This document shows positions 1 through 34,509 of a stretch of 34,509 nt of DNA, piece after piece. The position numbers and the translations under genes were made by a program. The first letter of the stretch is position 1; each line of letters begins with the position of its first letter. The notes beneath the pieces were generated by a model that searched no databases, was not told the DNA's origin, and worked only from the letters and a program-made list of their open reading frames with translations. Source of the DNA: a virus; IMG/VR virus record IMGVR_UViG_3300035680_000046, positions 1-34,509 of that record. One strand, written 5' to 3'.

Positions 1-124
1 AAAGCATCCACATTCATTACAGATATTTAGGTGCTTGTTACGATGTTGGCAATGCATACATACAGGCAGTCTTGTTTCAGATAATTCATTTGCCTTCTTA
101 TCAGATGTGATATACAGATACCAC
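1..124. repeat. Terminal redundancy, left copy (circular assembly overlap)
   Basis: Bases 1-124 match bases 34386-34509. Positions 1-99 are identical; the remaining 25 bases carry four mismatches, at 100, 103, 115 and 117. Because one reading frame continues across the join, the two ends are the same locus sequenced twice, and the molecule (or its permuted packaged form) closes into a circle of about 34,385 bases. A true direct terminal repeat would be expected to be identical in both copies, so this is more likely an assembly overlap between two strain variants. Confidence 0.9.
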
Positions 125-153
125 CCCTTGATGATTGCTACTATCCTCCGCAT
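1..153 (-). CDS. Small zinc-ribbon protein, 5' part (gene crosses the contig join)
   Basis: This is the first 51 codons of a 68-aa protein that continues at the right end of the window. The start chosen is ATG at 153, overlapping the stop of the upstream 118-aa gene; another in-frame ATG lies at 162. The N-terminus (MRRIVAIIKGWYLYITSDKK) is followed by a CxxC pair (Cys32, Cys35) and the beginning of a second one (Cys45, Cys48, Cys50). Such short proteins, with a basic aromatic N-terminus, two CxxC knuckles and a CP...W ending, recur in Bacteroidetes phages. The fold suggests zinc binding; no function is established. Confidence 0.8.
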   Translation of the reverse strand, partial: MRRIVAIIKGWYLYITSDKKANELSETRLPVCMHCQHRNKHLNICNECGCF

Positions 154-497
154 TCGATACATTCTAAAAGGTTAATGATTCCAATCTCTTCTGGGTCTGC
201 ATCAGTATTCACCACACTAAATGAGATGCAATCATATTCAACTTCACAGATAACGAACTTGGAACAATCCTGCTGCAATGAGATGGTGTACCCTTGCAAT
301 GGGTCTAACTTTGCACCAACAATAGTTATTATGCCATCAACATCAGACTCCACTGAAAAGGTCTGTATGCGCCTTGTGGCATTATGGGTTATTGTGACAA
401 AGTAATTAGCACCAGCAGGGACTACCCCAAATGAGATTCCTGCATGGCACGATGCCACACTGATGCCCGAATCGAAACAAGGAGAACATACACTCAT
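141..497 (-). CDS. Unknown protein, probably virion-associated (118 aa)
   Basis: I do not recognise a named family. The protein is Cys-rich at the N-terminus (MSVCSPC, then another Cys near residue 17) and ends in ECIECGG; the middle is rich in Val, Ile and Thr in an alternating pattern that suggests a beta-sandwich. No signal peptide or membrane segment is evident. The N-terminal style resembles the 178-aa structural candidate at 26037-26573. It starts 3 bases inside the end of the large terminase and overlaps the start of the zinc-ribbon gene, so it belongs to the same late operon. A minor tail or head decoration role is a guess from context. Confidence 0.7.
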   Translation of the reverse strand: MSVCSPCFDSGISVASCHAGISFGVVPAGANYFVTITHNATRRIQTFSVESDVDGIITIVGAKLDPLQGYTISLQQDCSKFVICEVEYDCISFSVVNTDADPEEIGIINLLECIECGG

Positions 498-1771
498 AAG
501 TATCTCTTTAGATTAGCGTTGACAAAGTAACGAAAACAATCTAAGTAGTCAGCACGTTCTGTCAACTTTCTTCGATTGGTCTTTATGATACTACCATTGG
601 CATCACACTGCACTTGCTTGGCATCATAAACAAATCCTTTGCACCTCTTTGAATTCACCTTGATGTCCAATCTCCTCAATGCAGCATTGCAGTCCACTCT
701 GCTATTCTCATGTCTTGGGTTAGCAGGAATGATAAATTGACTATCTGATAATTTTAGTCTGCGTTTGATTTGTGTGTAGGCAGATGAGTTGTCTCGTTGT
801 TGAATGCTGCCACCCTTACCCATTGCATCACCAGTGATTCTCAATAACCCACTTGGTATGTTTAGTGCCTCAATGACATCACAGAATGCATCAATGCTAC
901 CCTTGTCAATCTTTATCTCATCCACTACCCTTGCGCCTCTGTGTGTCTCTTGTATGACCAATGCACATAGTGGGTTGATGTTAAAATCCACAGAGATGTA
1001 TGTAGGTATGTTTGGGTTATGCACTGCTGCATCATCTATGTGCTTCTCGTCCTGCCATTCGTACAGGAACGGATTGACTACATCATCCATAACATCCCAA
1101 TCACCCTCCACGAATCGGGCATATTGGATTGGTGGCAGTTCCTTTAGTGACTCAAGATATTCAGCAGAGATATATGGGTTATCAGTTATCTTCGATGAGA
1201 TAAATGCCCACTTGTTAGGTAGTGTACCTTCTCTGTATCTATCATAGATGATTGACTTAACCCAATTATGTGCAGGGTTGCACGTTGCTAGGCAGATGAT
1301 GGGTGGTCTACCCTCTGACTTATTCCAAGAACCAATACGTTCCTGTACTTTATAAAAGGTCTGCTCCTGCAATTCATTCACCTCATCAAGTCCTGCACCA
1401 TTGACCTCAAGTCCTTTGAATCGATTCAAGTCCTTATCATCATCGAATGACTCTGCCATAAAGATTAACTCACTGCCATTAGTGAACTTAACCACATTGG
1501 TCTCACGATTCCAAGATGCAATGTAGTCACCTACACCATCTGCAAGTATTGATGCGAATGATGGAAATGTAGTCCTCTTCAAATCGGGCAGACTCTTACG
1601 AATCACTACCCATCTACTACGAGAATAATGCAATGCTAGGTATGTGATAGTCAATAGCAGCCAATAAGTCTTACCGCCACGAATTGCCCCACCAAATACT
1701 ACTACCCTATGGCTACCATCAATGGATTTGTAGAATGCCTCTGATTGCCTATCGGTTAACTCAAGCCTCAC
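494..1771 (-). CDS. terL: Terminase large subunit (425 aa)
   Basis: This is the DNA-packaging motor: an N-terminal ATPase that docks on the portal and a C-terminal RNase H-like nuclease that cuts concatemers. The Walker A motif GGAIRGGKT is at residues 27-35 and the Walker B with catalytic glutamate (AGLDEVNE) at about 126-133. The ATC-type motif TCNP is at about 163-166. Candidate metal-binding acids of the nuclease are D262 (SVDFN), D315 (ITGDAMG) and D408/D411 (ADYLDCF). The length is normal for the family. The start is a GTG at 1771, overlapping the small terminase by 11 bases; no ATG lies between it and the upstream in-frame stop. The portal gene is some 20 kb away in transcribed order, which is unusual. 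Confidence 0.96.
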   Translation of the reverse strand: MRLELTDRQSEAFYKSIDGSHRVVVFGGAIRGGKTYWLLLTITYLALHYSRSRWVVIRKSLPDLKRTTFPSFASILADGVGDYIASWNRETNVVKFTNGSELIFMAESFDDDKDLNRFKGLEVNGAGLDEVNELQEQTFYKVQERIGSWNKSEGRPPIICLATCNPAHNWVKSIIYDRYREGTLPNKWAFISSKITDNPYISAEYLESLKELPPIQYARFVEGDWDVMDDVVNPFLYEWQDEKHIDDAAVHNPNIPTYISVDFNINPLCALVIQETHRGARVVDEIKIDKGSIDAFCDVIEALNIPSGLLRITGDAMGKGGSIQQRDNSSAYTQIKRRLKLSDSQFIIPANPRHENSRVDCNAALRRLDIKVNSKRCKGFVYDAKQVQCDANGSIIKTNRRKLTERADYLDCFRYFVNANLKRYL

Positions 1772-2237
1772 TCGTTTGATCCCCTTGAGGCTTGGTTGTG
1801 ACTATGACCAGTGGTTCGGTTGTCTTGATGGTATTCTCTCCATTGTTTGACCATCTGCCTCTCTGCCTATTGGCTAACCAATGCTTGGCAGCAGCAGTGT
1901 CTGATGGTAGTTCCTTGCGTAACTTAACCACATCTCCATCCCTTGTCAATGCCTCCTCTGTGATGGTGACACCCAATGCACGTTTGTACATTGCTCTAGC
2001 CACCTTGGCATCTGCCTCCTCCCTACCGTGCGTTAATGACTCAAAAAAAGTTGGGTGGTCTTGTTTCCAAACATTCAATGCTGCTTCTGTGATTCCGATT
2101 ATCTTGGCTATCTGTACATCTGTGAGACCAAGTAGTGCCATCTCAAATGCTTTCTCATCGTGAGCCTTCTGATATTCCATTGGTCTGCCTAATGGTAGTT
2201 TGGTGCGTTTGATTGTCTTGTTGCCTTTCTTGTTCAT
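1761..2237 (-). CDS. terS: Terminase small subunit (158 aa)
   Basis: This is the DNA-recognition partner of the large terminase, which it precedes with an 11-base overlap. Around residues 40-60 there is a helix-turn-helix-like stretch (LTDVQIAKIIGITEAALNVW), followed by a region that resembles the oligomerisation core of phage small terminases, and a tail containing AKHWLANRQRGRW, a motif common at the end of terminase small subunits that act with PBSX-like large subunits. I chose ATG at 2237. The longer frame to 2285 would overlap the 47-aa gene whose stop is at 2242-2244. The N-terminus is strongly basic (KKGNKTIKRTK), as expected for DNA binding. Confidence 0.88.
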   Translation of the reverse strand: MNKKGNKTIKRTKLPLGRPMEYQKAHDEKAFEMALLGLTDVQIAKIIGITEAALNVWKQDHPTFFESLTHGREEADAKVARAMYKRALGVTITEEALTRDGDVVKLRKELPSDTAAAKHWLANRQRGRWSNNGENTIKTTEPLVIVTTKPQGDQTSEA

Positions 2238-2241
2238 ATGG

Positions 2242-2385
2242 CTATCTTTTGGCTCTTGACTTACGATACTTATCTGCCTCTGCATATGCTATGGCAGTTG
2301 CTTGAGATTGGCTATACCCCTCACTGATTAGTTTACGAATGTTCATAGAGATAATCTCTTGTGACTCTCCTTGGAATAGTGGCAT
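2242..2385 (-). CDS. Small phage protein (47 aa)
   Basis: ATG at 2385 and TAG at 2242-2244 give 47 residues beginning MPLFQGESQEIISMNIRKL and ending in a basic tail KSRAKR. The central part, SEGYSQSQATAIAYAEA, matches the pattern of a small protein widespread in phages, often written as K.GY.Q.QA.AIA...A. It tiles exactly between the gene ending at 2390 and the small terminase start at 2237, so it is real despite its size. Its function is unknown; its place directly upstream of terS suggests a packaging or morphogenesis accessory. Confidence 0.8.
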   Translation of the reverse strand: MPLFQGESQEIISMNIRKLISEGYSQSQATAIAYAEADKYRKSRAKR

Positions 2386-2389
2386 ATGG

Positions 2390-2776
2390 TTATGATTCTT
2401 GATTCAAATTTACGAAAGATTCAAGTACCAATGAGTTTTGGTATGTGTTAATGTGATGTCCTAACTTAACAAGTTCTTGGTAGTCGGATGGGTATACTAT
2501 AAGATTGACCAACTTGCCATCTATGAATGCCTTGAATAGATATACATCTATGCCGTTGTTGTCTTCAAATGTCTGAATGAGTCCTAACTTATAGTTGATC
2601 CCCTCGTGGTCTATCTGTGTCCTATCTGTTACGAGATACTTCTTGAGTTTATTGATTGGGAACGATATGGCTACATCATAGTCCAATCCTGCGTGGGTGA
2701 TGTACCCAAAGTAGTATTGCTTGTCTTCTTTCATCTTTGAGTCAACAAAGAATCCTGCTCGTAGTCTTGTTGTCAT
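2390..2776 (-). CDS. Unknown protein (128 aa)
   Basis: I do not recognise a family. It is a soluble-looking alpha/beta protein without Cys clusters or membrane segments, aromatic-rich in its first 60 residues (YYFGYITHAGLDY) and with a hydrophobic beta-rich C-terminal half. Its ATG overlaps the stop of the upstream 78-aa gene by four bases (ATGA), which implies translational coupling. It is the last of a run of five small coupled genes between the cytosine methyltransferase and the terminase. Confidence 0.8.
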   Translation of the reverse strand: MTTRLRAGFFVDSKMKEDKQYYFGYITHAGLDYDVAISFPINKLKKYLVTDRTQIDHEGINYKLGLIQTFEDNNGIDVYLFKAFIDGKLVNLIVYPSDYQELVKLGHHINTYQNSLVLESFVNLNQES

Positions 2777-3009
2777 TGCTTATATTTTTCGTTGTAGTAG
2801 TCTTGTCCATCCTTGTGATGGATTGGAGTCAATTCCATAAGACCATTGTTGTATGATTGCTCAATCTGTGCCTGTTCAATATTCTTGGCAGCATCTTTTG
2901 CCAATGTCATCAGTTGCCCAAACTGCTCATAATCTATCTTGTCCTCTCCATATTCGATTAAGAGTCTCAAGAATTGTTGGTATAGGTAATCTATTGCGGT
3001 CTGATTCAT
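2773..3009 (-). CDS. Unknown small protein (78 aa)
   Basis: The product is acidic and predicted helical, starting MNQTAIDYLYQQFLRLLIEYG, with many Tyr, Gln and Glu residues. No domain is recognised. Four-base ATGA overlaps link it both to the gene before it (ending 3006) and to the gene after it (starting 2776), so the three are one translational unit. Similar short helical proteins are common between the replication and packaging modules of phages. Confidence 0.75.
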   Translation of the reverse strand: MNQTAIDYLYQQFLRLLIEYGEDKIDYEQFGQLMTLAKDAAKNIEQAQIEQSYNNGLMELTPIHHKDGQDYYNEKYKQ

Positions 3010-3389
3010 AACTGATATGTGTCTATTCGTTTCTTGACCATATCAATGAATCGCTCCATCATTGATGCATAGTATGAGTTAAAGTCTTGATGCCCCTCGT
3101 TGTTGTGTTCATATAGGACATACAGGGATGAACGCAGCCTCTGTGATGGAGTCTTGCCACCCAACTCTGCTGCATCTATCTTAATGGCATTTAGCATCTC
3201 TTCATCGTTGTAATTGAACTTCTCTCCTTTGAATGCCATAACACCAATGCCACCTACCCACTGGGACATCAACTCTGCTATCTGCCCGGGTGATAATTCT
3301 TGAGTGCCTATCACCACCCTAATGGTCTTGTCTTTTCTTGTTGCCACTGATTCGATGGCACAAGGGATTGTTAAAAGTTTAGCAGCCAT
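3006..3389 (-). CDS. Unknown protein (127 aa)
   Basis: No family is recognised. The first 40 residues are beta-rich and include a basic stretch (ESVATRKDKTIRVVIGTQEL); the rest is helical, ending MVKKRIDTYQL. A segment at about residues 36-55 (AELMSQWVGGIGVMAFKGE) has the look of a hydrophobic core. The start overlaps the end of the 67-aa gene by 11 bases and its stop overlaps the 78-aa gene by four. Non-homologous replacement or recombination accessory functions are common at this position; nothing in the sequence decides it. Confidence 0.75.
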   Translation of the reverse strand: MAAKLLTIPCAIESVATRKDKTIRVVIGTQELSPGQIAELMSQWVGGIGVMAFKGEKFNYNDEEMLNAIKIDAAELGGKTPSQRLRSSLYVLYEHNNEGHQDFNSYYASMMERFIDMVKKRIDTYQL

Positions 3390-3582
3390 ATTCGGGTTCT
3401 TGCTTCTTTGGTATTGGTTTAGTCTTTAATGTCTCCAAATATTGCCTAATGAGTCTCCTCACTTCATCCCTATGGCTTATAGGTACTCTAAATGTCATAT
3501 TAGCGGTAGGCTCTTGGTATAGTGATTTCTTCCCTGCACCATCTCGTTTGCCACCCCATCCTGTCTTCTGTTGTGTTTCCAT
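3379..3582 (-). CDS. Small GGKRDGAG-type phage protein, possible ribbon-helix-helix (67 aa)
   Basis: The N-terminus carries the motif GWGGKRDGAGKKS, a hallmark of a small protein family found in many phages (usual form GGxRxGAGRKx). It is followed by TFRVPISHRDEVRRLIRQYL, which has the strand-then-helix pattern of a ribbon-helix-helix DNA-binding domain. The basic composition supports nucleic acid binding. A TAnnTTTG box (TACATTTG, 3587-3594) lies exactly four bases before the ATG, so this gene may have its own promoter and a leaderless message. Confidence 0.82.
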   Translation of the reverse strand: METQQKTGWGGKRDGAGKKSLYQEPTANMTFRVPISHRDEVRRLIRQYLETLKTKPIPKKQEPEYGC

Positions 3583-3586
3583 TGTG

Positions 3587-3594
3587 CAAATGTA
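3587..3594 (-). promoter_or_regulatory. Candidate -7 box TACATTTG before the 67-aa gene
   Basis: On the minus strand the sequence TACATTTG ends four bases before the ATG at 3582 and fits the Bacteroidetes -7 consensus TAnnTTTG. No clear TTG is found 19-20 bases upstream, so the call is weaker than the other promoters. The same four-base spacing to ATG is seen at 13537-13544 and 20468-20475. Confidence 0.35.
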
Positions 3595-3595
3595 G

Positions 3596-3844
3596 TCAAT
3601 CTTTGATTATGTCTTGCAGTTCTATGTCTGTTTTTTTAAGCAGAATCAACCAATGGTAGCACCGTGTCAAGTATGTTCTGTAGATCCCTGTGTCTCGTTG
3701 TGCGCTCATAAGTTGATTAGCATATGACCGATGTGTTACAATCGCTGAATGATACGTTATATGCCTGTCTTTAATTATTGCATCCATTGGTGTCTTGGTG
3801 GTCATATACTCTATAACCTTCTGCTCAAGTTCTTGTGGTGTCAT
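3596..3844 (-). CDS. Unknown small protein (82 aa)
   Basis: This is a helical protein with no recognised domain. It begins MTPQELEQKVIEYMTTKTPM, and the pattern of its first 40 residues resembles a small helix-turn-helix, but this is not secure. The ATG overlaps the stop of the cytosine methyltransferase by four bases (ATGA), so it is translated with that enzyme. A companion role to the methyltransferase is possible only by position. Confidence 0.72.
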   Translation of the reverse strand: MTPQELEQKVIEYMTTKTPMDAIIKDRHITYHSAIVTHRSYANQLMSAQRDTGIYRTYLTRCYHWLILLKKTDIELQDIIKD

Positions 3845-5220
3845 AGATTTAAATTCTTGAGTATTTTATAAAGGACATTCACTACGATTGAGTTCCCTGC
3901 CTGTTTATATGCTTGGGTATCTGAACAAGTCCAAGTAAACGAATCGGGAAAGTCCATAATTCTAAAACATTCACGAGGTGTCAATCTTCTTATTTTGTAA
4001 CCATCCCACAACTTTCTATCGTTATTTTCGGGATGCCTTGCCTTTAATGATGGAGATTCAGAATGGATTGATTTATTCCAAGTATCTAAAATCATTGGTT
4101 TACCACTTGGCAGTTCGTTGCTCTGTAGTGTCTCATTTAATCTCTTGTCCTTATAAACTACCGCCTGTTTGCAGAATGTGTCCAGTGTTTGAGCAACTCC
4201 CTTGCCGACCCTCCCCCTCCTTGTCTCACTATTTGTGGCATTAAAGTTAATGCTATCTCCTATAGTTGCCTGTTCATATCCTTTGGATGTTGCTGATTTA
4301 ACCCTTACTTCAAACCCATCGTTGTCCTCATTTGAATAATCCAACTCATAATTGTCTCCATCTTGACAACTAACGCATAATCCATATTGATGATTCATAC
4401 AAGTATTTAAACCATACTTGCAGTTTTCTATCTCTGTTTTTATCAAATCGTCACAATATCCACCGCCCACCTTTAATGATGACATAATTCCATCTGTGCT
4501 ATGAAATTTAGTGCCGAATCCATTGCCATTCTCTTTCTGCCTTGTGTCATATTCAATCAGATTTTGGATGGTTGTTTGACTTAAAAAGTATTTATCATCT
4601 ACACTAGTCTCTAGAATATCTTTAAGATTCTTGCTTAATCTTTGTGGCGTTGGGAATCTAAAGTTATTGTCTGAATCATCTCTGATGCCAACTATAAAGA
4701 CCCTCTCACGATTCTGCGGTACATCATAATCCTTTGCATTAAGTATATCCCAATAGATATGGTACTCTACCGAATCGTCATAGGGGAATAATATTGGATT
4801 GCCATTAACTGATTTGCCACCAAGTAGGTTCACCCATTCACTAAATGTCTTACCTCCATCATCACTTAACAACCCTCGTACGTTTTCGAAAATAAAGTAT
4901 CTAGGTTTGTTGGCTCTTATAAACTCTAGTGAATTAAAAAAAAGGATTCCTCTTTGGTCTTCCTTGCCCAATCTTTTTCCCGATGTACTAAATGATTGGC
5001 ACGGTGGTGATGTCATATAAATATCTAAATGATCCATTGGAATAATCCTATCATAGACATCATTTGGGAAATATTTAGGCTCACCATAGTTGTGTATAAA
5101 TGTCTGTCTAGCATACTTGTCCATATCACAAGCAAAGACCTCCTCGTATGGTATGCCTAATCTGTTTAGTGCTTGATTGAATGCACCCACCCCACTAAAA
5201 TCACTACCTACCTTTATCAT
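3841..5220 (-). CDS. DNA (cytosine-5) methyltransferase (459 aa)
   Basis: The enzyme transfers a methyl group from S-adenosylmethionine to C5 of cytosine in DNA. The canonical motifs are in order: I DFSGVGAF (about 7-14), IV with the catalytic cysteine SPPCQSF (C74), VI FENV (111-114), VIII QNRERVF (169-175), IX LTPRECFRIMDF near the C-terminus and X QAGNSIVVNVLY at the end. About 230 residues between VIII and IX form the target-recognition region. I chose ATG at 5220, one base after the helicase stop at 5222; the longer frame to 5280 would start inside the helicase gene. No restriction endonuclease lies beside it, so it is an orphan enzyme, probably protecting phage DNA from host restriction. 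Confidence 0.95.
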   Translation of the reverse strand: MIKVGSDFSGVGAFNQALNRLGIPYEEVFACDMDKYARQTFIHNYGEPKYFPNDVYDRIIPMDHLDIYMTSPPCQSFSTSGKRLGKEDQRGILFFNSLEFIRANKPRYFIFENVRGLLSDDGGKTFSEWVNLLGGKSVNGNPILFPYDDSVEYHIYWDILNAKDYDVPQNRERVFIVGIRDDSDNNFRFPTPQRLSKNLKDILETSVDDKYFLSQTTIQNLIEYDTRQKENGNGFGTKFHSTDGIMSSLKVGGGYCDDLIKTEIENCKYGLNTCMNHQYGLCVSCQDGDNYELDYSNEDNDGFEVRVKSATSKGYEQATIGDSINFNATNSETRRGRVGKGVAQTLDTFCKQAVVYKDKRLNETLQSNELPSGKPMILDTWNKSIHSESPSLKARHPENNDRKLWDGYKIRRLTPRECFRIMDFPDSFTWTCSDTQAYKQAGNSIVVNVLYKILKNLNL

Positions 5221-5221
5221 A

Positions 5222-6628
5222 CTAGAATGGTTTATCATTATCAATCTCAAACCAAGATGTGATAGGCATTTTAGTTGCACTATCTGTCTTTGGTTGATTG
5301 AATGTTACTTGGGTTTGAGCATCATAAAAATTGCTCATTGTTTCATTGTGCCTAAACATCACCTTCCCTACTGCACCTTGCCTATGCTTCTCAAACAAAT
5401 AGAACATCTCATTAGTATAATCCTGCCCATCATCATTCTGCAATTTATAATAAGATGGTCTCCATATGAATATTACACTATCTGCGGTCTGTTCTATTTC
5501 ACCGGACTCACGCAAGTCTGCAAGTATTGGCATCTTTGTACTTCTCTTCTCCACCTCTCTTGATAATTGGGATAGCAGGATTATTGGTATGCCCAAGTCC
5601 AGTTGGCATCTCTTTAATAACTTAATCATAGTGGATACTTCCTGCTCACGATTGCCTTTGTTCATACCCTCAAGTTGGAGCAGTTGAAGATAATCAATTA
5701 CTGCCCACTTGCACTTGCCATTCTTGTGTGCCTTCTTGATTACTCGTATTGCCTCGTGAACTCCACAAGATGGTTTATAGTATACCATCAACTTCTTGGA
5801 TTCAACAATACCAATGGTATGCTCCATCTTTAGCCTCTCGTCTTCTGTTAGCAATCTCTTCTTTAGTCTTCCACCATCAATAGTACCATCTGATTGATTA
5901 AGTATTAATCGTTGCGCCAATTGGCTCTTGCTCATTTCGCAATTGATATAAACACCGTACTCATCTGTAGATAATCCGTGGAAGATTGCTAGTGCAGTCT
6001 TCCCCATAGATGGTCTCCCTGCAATAACAATTAATTCATTCTGCCAACCCCCTGTGAAATCATTGAGTGATTTTATGCCTGTGTCTATCCCAATTAGTTT
6101 CCCTTGCCTTGCTAATACCTCCTGCTCATAGTATAACTTGCGCTCCTCGTCCATTAATTCAGCAGTCGATATCAATCTGTCCTCTGTACTATTGGTATCT
6201 ATCAATTTGGTCAACTTGTCAATGATGGATGATGCTATCTTAAATCCATCCATATTGGCATCTGATTTTAACAACTCATCTGTAATTAAACTGGGCAGAG
6301 TCCTTGAAATGTATGAATCTTTAAGTATGGCTATGTACTCATCTATCGGCTCACTAAATCGCATTGCACCCATAGCCTCTGCTAGAATACCTACACACTT
6401 TGAGTTTATTTCTTTGCTATAGTCTGCTCTGATTCTTTGAGATATCGTCAAGCCATTAACTTGCTTCGCCTCCTTAACCATTGTGTCAATGGTTGCATAT
6501 ATGGCTCTGTTGTAATCAGAACTAAAGTGATTGGCAGTTAGGCTTGAGATAATGTGACTAGTGCTATCGGGATGGTTGACTAGTACAGATATGAGTGCTA
6601 CCTCAATTTGATTAGTATCTATGGTCAT
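5222..6628 (-). CDS. dnaB: Replicative DNA helicase, DnaB family (468 aa)
   Basis: This is a hexameric 5'-3' helicase that unwinds DNA ahead of the replisome. An N-terminal helical domain (about 1-105) is followed by the RecA-like core. Walker A is GRPSMGKT at 204-211, the catalytic glutamate region is INCEMS (228-233), Walker B is VIDYLQLL (310-317), the sensor motif is LLSQLSREVE (351-360) and the arginine-finger/GESGEIEQ-like region is DLRESGEIEQTADSV (371-385). Length is as usual for the family. It overlaps the preceding 103-aa gene by four bases. No phage DNA polymerase or primase is present, so the helicase presumably recruits the host replisome. Confidence 0.96.
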   Translation of the reverse strand: MTIDTNQIEVALISVLVNHPDSTSHIISSLTANHFSSDYNRAIYATIDTMVKEAKQVNGLTISQRIRADYSKEINSKCVGILAEAMGAMRFSEPIDEYIAILKDSYISRTLPSLITDELLKSDANMDGFKIASSIIDKLTKLIDTNSTEDRLISTAELMDEERKLYYEQEVLARQGKLIGIDTGIKSLNDFTGGWQNELIVIAGRPSMGKTALAIFHGLSTDEYGVYINCEMSKSQLAQRLILNQSDGTIDGGRLKKRLLTEDERLKMEHTIGIVESKKLMVYYKPSCGVHEAIRVIKKAHKNGKCKWAVIDYLQLLQLEGMNKGNREQEVSTMIKLLKRCQLDLGIPIILLSQLSREVEKRSTKMPILADLRESGEIEQTADSVIFIWRPSYYKLQNDDGQDYTNEMFYLFEKHRQGAVGKVMFRHNETMSNFYDAQTQVTFNQPKTDSATKMPITSWFEIDNDKPF

Positions 6629-6936
6629 ATGTTTTTGATCCCTTTGGTGACTTCTCCTGCACGTTCTTGTCTGTGCTTATATGATTTGCCTCTCAAGAAA
6701 GGATTATGCTCCTGTACCTTCTGTCTCGTCCTGCGAATGGTTTCCACTTGTGGGAGGTCTCCATCAACAAACATCTGTAGTAGGTCTCTTGCAGACATAT
6801 TCTCAAATCTTTCTTTGCCAATTGTCTTCGCCCATATATTGGCAATCAGTTTGGCATCGTTGTCCCTCAATTCGGGATATTGAATTAGCCAAGATGTTAT
6901 CATATCCTTGGCGTTTGTGAGTTCGTTGAGTTTCAT
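6625..6936 (-). CDS. Putative helicase-associated protein (103 aa)
   Basis: The protein is helical and basic at the C-terminus. It contains YPELRDNDAKLIANIWAKTI (about 20-39) and a segment ETIRRTRQKVQEHNPFLRGK that resembles a conserved basic signature in small phage proteins encoded next to replicative helicases. The ATGA overlap with dnaB indicates coupled expression, and a role as helicase loader or replication accessory is inferred from that. I cannot name a family with certainty. Confidence 0.75.
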   Translation of the reverse strand: MKLNELTNAKDMITSWLIQYPELRDNDAKLIANIWAKTIGKERFENMSARDLLQMFVDGDLPQVETIRRTRQKVQEHNPFLRGKSYKHRQERAGEVTKGIKNI

Positions 6937-6958
6937 ATTCTAGTTTTCGTTTAAGTGT

Positions 6959-7177
6959 TTAACGCATTTTTATTGTCAAACAATCTTTATCGTTTTGAAT
7001 GATGTCATACGATATCTTTGATTTAGCAGTTTGTGGCGCACCTTTAGTCAAATTATAAATGATAGTTCCATCAGTTAAAATCAAAGACCAATATGAATAG
7101 ACGCAATAAGTCTTTTTAAGTAATGCCCCATTTTGCATATGACTAATAATGTCTGCTGAATTTAGTTTCTTGCTCAT
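6959..7177 (-). CDS. Unknown small protein behind an early promoter (72 aa)
   Basis: The product is basic, beginning MSKKLNSADIISHMQNGALL. A central beta-rich part (YSYWSLILTDGTIIYNLTKG) looks like a small beta-sheet domain. No function is recognised. It is the first gene after the promoter at 7215-7244 and has an AT-rich leader with the motif TTTAAACAT, the same arrangement as the gene at 11745-11951. It may be an early host-takeover gene, but this is inference from position only. Confidence 0.72.
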   Translation of the reverse strand: MSKKLNSADIISHMQNGALLKKTYCVYSYWSLILTDGTIIYNLTKGAPQTAKSKISYDIIQNDKDCLTIKMR

Positions 7178-7214
7178 CGTGTTAATGTTTAAAGTGTGTG
7201 TCTGTTTGGTTCAG

Positions 7215-7244
7215 CAAATATCTAAACTTATTTTGAATCTGCAA
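7215..7244 (-). promoter_or_regulatory. Early promoter, TTTG-N19-GATATTTG
   Basis: The minus-strand sequence has TTG (7242-7244, preceded by T) at -33, a 19-base spacer, and GATATTTG (7215-7222) at -7, one base pair off the Bacteroidetes TAnnTTTG consensus. The leader that follows (about 70 bases from the -33 box to the ATG) is clearly related base for base to the promoter and leader at 11989-12018, including the CACAC and TTTAAACAT blocks. Confidence 0.6.
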
Positions 7245-7290
7245 ATTTTTATCAAGATATTTTAAAAATATTTTTAGTTTGCCTTATTTA

Positions 7291-7911
7291 TCAAGTGTTC
7301 CAAGCACGAGATTTTGGCTCTGATTGTTGGCTCGGTGTCTTCAAATCCTGCTTATTGTTCATCTGCCATCTAACCAATCTGCCCTTTATTGACCAGGTCT
7401 TTTCTAATTGAAATCTCATCTTGCCTTTGGCATCTGCCTCTGACCAATAGATGTAAAATTGCCTTAACATATCATCGGTAAAGTCTCCCCTGTGCTTGGC
7501 AAGTTCCTGTTTGAATTGATTTGAATCCATCTTTTTATAATTAATAATATCATTTACATTTACACTTACACTATCACTTACACTTACACTTACACTAACA
7601 GGTTTTGTGGGTTTTGAAATAACCGAATGGGTTTTGTGGGTTTCTTCTAAACCATCTTGGTTTGTCTTTGGTCTGCCTCCCTTCAATCCGTTAACTCTTG
7701 CACGTTCAGCACGTTGCTCCCACTTATCTGCATCTCTATCCATACTTGCACGGATGAACCCAAATGCAATAAATAAGGGATCAGATGTTGTTGGTGTTAT
7801 ACCATCTATCTGATATTCGAATATCAGTCGCATAAGTCTTCCAAACTCCTCATCTGAAAGATGCTTGATGGTCTCGTATGTGTCACAATATAGTAAGAAT
7901 GATTTTTTCAT
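7291..7911 (-). CDS. DUF6291-type protein, putative replication protein (206 aa)
   Basis: The N-terminal 75 residues (SFLLYCDTYETIKHLSDEEF, then LMRLIFEYQIDG and ADKWEQRAERARVNG) fit the DUF6291 family of phage and mobile-element proteins found near replication genes. The basic GLKGGRPK motif follows. A low-complexity linker of alternating Ser and Val, encoded by a hexanucleotide tandem repeat at 7556-7597, separates this from a C-terminal domain (about 130-206) that is helical and aromatic (FYIYWSEAD). The gene follows a structured leader whose final stem and T-run end just before its ATG, so its expression may be controlled by attenuation. The replication role is inferred from neighbours. 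Confidence 0.8.
   Translation of the reverse strand: MKKSFLLYCDTYETIKHLSDEEFGRLMRLIFEYQIDGITPTTSDPLFIAFGFIRASMDRDADKWEQRAERARVNGLKGGRPKTNQDGLEETHKTHSVISKPTKPVSVSVSVSDSVSVNVNDIINYKKMDSNQFKQELAKHRGDFTDDMLRQFYIYWSEADAKGKMRFQLEKTWSIKGRLVRWQMNNKQDLKTPSQQSEPKSRAWNT
7556..7597 (-). repeat. Hexanucleotide tandem repeat in DUF6291 gene
   Basis: About seven imperfect copies of ACTTAC (plus strand) encode alternating Val and Ser residues in the linker of the DUF6291 protein. A separate direct repeat of GGTTTTGTGGGTTT occurs at 7601-7614 and 7630-7643. Such repeats can change length by slippage while keeping the frame. Confidence 0.8.
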
Positions 7912-8031
7912 CGGATAAAAAGAATGCTCATCAATAACTGCGGTGAGACCGATAGGCTATCACCCCTACCACGCAGCATCAATGAGCAATGTTTAAATTT
8001 CTTACTATTCGGGGTCTCACTTCCGGTAGTT
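7912..8031 (-). ncRNA. Structured leader RNA / attenuator before DUF6291 gene
   Basis: This 120-base gap between the VRR-NUC stop and the ATG at 7911 can fold on the minus strand. An outer stem pairs 7982-7988 with 7925-7931 (TGCTCAT with ATGAGCA). An inner stem pairs 7972-7976 with 7938-7942 (CTGCG with CGCAG). After the outer stem comes TTCTTTTTATCC, as in an intrinsic terminator. Upstream, GTGAGACC (8013-8020) is perfectly complementary to GGTCTCAC in the apical part (7943-7950), giving a competing pairing or pseudoknot. A TACATTTG box lies just upstream at 8032-8039. I do not recognise a known riboswitch class; a replication origin is the main alternative. Confidence 0.5.
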
Positions 8032-8039
8032 CAAATGTA
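8032..8039 (-). promoter_or_regulatory. Candidate -7 box TACATTTG before the structured leader
   Basis: TACATTTG on the minus strand matches the Bacteroidetes -7 consensus and lies between the stop of the VRR-NUC gene and the structured leader. No convincing -33 TTG is visible at the right distance, so it is only a candidate. Confidence 0.3.
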
Positions 8040-8414
8040 TTAAAGATTCAGATAGGCATCTATCTTATTGATGCATTCATCTAATCCAACGGAGAATTCT
8101 GCACGATATCCTGCTTTCGCAAGATGCAGGAGCATCTCCGATTGTTCGTGCAGATGCTTGTCTGACATTAACTGACCATCCATCTTATGAATCTTTACTT
8201 TCTTGATTTCAAGATATAAGCCACCAAATCCACCTCTGCACTGGGCAATAAACAAATCGGGATAACCACGGTGTGGATTCATACCCTTATGCTTCTTGGC
8301 TTGCCCTAGACTCATCTTCATCCCTGCACTAAAGTCGAAACGCCAAACCACATTGGGATACTTGAGAGCCATATACTTGGCAATAGCAAAATATATATCA
8401 GATTCCTTTGACAT
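8040..8414 (-). CDS. VRR-NUC domain nuclease (124 aa)
   Basis: This is a small single-domain nuclease of the PD-(D/E)XK superfamily. The expected residues are E4 in the first helix, HRGYPDLFI with D53, LEIKK with E69 and K71, Q91 in HEQSEM, and a closing LAKAGYRAEF strand. The family acts on branched or structured DNA, such as Holliday junctions, and is frequent in phages beside recombination genes. It follows an unknown 83-aa gene with a 17-base overlap and lies two genes after the RecE-like exonuclease, so a role in processing replication or recombination intermediates is likely. Confidence 0.92.
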   Translation of the reverse strand: MSKESDIYFAIAKYMALKYPNVVWRFDFSAGMKMSLGQAKKHKGMNPHRGYPDLFIAQCRGGFGGLYLEIKKVKIHKMDGQLMSDKHLHEQSEMLLHLAKAGYRAEFSVGLDECINKIDAYLNL

Positions 8415-8649
8415 CCTTTAAGAATTCTATACGTTCAACTATATCATTGCGGTCATCAATTGCCTCAATGTATACCTCAACTGCTCTTTGATTTTTATGG
8501 TCTACATAGACTCTTGAATACTTATAGTTCACATACTTACTCTTTTCAAATCCGCAAGCAGATAAGTATGCTGCTACATTCTCCAACTTATGATGGTATA
8601 ACTCATCTAAATTGCCAAGGTCTTCAAATCTATCGGTCAAAGTCCCCAT
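8398..8649 (-). CDS. Unknown small protein (83 aa)
   Basis: The protein is acidic and has no recognised domain. Its N-terminal half is helical (LDELYHHKLENVAAYLSACG); the second half has a strand-rich piece (YSRVYVDHKNQRAVEVYIEA) followed by a helix. It is wedged between two nuclease genes with overlaps on both sides (20 bases with the exonuclease, 17 with VRR-NUC), which suggests co-translation and perhaps a shared role in recombination. Confidence 0.72.
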   Translation of the reverse strand: MGTLTDRFEDLGNLDELYHHKLENVAAYLSACGFEKSKYVNYKYSRVYVDHKNQRAVEVYIEAIDDRNDIVERIEFLKDVKGI

Positions 8650-9247
8650 CGAATTGTTCTAAAAAGTTAGCGATTAGTTGAATTGCGTGGGTTAGTTCGT
8701 CATCTGAATGCCTATACAAGAATAGGTCACTAGAGGTACTACCATTCTTCTTTGCTTTTTGAGGGACACCAATATAATAAAAATCTTTGGGAGTCCACCC
8801 CATAAGCATAGAATACCATACTGCTTGGATGTGATTGCAATGTTCCAACATATCCTTGGCAAACTGCTCAATGGTCTTGCAAGTAGTGGTCTTGATATCG
8901 ACTATAATCTTATTTTCGTGATAAACCATATCTAGCATTCCCTTTCCCAATATGTGTTGGGTGCTTCCATCAAGATATGGTATGACTATCTCATCCACTA
9001 CTATCATCTCCTTCTGTGATCCATTGAACAAAGCCTCTAGCATAGCATTTGAGCAGATTGCATTGTACACATTGTATGCATCTTTACTCATCTCACTTGG
9101 GTCGGTCTCCAATAGTTGGTGATGAAAGGCAGCACCCTTGTCGAGTGCTGCCTTAACTGATTTATTAATCGATATGTCTCCAGTGTAGAATCGTTTGATT
9201 CTTGAGGCAGAGATAGCAGGATAGTTTATATATTCTTCTCGTGTCAT
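8630..9247 (-). CDS. PD-(D/E)XK exonuclease, RecE/RecB-like (205 aa)
   Basis: The protein matches the phage exonuclease group related to RecE and the RecB nuclease domain, which resects double-stranded DNA ends for annealing. The opening YPAISASRIKRF is typical of these enzymes. Catalytic motifs are D106 in GKGMLDMVY, D117-I-K119 in IVDIKT, and Q141 with Y145 in QAVWY. I chose ATG at 9247, which overlaps the upstream stop as ATGA; the frame extends to 9292 but that would overlap the previous gene by 49 bases. Neighbours with SSB-like and coiled-coil recombination proteins indicate a phage recombination module, although no clear annealing protein of the RecT or Erf type is recognised. Confidence 0.88.
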   Translation of the reverse strand: MTREEYINYPAISASRIKRFYTGDISINKSVKAALDKGAAFHHQLLETDPSEMSKDAYNVYNAICSNAMLEALFNGSQKEMIVVDEIVIPYLDGSTQHILGKGMLDMVYHENKIIVDIKTTTCKTIEQFAKDMLEHCNHIQAVWYSMLMGWTPKDFYYIGVPQKAKKNGSTSSDLFLYRHSDDELTHAIQLIANFLEQFDGDFDR

Positions 9248-9705
9248 ATCTCCTCGTATGTGATAGTGGTGATTGGTCTTTGCAGTTTCCATCCCTTGCT
9301 CTTCAGATGCAATGCCATCTGCTCATCGGTCATTGTTGTAGGAGACACAGATTTCTGTAATGACAAAGTGAGTTGTTCTTGCTCCTTATCTCTTGCATCT
9401 CTATTTATCTTCTTTGCCATCTCCTTTACTTGGTTATAGGATAGTCTTGAGAATCTTGCACCACTACACCATTGCCTAAATGCAGTCTCACAATAGCCTA
9501 ATGCTAAACTGAATTGCTTGCTAGTCATTCCTGCCCTTTTCTGTACCTTTATAAGTTCCTCAATAATCTGCTCGTGCTTGTATTCGGTAAACTTGTAAGT
9601 ATTACCTCGTTTTAGAATTCCATTGATAGCAGCAGATGTTGGCTCATTTGTGTCAAGGTTTTTTAGATAAGCCTTGATTGAGATTTTTGGTCTTGTTGTT
9701 TCCAT
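9244..9705 (-). CDS. Unknown protein with helix-turn-helix-like segment (153 aa)
   Basis: Residues about 58-90 (AGMTSKQFSLALGYCETAFR then SRLSYNQVKEMAKKI) resemble an XRE-type helix-turn-helix with a following helix, so DNA binding is plausible. The N-terminal 45 residues contain TNEPTSAAINGILKRGNTY; the C-terminal 35 are unrelated to anything I recognise. It lies in the recombination block, four bases after the preceding stop, with an ATGA junction to the exonuclease. It could be a regulator or part of the recombination machinery; the context slightly favours the second. Confidence 0.7.
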   Translation of the reverse strand: METTRPKISIKAYLKNLDTNEPTSAAINGILKRGNTYKFTEYKHEQIIEELIKVQKRAGMTSKQFSLALGYCETAFRQWCSGARFSRLSYNQVKEMAKKINRDARDKEQEQLTLSLQKSVSPTTMTDEQMALHLKSKGWKLQRPITTITYEEI

Positions 9706-9708
9706 TGT

Positions 9709-10365
9709 TTATCGAATTATTTGGGTTTTTTCTTCAAAGATTTCAATACCATCTATAGACTCAACACCAAGTGCATTCATTGCCTTGGGCAGTCCTTTTA
9801 TTAGGTCTTCGGGATTTATATTGTTGTGTGCGAATTGTACAGACAATACCTTAATCCAATCTACCTCTCCACTTATTCTTGCCTTGGTAGTTGTTCTGAT
9901 ATTCTTGGTGTGGTCAGTGCTGACAGATGTGGCATATAGTTTATCTGTGAATGCCCCAAGAGCCTCTGCCATTGCCATCATTGGGTTGTTAAATGATGCC
10001 TCTGCTTCTGCCTTTAGTTTAGCCTCTGCCTCTGTCTTCTTGCGCTCCAGTTCTTGGCTATACTCAAGCATCTTACGCTTGCCATCTTCTACGAACTGCT
10101 TTAGATTGGCAGTTGTTTCCGATTCAAGTTTTATTAAATCTTTCTTAAATGCATCCATTGGGGCAGTTACATTCTTTCGGGCGGTCTCTACTTGTTTGAT
10201 CGCCTCATTAACTGCCTTTATCGTCTCTGAAACTTTATCGTATGAATACTTATCTGTTACAGGGACATCCAAGATTGACATTTTATGTGCATTTAGCACA
10301 CTTGTCGAGTTGATTATTTGATAGAATTCACTAACCGGAATTGCTATCTTTACATTGTTGTTCAT
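9709..10365 (-). CDS. Coiled-coil recombination-associated protein (218 aa)
   Basis: A long helical segment (about residues 45-125) rich in Lys, Glu and Ala is predicted to be a coiled coil, with the signature ARKNVTAPMDAFKKDLIKLE. Proteins of this layout, similar to the DUF1351 and Gam-like groups, occur in phages beside exonuclease and single-strand-binding genes. The C-terminal 60 residues (GEVDWIKVLSVQFAHNN onward) form a small separate domain. The gene follows a strong hairpin at 10385-10408. A role in homologous recombination is inferred from these neighbours. Confidence 0.72.
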   Translation of the reverse strand: MNNNVKIAIPVSEFYQIINSTSVLNAHKMSILDVPVTDKYSYDKVSETIKAVNEAIKQVETARKNVTAPMDAFKKDLIKLESETTANLKQFVEDGKRKMLEYSQELERKKTEAEAKLKAEAEASFNNPMMAMAEALGAFTDKLYATSVSTDHTKNIRTTTKARISGEVDWIKVLSVQFAHNNINPEDLIKGLPKAMNALGVESIDGIEIFEEKTQIIR

Positions 10366-10384
10366 TGTGTTTCTCTGATTGAAG

Positions 10385-10408
10385 AGGGGAGGTGTGTGTG
10401 CCTCCCCT
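10385..10408. terminator. Strong GC hairpin between SSB-like and coiled-coil genes
   Basis: A perfect 8-bp stem (AGGGGAGG with CCTCCCCT) encloses an 8-base alternating loop. On the plus strand it is followed by a run of six or more T; on the transcribed minus strand it is followed by CTTCAATC, which is a poor terminator tail. It may partly terminate, or protect the 3' end of the upstream message. Confidence 0.55.
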
Positions 10409-10418
10409 TTTTTGGTTA

Positions 10419-11117
10419 TTAGAATGGTGGATTATTTGAGGATGTTGTAAAATGACCTCCAAAGATATCATCCAAATCCTTGGTCAAATTTGGGTCTATT
10501 TGGCTGCGTGATTCAAGTGGGGTAGTCTGTGGCAATACCGCTGATGGATTGTAACTTTGTTCGGCTGCAAATCTTGAACGATACTCATCTGATTGCATAA
10601 TCTGCTCCCTCACGAATTCGGGCAGCAAACTGAACACCTCTTGGTTATGTGCAGTTGTCTCGTATGCTAATGATGGATTAATCTGAACTGGGCAAGTGAT
10701 ACCCTTCGGCAATGGTGATATGCTCATTATGTTTGCAAATGTGCCGACATCGGTCACACGGTGCGAAACATTTAACATCGCAGGAGTCCCCAACAAATCC
10801 ATTATCTCAAAGTTTGATGCCTCTCTGTCTGTCATCGACTTGCCTATCCAAGACTCAACGAACTTGCGTAGGTTTGCTTTTTCAGACATTGACAATGTCA
10901 TTGATGTTCTAACATAAAAAGGTTGCTCACCTTTGGACTCATCGAATACCGCTAGTTCGTTTGGTAATTCGAATAAGAATTGTACTTTACGTTTTCGCCC
11001 ACCAAATTTCTTGTCTTCTGTAGTGCCAAGGTCAATGATTTGGTAACATCTTCCGATGTGCGCCCCTTGTGGAGCGACTTTCTTTTGTGCATTTCCGCTA
11101 CTTGCTGATGCTTTCAT
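10419..11117 (-). CDS. Single-strand-DNA-binding-like protein, DUF669 type (232 aa)
   Basis: The N-terminal domain opens with GAHIGRCYQIIDLGTTEDKK and continues with KRKVQFLFELP, the pattern of DUF669-type phage proteins that act as single-strand DNA binding or recombination mediators. The region to about residue 150 is beta-rich, consistent with an OB-fold. The C-terminus is low-complexity and ends with Pro-Pro-Phe after Asn and Ser residues, preceded by an acidic DLDDIFGG stretch, reminiscent of the protein-interaction tail of SSBs. The exonuclease and coiled-coil genes downstream complete a recombination module. Confidence 0.7.
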   Translation of the reverse strand: MKASASSGNAQKKVAPQGAHIGRCYQIIDLGTTEDKKFGGRKRKVQFLFELPNELAVFDESKGEQPFYVRTSMTLSMSEKANLRKFVESWIGKSMTDREASNFEIMDLLGTPAMLNVSHRVTDVGTFANIMSISPLPKGITCPVQINPSLAYETTAHNQEVFSLLPEFVREQIMQSDEYRSRFAAEQSYNPSAVLPQTTPLESRSQIDPNLTKDLDDIFGGHFTTSSNNPPF

Positions 11118-11123
11118 AAGTGT

Positions 11124-11429
11124 TTAAATTGATGTGGTTAAAGATTCAAGAGATTGGTAATGGAGGTATTCGGTGACTAGTGCAAATTGCTCGTGAAATT
11201 CCTCTATTGTAAGAGGGTCATATAGCCTTTTTTCGGGTGGAACACCGTACTCCATAGAGCGATGAAACTGCCTTGCAAGATTGGCTGATTGGCTATCACA
11301 TCTTGTGTATAGACCTTTGATGCATCCATCATTAACCACCATCACAAGAGTTCCTGTTAGATGATTGTAGTGAAAAAATTCAGTACCCTTCCAATTTTGG
11401 AAGATTGTTGATGTTGTTGATTGGTTCAT
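11124..11429 (-). CDS. Unknown protein (101 aa)
   Basis: I chose ATG at 11429 (MNQSTTSTIFQNWKGTEFF); the frame is open to 11546 but that would overlap the upstream gene by 92 bases, and the short gap has the usual TTTAAACAT-like leader. The sequence has a central conserved-looking stretch GLYTRCDSQSANLARQFHRS and an aromatic C-terminal helix. No family is recognised. It ends six bases before the SSB-like gene and sits in the early operon. Confidence 0.72.
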   Translation of the reverse strand: MNQSTTSTIFQNWKGTEFFHYNHLTGTLVMVVNDGCIKGLYTRCDSQSANLARQFHRSMEYGVPPEKRLYDPLTIEEFHEQFALVTEYLHYQSLESLTTSI

Positions 11430-11454
11430 ATAGTTTGAGTTAAAATGTTTAAAA

Positions 11455-11685
11455 TTAAAAAACTTCGAATTGTTCATCATCAAGTCCCTTGCTAATAAAA
11501 ATATCAGTAAGTTCCATACACATATCTTCAAAGGCATCTTTGTCAAATGTGCAATAGTTAAACAACCATTGATTGCTATCTACCTTTATAAGTTTGTCCT
11601 TAAAGAGTTTCTCTAGGCTTTTATCCCCTAAAACTTGAGCCATCTTGTTGGCTTCTTTGGTAGTTGTTCTGATACAGATGTTCAT
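11455..11685 (-). CDS. Unknown small protein (76 aa)
   Basis: The product is a small acidic alpha-helical protein starting MNICIRTTTKEANKMAQVLG and ending LDDEQFEVF. No domain is recognised. Its ATG is preceded by an AT-rich leader with two ACATTCGAAC-like blocks and TTTAAACATT, directly downstream of the terminator hairpin at 11707-11737. It is part of a run of early genes with individually spaced leaders, unlike the overlapping late genes. Confidence 0.68.
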   Translation of the reverse strand: MNICIRTTTKEANKMAQVLGDKSLEKLFKDKLIKVDSNQWLFNYCTFDKDAFEDMCMELTDIFISKGLDDEQFEVF

Positions 11686-11706
11686 CGTTTGAATGTTCGA
11701 ATGTTT

Positions 11707-11737
11707 AAAAAAAGGAGGGGAGACATATGCCTCCCCT
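11707..11737 (-). terminator. Intrinsic terminator after the 68-aa gene
   Basis: On the minus strand a 7-bp stem (AGGGGAG with CTCCCCT, 11716-11722 and 11731-11737) with an 8-base loop is followed by CC and then seven T residues. It lies seven bases after the stop of the gene at 11745 and before the ATG at 11685, so part of transcription probably ends here. Confidence 0.75.
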
Positions 11738-11744
11738 TGGATTA

Positions 11745-11951
11745 TTATTTGATTAGCCCCAAATCTTGTTTTGCAAGATAGATGATAGCATCTACATTAA
11801 TGTCTCTGCTATAGTTTAAATTAACTACAACATTATTAAGGTTCACGTTAACTTCTTCAGAGTTAAGTCCTTTGTTAAGATTTTGAAAAGCAAATGAACG
11901 CAATGCACTTTTTTGCTCTTCGATTGTCGGCTTGTTGTTTTGAGTTTCCAT
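11745..11951 (-). CDS. Unknown small protein, first early gene (68 aa)
   Basis: It begins METQNNKPTIEEQKSALRSF and includes a Val/Asn-rich alternating stretch (SEEVNVNLNNVVVNLNYSRD) that would form a strand pair, then a short helix ending QDLGLIK. No family is recognised. It is the first gene after the promoter at 11989-12018 and is closed by its own terminator, so it may be expressed as a separate, strongly transcribed early unit. Confidence 0.7.
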   Translation of the reverse strand: METQNNKPTIEEQKSALRSFAFQNLNKGLNSEEVNVNLNNVVVNLNYSRDINVDAIIYLAKQDLGLIK

Positions 11952-11988
11952 TGGATATATGTTTAAAGAGTGTGTATGTTTGTTGAGG

Positions 11989-12018
11989 CAAATGTCTAAA
12001 TACTTTTTGAATTAGCAA
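11989..12018 (-). promoter_or_regulatory. Early promoter, TTG-N19-GACATTTG
   Basis: The minus strand has TTG (12016-12018), a 19-base spacer and GACATTTG (11989-11996). The whole segment from -33 to the ATG at 11951 is related to that at 7215-7244, with shared AATTCAAAA, TTTAGA, ATTTGC, CACAC and TTTAAACAT blocks at matching distances. It lies just after the terminator at 12031-12053 and so opens a new transcription unit. Confidence 0.6.
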
Positions 12019-12030
12019 TACCCAAACAAG

Positions 12031-12053
12031 AAAAAAGCAAATTATTTTTTGCT
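12031..12053 (-). terminator. Intrinsic terminator after the lysis region
   Basis: AGCAAA (12048-12053 on the minus strand) pairs with TTTGCT (12036-12041) around a six-base loop and is followed by a run of T. It lies about 37 bases after the stop of the spanin-like gene at 12090 and ends the late transcript. Confidence 0.7.
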
Positions 12054-12089
12054 AATACTCACAATCAACTATAAATCAGTTAATTAAAT

Positions 12090-12779
12090 TTACTTGGCTG
12101 CTTGGAACATTATCCCACCACCAATGGCAGCACCTAGAATAAAGGCAACTCCCTTGGATTGCCACCACTTCTTATCGTCTCTAATGTAGATATTAGACAT
12201 ACCACTAATGCTCATATTAGGATTGTCTATATTCAAACGCACTACCTTATCCGTTCTGCCCATAATCTTCGAAATAAGACCATCTCTTGCACTATCTCCC
12301 ACCGCATAGGTCAAAGTACCATAAGATTCAATTGAATCGATTTGGAGCAGCCCTAATCTATTTATCGTGCCATCTATCGTTAGCCACTTATCTACCTTGC
12401 TAAAACTTCTTGGCAATTTTAGATGTGGAAATGAGTCAATATAGATAGGGTCACCTAATTTAATCTCTGTCTTGATAATGGTCTTTGTCTTGAACTTGGC
12501 AAGTTCTTGTAGGTTGGTTAGCCTTAATTTATCTGCCTCTGATTGCAGCATCTTGATGGCAGTCTCTTTGTCAACTATCATCTGCCTCTGCGAATAGACT
12601 ACCAGTGAATCATCATAAACTCTTTTGGTGAATCCATCATTGATTCGATTGAGTTCAGTGATATCATCGTGCAGGATGAGATTGGTTTGACAAGTTGATA
12701 TCAATGCCATCATTAGGATTGCTATGATGATTGCCATTATAATCTTGCTAGGGTCAAAGTCAAATCGGGCAGCATCCAT
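12090..12779 (-). CDS. Rz-like spanin candidate (229 aa)
   Basis: An N-terminal membrane segment (about residues 13-31, IIMAIIIAILMMALISTCQT) is followed by a helical stretch (about 35-95) suited to a coiled coil, a beta-rich middle, and a second hydrophobic segment at the very C-terminus (GVAFILGAAIGGGIMF). Position in the lysis region and the N-terminal anchor with periplasmic coil suggest a spanin that disrupts the outer membrane, although the C-terminal hydrophobic end is not typical of Rz. A structural or membrane-bound modifier is an alternative. It starts 20 bases inside the previous gene. Confidence 0.55.
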   Translation of the reverse strand: MDAARFDFDPSKIIMAIIIAILMMALISTCQTNLILHDDITELNRINDGFTKRVYDDSLVVYSQRQMIVDKETAIKMLQSEADKLRLTNLQELAKFKTKTIIKTEIKLGDPIYIDSFPHLKLPRSFSKVDKWLTIDGTINRLGLLQIDSIESYGTLTYAVGDSARDGLISKIMGRTDKVVRLNIDNPNMSISGMSNIYIRDDKKWWQSKGVAFILGAAIGGGIMFQAAK

Positions 12780-12969
12780 CAGATATATATATCATTAGTT
12801 GGTTAACTCGTTCCTGTACTATTTCCTTCTGTTTGATCCCTTCCATAAGCACATTGATTGCTATATGCAATGGCATACCTCTCTCAAGAACATATAGTGC
12901 TGCTACCTTTACCAATCGCTCATCACAATCCTCGTCAGTCTTGGGTAGGTATTTTGCAGCATCTATCAT
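12760..12969 (-). CDS. Unknown small protein coupled to the PAS-HisKA gene (69 aa)
   Basis: The protein is a compact helical protein, starting MIDAAKYLPKTDEDCDERLV, with a hydrophobic central helix (LYVLERGMPLHIAINVLM) and two adjacent Cys near the end. No domain is recognised. Its ATG overlaps the stop of the PAS-HisKA gene by four bases (ATGA), so the two are made together and may act together. Confidence 0.7.
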   Translation of the reverse strand: MIDAAKYLPKTDEDCDERLVKVAALYVLERGMPLHIAINVLMEGIKQKEIVQERVNQLMIYISDGCCPI

Positions 12970-13532
12970 ATCTGTCTCGCTGCCTTTCGTACAAGCACCC
13001 TAATTACTTCATCAAGTTTATTAACTGAATCATCTATCATCAACATCAACTCCTGCCTCTCTTTATGACTAGCACTAGAGTTATCCTTGAGCATTCTAAC
13101 AAGTCCTCCTATGGATGTCAATGGTTGTCTTAATTCGTGGGATAGCATAAATCTAAACTCCTCTAAAAGTATCTTCTGCCTTTCGTGTTCGTGGGCAGCA
13201 ATAGATGTAACATCCACTATCTGCATACCGACAAAGTGCAAGCAGTCCAAGATAGTATAAATATTCCAAAGGTTATACCTTAACGAGCCTGTTTTCTGCT
13301 TTGTCCTTGCATATACTCGTATAGGCTCCGGTGATTTTAGTTTAGATTTATTGATTGCTGCTATGACATCATCTCTGTCCATATCTGTGGCAGCAATGTC
13401 AGCAATGTTCTTTGGCTTGATGTGGCTTATGTATTCCTTGAACAAATCATTAGAGGAGACTATGTTGCCATCTTGTGTTGTTACAAGGTAAAAGACATCT
13501 ATCGAATTGTCTAGTATGTACAACAATGACAT
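12966..13532 (-). CDS. PAS-HisKA protein, histidine-kinase fragment without ATPase domain (188 aa)
   Basis: Residues about 5-110 look like a PAS sensor domain (LDNSIDVFYLVTTQDGNIV at the start and FVGMQIVDVTS as the closing strand). A connecting helix leads to a HisKA dimerisation/phosphoacceptor domain with H-box MLSHELRQPLTSIGG, putative phospho-accepting H132, and the second helix of the hairpin (about 158-183). The protein ends there: no N, G1, F or G2 boxes of a HATPase domain exist in this frame or in the next genes. It could heterodimerise with a host kinase, accept or drain phosphate, or act as a decoy. A promoter (13537-13567) lies right before it. This is not a typical lysis gene. 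Confidence 0.85.
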   Translation of the reverse strand: MSLLYILDNSIDVFYLVTTQDGNIVSSNDLFKEYISHIKPKNIADIAATDMDRDDVIAAINKSKLKSPEPIRVYARTKQKTGSLRYNLWNIYTILDCLHFVGMQIVDVTSIAAHEHERQKILLEEFRFMLSHELRQPLTSIGGLVRMLKDNSSASHKERQELMLMIDDSVNKLDEVIRVLVRKAARQI

Positions 13533-13536
13533 AAGA

Positions 13537-13567
13537 CAAAGATAACGATTATCTATGCCTTGCTCAA
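13537..13567 (-). promoter_or_regulatory. Promoter TTG-N20-TATCTTTG before the PAS-HisKA gene
   Basis: TTG (13565-13567), a 20-base spacer and a consensus -7 box TATCTTTG (13537-13544) stand exactly four bases before the ATG at 13532. The promoter lies over the end of the upstream gene. Start of transcription would fall at or next to the ATG, giving a leaderless message. Confidence 0.6.
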
Positions 13568-13924
13568 TTCCTGCTTCAATTCACTTATCAAGTTTATCCA
13601 ATGTGGCACTGAATTCAGTACATATTTGGCACTCATCCAAAGGGTGAATCCAAATACAACACCATTCAAAAGTATATCATAGTTCATAGGCATCTCAATA
13701 TCTGCTGCATTTCTTACGTTATGAGTCTTGGCAATGTATAACGGAGCAGCAGGATATAAAGATACATCGCACGGTACTATTGTATCAAATGCAGTCAATT
13801 CAATTTTATCAACTGGGTGTTTATATGCACCACTCATCACTGCCTCAAATGACTCTTTGTTGGCTTCCACCAATGCAGAATCAACATCAACACTTGACTC
13901 GTAGGTCATAGTGTCTATGTTCAT
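13553..13924 (-). CDS. Unknown protein of the lysis region (123 aa)
   Basis: I chose ATG at 13924 (MNIDTMTYESSVDVDSALVE), 32 bases after the holin stop; ATG at 13972 would give 139 aa and overlap the holin gene by 17 bases. The first 90 residues are soluble (VDKIELTAFDTIVPCDVSLY). The C-terminal part has a hydrophobic amphipathic stretch (LLNGVVFGFTLWMSAKYVL) that could be one membrane segment. Similar proteins with the EMPMNYDILLNG type of motif accompany holin and lysozyme genes in Bacteroidetes phages. A lysis-timing or membrane role is inferred. Confidence 0.7.
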   Translation of the reverse strand: MNIDTMTYESSVDVDSALVEANKESFEAVMSGAYKHPVDKIELTAFDTIVPCDVSLYPAAPLYIAKTHNVRNAADIEMPMNYDILLNGVVFGFTLWMSAKYVLNSVPHWINLISELKQELSKA

Positions 13925-13955
13925 CTTTCGATGGTTAATGGTCTTGATGGTATCT

Positions 13956-14162
13956 CTACGAGTCTGCTGCATCTGTCTTGGCTTTTGGGATGTACCCTGC
14001 TGCAATAAGTGCTGCCACTATTGCTGCAAGGGTCTCTGTCGATATCACTTTAAAGATTAGAAGAAAGATTGAAACTAATATCATAAGACTGCCAATAGTG
14101 CTGCGCCAATGCTTCACAATGATATCAATGATTCGCCTTGGTTTAGTAGGTCTTCTTGGCAT
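13956..14162 (-). CDS. Holin-like small membrane protein (68 aa)
   Basis: A highly basic N-terminus (MPRRPTKPRRIIDIIVKHWR) is followed by a transmembrane helix (about 22-39, GSLMILVSIFLLIFKVIS) and a second hydrophobic segment (TLAAIVAALIAAGYIP, about 42-57), with a short charged tail. The size, two membrane segments, and position right after a lysozyme fit a holin that permeabilises the inner membrane. No named family can be assigned from sequence alone. Confidence 0.7.
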   Translation of the reverse strand: MPRRPTKPRRIIDIIVKHWRSTIGSLMILVSIFLLIFKVISTETLAAIVAALIAAGYIPKAKTDAADS

Positions 14163-14211
14163 ACCTTAATCTACGATTATGCCACCCATCAGTTGATGCA
14201 ACTTGGCATCA

Positions 14212-14667
14212 TTATTTACACAATGAGAAATATAGGTTCGCCTCTTCTCGTCTTCTGTTTGTAAGTCCTGCCAACACCTTGCCTGCTGCCTTATTCCACC
14301 TCAAGAATTCATCGAGGATGGATGGATCATTAGGATTTATCTTTGCTTTCTTCAGCAGAGTTGATTTAATTAATGCGCCTGTACCTAAATTGTATGCGAA
14401 TGATACTAGTGCATCAAATTGGCATTGGTTGATATTAGGTAGATGCTTGTTAACTGCTGCCTCATATGGGTCTAATGTAGATAGCAATAATTGTGTTGCC
14501 TCTTTCTCTCCACTTAACTTCTCTCCCAAAATAACCTTCTTGCCATTGGGATAACGAGTCGAACCATACCCAATCGTGACAACAGATGCAGGACATAGGT
14601 ATGCGCTTAATCTCAATCCTTCATACTTCTTAATTAGATTTAATCCAAGAGAAGATGTGGAGCGCAT
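14212..14667 (-). CDS. Endolysin, GH24 lysozyme family (151 aa)
   Basis: This is a muramidase that cleaves the glycan strands of peptidoglycan at lysis. The N-terminal catalytic block LIKKYEGLRLSAYLC with VVTIGYGST shows the GH24 spacing: E16, eight residues, C25, five residues, T31. The middle residue is Cys rather than the more common Asp, which is known in some members. QFDALVSFAYNLG and GLTNRRREEANLY are further family signatures. It has no signal peptide or anchor, so it depends on the holin-like protein next to it. Its ATG overlaps the stop of the preceding gene as TAATG. Confidence 0.94.
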   Translation of the reverse strand: MRSTSSLGLNLIKKYEGLRLSAYLCPASVVTIGYGSTRYPNGKKVILGEKLSGEKEATQLLLSTLDPYEAAVNKHLPNINQCQFDALVSFAYNLGTGALIKSTLLKKAKINPNDPSILDEFLRWNKAAGKVLAGLTNRRREEANLYFSLCK

Positions 14668-15617
14668 TATTCGTAGAAATAAACATCAATTGGGCTTGCA
14701 GTTAAATGGTTGTCTGCTAAATTGTTGTTTGAGGGCTGCCTAGTAAATATTGTAATTGTAACGGTGTCGTATGTAAACAAACCAATTATTTCTTGTTGAA
14801 TTAATATTGCGTGAGATATACAAACGTGTGGTTCTTCACCTCCGCTTGTAATTATTTTTATTTTATTTGCCTGCGGAACAAAACCGAATGATTGAATCAT
14901 AAAATACTTTATATCATAGCGACCTGTAGAAACGTATGATATCTGTTTAGTAACGATTCCACTACCTACTTGAGTTTCGAATGCGGTTATTTCTTGTGGT
15001 GCAGTAGTGCCACTTTGAGTATAACTACAACTATCGATAAAATAATGCGATGGTAATTTAGTTAGACCTTTATATGTGCCACTTCCCGTGAATAAGTATT
15101 GTTTTAAGTCAATACCTTTTGCAATAACATTAAATTCAGCAGATGGCGTTTGACCCGATTGATTAAAGCCATCAACGTAATTCATTTTGCCGGAAATTAA
15201 TCCAAGTATTTGGTCGATTAATGCTCCTGTACCTTGTCCTGTATCTACGTTTTGAATATACAAATCACCACCCCTATTATATAAATAACAAGTTTGATTT
15301 ACACTTGCATTGTAAAACGAAATTCCACTATATCCACCAAAATCTACACCAAGTCCGATAATATCACCACTTGGAAATCGCAAAGTTATTACCCCTCCTG
15401 CTGCAACATCTACCTCAACATCCCCAGTAACTTGACCTTGTCCACCAAAGGCAGTACCTCGTAAATGAATAAAAGGCAATGCAGTTGATAAGGCATCAGC
15501 AATAGTTGCCAAATCAACTTGCTTGGATTGATTAGCAGAAGAATCAACAACATAAAATATGTCTGCTGAATCTGCCGTTGATAATGGTGGTAAATCGGTG
15601 ACCTTAACTCCTGCCAT
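14667..15617 (-). CDS. Structural protein, tail or fibre-like (316 aa)
   Basis: The start MAGVKVTDLPPLSTADSADI followed by FYVVDSSANQSKQVDLATIA is a pattern often seen at the N-terminus of phage tail-fibre and baseplate-type proteins in Bacteroidetes phages. The rest is Gly, Thr, Ser-rich and beta-strand heavy, ending in a beta-rich domain (about 200-316). It lies between the connector-type genes and the lysozyme, where the last virion structural gene often sits. Receptor binding is possible but not shown. A candidate -7 box (TAAATTTG) precedes it at 15634-15641. Confidence 0.75.
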   Translation of the reverse strand: MAGVKVTDLPPLSTADSADIFYVVDSSANQSKQVDLATIADALSTALPFIHLRGTAFGGQGQVTGDVEVDVAAGGVITLRFPSGDIIGLGVDFGGYSGISFYNASVNQTCYLYNRGGDLYIQNVDTGQGTGALIDQILGLISGKMNYVDGFNQSGQTPSAEFNVIAKGIDLKQYLFTGSGTYKGLTKLPSHYFIDSCSYTQSGTTAPQEITAFETQVGSGIVTKQISYVSTGRYDIKYFMIQSFGFVPQANKIKIITSGGEEPHVCISHAILIQQEIIGLFTYDTVTITIFTRQPSNNNLADNHLTASPIDVYFYE

Positions 15618-15633
15618 AGTTTATTGTTTTTTA

Positions 15634-15641
15634 CAAATTTA
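15634..15641 (-). promoter_or_regulatory. Candidate -7 box TAAATTTG before the 316-aa structural gene
   Basis: The octamer fits TAnnTTTG and lies 16 bases before the ATG at 15617, in one of the few gaps of the late region. There is no clear -33 element at 19-20 bases. It is weak, since AT-rich matches occur by chance. Confidence 0.25.
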
Positions 15642-15650
15642 AGAAATTAA

Positions 15651-16190
15651 TCAACATACATCATAACATCCATCCTCACTAAATGTGGATACCACTACAT
15701 CAATTTCTACTGCTACTGCTGCCCACTCATAATTGGGAGGCAATACCTTATTGTCTATCTGATAGCCACTTGGCAGCACCTCGTATCCCACCACACCAAG
15801 AGTCTCCTTAAATGCAGTATCCTTTCCGCTAACCAATCGAAGAACCTTGGATGCTAACCAATCCACTGCTTCTGCTGAATCGCAGGGAAGATGGCTCTTC
15901 CGTACCATACAATATGCAGTCAATGTGTACCTCGTATCATAGACAGATTTACAAGCAGACAATCTGAAACTATCCTGCTTGCTAACTATGGTCTTGCCTC
16001 GTCTTGCCCAAAAGATAGTACCTTGCTTGGCATCATAATTTGTAACAGGGATTGCCTGTCCATCACCTATGTAATAGGTATAAGCATTCTCCTCTTTGTA
16101 GTATTCGGACAGACCATAGAATTGGTCAAAGATGTTACCTATATTTATTCGTTGATTTAATCTCTCAATTATTTGGGTTAGTATATTCAT
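15651..16190 (-). CDS. Connector/tail-completion-type protein (179 aa)
   Basis: The N-terminus is helical (MNILTQIIERLNQRINIGNI), followed by beta-rich sequence and a C-terminal strand pair ending in CYDVC. The length and position, directly after the gp10-like gene with a four-base overlap, match a head-tail completion or tail-terminator protein in long-tailed phages. No specific motif proves this. Confidence 0.65.
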   Translation of the reverse strand: MNILTQIIERLNQRINIGNIFDQFYGLSEYYKEENAYTYYIGDGQAIPVTNYDAKQGTIFWARRGKTIVSKQDSFRLSACKSVYDTRYTLTAYCMVRKSHLPCDSAEAVDWLASKVLRLVSGKDTAFKETLGVVGYEVLPSGYQIDNKVLPPNYEWAAVAVEIDVVVSTFSEDGCYDVC

Positions 16191-16699
16191 CGCTGACTTA
16201 ATGCGTTTGTGATTTGTTCAACTATCTGCTCAAGATGGTCTTGTAGCATCTCTTCTTGCTCTTCTTTGGTTGGTTCGAAGATGACACCATATCCTCTGAA
16301 TGATTTGTAAACAGGGTTCACCTCTCTACCAAATTGCAGACCTTGTGCCTTCTTGAATTCGTCAGATGGCAATATGATTCCACAAGTTAGTCCAGCAGTC
16401 GCAACATCCACATTGATGAATGCAGAGCGGAGGAATCCTGTTAATTCTAGTGGTATCGGTCTCTTCTTTTTTTTCTTCTCATATGCAGGAGAATAATCAC
16501 CCTTGTAATCACCACCTCTACGAGCAGGACGAGGGATCTTAACACCATCAGTATTCTTGTTGCCACCACTTTTCTCAAAGATACGTTTGAACATCAATCT
16601 CTTCATCTCTCTTACCGCAGAATAGAGAGGAGTAAATTGGCTCTCCCACTGCGAATAGAGATTGTCTAGGTTTTCTTGTATCTCCTTTGGTGTAGGCAT
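16187..16699 (-). CDS. HK97 gp10-like connector or minor tail protein (170 aa)
   Basis: The overall pattern, a helical N-terminus, basic central segment (YEKKKKKRPIPLELTGFLRS), strand-rich stretch and helical acidic C-terminus, resembles the HK97 gp10 family of proteins located between capsid and tail genes. TGFLRSAFINVDVA is the most family-like part. It overlaps the preceding gene by one base (TAATG-type) and the following by four. The family gives tail attachment or completion functions; the assignment is moderate. Confidence 0.65.
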   Translation of the reverse strand: MPTPKEIQENLDNLYSQWESQFTPLYSAVREMKRLMFKRIFEKSGGNKNTDGVKIPRPARRGGDYKGDYSPAYEKKKKKRPIPLELTGFLRSAFINVDVATAGLTCGIILPSDEFKKAQGLQFGREVNPVYKSFRGYGVIFEPTKEEQEEMLQDHLEQIVEQITNALSQR

Positions 16700-17745
16700 T
16701 ATGGTAGAGCAGTTACATACTTATAATTCTTGCGACAATCCCAACAATGGTTATCGTCGGGTAGCCTCATATTCTTAATCAATGCCTCAAGTTCTAAATT
16801 ATAGTTCTCCATTGCAGTATCCCTTGCTGCCACAATTCCCTCAAATGCAGGAGCAGTTGCAAATGGCTTGCTACCCTTGTTGATTGTAATGGTAGTATTC
16901 ACTCGTTGGTTAGGTGCAATAGTGAGTGCATAGTTGTAAATCTCCACTGCGGTAAGGTATGCCAATGGCAATGCCATCAATCCACCCACTGAACACATCC
17001 AAGATTGTCTATCACAATTCACATTATAATTTAATGACATTCCTGTAGTGTATTTGGATGTCTTTGAGGATAGAACATCAGTACCATCGGTTGTCAATTC
17101 AATGCCAATGGCATCTACGAATGGACAAATGTGAGCCTCTCTTATATTGCCTCCGCAATCGTAACACGCACCCTTCTTTGGAATGAACTTGATGGTGTCA
17201 ATAGTTGACTCATACACAAATGCCAAATCTAATTTGCGCCTCCCTGCCTTAAATTCCGAACCAATGAATTGCTCAACTCCTCCCTCTGCATAGGTGATGG
17301 TCTTGATGAGTTTGAGAGTGGTCATATCAAAGACCAACACTGGGACATTTACACTTGCAGAATCAATAGCCAAATTAATATCAGAGATGTACAGATTCAG
17401 ATATGATAGATTGTTAGGGTCTATCTTGAGTCTGATGCCACCGTACTTTCCTACACCCAATTGAGTCTGCACATTTGAATAGTCTGTTAGGACTTGTCCT
17501 ATTCTCTTGCCTTCAATGATGGTATCTGCCTTCATCGCAGGAGTCAAACGCAGCAGAACATCAGATGACAACTTGCGCCAAGCAAACTGCCTCTTGTCAG
17601 TGAATAGGTCTACACCACTCACATATTGGTCTGTGATTACTTGACCTAGAAAAGTCTGACTTATACCTAGTTCATCAATATATAATCCTGTTGATGGTTC
17701 GGGCAAACTACATTCCTTTAGTCCAACTAGAGATTCAATGCACAT
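16699..17745 (-). CDS. Virion structural protein, Cys-rich (348 aa)
   Basis: The protein starts MCIESLVGLKECSLPEPSTG and continues LYIDELGISQTFLGQVITDQ, the pattern of a structural protein found downstream of the capsid gene in many Bacteroidetes phages. It is mostly beta-strand with a Cys cluster at about residues 194-208 (CYDCGGNIREAHIC) and another at the C-terminus (CWDCRKNY), perhaps metal-binding. It follows the terminator at 17767-17793. A tail, connector or head-decoration role is inferred from position only. Confidence 0.72.
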   Translation of the reverse strand: MCIESLVGLKECSLPEPSTGLYIDELGISQTFLGQVITDQYVSGVDLFTDKRQFAWRKLSSDVLLRLTPAMKADTIIEGKRIGQVLTDYSNVQTQLGVGKYGGIRLKIDPNNLSYLNLYISDINLAIDSASVNVPVLVFDMTTLKLIKTITYAEGGVEQFIGSEFKAGRRKLDLAFVYESTIDTIKFIPKKGACYDCGGNIREAHICPFVDAIGIELTTDGTDVLSSKTSKYTTGMSLNYNVNCDRQSWMCSVGGLMALPLAYLTAVEIYNYALTIAPNQRVNTTITINKGSKPFATAPAFEGIVAARDTAMENYNLELEALIKNMRLPDDNHCWDCRKNYKYVTALP

Positions 17746-17766
17746 TGTATTTGTTTTTGTAAAGAT

Positions 17767-17793
17767 AAAAAAAAGAGGGGATTGCTCCCCTCT
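17767..17793 (-). terminator. Intrinsic terminator after the capsid gene
   Basis: AGAGGGG and CCCCTCT (17774-17780 and 17787-17793) form a 7-bp stem with a six-base loop, followed on the minus strand by a run of eight T. It comes immediately after the stop of the frameshifted capsid extension at 17792. A TATCTTTA sequence, one base off the -7 consensus, overlaps the end of the T-run and may restart transcription for the next gene. Confidence 0.8.
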
Positions 17794-17881
17794 ATTCTGT
17801 GGTTAGATTATCTACACCATTCTGCACCAATATGTCCTCATCTGCTTGAGTGAGTAAACTTATTGGTGCATCTATGGGTTT
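17792..17881 (-). CDS. -1 frameshift extension of the major capsid protein (27 aa)
   Basis: At the end of the capsid frame the codons are GTA AAC CCA TAG. The heptamer A AAC CCA (17875-17881) fits the X XXY YYZ slippery rule. Slipping back one base leads into an open frame without its own start codon that adds IDAPISLLTQADEDI then LVQNGVDNLTTE, ending at TAG (17792-17794). Four bases after the heptamer a perfect 10-bp stem begins (TGCACCAATA at 17861-17870 with TATTGGTGCA at 17823-17832, 28-base loop). The added peptide resembles the C-terminus of the 552-aa tail protein (ILAEDGERLITQN). The product would be 374 aa next to the 347-aa main form. Confidence 0.65.
   Translation of the reverse strand, partial: KPIDAPISLLTQADEDILVQNGVDNLTTE
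17861..17881 (-). promoter_or_regulatory. Slippery site and stem for -1 frameshift in the capsid gene
   Basis: The slippery heptamer AAACCCA is followed by the zero-frame stop TAG, a four-base spacer in total, and the left arm of a perfect 10-bp inverted repeat whose right arm is 17823-17832. This is the usual arrangement of a bacterial or viral -1 frameshift stimulator. Confidence 0.65.
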
Positions 17882-18915
17882 ACGATGCTAACGCAGTTTA
17901 CATAGTTAACGCCACTGAACTTGTCAGATGCCTCGTAGATATCAGTCGGCAAAGTAACAATCTTCCCTGTTGTGGTTAGAACGATTGATAGATTACCGCA
18001 ATCATCCTTCATTGTCAAATCAACAGGCAATCCTGCCGGGGTGAAAACCAAAGTCTTTGAATAATTAGACCCTGCTACAGGAGTGATTCCTGCATTCCAA
18101 TCAGCAAGATTAAAAGATAGCCACTGAATTGCTCCTGCGGTAGTAACAAGTGCAGATAATTGGTCTCCTTGCGCTGCTGCTAAACGAGCATCGTAGGCGA
18201 AACCAAAACCATTCTGCTGACTGATGGCAAGCAAATCAATACCATATTGTGTGCAGCATCCTGCTTGAACTGCATTGGCATAACGCTGCATTGCAGCACC
18301 ACCAAATGCAATTGGAGCAGCAGGGTAGTTAGCCATACGAGATGCCTGTAAAATATCGGCAAGAGCGAATGGATTGAGTTCTGATGAACTTAACTCTGTT
18401 GCAATCTCAAGGCAATCTCCTGTAACTGAATAGTAGTTCTCAACATCAGTACCCCACTTACCAATCTCTGCTACTGCTTGAGTTGCTGCAACAGATGCCA
18501 CCTTGCGGTCTAACACATCCATCAAGCGCATTACAGACTCAAGTACATAACGAGAATTGTCTTGGCAATGACGAGCGATATCAGCAGCATTGATAAGTTG
18601 AGATGCTTGATAAGTATCAGTTACATCCAATGTGTAGGTAGTGGTAGAATCACCATAGGTATTGGTAGATGTACAAGTTAAGATGTCTCCATCTGCTTCT
18701 ACTTCAGTTTCGGGAAGACGCTGAATCCAACGTGCTTGCACGGTTTTCAACTTACCTCCCCCAGGTGAAACTTCTTGGCGAATTAATTTTACGTTTTCGG
18801 GTGACAACAAGAACTCCAAGAAAGGGAGTTGCTCACGTTGACCAACTTCGATAAAGAGTTCAGATAGTGACATCTGCACATTCGGACACTCTGAAAGTAT
18901 GCGTGAAATAGACAT
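17872..18915 (-). CDS. Major capsid protein (347 aa)
   Basis: The order scaffold, small gene, this gene, connector genes and the abundant-gene signature (own promoter, terminators on both sides) identify it as the main head subunit. The sequence is Ala, Thr and Ser-rich with an N-terminal arm (MSISRILSECPNVQMSLSEL) and a central part (NAADIARHCQDNSRYVLESV, then LDRKVASVAATQAVAE) that fits the long spine helix and P-domain region of HK97-type capsids. There is no recognisable maturation protease in the window. The C-terminal end carries a predicted -1 frameshift signal that would yield a longer minor form. Confidence 0.82.
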   Translation of the reverse strand: MSISRILSECPNVQMSLSELFIEVGQREQLPFLEFLLSPENVKLIRQEVSPGGGKLKTVQARWIQRLPETEVEADGDILTCTSTNTYGDSTTTYTLDVTDTYQASQLINAADIARHCQDNSRYVLESVMRLMDVLDRKVASVAATQAVAEIGKWGTDVENYYSVTGDCLEIATELSSSELNPFALADILQASRMANYPAAPIAFGGAAMQRYANAVQAGCCTQYGIDLLAISQQNGFGFAYDARLAAAQGDQLSALVTTAGAIQWLSFNLADWNAGITPVAGSNYSKTLVFTPAGLPVDLTMKDDCGNLSIVLTTTGKIVTLPTDIYEASDKFSGVNYVNCVSIVNP

Positions 18916-19009
18916 AGTTTAAAAATTGTTTGGTTGTGCATTCGTTTATTAGGCTGAATGCTTGTGCCTACAATTGCCATTAAGTTGGCTCACTACATCA
19001 TAGATTCTG

Positions 19010-19017
19010 CAAAGATA
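19010..19017 (-). promoter_or_regulatory. Promoter box TATCTTTG for the capsid gene
   Basis: TATCTTTG on the minus strand lies 15 bases beyond the end of the terminator T-run at 19032 and 94 bases before the capsid ATG at 18915. The 16-base block TAATTGTTTATCTTTG recurs at 19094-19109, where the copy overlaps the end of the 90-aa gene. A -33 TTG at the usual distance is not clear. Confidence 0.45.
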
Positions 19018-19031
19018 AACAATTATTGAAT

Positions 19032-19062
19032 AAAAAAAATGGGCAACATCCCTGCTGCCCAT
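19032..19062 (-). terminator. Intrinsic terminator before the capsid gene
   Basis: ATGGGCA and TGCCCAT (19039-19045 and 19056-19062) form a 7-bp stem with a 10-base loop, followed on the minus strand by a run of eight T. It separates the scaffold operon from the capsid gene, which is then served by its own promoter. Confidence 0.8.
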
Positions 19063-19106
19063 TAACCCTAAACTTATTGAACGAAACTCAAGACAAAGAT
19101 AAACAA

Positions 19107-19379
19107 TTACGGCAATTCTATCTTACCAAAAAAGGGTTTATCAGATACTGACCTTCTCCCTTGGCAAGACCATAACTGCCTTGCCCACCAATTTGCTGAT
19201 CCCCTTGGGGCAGGAATGCCATTGCTTCTAGCGCAATAGTTATCTCCTGCATCAGTGCCTACCTTGATGCGATAGCCACTTGCGCCAAAATGTACCTCAT
19301 TGCCATCCTCGTCCACTGCCTTATACTTCTTCCCCTCTCTATCAGATGCGGTAACATTGTACCCTTCATACATTGGCAT
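19107..19379 (-). CDS. Small conserved phage protein near capsid gene (90 aa)
   Basis: The sequence includes EGKKYKAVDEDGNEVHFGASGYR, then a segment rich in Trp and Cys (SANWWARQLWSCQG). It resembles a small phage protein family (DUF5754-like) whose members have the pattern K.Y.A...G..IHFGA.GY; the name is tentative. ATG at 19379 overlaps the 49-aa gene by 14 bases; ATG at 19373 is an alternative. The role is unknown, possibly head assembly. Confidence 0.75.
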   Translation of the reverse strand: MPMYEGYNVTASDREGKKYKAVDEDGNEVHFGASGYRIKVGTDAGDNYCARSNGIPAPRGSANWWARQLWSCQGRRSVSDKPFFGKIELP

Positions 19380-19515
19380 ACCTTAACTCTTTTAAAGTTT
19401 CTAAAATAAACGCAATTGCATTGGTCAATTGTGCAGGGTCAACCATAGTTGAATGGAATCCTTGCCTCCAAGAATGATGCTGCTCAAGAATCTCAATTGC
19501 TTTTTTGAGTGTCAT
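19366..19515 (-). CDS. Small phage protein (49 aa)
   Basis: ATG at 19515 overlaps the scaffold stop by four bases (ATGA), and TGA is at 19366-19368. The protein begins MTLKKAIEILEQHHSWRQGF and continues PAQLTNAIAFILETLKEL. This I.EAIE.L...W.RG...M.....L..AI...I..L pattern is a very widespread small phage protein. It is helical, of unknown function, and missed by length cut-offs. Confidence 0.85.
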   Translation of the reverse strand: MTLKKAIEILEQHHSWRQGFHSTMVDPAQLTNAIAFILETLKELRYANV

Positions 19516-20330
19516 TTGCTAAAGAATCTTGGATTCACTCCACGCACCTTCTTGTCTTGTCCACTCTCAATTGGTGACACTACACCTCTTACAAGTGATG
19601 GCATTGGCTTCCCTGCGTGGGGATTCTTCTGAATAATTCCTGCCTCTGTTGCCTCCTTTAACAGGACATCAGACAAGTTCAAGAATGTCCCTGCCTTATC
19701 CTTGGATTTAAGTCTCTCACCACTGGACCTGTCTTTAACTACAAACCCTCCATCTTCTTCAATATCTAGTAGATATTTATCGGAGATTGCTGACTTAAAT
19801 CCACGAATGGTATACTCGTTCACTGATGGGTCAAGTTTGATTGAAGATAACTCCTTTTCAAAAGTGTGGTTAATCTTCGATGTCCTCTGCTCATCTGCCA
19901 TCTTAATCTTGAACTGCTCAAATTGATTGATGGCATCCTGCCTAGCAGAATCTACCTCTGTTACCTTACGCTCTAGGGTCTTATACTTCTTCTCCCAATC
20001 CTTTACTAATTCCTCACTCCCTGTTGAGGTGGCACGTTTCTCCCACTCTTCCCTCTGCTTCTCGTATTCGGTCTTGGCTCGTTCTGATGCAGTGCGTATC
20101 ACCTCCTCTACCTTCTTGTCCTTAAAATCATCTTCTGTAAGGGTAATACCGAATGGCTCAAATGCCTTACGAGTGACATTAGAGATTGTCCCTGTGAGTT
20201 TACCAATCTTGGCACTCATCTCCTTGGCTTCAATCCAATTCTCTTGGAATTTCTCCTTTGCCTCTTCTACGTTTTCTGCTTGGTCGAGATTGAGGAACTT
20301 CATCAGTTCCAATGCTTCTTCTGCTTTCAT
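19512..20330 (-). CDS. Capsid scaffold protein (272 aa)
   Basis: This is an acidic, Lys/Glu-rich protein with a long predicted coiled coil (about 100-160, EKQREEWEKRATSTGSEELV then DWEKKYKTLERKVTEVDSAR) and a C-terminus ending VRGVNPRFFSK, the kind of basic hook that binds capsid subunits. The composition, size and position upstream of the capsid gene match the phage minor structural/scaffold group (GP20-like). It is translationally coupled to the following 49-aa gene. In the absence of a visible protease, the scaffold may exit the head intact. Confidence 0.85.
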   Translation of the reverse strand: MKAEEALELMKFLNLDQAENVEEAKEKFQENWIEAKEMSAKIGKLTGTISNVTRKAFEPFGITLTEDDFKDKKVEEVIRTASERAKTEYEKQREEWEKRATSTGSEELVKDWEKKYKTLERKVTEVDSARQDAINQFEQFKIKMADEQRTSKINHTFEKELSSIKLDPSVNEYTIRGFKSAISDKYLLDIEEDGGFVVKDRSSGERLKSKDKAGTFLNLSDVLLKEATEAGIIQKNPHAGKPMPSLVRGVVSPIESGQDKKVRGVNPRFFSK

Positions 20331-20463
20331 TGTTGTCTATTATTTGTGGTGTATTGATTTGATTCAATTTTAATTCTCTTGCTCCCCTCTTGATAAATTC
20401 ATTAGCAAGCATATCATTATTGGCTCGTTTGATTGTGCCATCAGATAAAATGTAAAATCTCAT
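20230..20463 (-). CDS. Possible small protein overlapping the scaffold gene (77 aa)
   Basis: ATG at 20463 is preceded at four bases by a strong promoter box. The first 46 residues (MRFYILSDGTIKRANNDMLA, then NEFIKRGARELKLN) look like a real protein domain. The last 31 residues, all Arg, Lys, Ser and Pro (SRPSRKRRRGKGEIPRELD), are in the region that overlaps the scaffold gene by 101 bases and may be incidental. It could be a leader peptide or a short gene, or the transcript may simply serve the scaffold gene. Confidence 0.45.
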   Translation of the reverse strand: MRFYILSDGTIKRANNDMLANEFIKRGARELKLNQINTPQIIDNNESRRSIGTDEVPQSRPSRKRRRGKGEIPRELD

Positions 20464-20467
20464 TGCT

Positions 20468-20499
20468 CAAAGGTAAGTAATTTGATTACGCAAATCAAA
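20468..20499 (-). promoter_or_regulatory. Promoter TTTG-N20-TACCTTTG
   Basis: TTTG (20496-20499), a 20-base spacer and TACCTTTG (20468-20475) match the Bacteroidetes promoter consensus at both boxes. The ATG at 20463 is four bases downstream. It lies immediately after the terminator at 20502-20528 and starts the scaffold-operon transcript. Confidence 0.65.
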
Positions 20500-20501
20500 A
20501 C

Positions 20502-20528
20502 AAAAAAGCCTACTTGTAAGGTAGGCTT
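20502..20528 (-). terminator. Intrinsic terminator after the 87-aa gene
   Basis: AAGCCTAC and GTAGGCTT (20521-20528 and 20506-20513) form an 8-bp stem with a seven-base loop and are followed on the minus strand by a run of T. It closes the one-gene unit of 20552-20815. Confidence 0.9.
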
Positions 20529-20551
20529 TAGGTTATGGCTAGGATTTAATA

Positions 20552-20815
20552 TTATAATGCAATGACCCAATCTGTAACTCCCCAATTTATAGATGAAGAT
20601 ACACTATAGCCTTTGCTTCTCAATATGCTTGCAACGTGAGGCATATATACATATTCCTTTAGTGACCATCCATAAGATGGCGCACTGTGGCAAGTAGTAA
20701 ACTTGTTGACTATACTACCATCTAGGAACATATCTTCGATTTTTTTAAGCAGAGTATTGATTGCCGCTTGTTTCACTTCTTGTGGAGTTGTCTCAATGAT
20801 TTTTGGCTCGTTCAT
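20552..20815 (-). CDS. Unknown protein with its own promoter and terminator (87 aa)
   Basis: I chose ATG at 20815 (MNEPKIIETTPQEVKQAAIN); the open frame to 20869 would start inside the promoter. The N-terminal half is helical, the C-terminal half includes YGWSLKEYVYMPHVASILRS and GVTDWVIAL. No family is recognised. It is bounded by a promoter (20859-20888) and an intrinsic terminator (20502-20528) and so is a single-gene unit in the middle of the head operon, a common pattern for inserted accessory genes. Confidence 0.75.
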   Translation of the reverse strand: MNEPKIIETTPQEVKQAAINTLLKKIEDMFLDGSIVNKFTTCHSAPSYGWSLKEYVYMPHVASILRSKGYSVSSSINWGVTDWVIAL

Positions 20816-20858
20816 TGTGTTTAGTTTTAGGGATGAATGTTTCAAATGTTTAACTCTG

Positions 20859-20888
20859 CAAACATACAACCTATATTTGATTATGCAA
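20859..20888 (-). promoter_or_regulatory. Promoter TTG-N19-TATGTTTG
   Basis: TTG (20886-20888), a 19-base spacer and TATGTTTG (20859-20866) match the Bacteroidetes consensus. The ATG at 20815 follows after a leader of about 43 bases ending AAACACAATG. The -33 region contains TATTGCATA, a nonamer repeated nearby (20957-20965, and as TATTGCATT at 20943-20951), which may be an operator. Confidence 0.65.
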
Positions 20889-20919
20889 TACCTTATCGAA
20901 AATAAATCAAAAATATTTT

Positions 20920-20941
20920 CTGTAGGATTCCTGTAGGATTC
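20920..20941. repeat. Perfect 11-bp tandem repeat
   Basis: CTGTAGGATTC occurs twice in tandem, between the hairpin after the MuF gene and the promoter at 20859-20888. It may be a regulator-binding site; no further support. Confidence 0.8.
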
Positions 20942-20942
20942 C

Positions 20943-20965
20943 TATTGCATTGATTCTATGCAATA
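20943..20965 (-). terminator. Stem-loop after the MuF gene
   Basis: TATTGCAT and ATGCAATA form a perfect 8-bp stem around a seven-base loop, five bases after the MuF stop at 20970. No T-run follows, so it is a weak terminator or a message-stabilising hairpin, or a palindromic operator. Confidence 0.4.
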
Positions 20966-20969
20966 TAAT

Positions 20970-21881
20970 TTACTCGTAAAATCCCTCTGCCTTGGCTCTT
21001 GCCTTAATCGTTTCGGGTACTTTGTTATCGGGTACAGGCACTAGGTAGTGTCTACAATTCCATCCACCTACAAAGGTAAAGATAGACCTACTATCTGTCC
21101 CTTCTATTCTTCCTGCCCACGAACCATCTCTGATATCGCTTATCCCTGCACTATTCTTACCATCACCCCACGCCTCTATTTCCCCTCTATGGAATATCTG
21201 ACCCTCACGGTGTTCACAGAATGGTCTTGTTGTAGGTATTTCCCCACCAAGATATTCAAACCATTGGATATCTAATTGCTCATTCACTGCTGCACTATAT
21301 GACCTATCTGCTATTGCTTGAGCAGTTGTTGCAGTGGTCTTGATGTTAGCCAATAATCTACCATCATTTGCATCAGTCCCTGTAACGATTCCTCTCAATG
21401 CATTCACTGCCTCATTTAATGGCGCACGAGCAGCAATGTTGGATGTCAACTGCTCCAAGAATGGCTGCGTAAATCGTGCATCTAATCCTGCACCAAAGAA
21501 TGTATTTATGGCATTCTGCTTGGAGATGTTGACTATCTGCCTCTGTATTTCACTTGGCTCAAATCCTTTCTCAAAATTTCTTGCTATCTCATCAGTTAGT
21601 TGCACTCCCTCTTCAATAGATGAGAGGAATGTTCTTACTGCCTCCTTATACTCCCCTCCTGCTAATACCTTTTTTAGTTCCTCCGATATGATTGCAATCC
21701 TGCGTATATTGTCTTCGGTCTGCGATATGTTACCACTGGAGTCCACATCCATAGCCTGTAGGATTGGCTCTATTCTTTTCCAAATCTGTGCCTGTGTCTT
21801 CAGTGCAGCAGTCTGCAACTTTTCGGGTACAGACTCAAATAGTTCTACCTTCTTTTTAACGAGTGAGTTAAATGATGCCAT
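20970..21881 (-). CDS. MuF-type minor head protein (303 aa)
   Basis: The C-terminal half has the MuF signature: TTRPFCEHREGQIFHRGEIE, a Trp-Gly-Asp turn, W.GR..GT and VGGWNCRHYLVPV. The N-terminal 150 residues are helical (LVKKKVELFESVPEKLQTAA). MuF proteins sit at the portal vertex of the head and may be injected with DNA. The gene begins 14 bases inside the portal gene, the usual portal-MuF pair. No toxin or protease fusion is present at the C-terminus. Confidence 0.92.
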   Translation of the reverse strand: MASFNSLVKKKVELFESVPEKLQTAALKTQAQIWKRIEPILQAMDVDSSGNISQTEDNIRRIAIISEELKKVLAGGEYKEAVRTFLSSIEEGVQLTDEIARNFEKGFEPSEIQRQIVNISKQNAINTFFGAGLDARFTQPFLEQLTSNIAARAPLNEAVNALRGIVTGTDANDGRLLANIKTTATTAQAIADRSYSAAVNEQLDIQWFEYLGGEIPTTRPFCEHREGQIFHRGEIEAWGDGKNSAGISDIRDGSWAGRIEGTDSRSIFTFVGGWNCRHYLVPVPDNKVPETIKARAKAEGFYE

Positions 21882-23778
21882 TCAGCAGTTCTTGTTGTGC
21901 CTGTTGGATTGGGTCTAATTGAGTTCCAATCTTATCTGATGCTAACTGATTCAATGCTGCTATCTGCTCACTCATTGGTAGGTCTATGAATCTTGGAGCA
22001 TCTTCTGTTGCAATATAATTGCGAATCAACTCCATTATCAATTGGGGTGCAGAGTGATGTATAACATCTTGATACTTTTCAACCGTGCCATTCGCAACAC
22101 GCAATGCGATGTCTGCACTATTCATCAGCAATAACTCATCAGCATTAACAATCAAATCATAGATTGCAGATGTCTCCTCATCCGTGTAGTGGATTGCACG
22201 AATGTAGTTGTATACGTTGCTGAATGTAATAGATGGAGGGACTCCTGCCTTAACACCTTCTGAAATGATGGCAAGATAGTCGGATGGTGTAGAGATATCG
22301 AATGATGTTGGATAGACAAGATTAACACCGCCAAAATATTCACCATATCGCATCTTGCCCATTGTGACCAGGCAGAAATTGTATATATCAAATAGTTGGT
22401 CGGAGATAGGTTTGATGAATGCATACAATGCTCTTAACTTATTCAATGAGCCTGTGGCAGTGGATGCCTCTCCGATACTTCCCGACTCATCAGATGATGG
22501 AAGATGTAATATCCTTCTTGCCTTGCTCATTTGCATCTCAATCTCACCCCTCAAAAATGTCAATGTATCCATTGGTGGTGATACGAACTTTATGTATTCA
22601 CCACTCAAGTTGCCATCACCATCACTCAATGATGTCTTTGGTTTGATAAGTAGCAGTCCTGTTGGGCTGAATCGTGAACGTACACCACTACCACTACAAC
22701 TACCACAAGTGCGATAGCCTCCATTGATTGGGTCAAATATCTGCCCATCACTACACTTGTTACCCTCTCTATCCACAAAATCACATATCTCCCCAAGAGC
22801 CACCATATAAGGAAATGATGATGTTGCCTTGGATATCTGCAAGTATGATTGGTCTAACACTACTTGGTCAAGCAATGGGACTGCGGTAATAAATGGGGAC
22901 TGAAAAGCGATCTCGTGACCAATCATCTGTGGCATCCCTTTTAGTTTAGTGCAAGGGACATAGCCTAGGTTGTGTTGAAAGTACAATACAGGCTCTCCAA
23001 AGGTCATATCCATTCTCTTGCCATATTGCTCAATGCGATAGATGGCAGTCTTATCATACAACTCAAGAACAATACCTACCCTCTCATCCTTATTGCCTAC
23101 CCTTACCTTTGATTTATCATTAGTGATAACTAAATAATATTCGCCAAACTCTTGTCCGACAATACTCTTGCAGGAATAGTAGTGAGGATATGGCTTGATG
23201 AGTTCATTAGATACTACCTCTTCTCCGGTATCTTCAAGTATTGTGGTATCTACATCTTCGGGTTCGATGGCAATAATACCATTCGCATCAATGAGTTTTA
23301 GAGTCGGCAGCATATCCTTAACGAACGTCTCCAAGGATGTGAACTTTTCTATTTCTTCGTTTACATATCTTTGAAATGTATCATTTCCAAAGATTGGTTC
23401 TGTCTCTTGGTTGTATCTGATGCTCCAATTTTGGTCTACAAATGCACGGCTAATTGTTGCCTTAAAATCTTCGAATACAGACAAGGTAGATGGCTTGTAG
23501 TTGGCTCTGATGTATTGTGCTTGAGAATCTGATTGGTTTGGCGCACGAACTGACAATAGATGTTCGGGATATACATCGGGACGAGTATGAGGTAGAATGC
23601 TATCATACATCTTTGCTGCATAGTTATATCCACTCCAATATTCGGGATATTGAGATACACCTACCCTCTCCTTTGTTATTGGATTTATTGGATGCTTCGC
23701 AGATGCGGTCTCCCAGTGCTTGTGAAGATGTGCAAACTTTTCTACAATCTTATTTATCTCGTCTATTGTCAGTGCCAT
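21868..23778 (-). CDS. Portal protein (636 aa)
   Basis: The dodecameric portal is the DNA gate of the head and the dock for the terminase and tail. The N-terminal region (WSGYNYAAKMYDSILPHTRP) and the long helical C-terminal half with DQLFDIYNFCLVTMGKMRYG and a Gln-rich end (QLDPIQQAQQELL) fit large portal proteins of Bacteroidetes phages. A Cys-rich insert around residues 335-370 (EGNKCSD and TCGSCSGSGVRS) looks like a DnaJ-type zinc knuckle. It is followed by a MuF gene, as expected. It starts one base after the 25-aa micro-gene. Confidence 0.85.
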   Translation of the reverse strand: MALTIDEINKIVEKFAHLHKHWETASAKHPINPITKERVGVSQYPEYWSGYNYAAKMYDSILPHTRPDVYPEHLLSVRAPNQSDSQAQYIRANYKPSTLSVFEDFKATISRAFVDQNWSIRYNQETEPIFGNDTFQRYVNEEIEKFTSLETFVKDMLPTLKLIDANGIIAIEPEDVDTTILEDTGEEVVSNELIKPYPHYYSCKSIVGQEFGEYYLVITNDKSKVRVGNKDERVGIVLELYDKTAIYRIEQYGKRMDMTFGEPVLYFQHNLGYVPCTKLKGMPQMIGHEIAFQSPFITAVPLLDQVVLDQSYLQISKATSSFPYMVALGEICDFVDREGNKCSDGQIFDPINGGYRTCGSCSGSGVRSRFSPTGLLLIKPKTSLSDGDGNLSGEYIKFVSPPMDTLTFLRGEIEMQMSKARRILHLPSSDESGSIGEASTATGSLNKLRALYAFIKPISDQLFDIYNFCLVTMGKMRYGEYFGGVNLVYPTSFDISTPSDYLAIISEGVKAGVPPSITFSNVYNYIRAIHYTDEETSAIYDLIVNADELLLMNSADIALRVANGTVEKYQDVIHHSAPQLIMELIRNYIATEDAPRFIDLPMSEQIAALNQLASDKIGTQLDPIQQAQQELLNGII

Positions 23779-23779
23779 A

Positions 23780-23857
23780 TTATGCTACCGATTTGGTTGT
23801 TGGTTGGTTTATTATGTGTGAGCCACAAGATTTAGAACGGCAAAAATTAGTTTTCAT
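23780..23857 (-). CDS. Micro-gene between glycosyltransferase and portal (25 aa)
   Basis: ATG at 23857 overlaps the stop of the GT2-like gene as ATGA, and TAA at 23780-23782 is one base before the portal ATG at 23778. The product is MKTNFCRSKSCGSHI followed by INQPTTKSVA, with a CxxxxC pair. The exact tiling on both sides argues that it is translated, if only to couple the portal gene to the upstream transcript. Confidence 0.5.
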   Translation of the reverse strand: MKTNFCRSKSCGSHIINQPTTKSVA

Positions 23858-24522
23858 ATGCTTATCAATTTAAGGTATTGTGATTGGAATAATTCTGAAT
23901 TATCAAATTGTTTTTTCCACAATGCATTGGCTTGCACCTCTTCATCTCCGTAATGTTTTACAAAATCTTTTGGATGCGATAACTTAAACATATCAATGCA
24001 TTGTTTAGCACAATGCACCGCCAATTGAATATCAACATAGTTAGGATAATCTATTTTGGCATCTCTTATATTAAGCACAGACTCATCCCAAATAGATAGT
24101 CCTACACCAAGCATCTTGCATTGGATATCCTCTTTGACTAGTTTAAAGCAATCAATGTTTGATATGCCTTTATCCCAAGTCCTTGCATTGGTTACATTAT
24201 ATCCCCAAAAAGAACAGAATGCATCATTATGCCTATTGAATCCATCTAATGCTATCTCAATATACTTATCAGTCACCACAAAGTCATCATCAATTATTAG
24301 ATTGATGTTATCACCACAATGTCTTAATCGCTCAATGCTGCCTTTGTTGGATTCATTGTAAACATAGTTTAGTTCAACCTTGCTAGTAAAAACATATTTG
24401 AATCCCTGCAAAATAATTGTAATCAAATCGGGTTTAATGGTCTGCTTATTCAATGAGTCTATCAACTCTTGAGCGACACTAATACGATTGCGCTGAACTG
24501 CTATGTTTACCTCAATGCTCAC
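23854..24522 (-). CDS. GT2-like glycosyltransferase (222 aa)
   Basis: The protein has the GT-A layout of family 2 enzymes: a first strand and helix (VNIAVQRNRISVAQELIDSL), NESNKGSIERLRHCGDNINL, and then IIDDDFVVTDKYIEIALDGF, with an acidic DDD metal-binding motif at about residues 77-79. It would transfer a sugar from a nucleotide donor to an acceptor that cannot be named. It overlaps the preceding methyltransferase by four bases and closes a three-gene island with a GT8-like enzyme. The family gives chemistry; target (virion, host glycan or DNA base) is unknown. Confidence 0.78.
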   Translation of the reverse strand: MSIEVNIAVQRNRISVAQELIDSLNKQTIKPDLITIILQGFKYVFTSKVELNYVYNESNKGSIERLRHCGDNINLIIDDDFVVTDKYIEIALDGFNRHNDAFCSFWGYNVTNARTWDKGISNIDCFKLVKEDIQCKMLGVGLSIWDESVLNIRDAKIDYPNYVDIQLAVHCAKQCIDMFKLSHPKDFVKHYGDEEVQANALWKKQFDNSELFQSQYLKLISI

Positions 24523-25142
24523 TTTTGGAAGATTGATAGTCCGTTACCTTCGGGAGTTCTAATTGTGATTGATTGATATCGAAAAGATTTAACATAACTA
24601 GCAAGCCTTTTCATATCGGGAAACTTGATAGTATCGTGATAGACTAGTAGTCCTCCCTGCTTAATCAATCTATCTACAAATTTAAATTCGGGTAATGCGT
24701 GATGCCATTCGTGGATAGTGTCTACATAGATTAGGTCATATCCTCCTCTTGGCAATGTCGGACAAACTTGTAATGATGAGCCTGTAATAAATTTATGATC
24801 CCCTTGATTCATCAGCAACTTAATTTCTTCGCTGCGTTTATCCTCAACATCTACGCTACTGAATGCGCCACCAATCTCATTTACTGCATTAATCATATAC
24901 TTACTTGTATACCCTTCAAGAGTTCCAAGTTCTAGCACATTAGTCGCATTGTGACATTTGATTAATGCTGCAAGTATACTACCTACCTCGTCTTCTGCTG
25001 ACCATTCGTGTCTTGTCAATGGTTCTAATGCATATTGCTCAATTGGCTGCTCAATAGTTTGCCCTTCGATTGTTTCAATAGCAGGAGTCTTCTTTGGTCT
25101 ACCTACTTTTTTCGGTTTATCTGTTGACATATTTGTGTTCAA
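24519..25142 (-). CDS. Class I SAM-dependent methyltransferase (207 aa)
   Basis: Residues about 65-85 contain the SAM-binding glycine motif VLELGTLEGYTSKYMINAVN; an acidic ending of strand 2 follows (SSVDVEDK), then YDLIYVDTIHEWHHALPEFK and GGLLVYHDT, the pattern of the Methyltransf_24 group. The N-terminus carries an AT-hook-like KKVGRPKKTP, which could bind DNA or be a disordered tail. Located between two glycosyltransferases, it more likely methylates a sugar or small acceptor than DNA. Overlaps of 26 and 4 bases tie it to both neighbours. Confidence 0.85.
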   Translation of the reverse strand: MNTNMSTDKPKKVGRPKKTPAIETIEGQTIEQPIEQYALEPLTRHEWSAEDEVGSILAALIKCHNATNVLELGTLEGYTSKYMINAVNEIGGAFSSVDVEDKRSEEIKLLMNQGDHKFITGSSLQVCPTLPRGGYDLIYVDTIHEWHHALPEFKFVDRLIKQGGLLVYHDTIKFPDMKRLASYVKSFRYQSITIRTPEGNGLSIFQK

Positions 25143-26037
25143 TTATTCGGTGAATAAAGTATTTGTGAGTATCTCCATCTTCTTTGTACCAAGATTTTAT
25201 CAATCTATCTAGCCAATCAATATAGTATCTAGGTGTGAATCCTTGACCACCGTAGTACCCCATAAGATAGTAGTTAGATTGAATAGTAGCATAATCCAAT
25301 TCTCTTCTATGAGTAACATAGACTATGTCTATATCTAATGCTGCATCCATATCTAGCATACATAATGCAACATTCATATACAATTCATCGGGTTGACCTC
25401 CTCCCCATTTAGTCCGTAACTTGTGAACAGGGATAGGGTAGTTAATCAGTAAATCAGATGCAGTCTCATATAATGTCTTTGCAGCATCTCCCTTGCGAAT
25501 GAATTGAGAGGATGAGTTAGTAGCAGTTAGTGTTGCATCTTGTGGAAGATTATAGGTCTCCCAAACGATATCAGCCCAAGACCATAGCATTTCCTTAAAG
25601 TCTCTGCCCTGGGCAATCTTATGTTTGCCAATGACCATAGTGAGATAGTCCTTATCAGAACTTTTCAGATGGTTAAGTAATGGCTCAATGTCTTTAAGGC
25701 ATACTGCATCAACATCCAACAATAGATTGTTTTCGAATGGCAGTAAATCGTAGACAAGTAGTTTAGCCTTGGCAGGGTCTATCTTCTTATTGGTATATAT
25801 GTTGGAAGATGGTAGGTCAACAAAGACATCTATCACATCTGATAGTTCGGGGCAATAGTAACGAGAGCCTTTGTCTATTGGCTCACTGATTAAGGCAATC
25901 TGTACCGCCTTATTAAATCGTTTGATTGAGTGAGCAAGGTTATATGCTGCCCAATAATATTGTGGTTTGCCAAATGCCATAAGCACCACCCCAATTGAGG
26001 TAGTGCCTTGGCTTTGACTTGTCGGCTCGTTAAACAT
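25117..26037 (-). CDS. GT8-like glycosyltransferase (306 aa)
   Basis: The enzyme has a GT-A fold: GVVLMAFGKPQYYWAAYNLA at the N-terminus, a DxD metal and nucleotide-sugar motif in LLLDVDAVCLKD (about 100-112), and WGGGQPDELYMNVALCMLD (about 214-232), the pattern of GT8-type transferases. The acceptor is unknown. It is the first gene of a glycosyltransferase-methyltransferase-glycosyltransferase island, overlapping the upstream structural gene by one base, so it is expressed with the virion proteins. That timing favours decoration of the virion, although change of host surface glycan is also possible. Confidence 0.8.
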   Translation of the reverse strand: MFNEPTSQSQGTTSIGVVLMAFGKPQYYWAAYNLAHSIKRFNKAVQIALISEPIDKGSRYYCPELSDVIDVFVDLPSSNIYTNKKIDPAKAKLLVYDLLPFENNLLLDVDAVCLKDIEPLLNHLKSSDKDYLTMVIGKHKIAQGRDFKEMLWSWADIVWETYNLPQDATLTATNSSSQFIRKGDAAKTLYETASDLLINYPIPVHKLRTKWGGGQPDELYMNVALCMLDMDAALDIDIVYVTHRRELDYATIQSNYYLMGYYGGQGFTPRYYIDWLDRLIKSWYKEDGDTHKYFIHRIIEHKYVNR

Positions 26038-26573
26038 TAGAATATGTTTGGTGGAGCATCATACTGGGCAGGAATATTCTTATCTCTCCAAGAATAGGTC
26101 ACCTCATATCTCTGCAATTCGTTATTCTGTTCGGGCAAAATAAAGTTTGCAGATGTTGTGATACCCAATGGAGGGTTAATGTAAATAGTCTTACCGCTAT
26201 CGCACATATATGCCAATATCCAACCAATTCTACGATTGTTTAAATCGTTAAAGAACTCATTGTTCTCATTGGTAACATTTGCATCGTACATTGTAGCAGT
26301 CCTATCTTCATTAATTCGAATAGGTGTCCCACACCCAATAGGAGAATCTACCGAAATTGGTGAACCGGCAGGAAGAGCAAAACGAATATCTTGAACTAAA
26401 ATAGCATCTCCGCTTAACAATAGTGCCTCTAGTTCTACCTCTGATTCGGGGTCAACCAAGACAACACCACATTTGCCAATAATTAAAGCAGATACACCAC
26501 CAAGTTTGTACTCGTTGCAATTCACCAACGTATGTGGTAATAGGTCAGAATCGCAATAGGAAACGCATCCCAT
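26037..26573 (-). CDS. Structural protein, candidate tail tube (178 aa)
   Basis: The N-terminus MGCVSYCDSDLLPHTLVNCN is followed by EYKLGGVSALIIGKCGVVL. A later part includes CGTPIRINEDRTATMYDANV and a C-terminal NNELQRYEVTYSWRD. These features resemble small abundant structural proteins of Bacteroidetes phages that have been read as major tail proteins. Beta-strand-rich with Cys near the N-terminus. The position after the distal tail genes rather than before the tape measure is unusual for a tail tube, so the assignment is tentative. Confidence 0.6.
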   Translation of the reverse strand: MGCVSYCDSDLLPHTLVNCNEYKLGGVSALIIGKCGVVLVDPESEVELEALLLSGDAILVQDIRFALPAGSPISVDSPIGCGTPIRINEDRTATMYDANVTNENNEFFNDLNNRRIGWILAYMCDSGKTIYINPPLGITTSANFILPEQNNELQRYEVTYSWRDKNIPAQYDAPPNIF

Positions 26574-26648
26574 AGTTTGTAGTATTTAATTTTACTTGAA
26601 CCTATTCAATAGGATGATTCAAATGCTCCTACCATCTATGATGCACTA

Positions 26649-26656
26649 CAAATATA
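26649..26656 (-). promoter_or_regulatory. Candidate -7 box TATATTTG before the 178-aa structural gene
   Basis: TATATTTG matches TAnnTTTG and lies in an 87-base gap that is otherwise empty. A TTTG is present upstream but at 16 bases, shorter than the usual 19-20. The structural gene's abundance would fit an own promoter; the evidence is weak. Confidence 0.35.
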
Positions 26657-26660
26657 ATAA

Positions 26661-28319
26661 TTATTCTTGATACAAATTTATCAAGTTCTGCGTTATCAGT
26701 CGCTCACCGTCTTCTGCCAATATGAATGGTTCAGCATCATTGTCCAATATTGATGGCAAGCAATCAGCAGTCACCCCAATACAGATGGTCTTCCTCACCA
26801 AATCATTTTTCTTATATAACTCTATTGTGATTGCTCCAAGGTCATCTGCAATATCATATTCGATAGTTGGAAATTCCTCCTCCGCAGGGAAATGCAATAC
26901 ACCATTAACATAGCAATTATCAAAATAGAATACTATGCTCAAGAAATCGAATACATATTCGGGCAATCTACCAAAGTAGTATGATAGTTTCTTTTTTCGG
27001 TCTACATAAGATGCACTCCATCTGCCACTAGCATATCTGAATAGGTCTGTATCTGTATCGTATTGTGCTTGGAATCTTCTACCCTCTAATCGTATTGATG
27101 GCAAGAATGATGAGCCATAGAATGATAGACCAAATTGGTCTTCTCCATTGCATCCTTCTATCTTAAAGAATCTACAGGGATCTGAATAATCTCCTATTGT
27201 GATTAGGTCACTATACTTATCATATGTTGCCCACTCCTTGTAGGCTCTTAACTGAACTTGACTAACAACAATATTTCCTCCTGCTATTATCGAACTCCCT
27301 CTCAATGATATCTTACCACTACTTGTCGGAATGATGTTAGCAGTATATGTCCCTGCACTACTAAACGATGAAAGATATTGATTGCCATCAATCCATAATC
27401 TTAATGTGCAATCATTGATGCTATCAATCACAATAGTTATGCTATACTCCTTGCCTTCGCATACTTCAATAATAGACTCTAGTATGGTTACTTCTAGACC
27501 ATTGTTAAATATGATTTCCGCTTGCCCATTGCCTACAATCCAATTAGATGTACCAATGTCATATACGTTAACCCATCCAACAGGGGGACATCCAATGCAT
27601 AATCCCCAGTCATTAAAGTAAGGATTGTACATATAATACTGACCACAAGTGTTTAGACAATAATCGGCAATGGCTAACCTATAACATCCTGCTTCTAAAT
27701 CGTAGTCTGATAAATCAATGGCAGCAGTTAAGTATTGGTCTTTGGTTATGATTGTTGGGTTAAGTACTTGCACTACAGATAGGTCTTGTGCATCTACTAT
27801 CCCTGCGAATAATGCACCATTGCATATTGGCACAAACTCATCTAATGTCACTATTCCAACAAACTCATCTGTTGGTTTTGCTATGAGTAACAAGTCTATT
27901 GTAGGTGAATTCAAGTTGGCAGGAATAGCATCTGCCTTCAAGTAAATAACGTGAGTCCCTGCTGTGCTTACCTCTACTGATGTACCATTGGTGAATGCTA
28001 CAATCAAAGTACCTGTTGAACCTTGAGCAATGGTTATGGTAACACGATAGTCCAAGCAGTTTTGGAATTTCTCATAAATGAATCCTGCTAAACTATTACC
28101 TAAACTATCGGGGAATGTTATCTCATTACCATCTATTGATGTTGATACAACTATCGTATCTACCAATCTCAAGTATCCACACTCTCCTGCATCAAGTTGC
28201 CAAAAGATTTGGTCGTTAAAATCCATCAATTGAGCATACGAACTATTGCATCCTTCGCATTGTTCGGGCAGTTGGCTATCGAATATGATTGGTTGGTTTG
28301 GGATAGATGTATAACTCAT
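26661..28319 (-). CDS. Large distal tail or receptor-binding protein (552 aa)
   Basis: This protein is beta-rich with many Cys and aromatic residues, beginning MSYTSIPNQPIIFDSQLPEQ and CEGCNSSYAQLM. Segments around 245-355 (WIVGNGQAEIIFNNGLEVTI and CTLRLWIDGNQYL) look like a carbohydrate-binding beta-sandwich. The C-terminus ends in FILAEDGERLITQNLINLYQ, an acidic motif that recurs in the capsid frameshift tail. It starts four bases inside the end of the 676-aa tail protein. Position at the end of the tail operon fits receptor recognition, but no specific ligand is supported. Confidence 0.72.
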   Translation of the reverse strand: MSYTSIPNQPIIFDSQLPEQCEGCNSSYAQLMDFNDQIFWQLDAGECGYLRLVDTIVVSTSIDGNEITFPDSLGNSLAGFIYEKFQNCLDYRVTITIAQGSTGTLIVAFTNGTSVEVSTAGTHVIYLKADAIPANLNSPTIDLLLIAKPTDEFVGIVTLDEFVPICNGALFAGIVDAQDLSVVQVLNPTIITKDQYLTAAIDLSDYDLEAGCYRLAIADYCLNTCGQYYMYNPYFNDWGLCIGCPPVGWVNVYDIGTSNWIVGNGQAEIIFNNGLEVTILESIIEVCEGKEYSITIVIDSINDCTLRLWIDGNQYLSSFSSAGTYTANIIPTSSGKISLRGSSIIAGGNIVVSQVQLRAYKEWATYDKYSDLITIGDYSDPCRFFKIEGCNGEDQFGLSFYGSSFLPSIRLEGRRFQAQYDTDTDLFRYASGRWSASYVDRKKKLSYYFGRLPEYVFDFLSIVFYFDNCYVNGVLHFPAEEEFPTIEYDIADDLGAITIELYKKNDLVRKTICIGVTADCLPSILDNDAEPFILAEDGERLITQNLINLYQE

Positions 28320-30346
28320 CGCAATAGTTTGTTTGAACGTAGTTCGAATTGTGTACTCTTCTGCATCACCGATTCAATATTGACAGATTTAATGTATGTC
28401 GGTATTGTCGCTATTGCATCATCTAGTCTGCCTAGTAATATAGGCTTTGATGTCTCTGATGTTATAGCATTTATCTCTGACATTGATAGCGGTCTATTAA
28501 ACTTGTAAAGATACGCTTTCACATCATCAATATTAACAGGGTCTAACTCCTCATCGGGATTATTAGGATTGATTGGCTGACCACTAATAGATACATAACT
28601 ATGCCTTGTTACACCACCTAATACAATATTGTCTAGTATCCTTTGTAGTAGAGATGTATATAGTATTGCATTTAAAAAGTATACCTCTGCATCTATTCGT
28701 AGTAGGTCTCCTGCATTACACAAGAATGATGTAGTGGCAGGAATTATCACATCACTATTGCCTGTGTCTGCGAATAGTGTACCATAATACTCTTGCAATT
28801 GAACTGCACTAGAGTCAAACCTAACTATCCTTACTCTGCTTCTTCTGTTTCTTCCTCCGGTTTCTATTGGCTCAAGGAATCCATAGATTAATTCTGTATC
28901 AATAGTATATACTCCTGCATATGGGCAAGTGTATGTCATACCATCAAAGAGATTGTATGGATCATTAAATTGATTATTGAACTGAATGAATGTGCCTGTA
29001 AATGATGAATACAAATTTGGCACATTTAGATTTGCTTGCCAATTCTGTAAGTCAGTGTTTACCCTTGCATCCATTATCGTAGTAGCAGGGTTGAATGGTT
29101 GTGTCAAGAAACTGAATAGGCTATTGGGATATCCATTAATCCAATTTGATGATACTTGTATATTTCGATAGATGCCATTGTACACATCTTGACCTATGCT
29201 ATATGGGTCATATTTTTTTGCTCTGTAAAATGCGCCCAGTGATGGGGTGTCTCCATATTCACATTGAATAATAAAGTATGATTCATCAAATGACTTATTA
29301 TCGAATCTAACTACATCTTCTATAACATTGGTATCAAATACCAAATCTGCCCCCGACAGATTAAGAACATTGGATGTATTGCACTGACCAACAAATCCAA
29401 ATGTCTCATCTCTAAATGCTCTGAATGGGGTTTGTGTAAACGTACAGGCAGTCTGTCCACTATCGCACTCTGCTGCCTCTAGATATGGGTTATTGCCAAA
29501 CTCTACTGCTGCATATAATTTTGATGTATCAAACTTCATCTCTATGTTTGGTTGGTCATAGAGATTCACTGATGGATTGGCTTGGAAGAAATAACTAATA
29601 GGCTCTATTCGTAGCAATGGTCTTCCATTAGACTGCTTCTCAAATCCAATACCTAGATTAAGTTTAAGTCTTAATGAATTATATAACTGCTCAAAGTTTG
29701 CAATTAGTTCTAATGGTATGGCATTGCGTAATGAATTGCCTATAGCATATACAGGAATATCTCCTGTAAAAGGCAGAGAGTATTGGAAATAGTTAGACTC
29801 AAAATCAATCAAGTCATCACTCATACAAGCCACCAAGTGCTTAAACACATCATACACTGCATAGCCATAGGATGGAGATGAGTAATAAGTTCCATCAACA
29901 GGGTTAAACATTGCCAATATACGCATAGTCGGTGGCACTATTGTAGCACCGTTCTTTGTTGTGGTAAGGCTTAACGAGAATGGTATAGATTTATTGTTGT
30001 TAATCTTTGTACTAAAGGACTCATCGTATAGTTTAGTCTTTACTTGGCATTTGTCCAAATTAAATATAGATTCAGAGACAATGATATACCCATCCACCAA
30101 CTTCTGCCAAACACCACTAGCACACTTATACTGGACTTGAACAACTATCAATTGGCAATATCCATTCTGCTCTAACTTACTATAGATATAATTGAATACA
30201 TCTCCTCCAAAGGTTAGGTCATTATTAAAAGAGACTATCCTAGCACCTATCGAATCATCTTCATTTATGGCTATTCCAAAGTCTTCGGGATTCAATGGTT
30301 GACCCCTATCCAATCCATCAATTATAAATCTTATCTGTTGCGCCAT
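28316..30346 (-). CDS. Distal tail / tail-tip structural protein (676 aa)
   Basis: This large, mostly beta-strand protein follows the tape measure with a 16-base overlap, where tail-tip and hub proteins are encoded in long-tailed phages. The opening (QQIRFIIDGLDRGQPLNPED) and stretches such as VWQKLVDGYIIVSESIFNLD are typical of the tail protein found at this position in Bacteroidetes phages. No peptidase or lysozyme motif is seen. Its function is probably to close the tail tip and bind the receptor-binding protein. Confidence 0.78.
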   Translation of the reverse strand: MAQQIRFIIDGLDRGQPLNPEDFGIAINEDDSIGARIVSFNNDLTFGGDVFNYIYSKLEQNGYCQLIVVQVQYKCASGVWQKLVDGYIIVSESIFNLDKCQVKTKLYDESFSTKINNNKSIPFSLSLTTTKNGATIVPPTMRILAMFNPVDGTYYSSPSYGYAVYDVFKHLVACMSDDLIDFESNYFQYSLPFTGDIPVYAIGNSLRNAIPLELIANFEQLYNSLRLKLNLGIGFEKQSNGRPLLRIEPISYFFQANPSVNLYDQPNIEMKFDTSKLYAAVEFGNNPYLEAAECDSGQTACTFTQTPFRAFRDETFGFVGQCNTSNVLNLSGADLVFDTNVIEDVVRFDNKSFDESYFIIQCEYGDTPSLGAFYRAKKYDPYSIGQDVYNGIYRNIQVSSNWINGYPNSLFSFLTQPFNPATTIMDARVNTDLQNWQANLNVPNLYSSFTGTFIQFNNQFNDPYNLFDGMTYTCPYAGVYTIDTELIYGFLEPIETGGRNRRSRVRIVRFDSSAVQLQEYYGTLFADTGNSDVIIPATTSFLCNAGDLLRIDAEVYFLNAILYTSLLQRILDNIVLGGVTRHSYVSISGQPINPNNPDEELDPVNIDDVKAYLYKFNRPLSMSEINAITSETSKPILLGRLDDAIATIPTYIKSVNIESVMQKSTQFELRSNKLLR

Positions 30347-33300
30347 TCGTATCTTGAGTTGTCTCCACCAATGTTCACAATTATGTTGTTATTCTTCATT
30401 GACTTATTTAGTTTGTCTAACTTTCGCTCCATCGATTTGGAATTGAGGGATGCATTAACCACCACTGCCTTATCTTTACTTTTCATCGCATAGTCTAGTA
30501 TAGCAGGACGCACATACCTCTCATCTATAAACTTCTTAAATGCAGTGCTTGATGTGTTCATTGCATCCAATGCTTTACGGTGTTCTGATGTAGAGTTCTT
30601 GTTCATTACAAACTCACCACGCTCTGCCTCTATGATTGTTCCTCCCTGCTCGTGACTCTTGCCACCTACCATACCACCCTTCTTAAACTTGGGCAATGGC
30701 TGCGATGTGATAACTGCTAATTGAGCAGCACCAAGCAACCCTGCTGCTATTTGGAATGGTGGTGCAGCAATCCCTAACTGCTCTCCCAATCTGATGATGT
30801 AGGATGCAGTGTTAACCACTACATTGAATGCTGCCACTGCCCTATCCAACTTTGCTTGCTTGGTCTTCTCTGCTGCTATGGCTGCATTAGTTCTCTTCTC
30901 CAATGCTGCACGTTTGCGTTGTTTATCTGCTTCACGTTCATTTGTTGCATTGATTGCCTCAAGTTCTACTTCACTCTGCCTTGTTATCTGCTCAATAATA
31001 ATATTAGATTGGTCTTGTGCTGCTTGTGCGAATCCACTGAATATATTGGCAGTCTCTTGTGCAATCTCTACAATATCATCAAGGGTCTTCTTGCGTTCAG
31101 CACGAATCTTTACTTGAGTCTCTGCTTCTGCTTGAGCAATCTTTGCCTGCTTCTCTTTATCGGATATTAGTTCGGCATCTATCAGTTTCTTCTTCTGCTC
31201 AAGTTCGTTTTGTGCTAACTTGATTCTATCCACCGCACTATCCTTGCCAAGAGTGATTAGAGTTCTTATCTTGATATTCTCAATCTCCAATTCATTATTG
31301 GCATACTCTGTTCTGATTCCTGCTAATGCGTTTTGCTTCTCTGTCTCTAATAATTGCAAATCAACTGCCAACTTCTTCTGACCTTCGATGGTTTGTGCTG
31401 CTTCTGCTTTGAGTGCTTGTTCTCTTGAGGCAAATTGAGCATTTATCAAATCCTCTTGGGTCTGTAATGTAAGGTCTCCAGTTGCTTGTCTCAATTGTAC
31501 CCTTGCCTCATTCAATGCTAACTCTTGGGCAAGTGCTTGGTTGTTTAGGTCTCTGATAGTATTGGCTGCATCGGTCTCTGCCTTCTTAACTAACTCTGCT
31601 CTCTTTAGTGGGTCTGTCTCTGACTCTGCTTCTTTCTTGGCTAAATCTGCACGTTTGTTAGCAAGGTCAATCTCTTGCTGCAATGTAGCATTGCCAAGTG
31701 CAGTTACATTCTCTAACTGCAATACTTGTAGTTCTATCGCTTTCTTCTGCTCATCAAGTTTGATGGCAGCGATCTCATTGGCTAACTCTGCATTGATTCG
31801 TCGAATTGTTGCAGCCTTTAACACTTCATTCTTGATTGATTGTTGTGCATTTAACACCTCCTGCTTGGCAAGGTTTTGAGCAAGCCTAATGCGTTCTGAT
31901 TGGCTCTCACCATCAATTTCTAATTCTTGTCTGATACGTTGCTCTGCAATTTTTAATAAATCATTTGCTTGGTCTTGGGCAAATTTCTTATTCAATTCAG
32001 ATATCTCTGTTTGTGTCTTTGTTTTTGCAGCCTTCTCATTATCTTGTGCAGCCTTGTTTATTGCTTGTAGGTCTTTAAACAATTGTTCTTCCGTTACTTT
32101 TGCTACCTTGCCAAACAACTTGATATCTTCTGCCTTCTGCTCTTCATATCTTTTAAATGCCTCTGTTTCTTGCTCCTTGGTATTTATGGTTATATCAGAT
32201 AACTCTTTTTGCAAATTATTAAACGCAATCAATCTTGCTGCTGCCTCTTCTGTTATGTTTCCTGCTTTTTGATTGGCTTCAATTTGAGCATTAGCAGCAT
32301 TGATTGCCGCATCTGTTGAACTCTTGGCTAATGAGTTTATTGCATCTTGATATTCTTTTGCCTTATCTGCTGCCTCTTTTGATGCATCACCAGTTGCGAA
32401 TATCTTCTCTGCCAAAAGTCCTAACAAGACAACTACCGCACCAATACCACTTGCAACCAATGTTGCTCTGAATGCTTTTGTCTTTAGGGTAGCACCTTCT
32501 GTGACGAATGAGTATAATTTAGTTGCTACCGCCACTAACCCGGTCTTGGCTCGTAGTTGCTCCAATATGATAGTCCTACCCTGCTCAAGTGCAGATGTGA
32601 TAGCAATAAGTGCATTGAGTTTAACCAATGTCTTCTGTAGGTCTTCTGATTCATCACCAACTAATGCTGCTGCACCTTCTACTGCTTGAAATGCTACACC
32701 TACTAATTCTACACTTTGAACGAACCCTGTCAATCCTCTACCTCGTTGCACCAATGCATCCACTTGTGCATCGGTCTCTACAATACCTCTTTTCAATTTG
32801 GCTACCTCCTTGATAAGTGTATTGAACTCTGTAGTGTTGGACTTCCCTGCTAATGCTAAATCGTATAACTTGTCCTCAAGTTCACCAATCCTACCAGTTG
32901 CAGCATCTGTTGACTTGGCATACAAATCCACTGCCCTATCTGCTGCAATGATTGCAGCCTTATACTCACCAATCGCTCTTGCAGTCTTGTCAAACTCTTC
33001 TGTATTACGCTTGCCTTCAAGAGACAACTTTCGCAGTCTATCCTCTAACTTCTTTAAATCGTCTTCATTATTTATAATCAATTTCAACTTCTTGTTAGTC
33101 TCATCAAGACCATCCTTCAATGGCTTGAGAGCCACCCCTGCATCACCAAGAGTCTTGATTAGTTTAACTTGACCATTAATGGCATTCTTTAGAAAATCAC
33201 CTTTGAGTGCAGTTGATGCTCCTTTGATTGATTCTTTATATGCATCAACAATTGCATTTGCACTCTTCTGTGCTGACTTTACTGCCTCGTTGTTGACTTC

Positions 33301-33375
33301 GTTTACTGAATTAATTGCTGCCTTTAAATCATTGGCATCTCCAGTATAAGTGATTAAAACATTAGCCGATGCCAT
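30331..33375 (-). CDS. Tape measure protein (1014 aa)
   Basis: The tape measure sets tail length and passes into the tail lumen. The first 350 residues are helical, followed by a hydrophobic segment (about 308-326, LVASGIGAVVVLLGLLAEKI) and a very long Ala, Glu, Lys, Gln-rich coiled-coil region (about 340-860). Near the end there is a second hydrophobic region (AAGLLGAAQLAVITSQPLPK) followed by KFKKGGMVGGKSHEQGG and AERGEFVMNK, a C-terminal signature of phage tape measure proteins. The tail length implied is roughly 1.5 angstrom per residue, about 150 nm. It starts 14 bases inside the frameshifted chaperone frame. Confidence 0.95.
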   Translation of the reverse strand: MASANVLITYTGDANDLKAAINSVNEVNNEAVKSAQKSANAIVDAYKESIKGASTALKGDFLKNAINGQVKLIKTLGDAGVALKPLKDGLDETNKKLKLIINNEDDLKKLEDRLRKLSLEGKRNTEEFDKTARAIGEYKAAIIAADRAVDLYAKSTDAATGRIGELEDKLYDLALAGKSNTTEFNTLIKEVAKLKRGIVETDAQVDALVQRGRGLTGFVQSVELVGVAFQAVEGAAALVGDESEDLQKTLVKLNALIAITSALEQGRTIILEQLRAKTGLVAVATKLYSFVTEGATLKTKAFRATLVASGIGAVVVLLGLLAEKIFATGDASKEAADKAKEYQDAINSLAKSSTDAAINAANAQIEANQKAGNITEEAAARLIAFNNLQKELSDITINTKEQETEAFKRYEEQKAEDIKLFGKVAKVTEEQLFKDLQAINKAAQDNEKAAKTKTQTEISELNKKFAQDQANDLLKIAEQRIRQELEIDGESQSERIRLAQNLAKQEVLNAQQSIKNEVLKAATIRRINAELANEIAAIKLDEQKKAIELQVLQLENVTALGNATLQQEIDLANKRADLAKKEAESETDPLKRAELVKKAETDAANTIRDLNNQALAQELALNEARVQLRQATGDLTLQTQEDLINAQFASREQALKAEAAQTIEGQKKLAVDLQLLETEKQNALAGIRTEYANNELEIENIKIRTLITLGKDSAVDRIKLAQNELEQKKKLIDAELISDKEKQAKIAQAEAETQVKIRAERKKTLDDIVEIAQETANIFSGFAQAAQDQSNIIIEQITRQSEVELEAINATNEREADKQRKRAALEKRTNAAIAAEKTKQAKLDRAVAAFNVVVNTASYIIRLGEQLGIAAPPFQIAAGLLGAAQLAVITSQPLPKFKKGGMVGGKSHEQGGTIIEAERGEFVMNKNSTSEHRKALDAMNTSSTAFKKFIDERYVRPAILDYAMKSKDKAVVVNASLNSKSMERKLDKLNKSMKNNNIIVNIGGDNSRYEWRNR

Positions 33376-33514
33376 CCTTTTTACTTTGCTTTATTGACAT
33401 CTCAAATTTAAGCAAATAAGTTGATACATCACCTCTCATAAGTTCATTGAATTCAACGATGTTGCCTTTGCATAGGTTGATGATTTGAGTCCTTAATTCT
33501 TCTTGGACTTTTTT
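33362..33514 (-). CDS. Tail assembly chaperone, T extension by -1 frameshift
   Basis: The open frame to 33592 has no independent need of a start: the classic heptamer A AAA AAG at 33508-33514 lets ribosomes leave the first chaperone frame and continue here. The extension is 48 residues, beginning VQEELRTQIINLCKGNIVEF and ending KKDGIG. The fusion would be about 254 aa. Such fusions bind the tape measure and the tail tube during assembly in phages such as lambda. The frame ends 14 bases into the tape measure gene. Confidence 0.85.
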   Translation of the reverse strand, partial: KKVQEELRTQIINLCKGNIVEFNELMRGDVSTYLLKFEMSIKQSKKDGIG

Positions 33515-34125
33515 TGCACGGACTCTTGGTGAGTATTGAGCATAGTCAAACTCTCCATTAGTTTTCTTTGTGCCACTACGTTGTACTCCCACAATGTCTG
33601 CAATTCTTGAGGAGACATAGTTAGCAATGGCAATAGTGGTGTGATACCCAATTGGGAAAAAAAATCGTGCGACCCCTCCTTACACATCGCATCGAATACC
33701 TCAAGTTTAGATTGGTGAATATCTGCATTAACTATGGTTGGGTCTTCATCATCCCTCACTACCCATACTGCTGCAAAGTTCAATAGTAGGTCACGATGTA
33801 TAACAGAGTTCTGTCTCTCTCTGATAACGTGAATGTATCCTGCCACAACTGCTGCATTCTTTGGGTTAGACAATCCTGCTGCTAATGATTTCTCCATACC
33901 CTCTAGTATCTGCTCCATCTCATTCCCACTCAATCCACTGCTTATTCTCTCCATCAGACTCAATGCCATACTGAATCTCTCCAGTGGCAATGATGTCTCT
34001 TTAGGGAATCTGTAGTATCGATGCGCACCGTGCTTGAATACCTCAACTAGATTATAGTTGGTTGTTGGCTTCTTATTGGAACGTAACCAAGGCAGTTGCC
34101 TTGCTAATCTTTTTAATGATGTCAT
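33493..34125 (-). CDS. Tail assembly chaperone, G protein (210 aa)
   Basis: This is the short form of the tail chaperone pair, immediately upstream of the tape measure. It is mostly helical (RFSMALSLMERISSGLSGNE) and ends QESVQKKSKKN. The codons CAA AAA AAG near the end contain the slippery heptamer A AAA AAG, and the -1 frame continues for 48 codons. The position and frameshift are the hallmark of the G/GT pair in long-tailed phages. It overlaps the previous 95-aa gene by 53 bases, more than the other junctions; a later start is not obvious. Confidence 0.85.
   Translation of the reverse strand: MTSLKRLARQLPWLRSNKKPTTNYNLVEVFKHGAHRYYRFPKETSLPLERFSMALSLMERISSGLSGNEMEQILEGMEKSLAAGLSNPKNAAVVAGYIHVIRERQNSVIHRDLLLNFAAVWVVRDDEDPTIVNADIHQSKLEVFDAMCKEGSHDFFSQLGITPLLPLLTMSPQELQTLWEYNVVAQRKLMESLTMLNTHQESVQKKSKKN
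33508..33514 (-). promoter_or_regulatory. Slippery heptamer AAAAAAG for the tail chaperone frameshift
   Basis: On the minus strand the codons are CAA AAA AAG TCC; the A AAA AAG heptamer permits both tRNAs to slip back one base onto AAA AAA. The -1 frame is open for 48 codons beyond it and the zero frame stops five codons later. Confidence 0.85.
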
Positions 34126-34360
34126 TGAGTTGCTCGTTTACAAATATTAGATTTCCATTGTTTAGCACTATGCTGCACTTATCCTCTTCCTCTGCAATGT
34201 GTGATATGCTATTAATGTTTATAATTATATCCATCATCCCTGCCTCCTCTTCTGTCATTGCTCGTAGTTCATCATCATCGGTCTGAATGCCTTTATATAA
34301 AATCGCAGAACAAGTGATAAATCCGTACATATTACCAATAGTTGTGTGGGCATTGCTCAT
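34073..34360 (-). CDS. Unknown protein upstream of the tail chaperone (95 aa)
   Basis: I chose ATG at 34360 (MSNAHTTIGNMYGFITCSAI); the frame open to 34402 would lie deeper inside the zinc-ribbon gene. The product is acidic with TEEEAGMMDIIININSISHI and a beta-strand-rich end (CSIVLNNGNLIFVNEQLND). No family is recognised. It overlaps the zinc-ribbon gene end by 29 bases and the chaperone start by 53. A tail-related minor function is possible from position. Confidence 0.72.
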   Translation of the reverse strand: MSNAHTTIGNMYGFITCSAILYKGIQTDDDELRAMTEEEAGMMDIIININSISHIAEEEDKCSIVLNNGNLIFVNEQLNDIIKKISKATALVTFQ

Positions 34361-34509
34361 CCTCGACTCTTGTTTTAGCAGGGAGAAAGCATCCACATTC
34401 ATTACAGATATTTAGGTGCTTGTTACGATGTTGGCAATGCATACATACAGGCAGTCTTGTTTCAGATAATTCATTTGCCTTCTTGTCTGATGTGATATAT
34501 AAATACCAC
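34332..34509 (-). CDS. Small zinc-ribbon protein, 3' part (gene crosses the contig join)
   Basis: This is the remainder of the gene that begins at 153. On the right-hand copy the frame runs from 34508 to the TAA at 34332-34334. It encodes the second knuckle (CNECGCF) and the terminal motif ending CPHNYW. Joined over the overlap, the protein is 68 aa with about five or six cysteines placed for one zinc ribbon. The stop overlaps the ATG of the next gene at 34360, as expected in a tightly packed phage operon. Without treating the window as circular this gene would be missed or called partial. Confidence 0.8.
   Translation of the reverse strand, partial: WYLYITSDKKANELSETRLPVCMHCQHRNKHLNICNECGCFLPAKTRVEDEQCPHNYW
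34386..34509. repeat. Terminal redundancy, right copy
   Basis: This is the second copy of bases 1-124. Its last 25 bases differ from the left copy at four positions, and all four changes are synonymous in the zinc-ribbon gene that crosses the join (Ser TCT/TCA, Asp GAT/GAC, Leu CTG/TTA with two changes). Confidence 0.9.

Follow-up and report, generated by a model that had tools for sequence, protein, structure and literature searches.

Comparative support for a putative -1 frameshift site at the end of the presumed major capsid gene in a group of uncultured phages

Introduction

Extensions of coat proteins by ribosomal frameshifting are established for phages T7 and T3 and for Listeria phages (PMC5009743). 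In gene 10 of T7 (products 10A and 10B) and gene 10 of T3 the shift is -1, lies at the end of the coat gene and gives a minor, extended form (PMC5009743), and the same arrangement is proposed here for the end of a putative coat gene. The details differ, however. T7 uses a G_GU-type site with a long-range CCCC stimulator more than 200 nt downstream (PMC5009743), while the site described here, A_AAC_CCR, abuts the stop codon; the T3 extension is Ig-like (PMC5009743), while the present one is a tag of 25-28 aa with an adjacent, covarying hairpin. The coat genes of Listeria phages A118 and A500 likewise give a capsid extension by -1 frameshifting, and the cps gene of PSA uses a +1 shift at ACA_CCC with a pseudoknot; PSA and our locus both involve a proline codon together with a structure on the 3' side (PMC5009743). 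The hosts of the Listeria phages belong to another phylum, and the likeness considered here is one of frameshift features.

Two further systems are of relevance. In SPP1 the tail tube protein is made as gp17.1 and gp17.1* by slippage at CCC_UAA, in a ratio of 3:1 in virions (PMC6316719). It has in common with the present locus a proline codon next to the stop and a C-terminal addition to a structural protein (PMC6316719), but differs in the +1 direction, in the gene concerned and in the size of the addition, which is 87 aa and FN3-like. The lambda-type G/GT genes also shift to the -1 frame within a structural operon of a phage, but their product is a chaperone rather than a virion protein, and the slip site is canonical and A-rich. 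According to the classical X_XXY_YYZ rule Y is A or U, a rule which phage data are reported to disobey (PMC10885494). In the literature we found no described capsid frameshift for the phage group treated here. New in the present case are the phage group, the stop-abutting slip site A_AAC_CCR with its proline codon, and the very short acidic tag.

Materials and Methods

The window, i.e., the whole stretch of DNA analyzed, comprises 34,509 nt of the IMG/VR record IMGVR_UViG_3300035680_000046. The comparison set consisted of 133 non-redundant loci containing the end of the 347-aa gene, with protein identities of 69-100%, collected by scans of the viral collection and by one search of contigs with the 552-aa protein. 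The last scan gave four further loci, which were read by eye only and stand beyond the 133. For comparison of the hairpin with synonymous recodings, the downstream 54 nt of 74 distinct sequences were recoded with the gene's own codon usage.

Results

All elements claimed in the original prediction were located on the minus strand of the window. The 347-aa ORF ends in GTA AAC CCA TAG, and the elements around this end are as follows.

17872-18915, minus strand: putative major capsid ORF, zero frame, 347 aa, 37.4 kDa, ending ...SIVNP and stop
17875-17881, minus strand: slip site A_AAC_CCA, directly 5' of the zero-frame stop
17872-17874, minus strand: zero-frame stop codon TAG, abutting the slip site
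17823-17870, minus strand: RNA hairpin with a 10-bp outer stem (17861-17870 with 17823-17832) and inner helices, 4 nt past the heptamer
17792-17875, minus strand: -1 frame extension, 27 codons and stop, IDAPISLLTQADEDILVQNGVDNLTTE, adding 2.9 kDa, predicted pI 4.05
17774-17793, minus strand: intrinsic terminator closing the unit, found by terminator scan and overlapping the TAG of the extension
26661-26732, minus strand: C-terminus and stop of a 552-aa putative tail protein, EPFILAEDGERLITQNLINLYQE, resembling the extension tag

The heptamer A_AAC_CCA reads from 17881 to 17875, the perfect 10-bp inverted repeat with its 4-nt spacer was found as described, and the -1 frame encodes the 27 residues of IDAPISLLTQADEDILVQNGVDNLTTE before the TAG at 17794-17792 closes it. 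Two points of the prediction had to be adjusted. The -1 frame was said to have no start codon of its own, which holds for ATG, but an in-frame TTG-GTG occurs in the middle of the extension, from which at most ~12 residues could be made. The other point, the weight of the heptamer by itself, is taken up below. The predicted fusion form has 374 aa and 40.3 kDa, compared with 37.4 kDa for the zero-frame protein. Between the terminator and the next gene, at 17745-17775 on the minus strand, there is a promoter-like stretch of the TATCTTTACA type, the counterpart of which in relatives is TATCTTTG; it resembles the Bacteroidota promoter motif TAnnTTTG. A search of Rfam gave no match within the window.

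By its position the 347-aa ORF would encode the major capsid protein. It sits between the portal block and the tail genes, preceded by a portal gene which was recognized by a PHROG match and by BLASTP to the portal of PDS1 (E = 6e-9), and the annotated capsid gene of PDS1-like phages occupies the same position. Sequence searches of Pfam, PHROGs and PDB found no family for the protein, two AlphaFold runs reached pLDDT of only 31 and 36, and Foldseek was uninformative. In hhalign the protein was co-linear with the PDS1/B40-8 capsid at a non-significant E = 0.21, and tblastn of the phage collection gave no match to the capsid, so it was not placed in the B40-8/PDS1 capsid family.

Eighty relatives of the 347-aa protein were found in IMG/VR at 82-96% identity. 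No relative was found in bacterial and archaeal genomes, and tblastn against named phages with either the capsid or the 552-aa protein gave no match. The tape-measure protein matched Bacteroidota phages only, the best terminase match was Flavobacterium phage 11b, and the nearest cultured relatives of the group by portal and tape-measure infect Bacteroidota. The group, which is uncultured and widespread, probably has its hosts among the Bacteroidota. Bacteroides phage B40-8, Parabacteroides phage PDS1 and Flavobacterium phages FPSV have a related portal and a similar order of head genes, but 13 capsid ends from these phages showed no comparable -1 tag.

The extension, 25-28 codons long and always in the -1 frame, was present in 109 of the 133 loci, down to 69% protein identity, and absent from the other 24. 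A typical peptide among the relatives is VIGSVGLLSQADEDLLTQDGLDNLTTQ. The 109 include three loci with a diverged version of the tag (L365, L369, L376), LISKxFQDGFxFQFQSGED, following an AAACCCG-TAA site. With just 25-28 aa the extension falls short of an Ig-like domain. Its length varies by whole codons, and parsimony changes in the core set were distributed as 159/86/267 over the three positions of the -1 codons (chi-square p ~8e-22). The last codons, situated past the hairpin, gave 55/33/100, and base pairing of the RNA cannot therefore be the cause of this bias. These patterns show that the -1 frame evolves as protein, under amino-acid constraint.

The heptamer fits the X_XXY_YYZ pattern in the zero frame as A_AAC_CCR, with an unusual Y = C. 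Across the predicted genes of the window 27 in-frame X_XXY_YYZ heptamers were counted, five of them near a gene end, and A_AAC_CCR itself is in frame at one place only, the capsid end. The heptamer by itself is weak evidence for frameshifting; it is the joint conservation in the relatives that lifts the site above chance. Indeed, AAACCC[A/G] was present in 106 of 109 relatives with the extension versus four of 24 without it (Fisher p ~6e-17, with relatedness ignored). The element C_CC[A/G] was invariant in all 109, where the zero-frame proline codon was CCG or CCA only, while the commonest codon in loci lacking the extension was CCT (11 of 24). The zero-frame stop abuts the slip site in 100 of the 109 loci and comes one codon further in nine. 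In three relatives of the main set (L039, L043, L049) the extension is kept with GTC CCG in place of AAC CCG; in these, as well as in L404, AAAC is replaced by (AAT/AAC)GTC. The full heptamer is therefore not essential, and C_CCR is the minimal element. The distant L404, also retaining the extension, reads GTC CCG TAA before the capsid stop, at about position 3042 of that locus.

The hairpin of the window has a minimum free energy of -19.9 kcal/mol, compared with -9.6 +/- 2.5 for dinucleotide shuffles (z = -4.1). Relative to synonymous recodings that leave the peptide unchanged, the mean z was -4.2 for the 74 sequences, and -3.9 for the window. The stem begins 5-6 nt past the slip site in 63 of the 74 and 4 nt past it in the window; a stimulatory structure is expected ~5-9 nt downstream, and the covarying hairpin typically lies at this distance. 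Base pairs were canonical in 95% of cases in the main group, with seven of 13 pairs doubly changed, versus 26-50% in slid controls, and a group with a bulged hairpin was 96% paired versus 23-45%. A count of 21 sequences gave 93.4% paired versus 26-49% in slid controls, and none of 500 shuffles matched the paired fraction or the covariation score; doubly changed pairs alone were less decisive in these 21 sequences, being matched by 28 of 500 shuffles. The covarying arms include GGGTC/GACCC, GCGTC/GACGC, GGGTTAA/TTAACCC, TGCACC/GGTGCA and TGCTCC/GGAGCA. Because plain and bulged registers were mixed in the full alignment, RNAalifold found a weak consensus for it, and treating the two registers separately solved this. 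The compensatory changes and the comparison with recodings show that the hairpin is maintained as RNA structure. The three loci with the diverged tag have a weaker, different hairpin, TCCTGA with TCAGGA. In one locus, L172, the extension is kept despite a broken hairpin; its arms come from different variants and pair poorly, and the contig is possibly recombinant or chimeric.

Heptamer, stem and -1 frame, whose joint conservation the original prediction had put forward as a check, were found conserved together in 109 of 133 relatives. The opposite pattern, a capsid gene kept without the heptamer or without the -1 frame, had been named as evidence against frameshifting, and was seen in a minority, mostly as loss of both. 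The capsid tree contains ten clades without the extension, of which seven lack the heptamer throughout, one is mixed and two keep it. Three relatives (L063, L079, L240) have the heptamer and no extension. Up to ~10 lineages have lost the extension, usually along with the heptamer (nine Fitch changes). Such repeated loss indicates that the extension is dispensable, though mostly maintained, and co-loss in a minority would fit a dispensable extra.

Discussion

The putative major capsid gene very probably ends in a site of programmed -1 ribosomal frameshifting, formed by its last codons. This reading is strongly supported by comparison, and the protein-like -1 frame, the compensatory changes in the stem and the frequent co-loss of heptamer and extension all support the original prediction. 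Frameshifting itself, its efficiency and the presence of its product in virions we infer from the sequences. The majority of ribosomes would terminate at the TAG or TAA and give the 347-aa form. A minority would encounter the hairpin during decoding or termination at the last codons, upon which tRNA-Asn and tRNA-Pro, or at least tRNA-Pro on C_CCR, could re-pair one base upstream. Translation would then continue for 25-28 codons to a form ~3 kDa larger, carrying a short acidic tag rich in Leu and Gln.

The spacing favours the textbook tandem slip, in which CCR occupies the A site, while the invariance of C_CCR and the adjacent stop leave room for the slip of a single tRNA-Pro; the product of both would be the same. 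For the single slip, tRNA-Pro in the P site on CCR would move to CCC while the stop codon occupies the A site, termination after a C-terminal proline being slow enough to permit it and AAAC merely helping. We hold this version to be possible, though rather doubtful. It would account for C_CCR being invariant in 109 of 109 where A_AA is not, for the stop being adjacent in 100 of them and for the retention of the extension by GTC CCG TAA variants from separate groups, and stop-adjacent proline codons are known as +1 sites, namely CCC_UAA in SPP1 (PMC6316719) and CCC_UGA in Listeria phages (PMC5009743). However, a sense codon separates CCG from the stop in nine relatives, a stop in the A site leaves ~2 nt to the stem, below the usual spacer, and AAAC is retained in 106 of 109.

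Further explanations were considered. The hairpin lies just 5' of an intrinsic terminator and could be a 3'-end or termination element, with the -1 frame as an untranslated remnant, but the amino-acid constraint extends outside the hairpin, length changes are codon-sized only, the hairpin lacks its own T-run and its spacing to the slip site is nearly fixed, which leaves this explanation highly improbable. The overlap of the -1 ORF with the stop codon, and a TTG somewhere in its frame in 107 of 109 loci, would suit a separate short peptide made by termination and reinitiation. Yet ATG, GTG or TTG occurs within the first ten codons in only 35 of 109, so that reinitiation would leave most of the conserved N-terminal part untranslated, and the conserved slip site and its co-loss would stay unexplained; we give this extremely little weight. 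An indel from assembly or sequencing, the tag being truly in frame with the capsid, would also produce an out-of-frame continuation, but the identical frame relation recurs in more than 100 contigs from many metagenomes, and this replication already refutes it to a practically negligible probability. Readthrough of the stop codon was rejected, as translation would then continue in a frame other than the conserved one, and so was transcriptional slippage, there being no homopolymer run at the site.

If the frameshift product is made as proposed, the tag, which we judge dispensable because of its repeated loss, would most likely form a tail that is exposed at the surface or binds a partner, carried by a minority of the subunits. 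The C-terminus of the 552-aa protein does resemble the tag, as claimed, though modestly. EPFILAEDGERLITQNLINLYQE was the best of 45 C-termini in the window against the extension set, and none of 1000 shuffles reached its score; the window's own tag alone scored 27, unremarkable compared with internal segments of other proteins. An HMM of the extensions run against the window did not retrieve the 552-aa protein, only direct alignment of the C-termini finding the likeness, and a shared origin is therefore a lead and not a result. As a phage-wide motif the tag gave no match when the phage collection was searched up to E = 10. A binding partner shared by the tag and the 552-aa C-terminus is a reasonable guess. 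One may speculate further, with little confidence, that Bacteroidota phages have a stop-adjacent -1 class, with a slipping tRNA-Pro on C_CCR plus a hairpin as its essential element, which puts the terminal Leu-Gln-Asp motif of the tail protein on a few capsid subunits as a shared head/tail address or adhesion tag. The 552-aa protein (26661-28319, minus strand) has a strongly conserved C-terminal motif in relatives, EPFILTQDxERxxTQxxINLYQE, which is kept where the capsid extension is missing (L264, L277, L296).

If the frameshift reading is right, this widespread group of uncultured phages should make a virion protein in two forms, and gene callers, which end at the zero-frame stop, would overlook the extension. 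As a compact, naturally occurring cassette whose proline slip site is unusual, and of which nature provides dozens of variants and matched losses, the locus makes the rules for slip site and hairpin testable beyond the classical hosts.

A second candidate site was noticed in the window at 33362-34125 (minus strand). There A_AAA_AAG lies in frame close to the end of a 210-aa ORF, and the -1 frame continues for ~50 codons, overlapping the start of the tape-measure gene. By its sequence this is likely a -1 frameshift of the G/GT tail-assembly-chaperone type.
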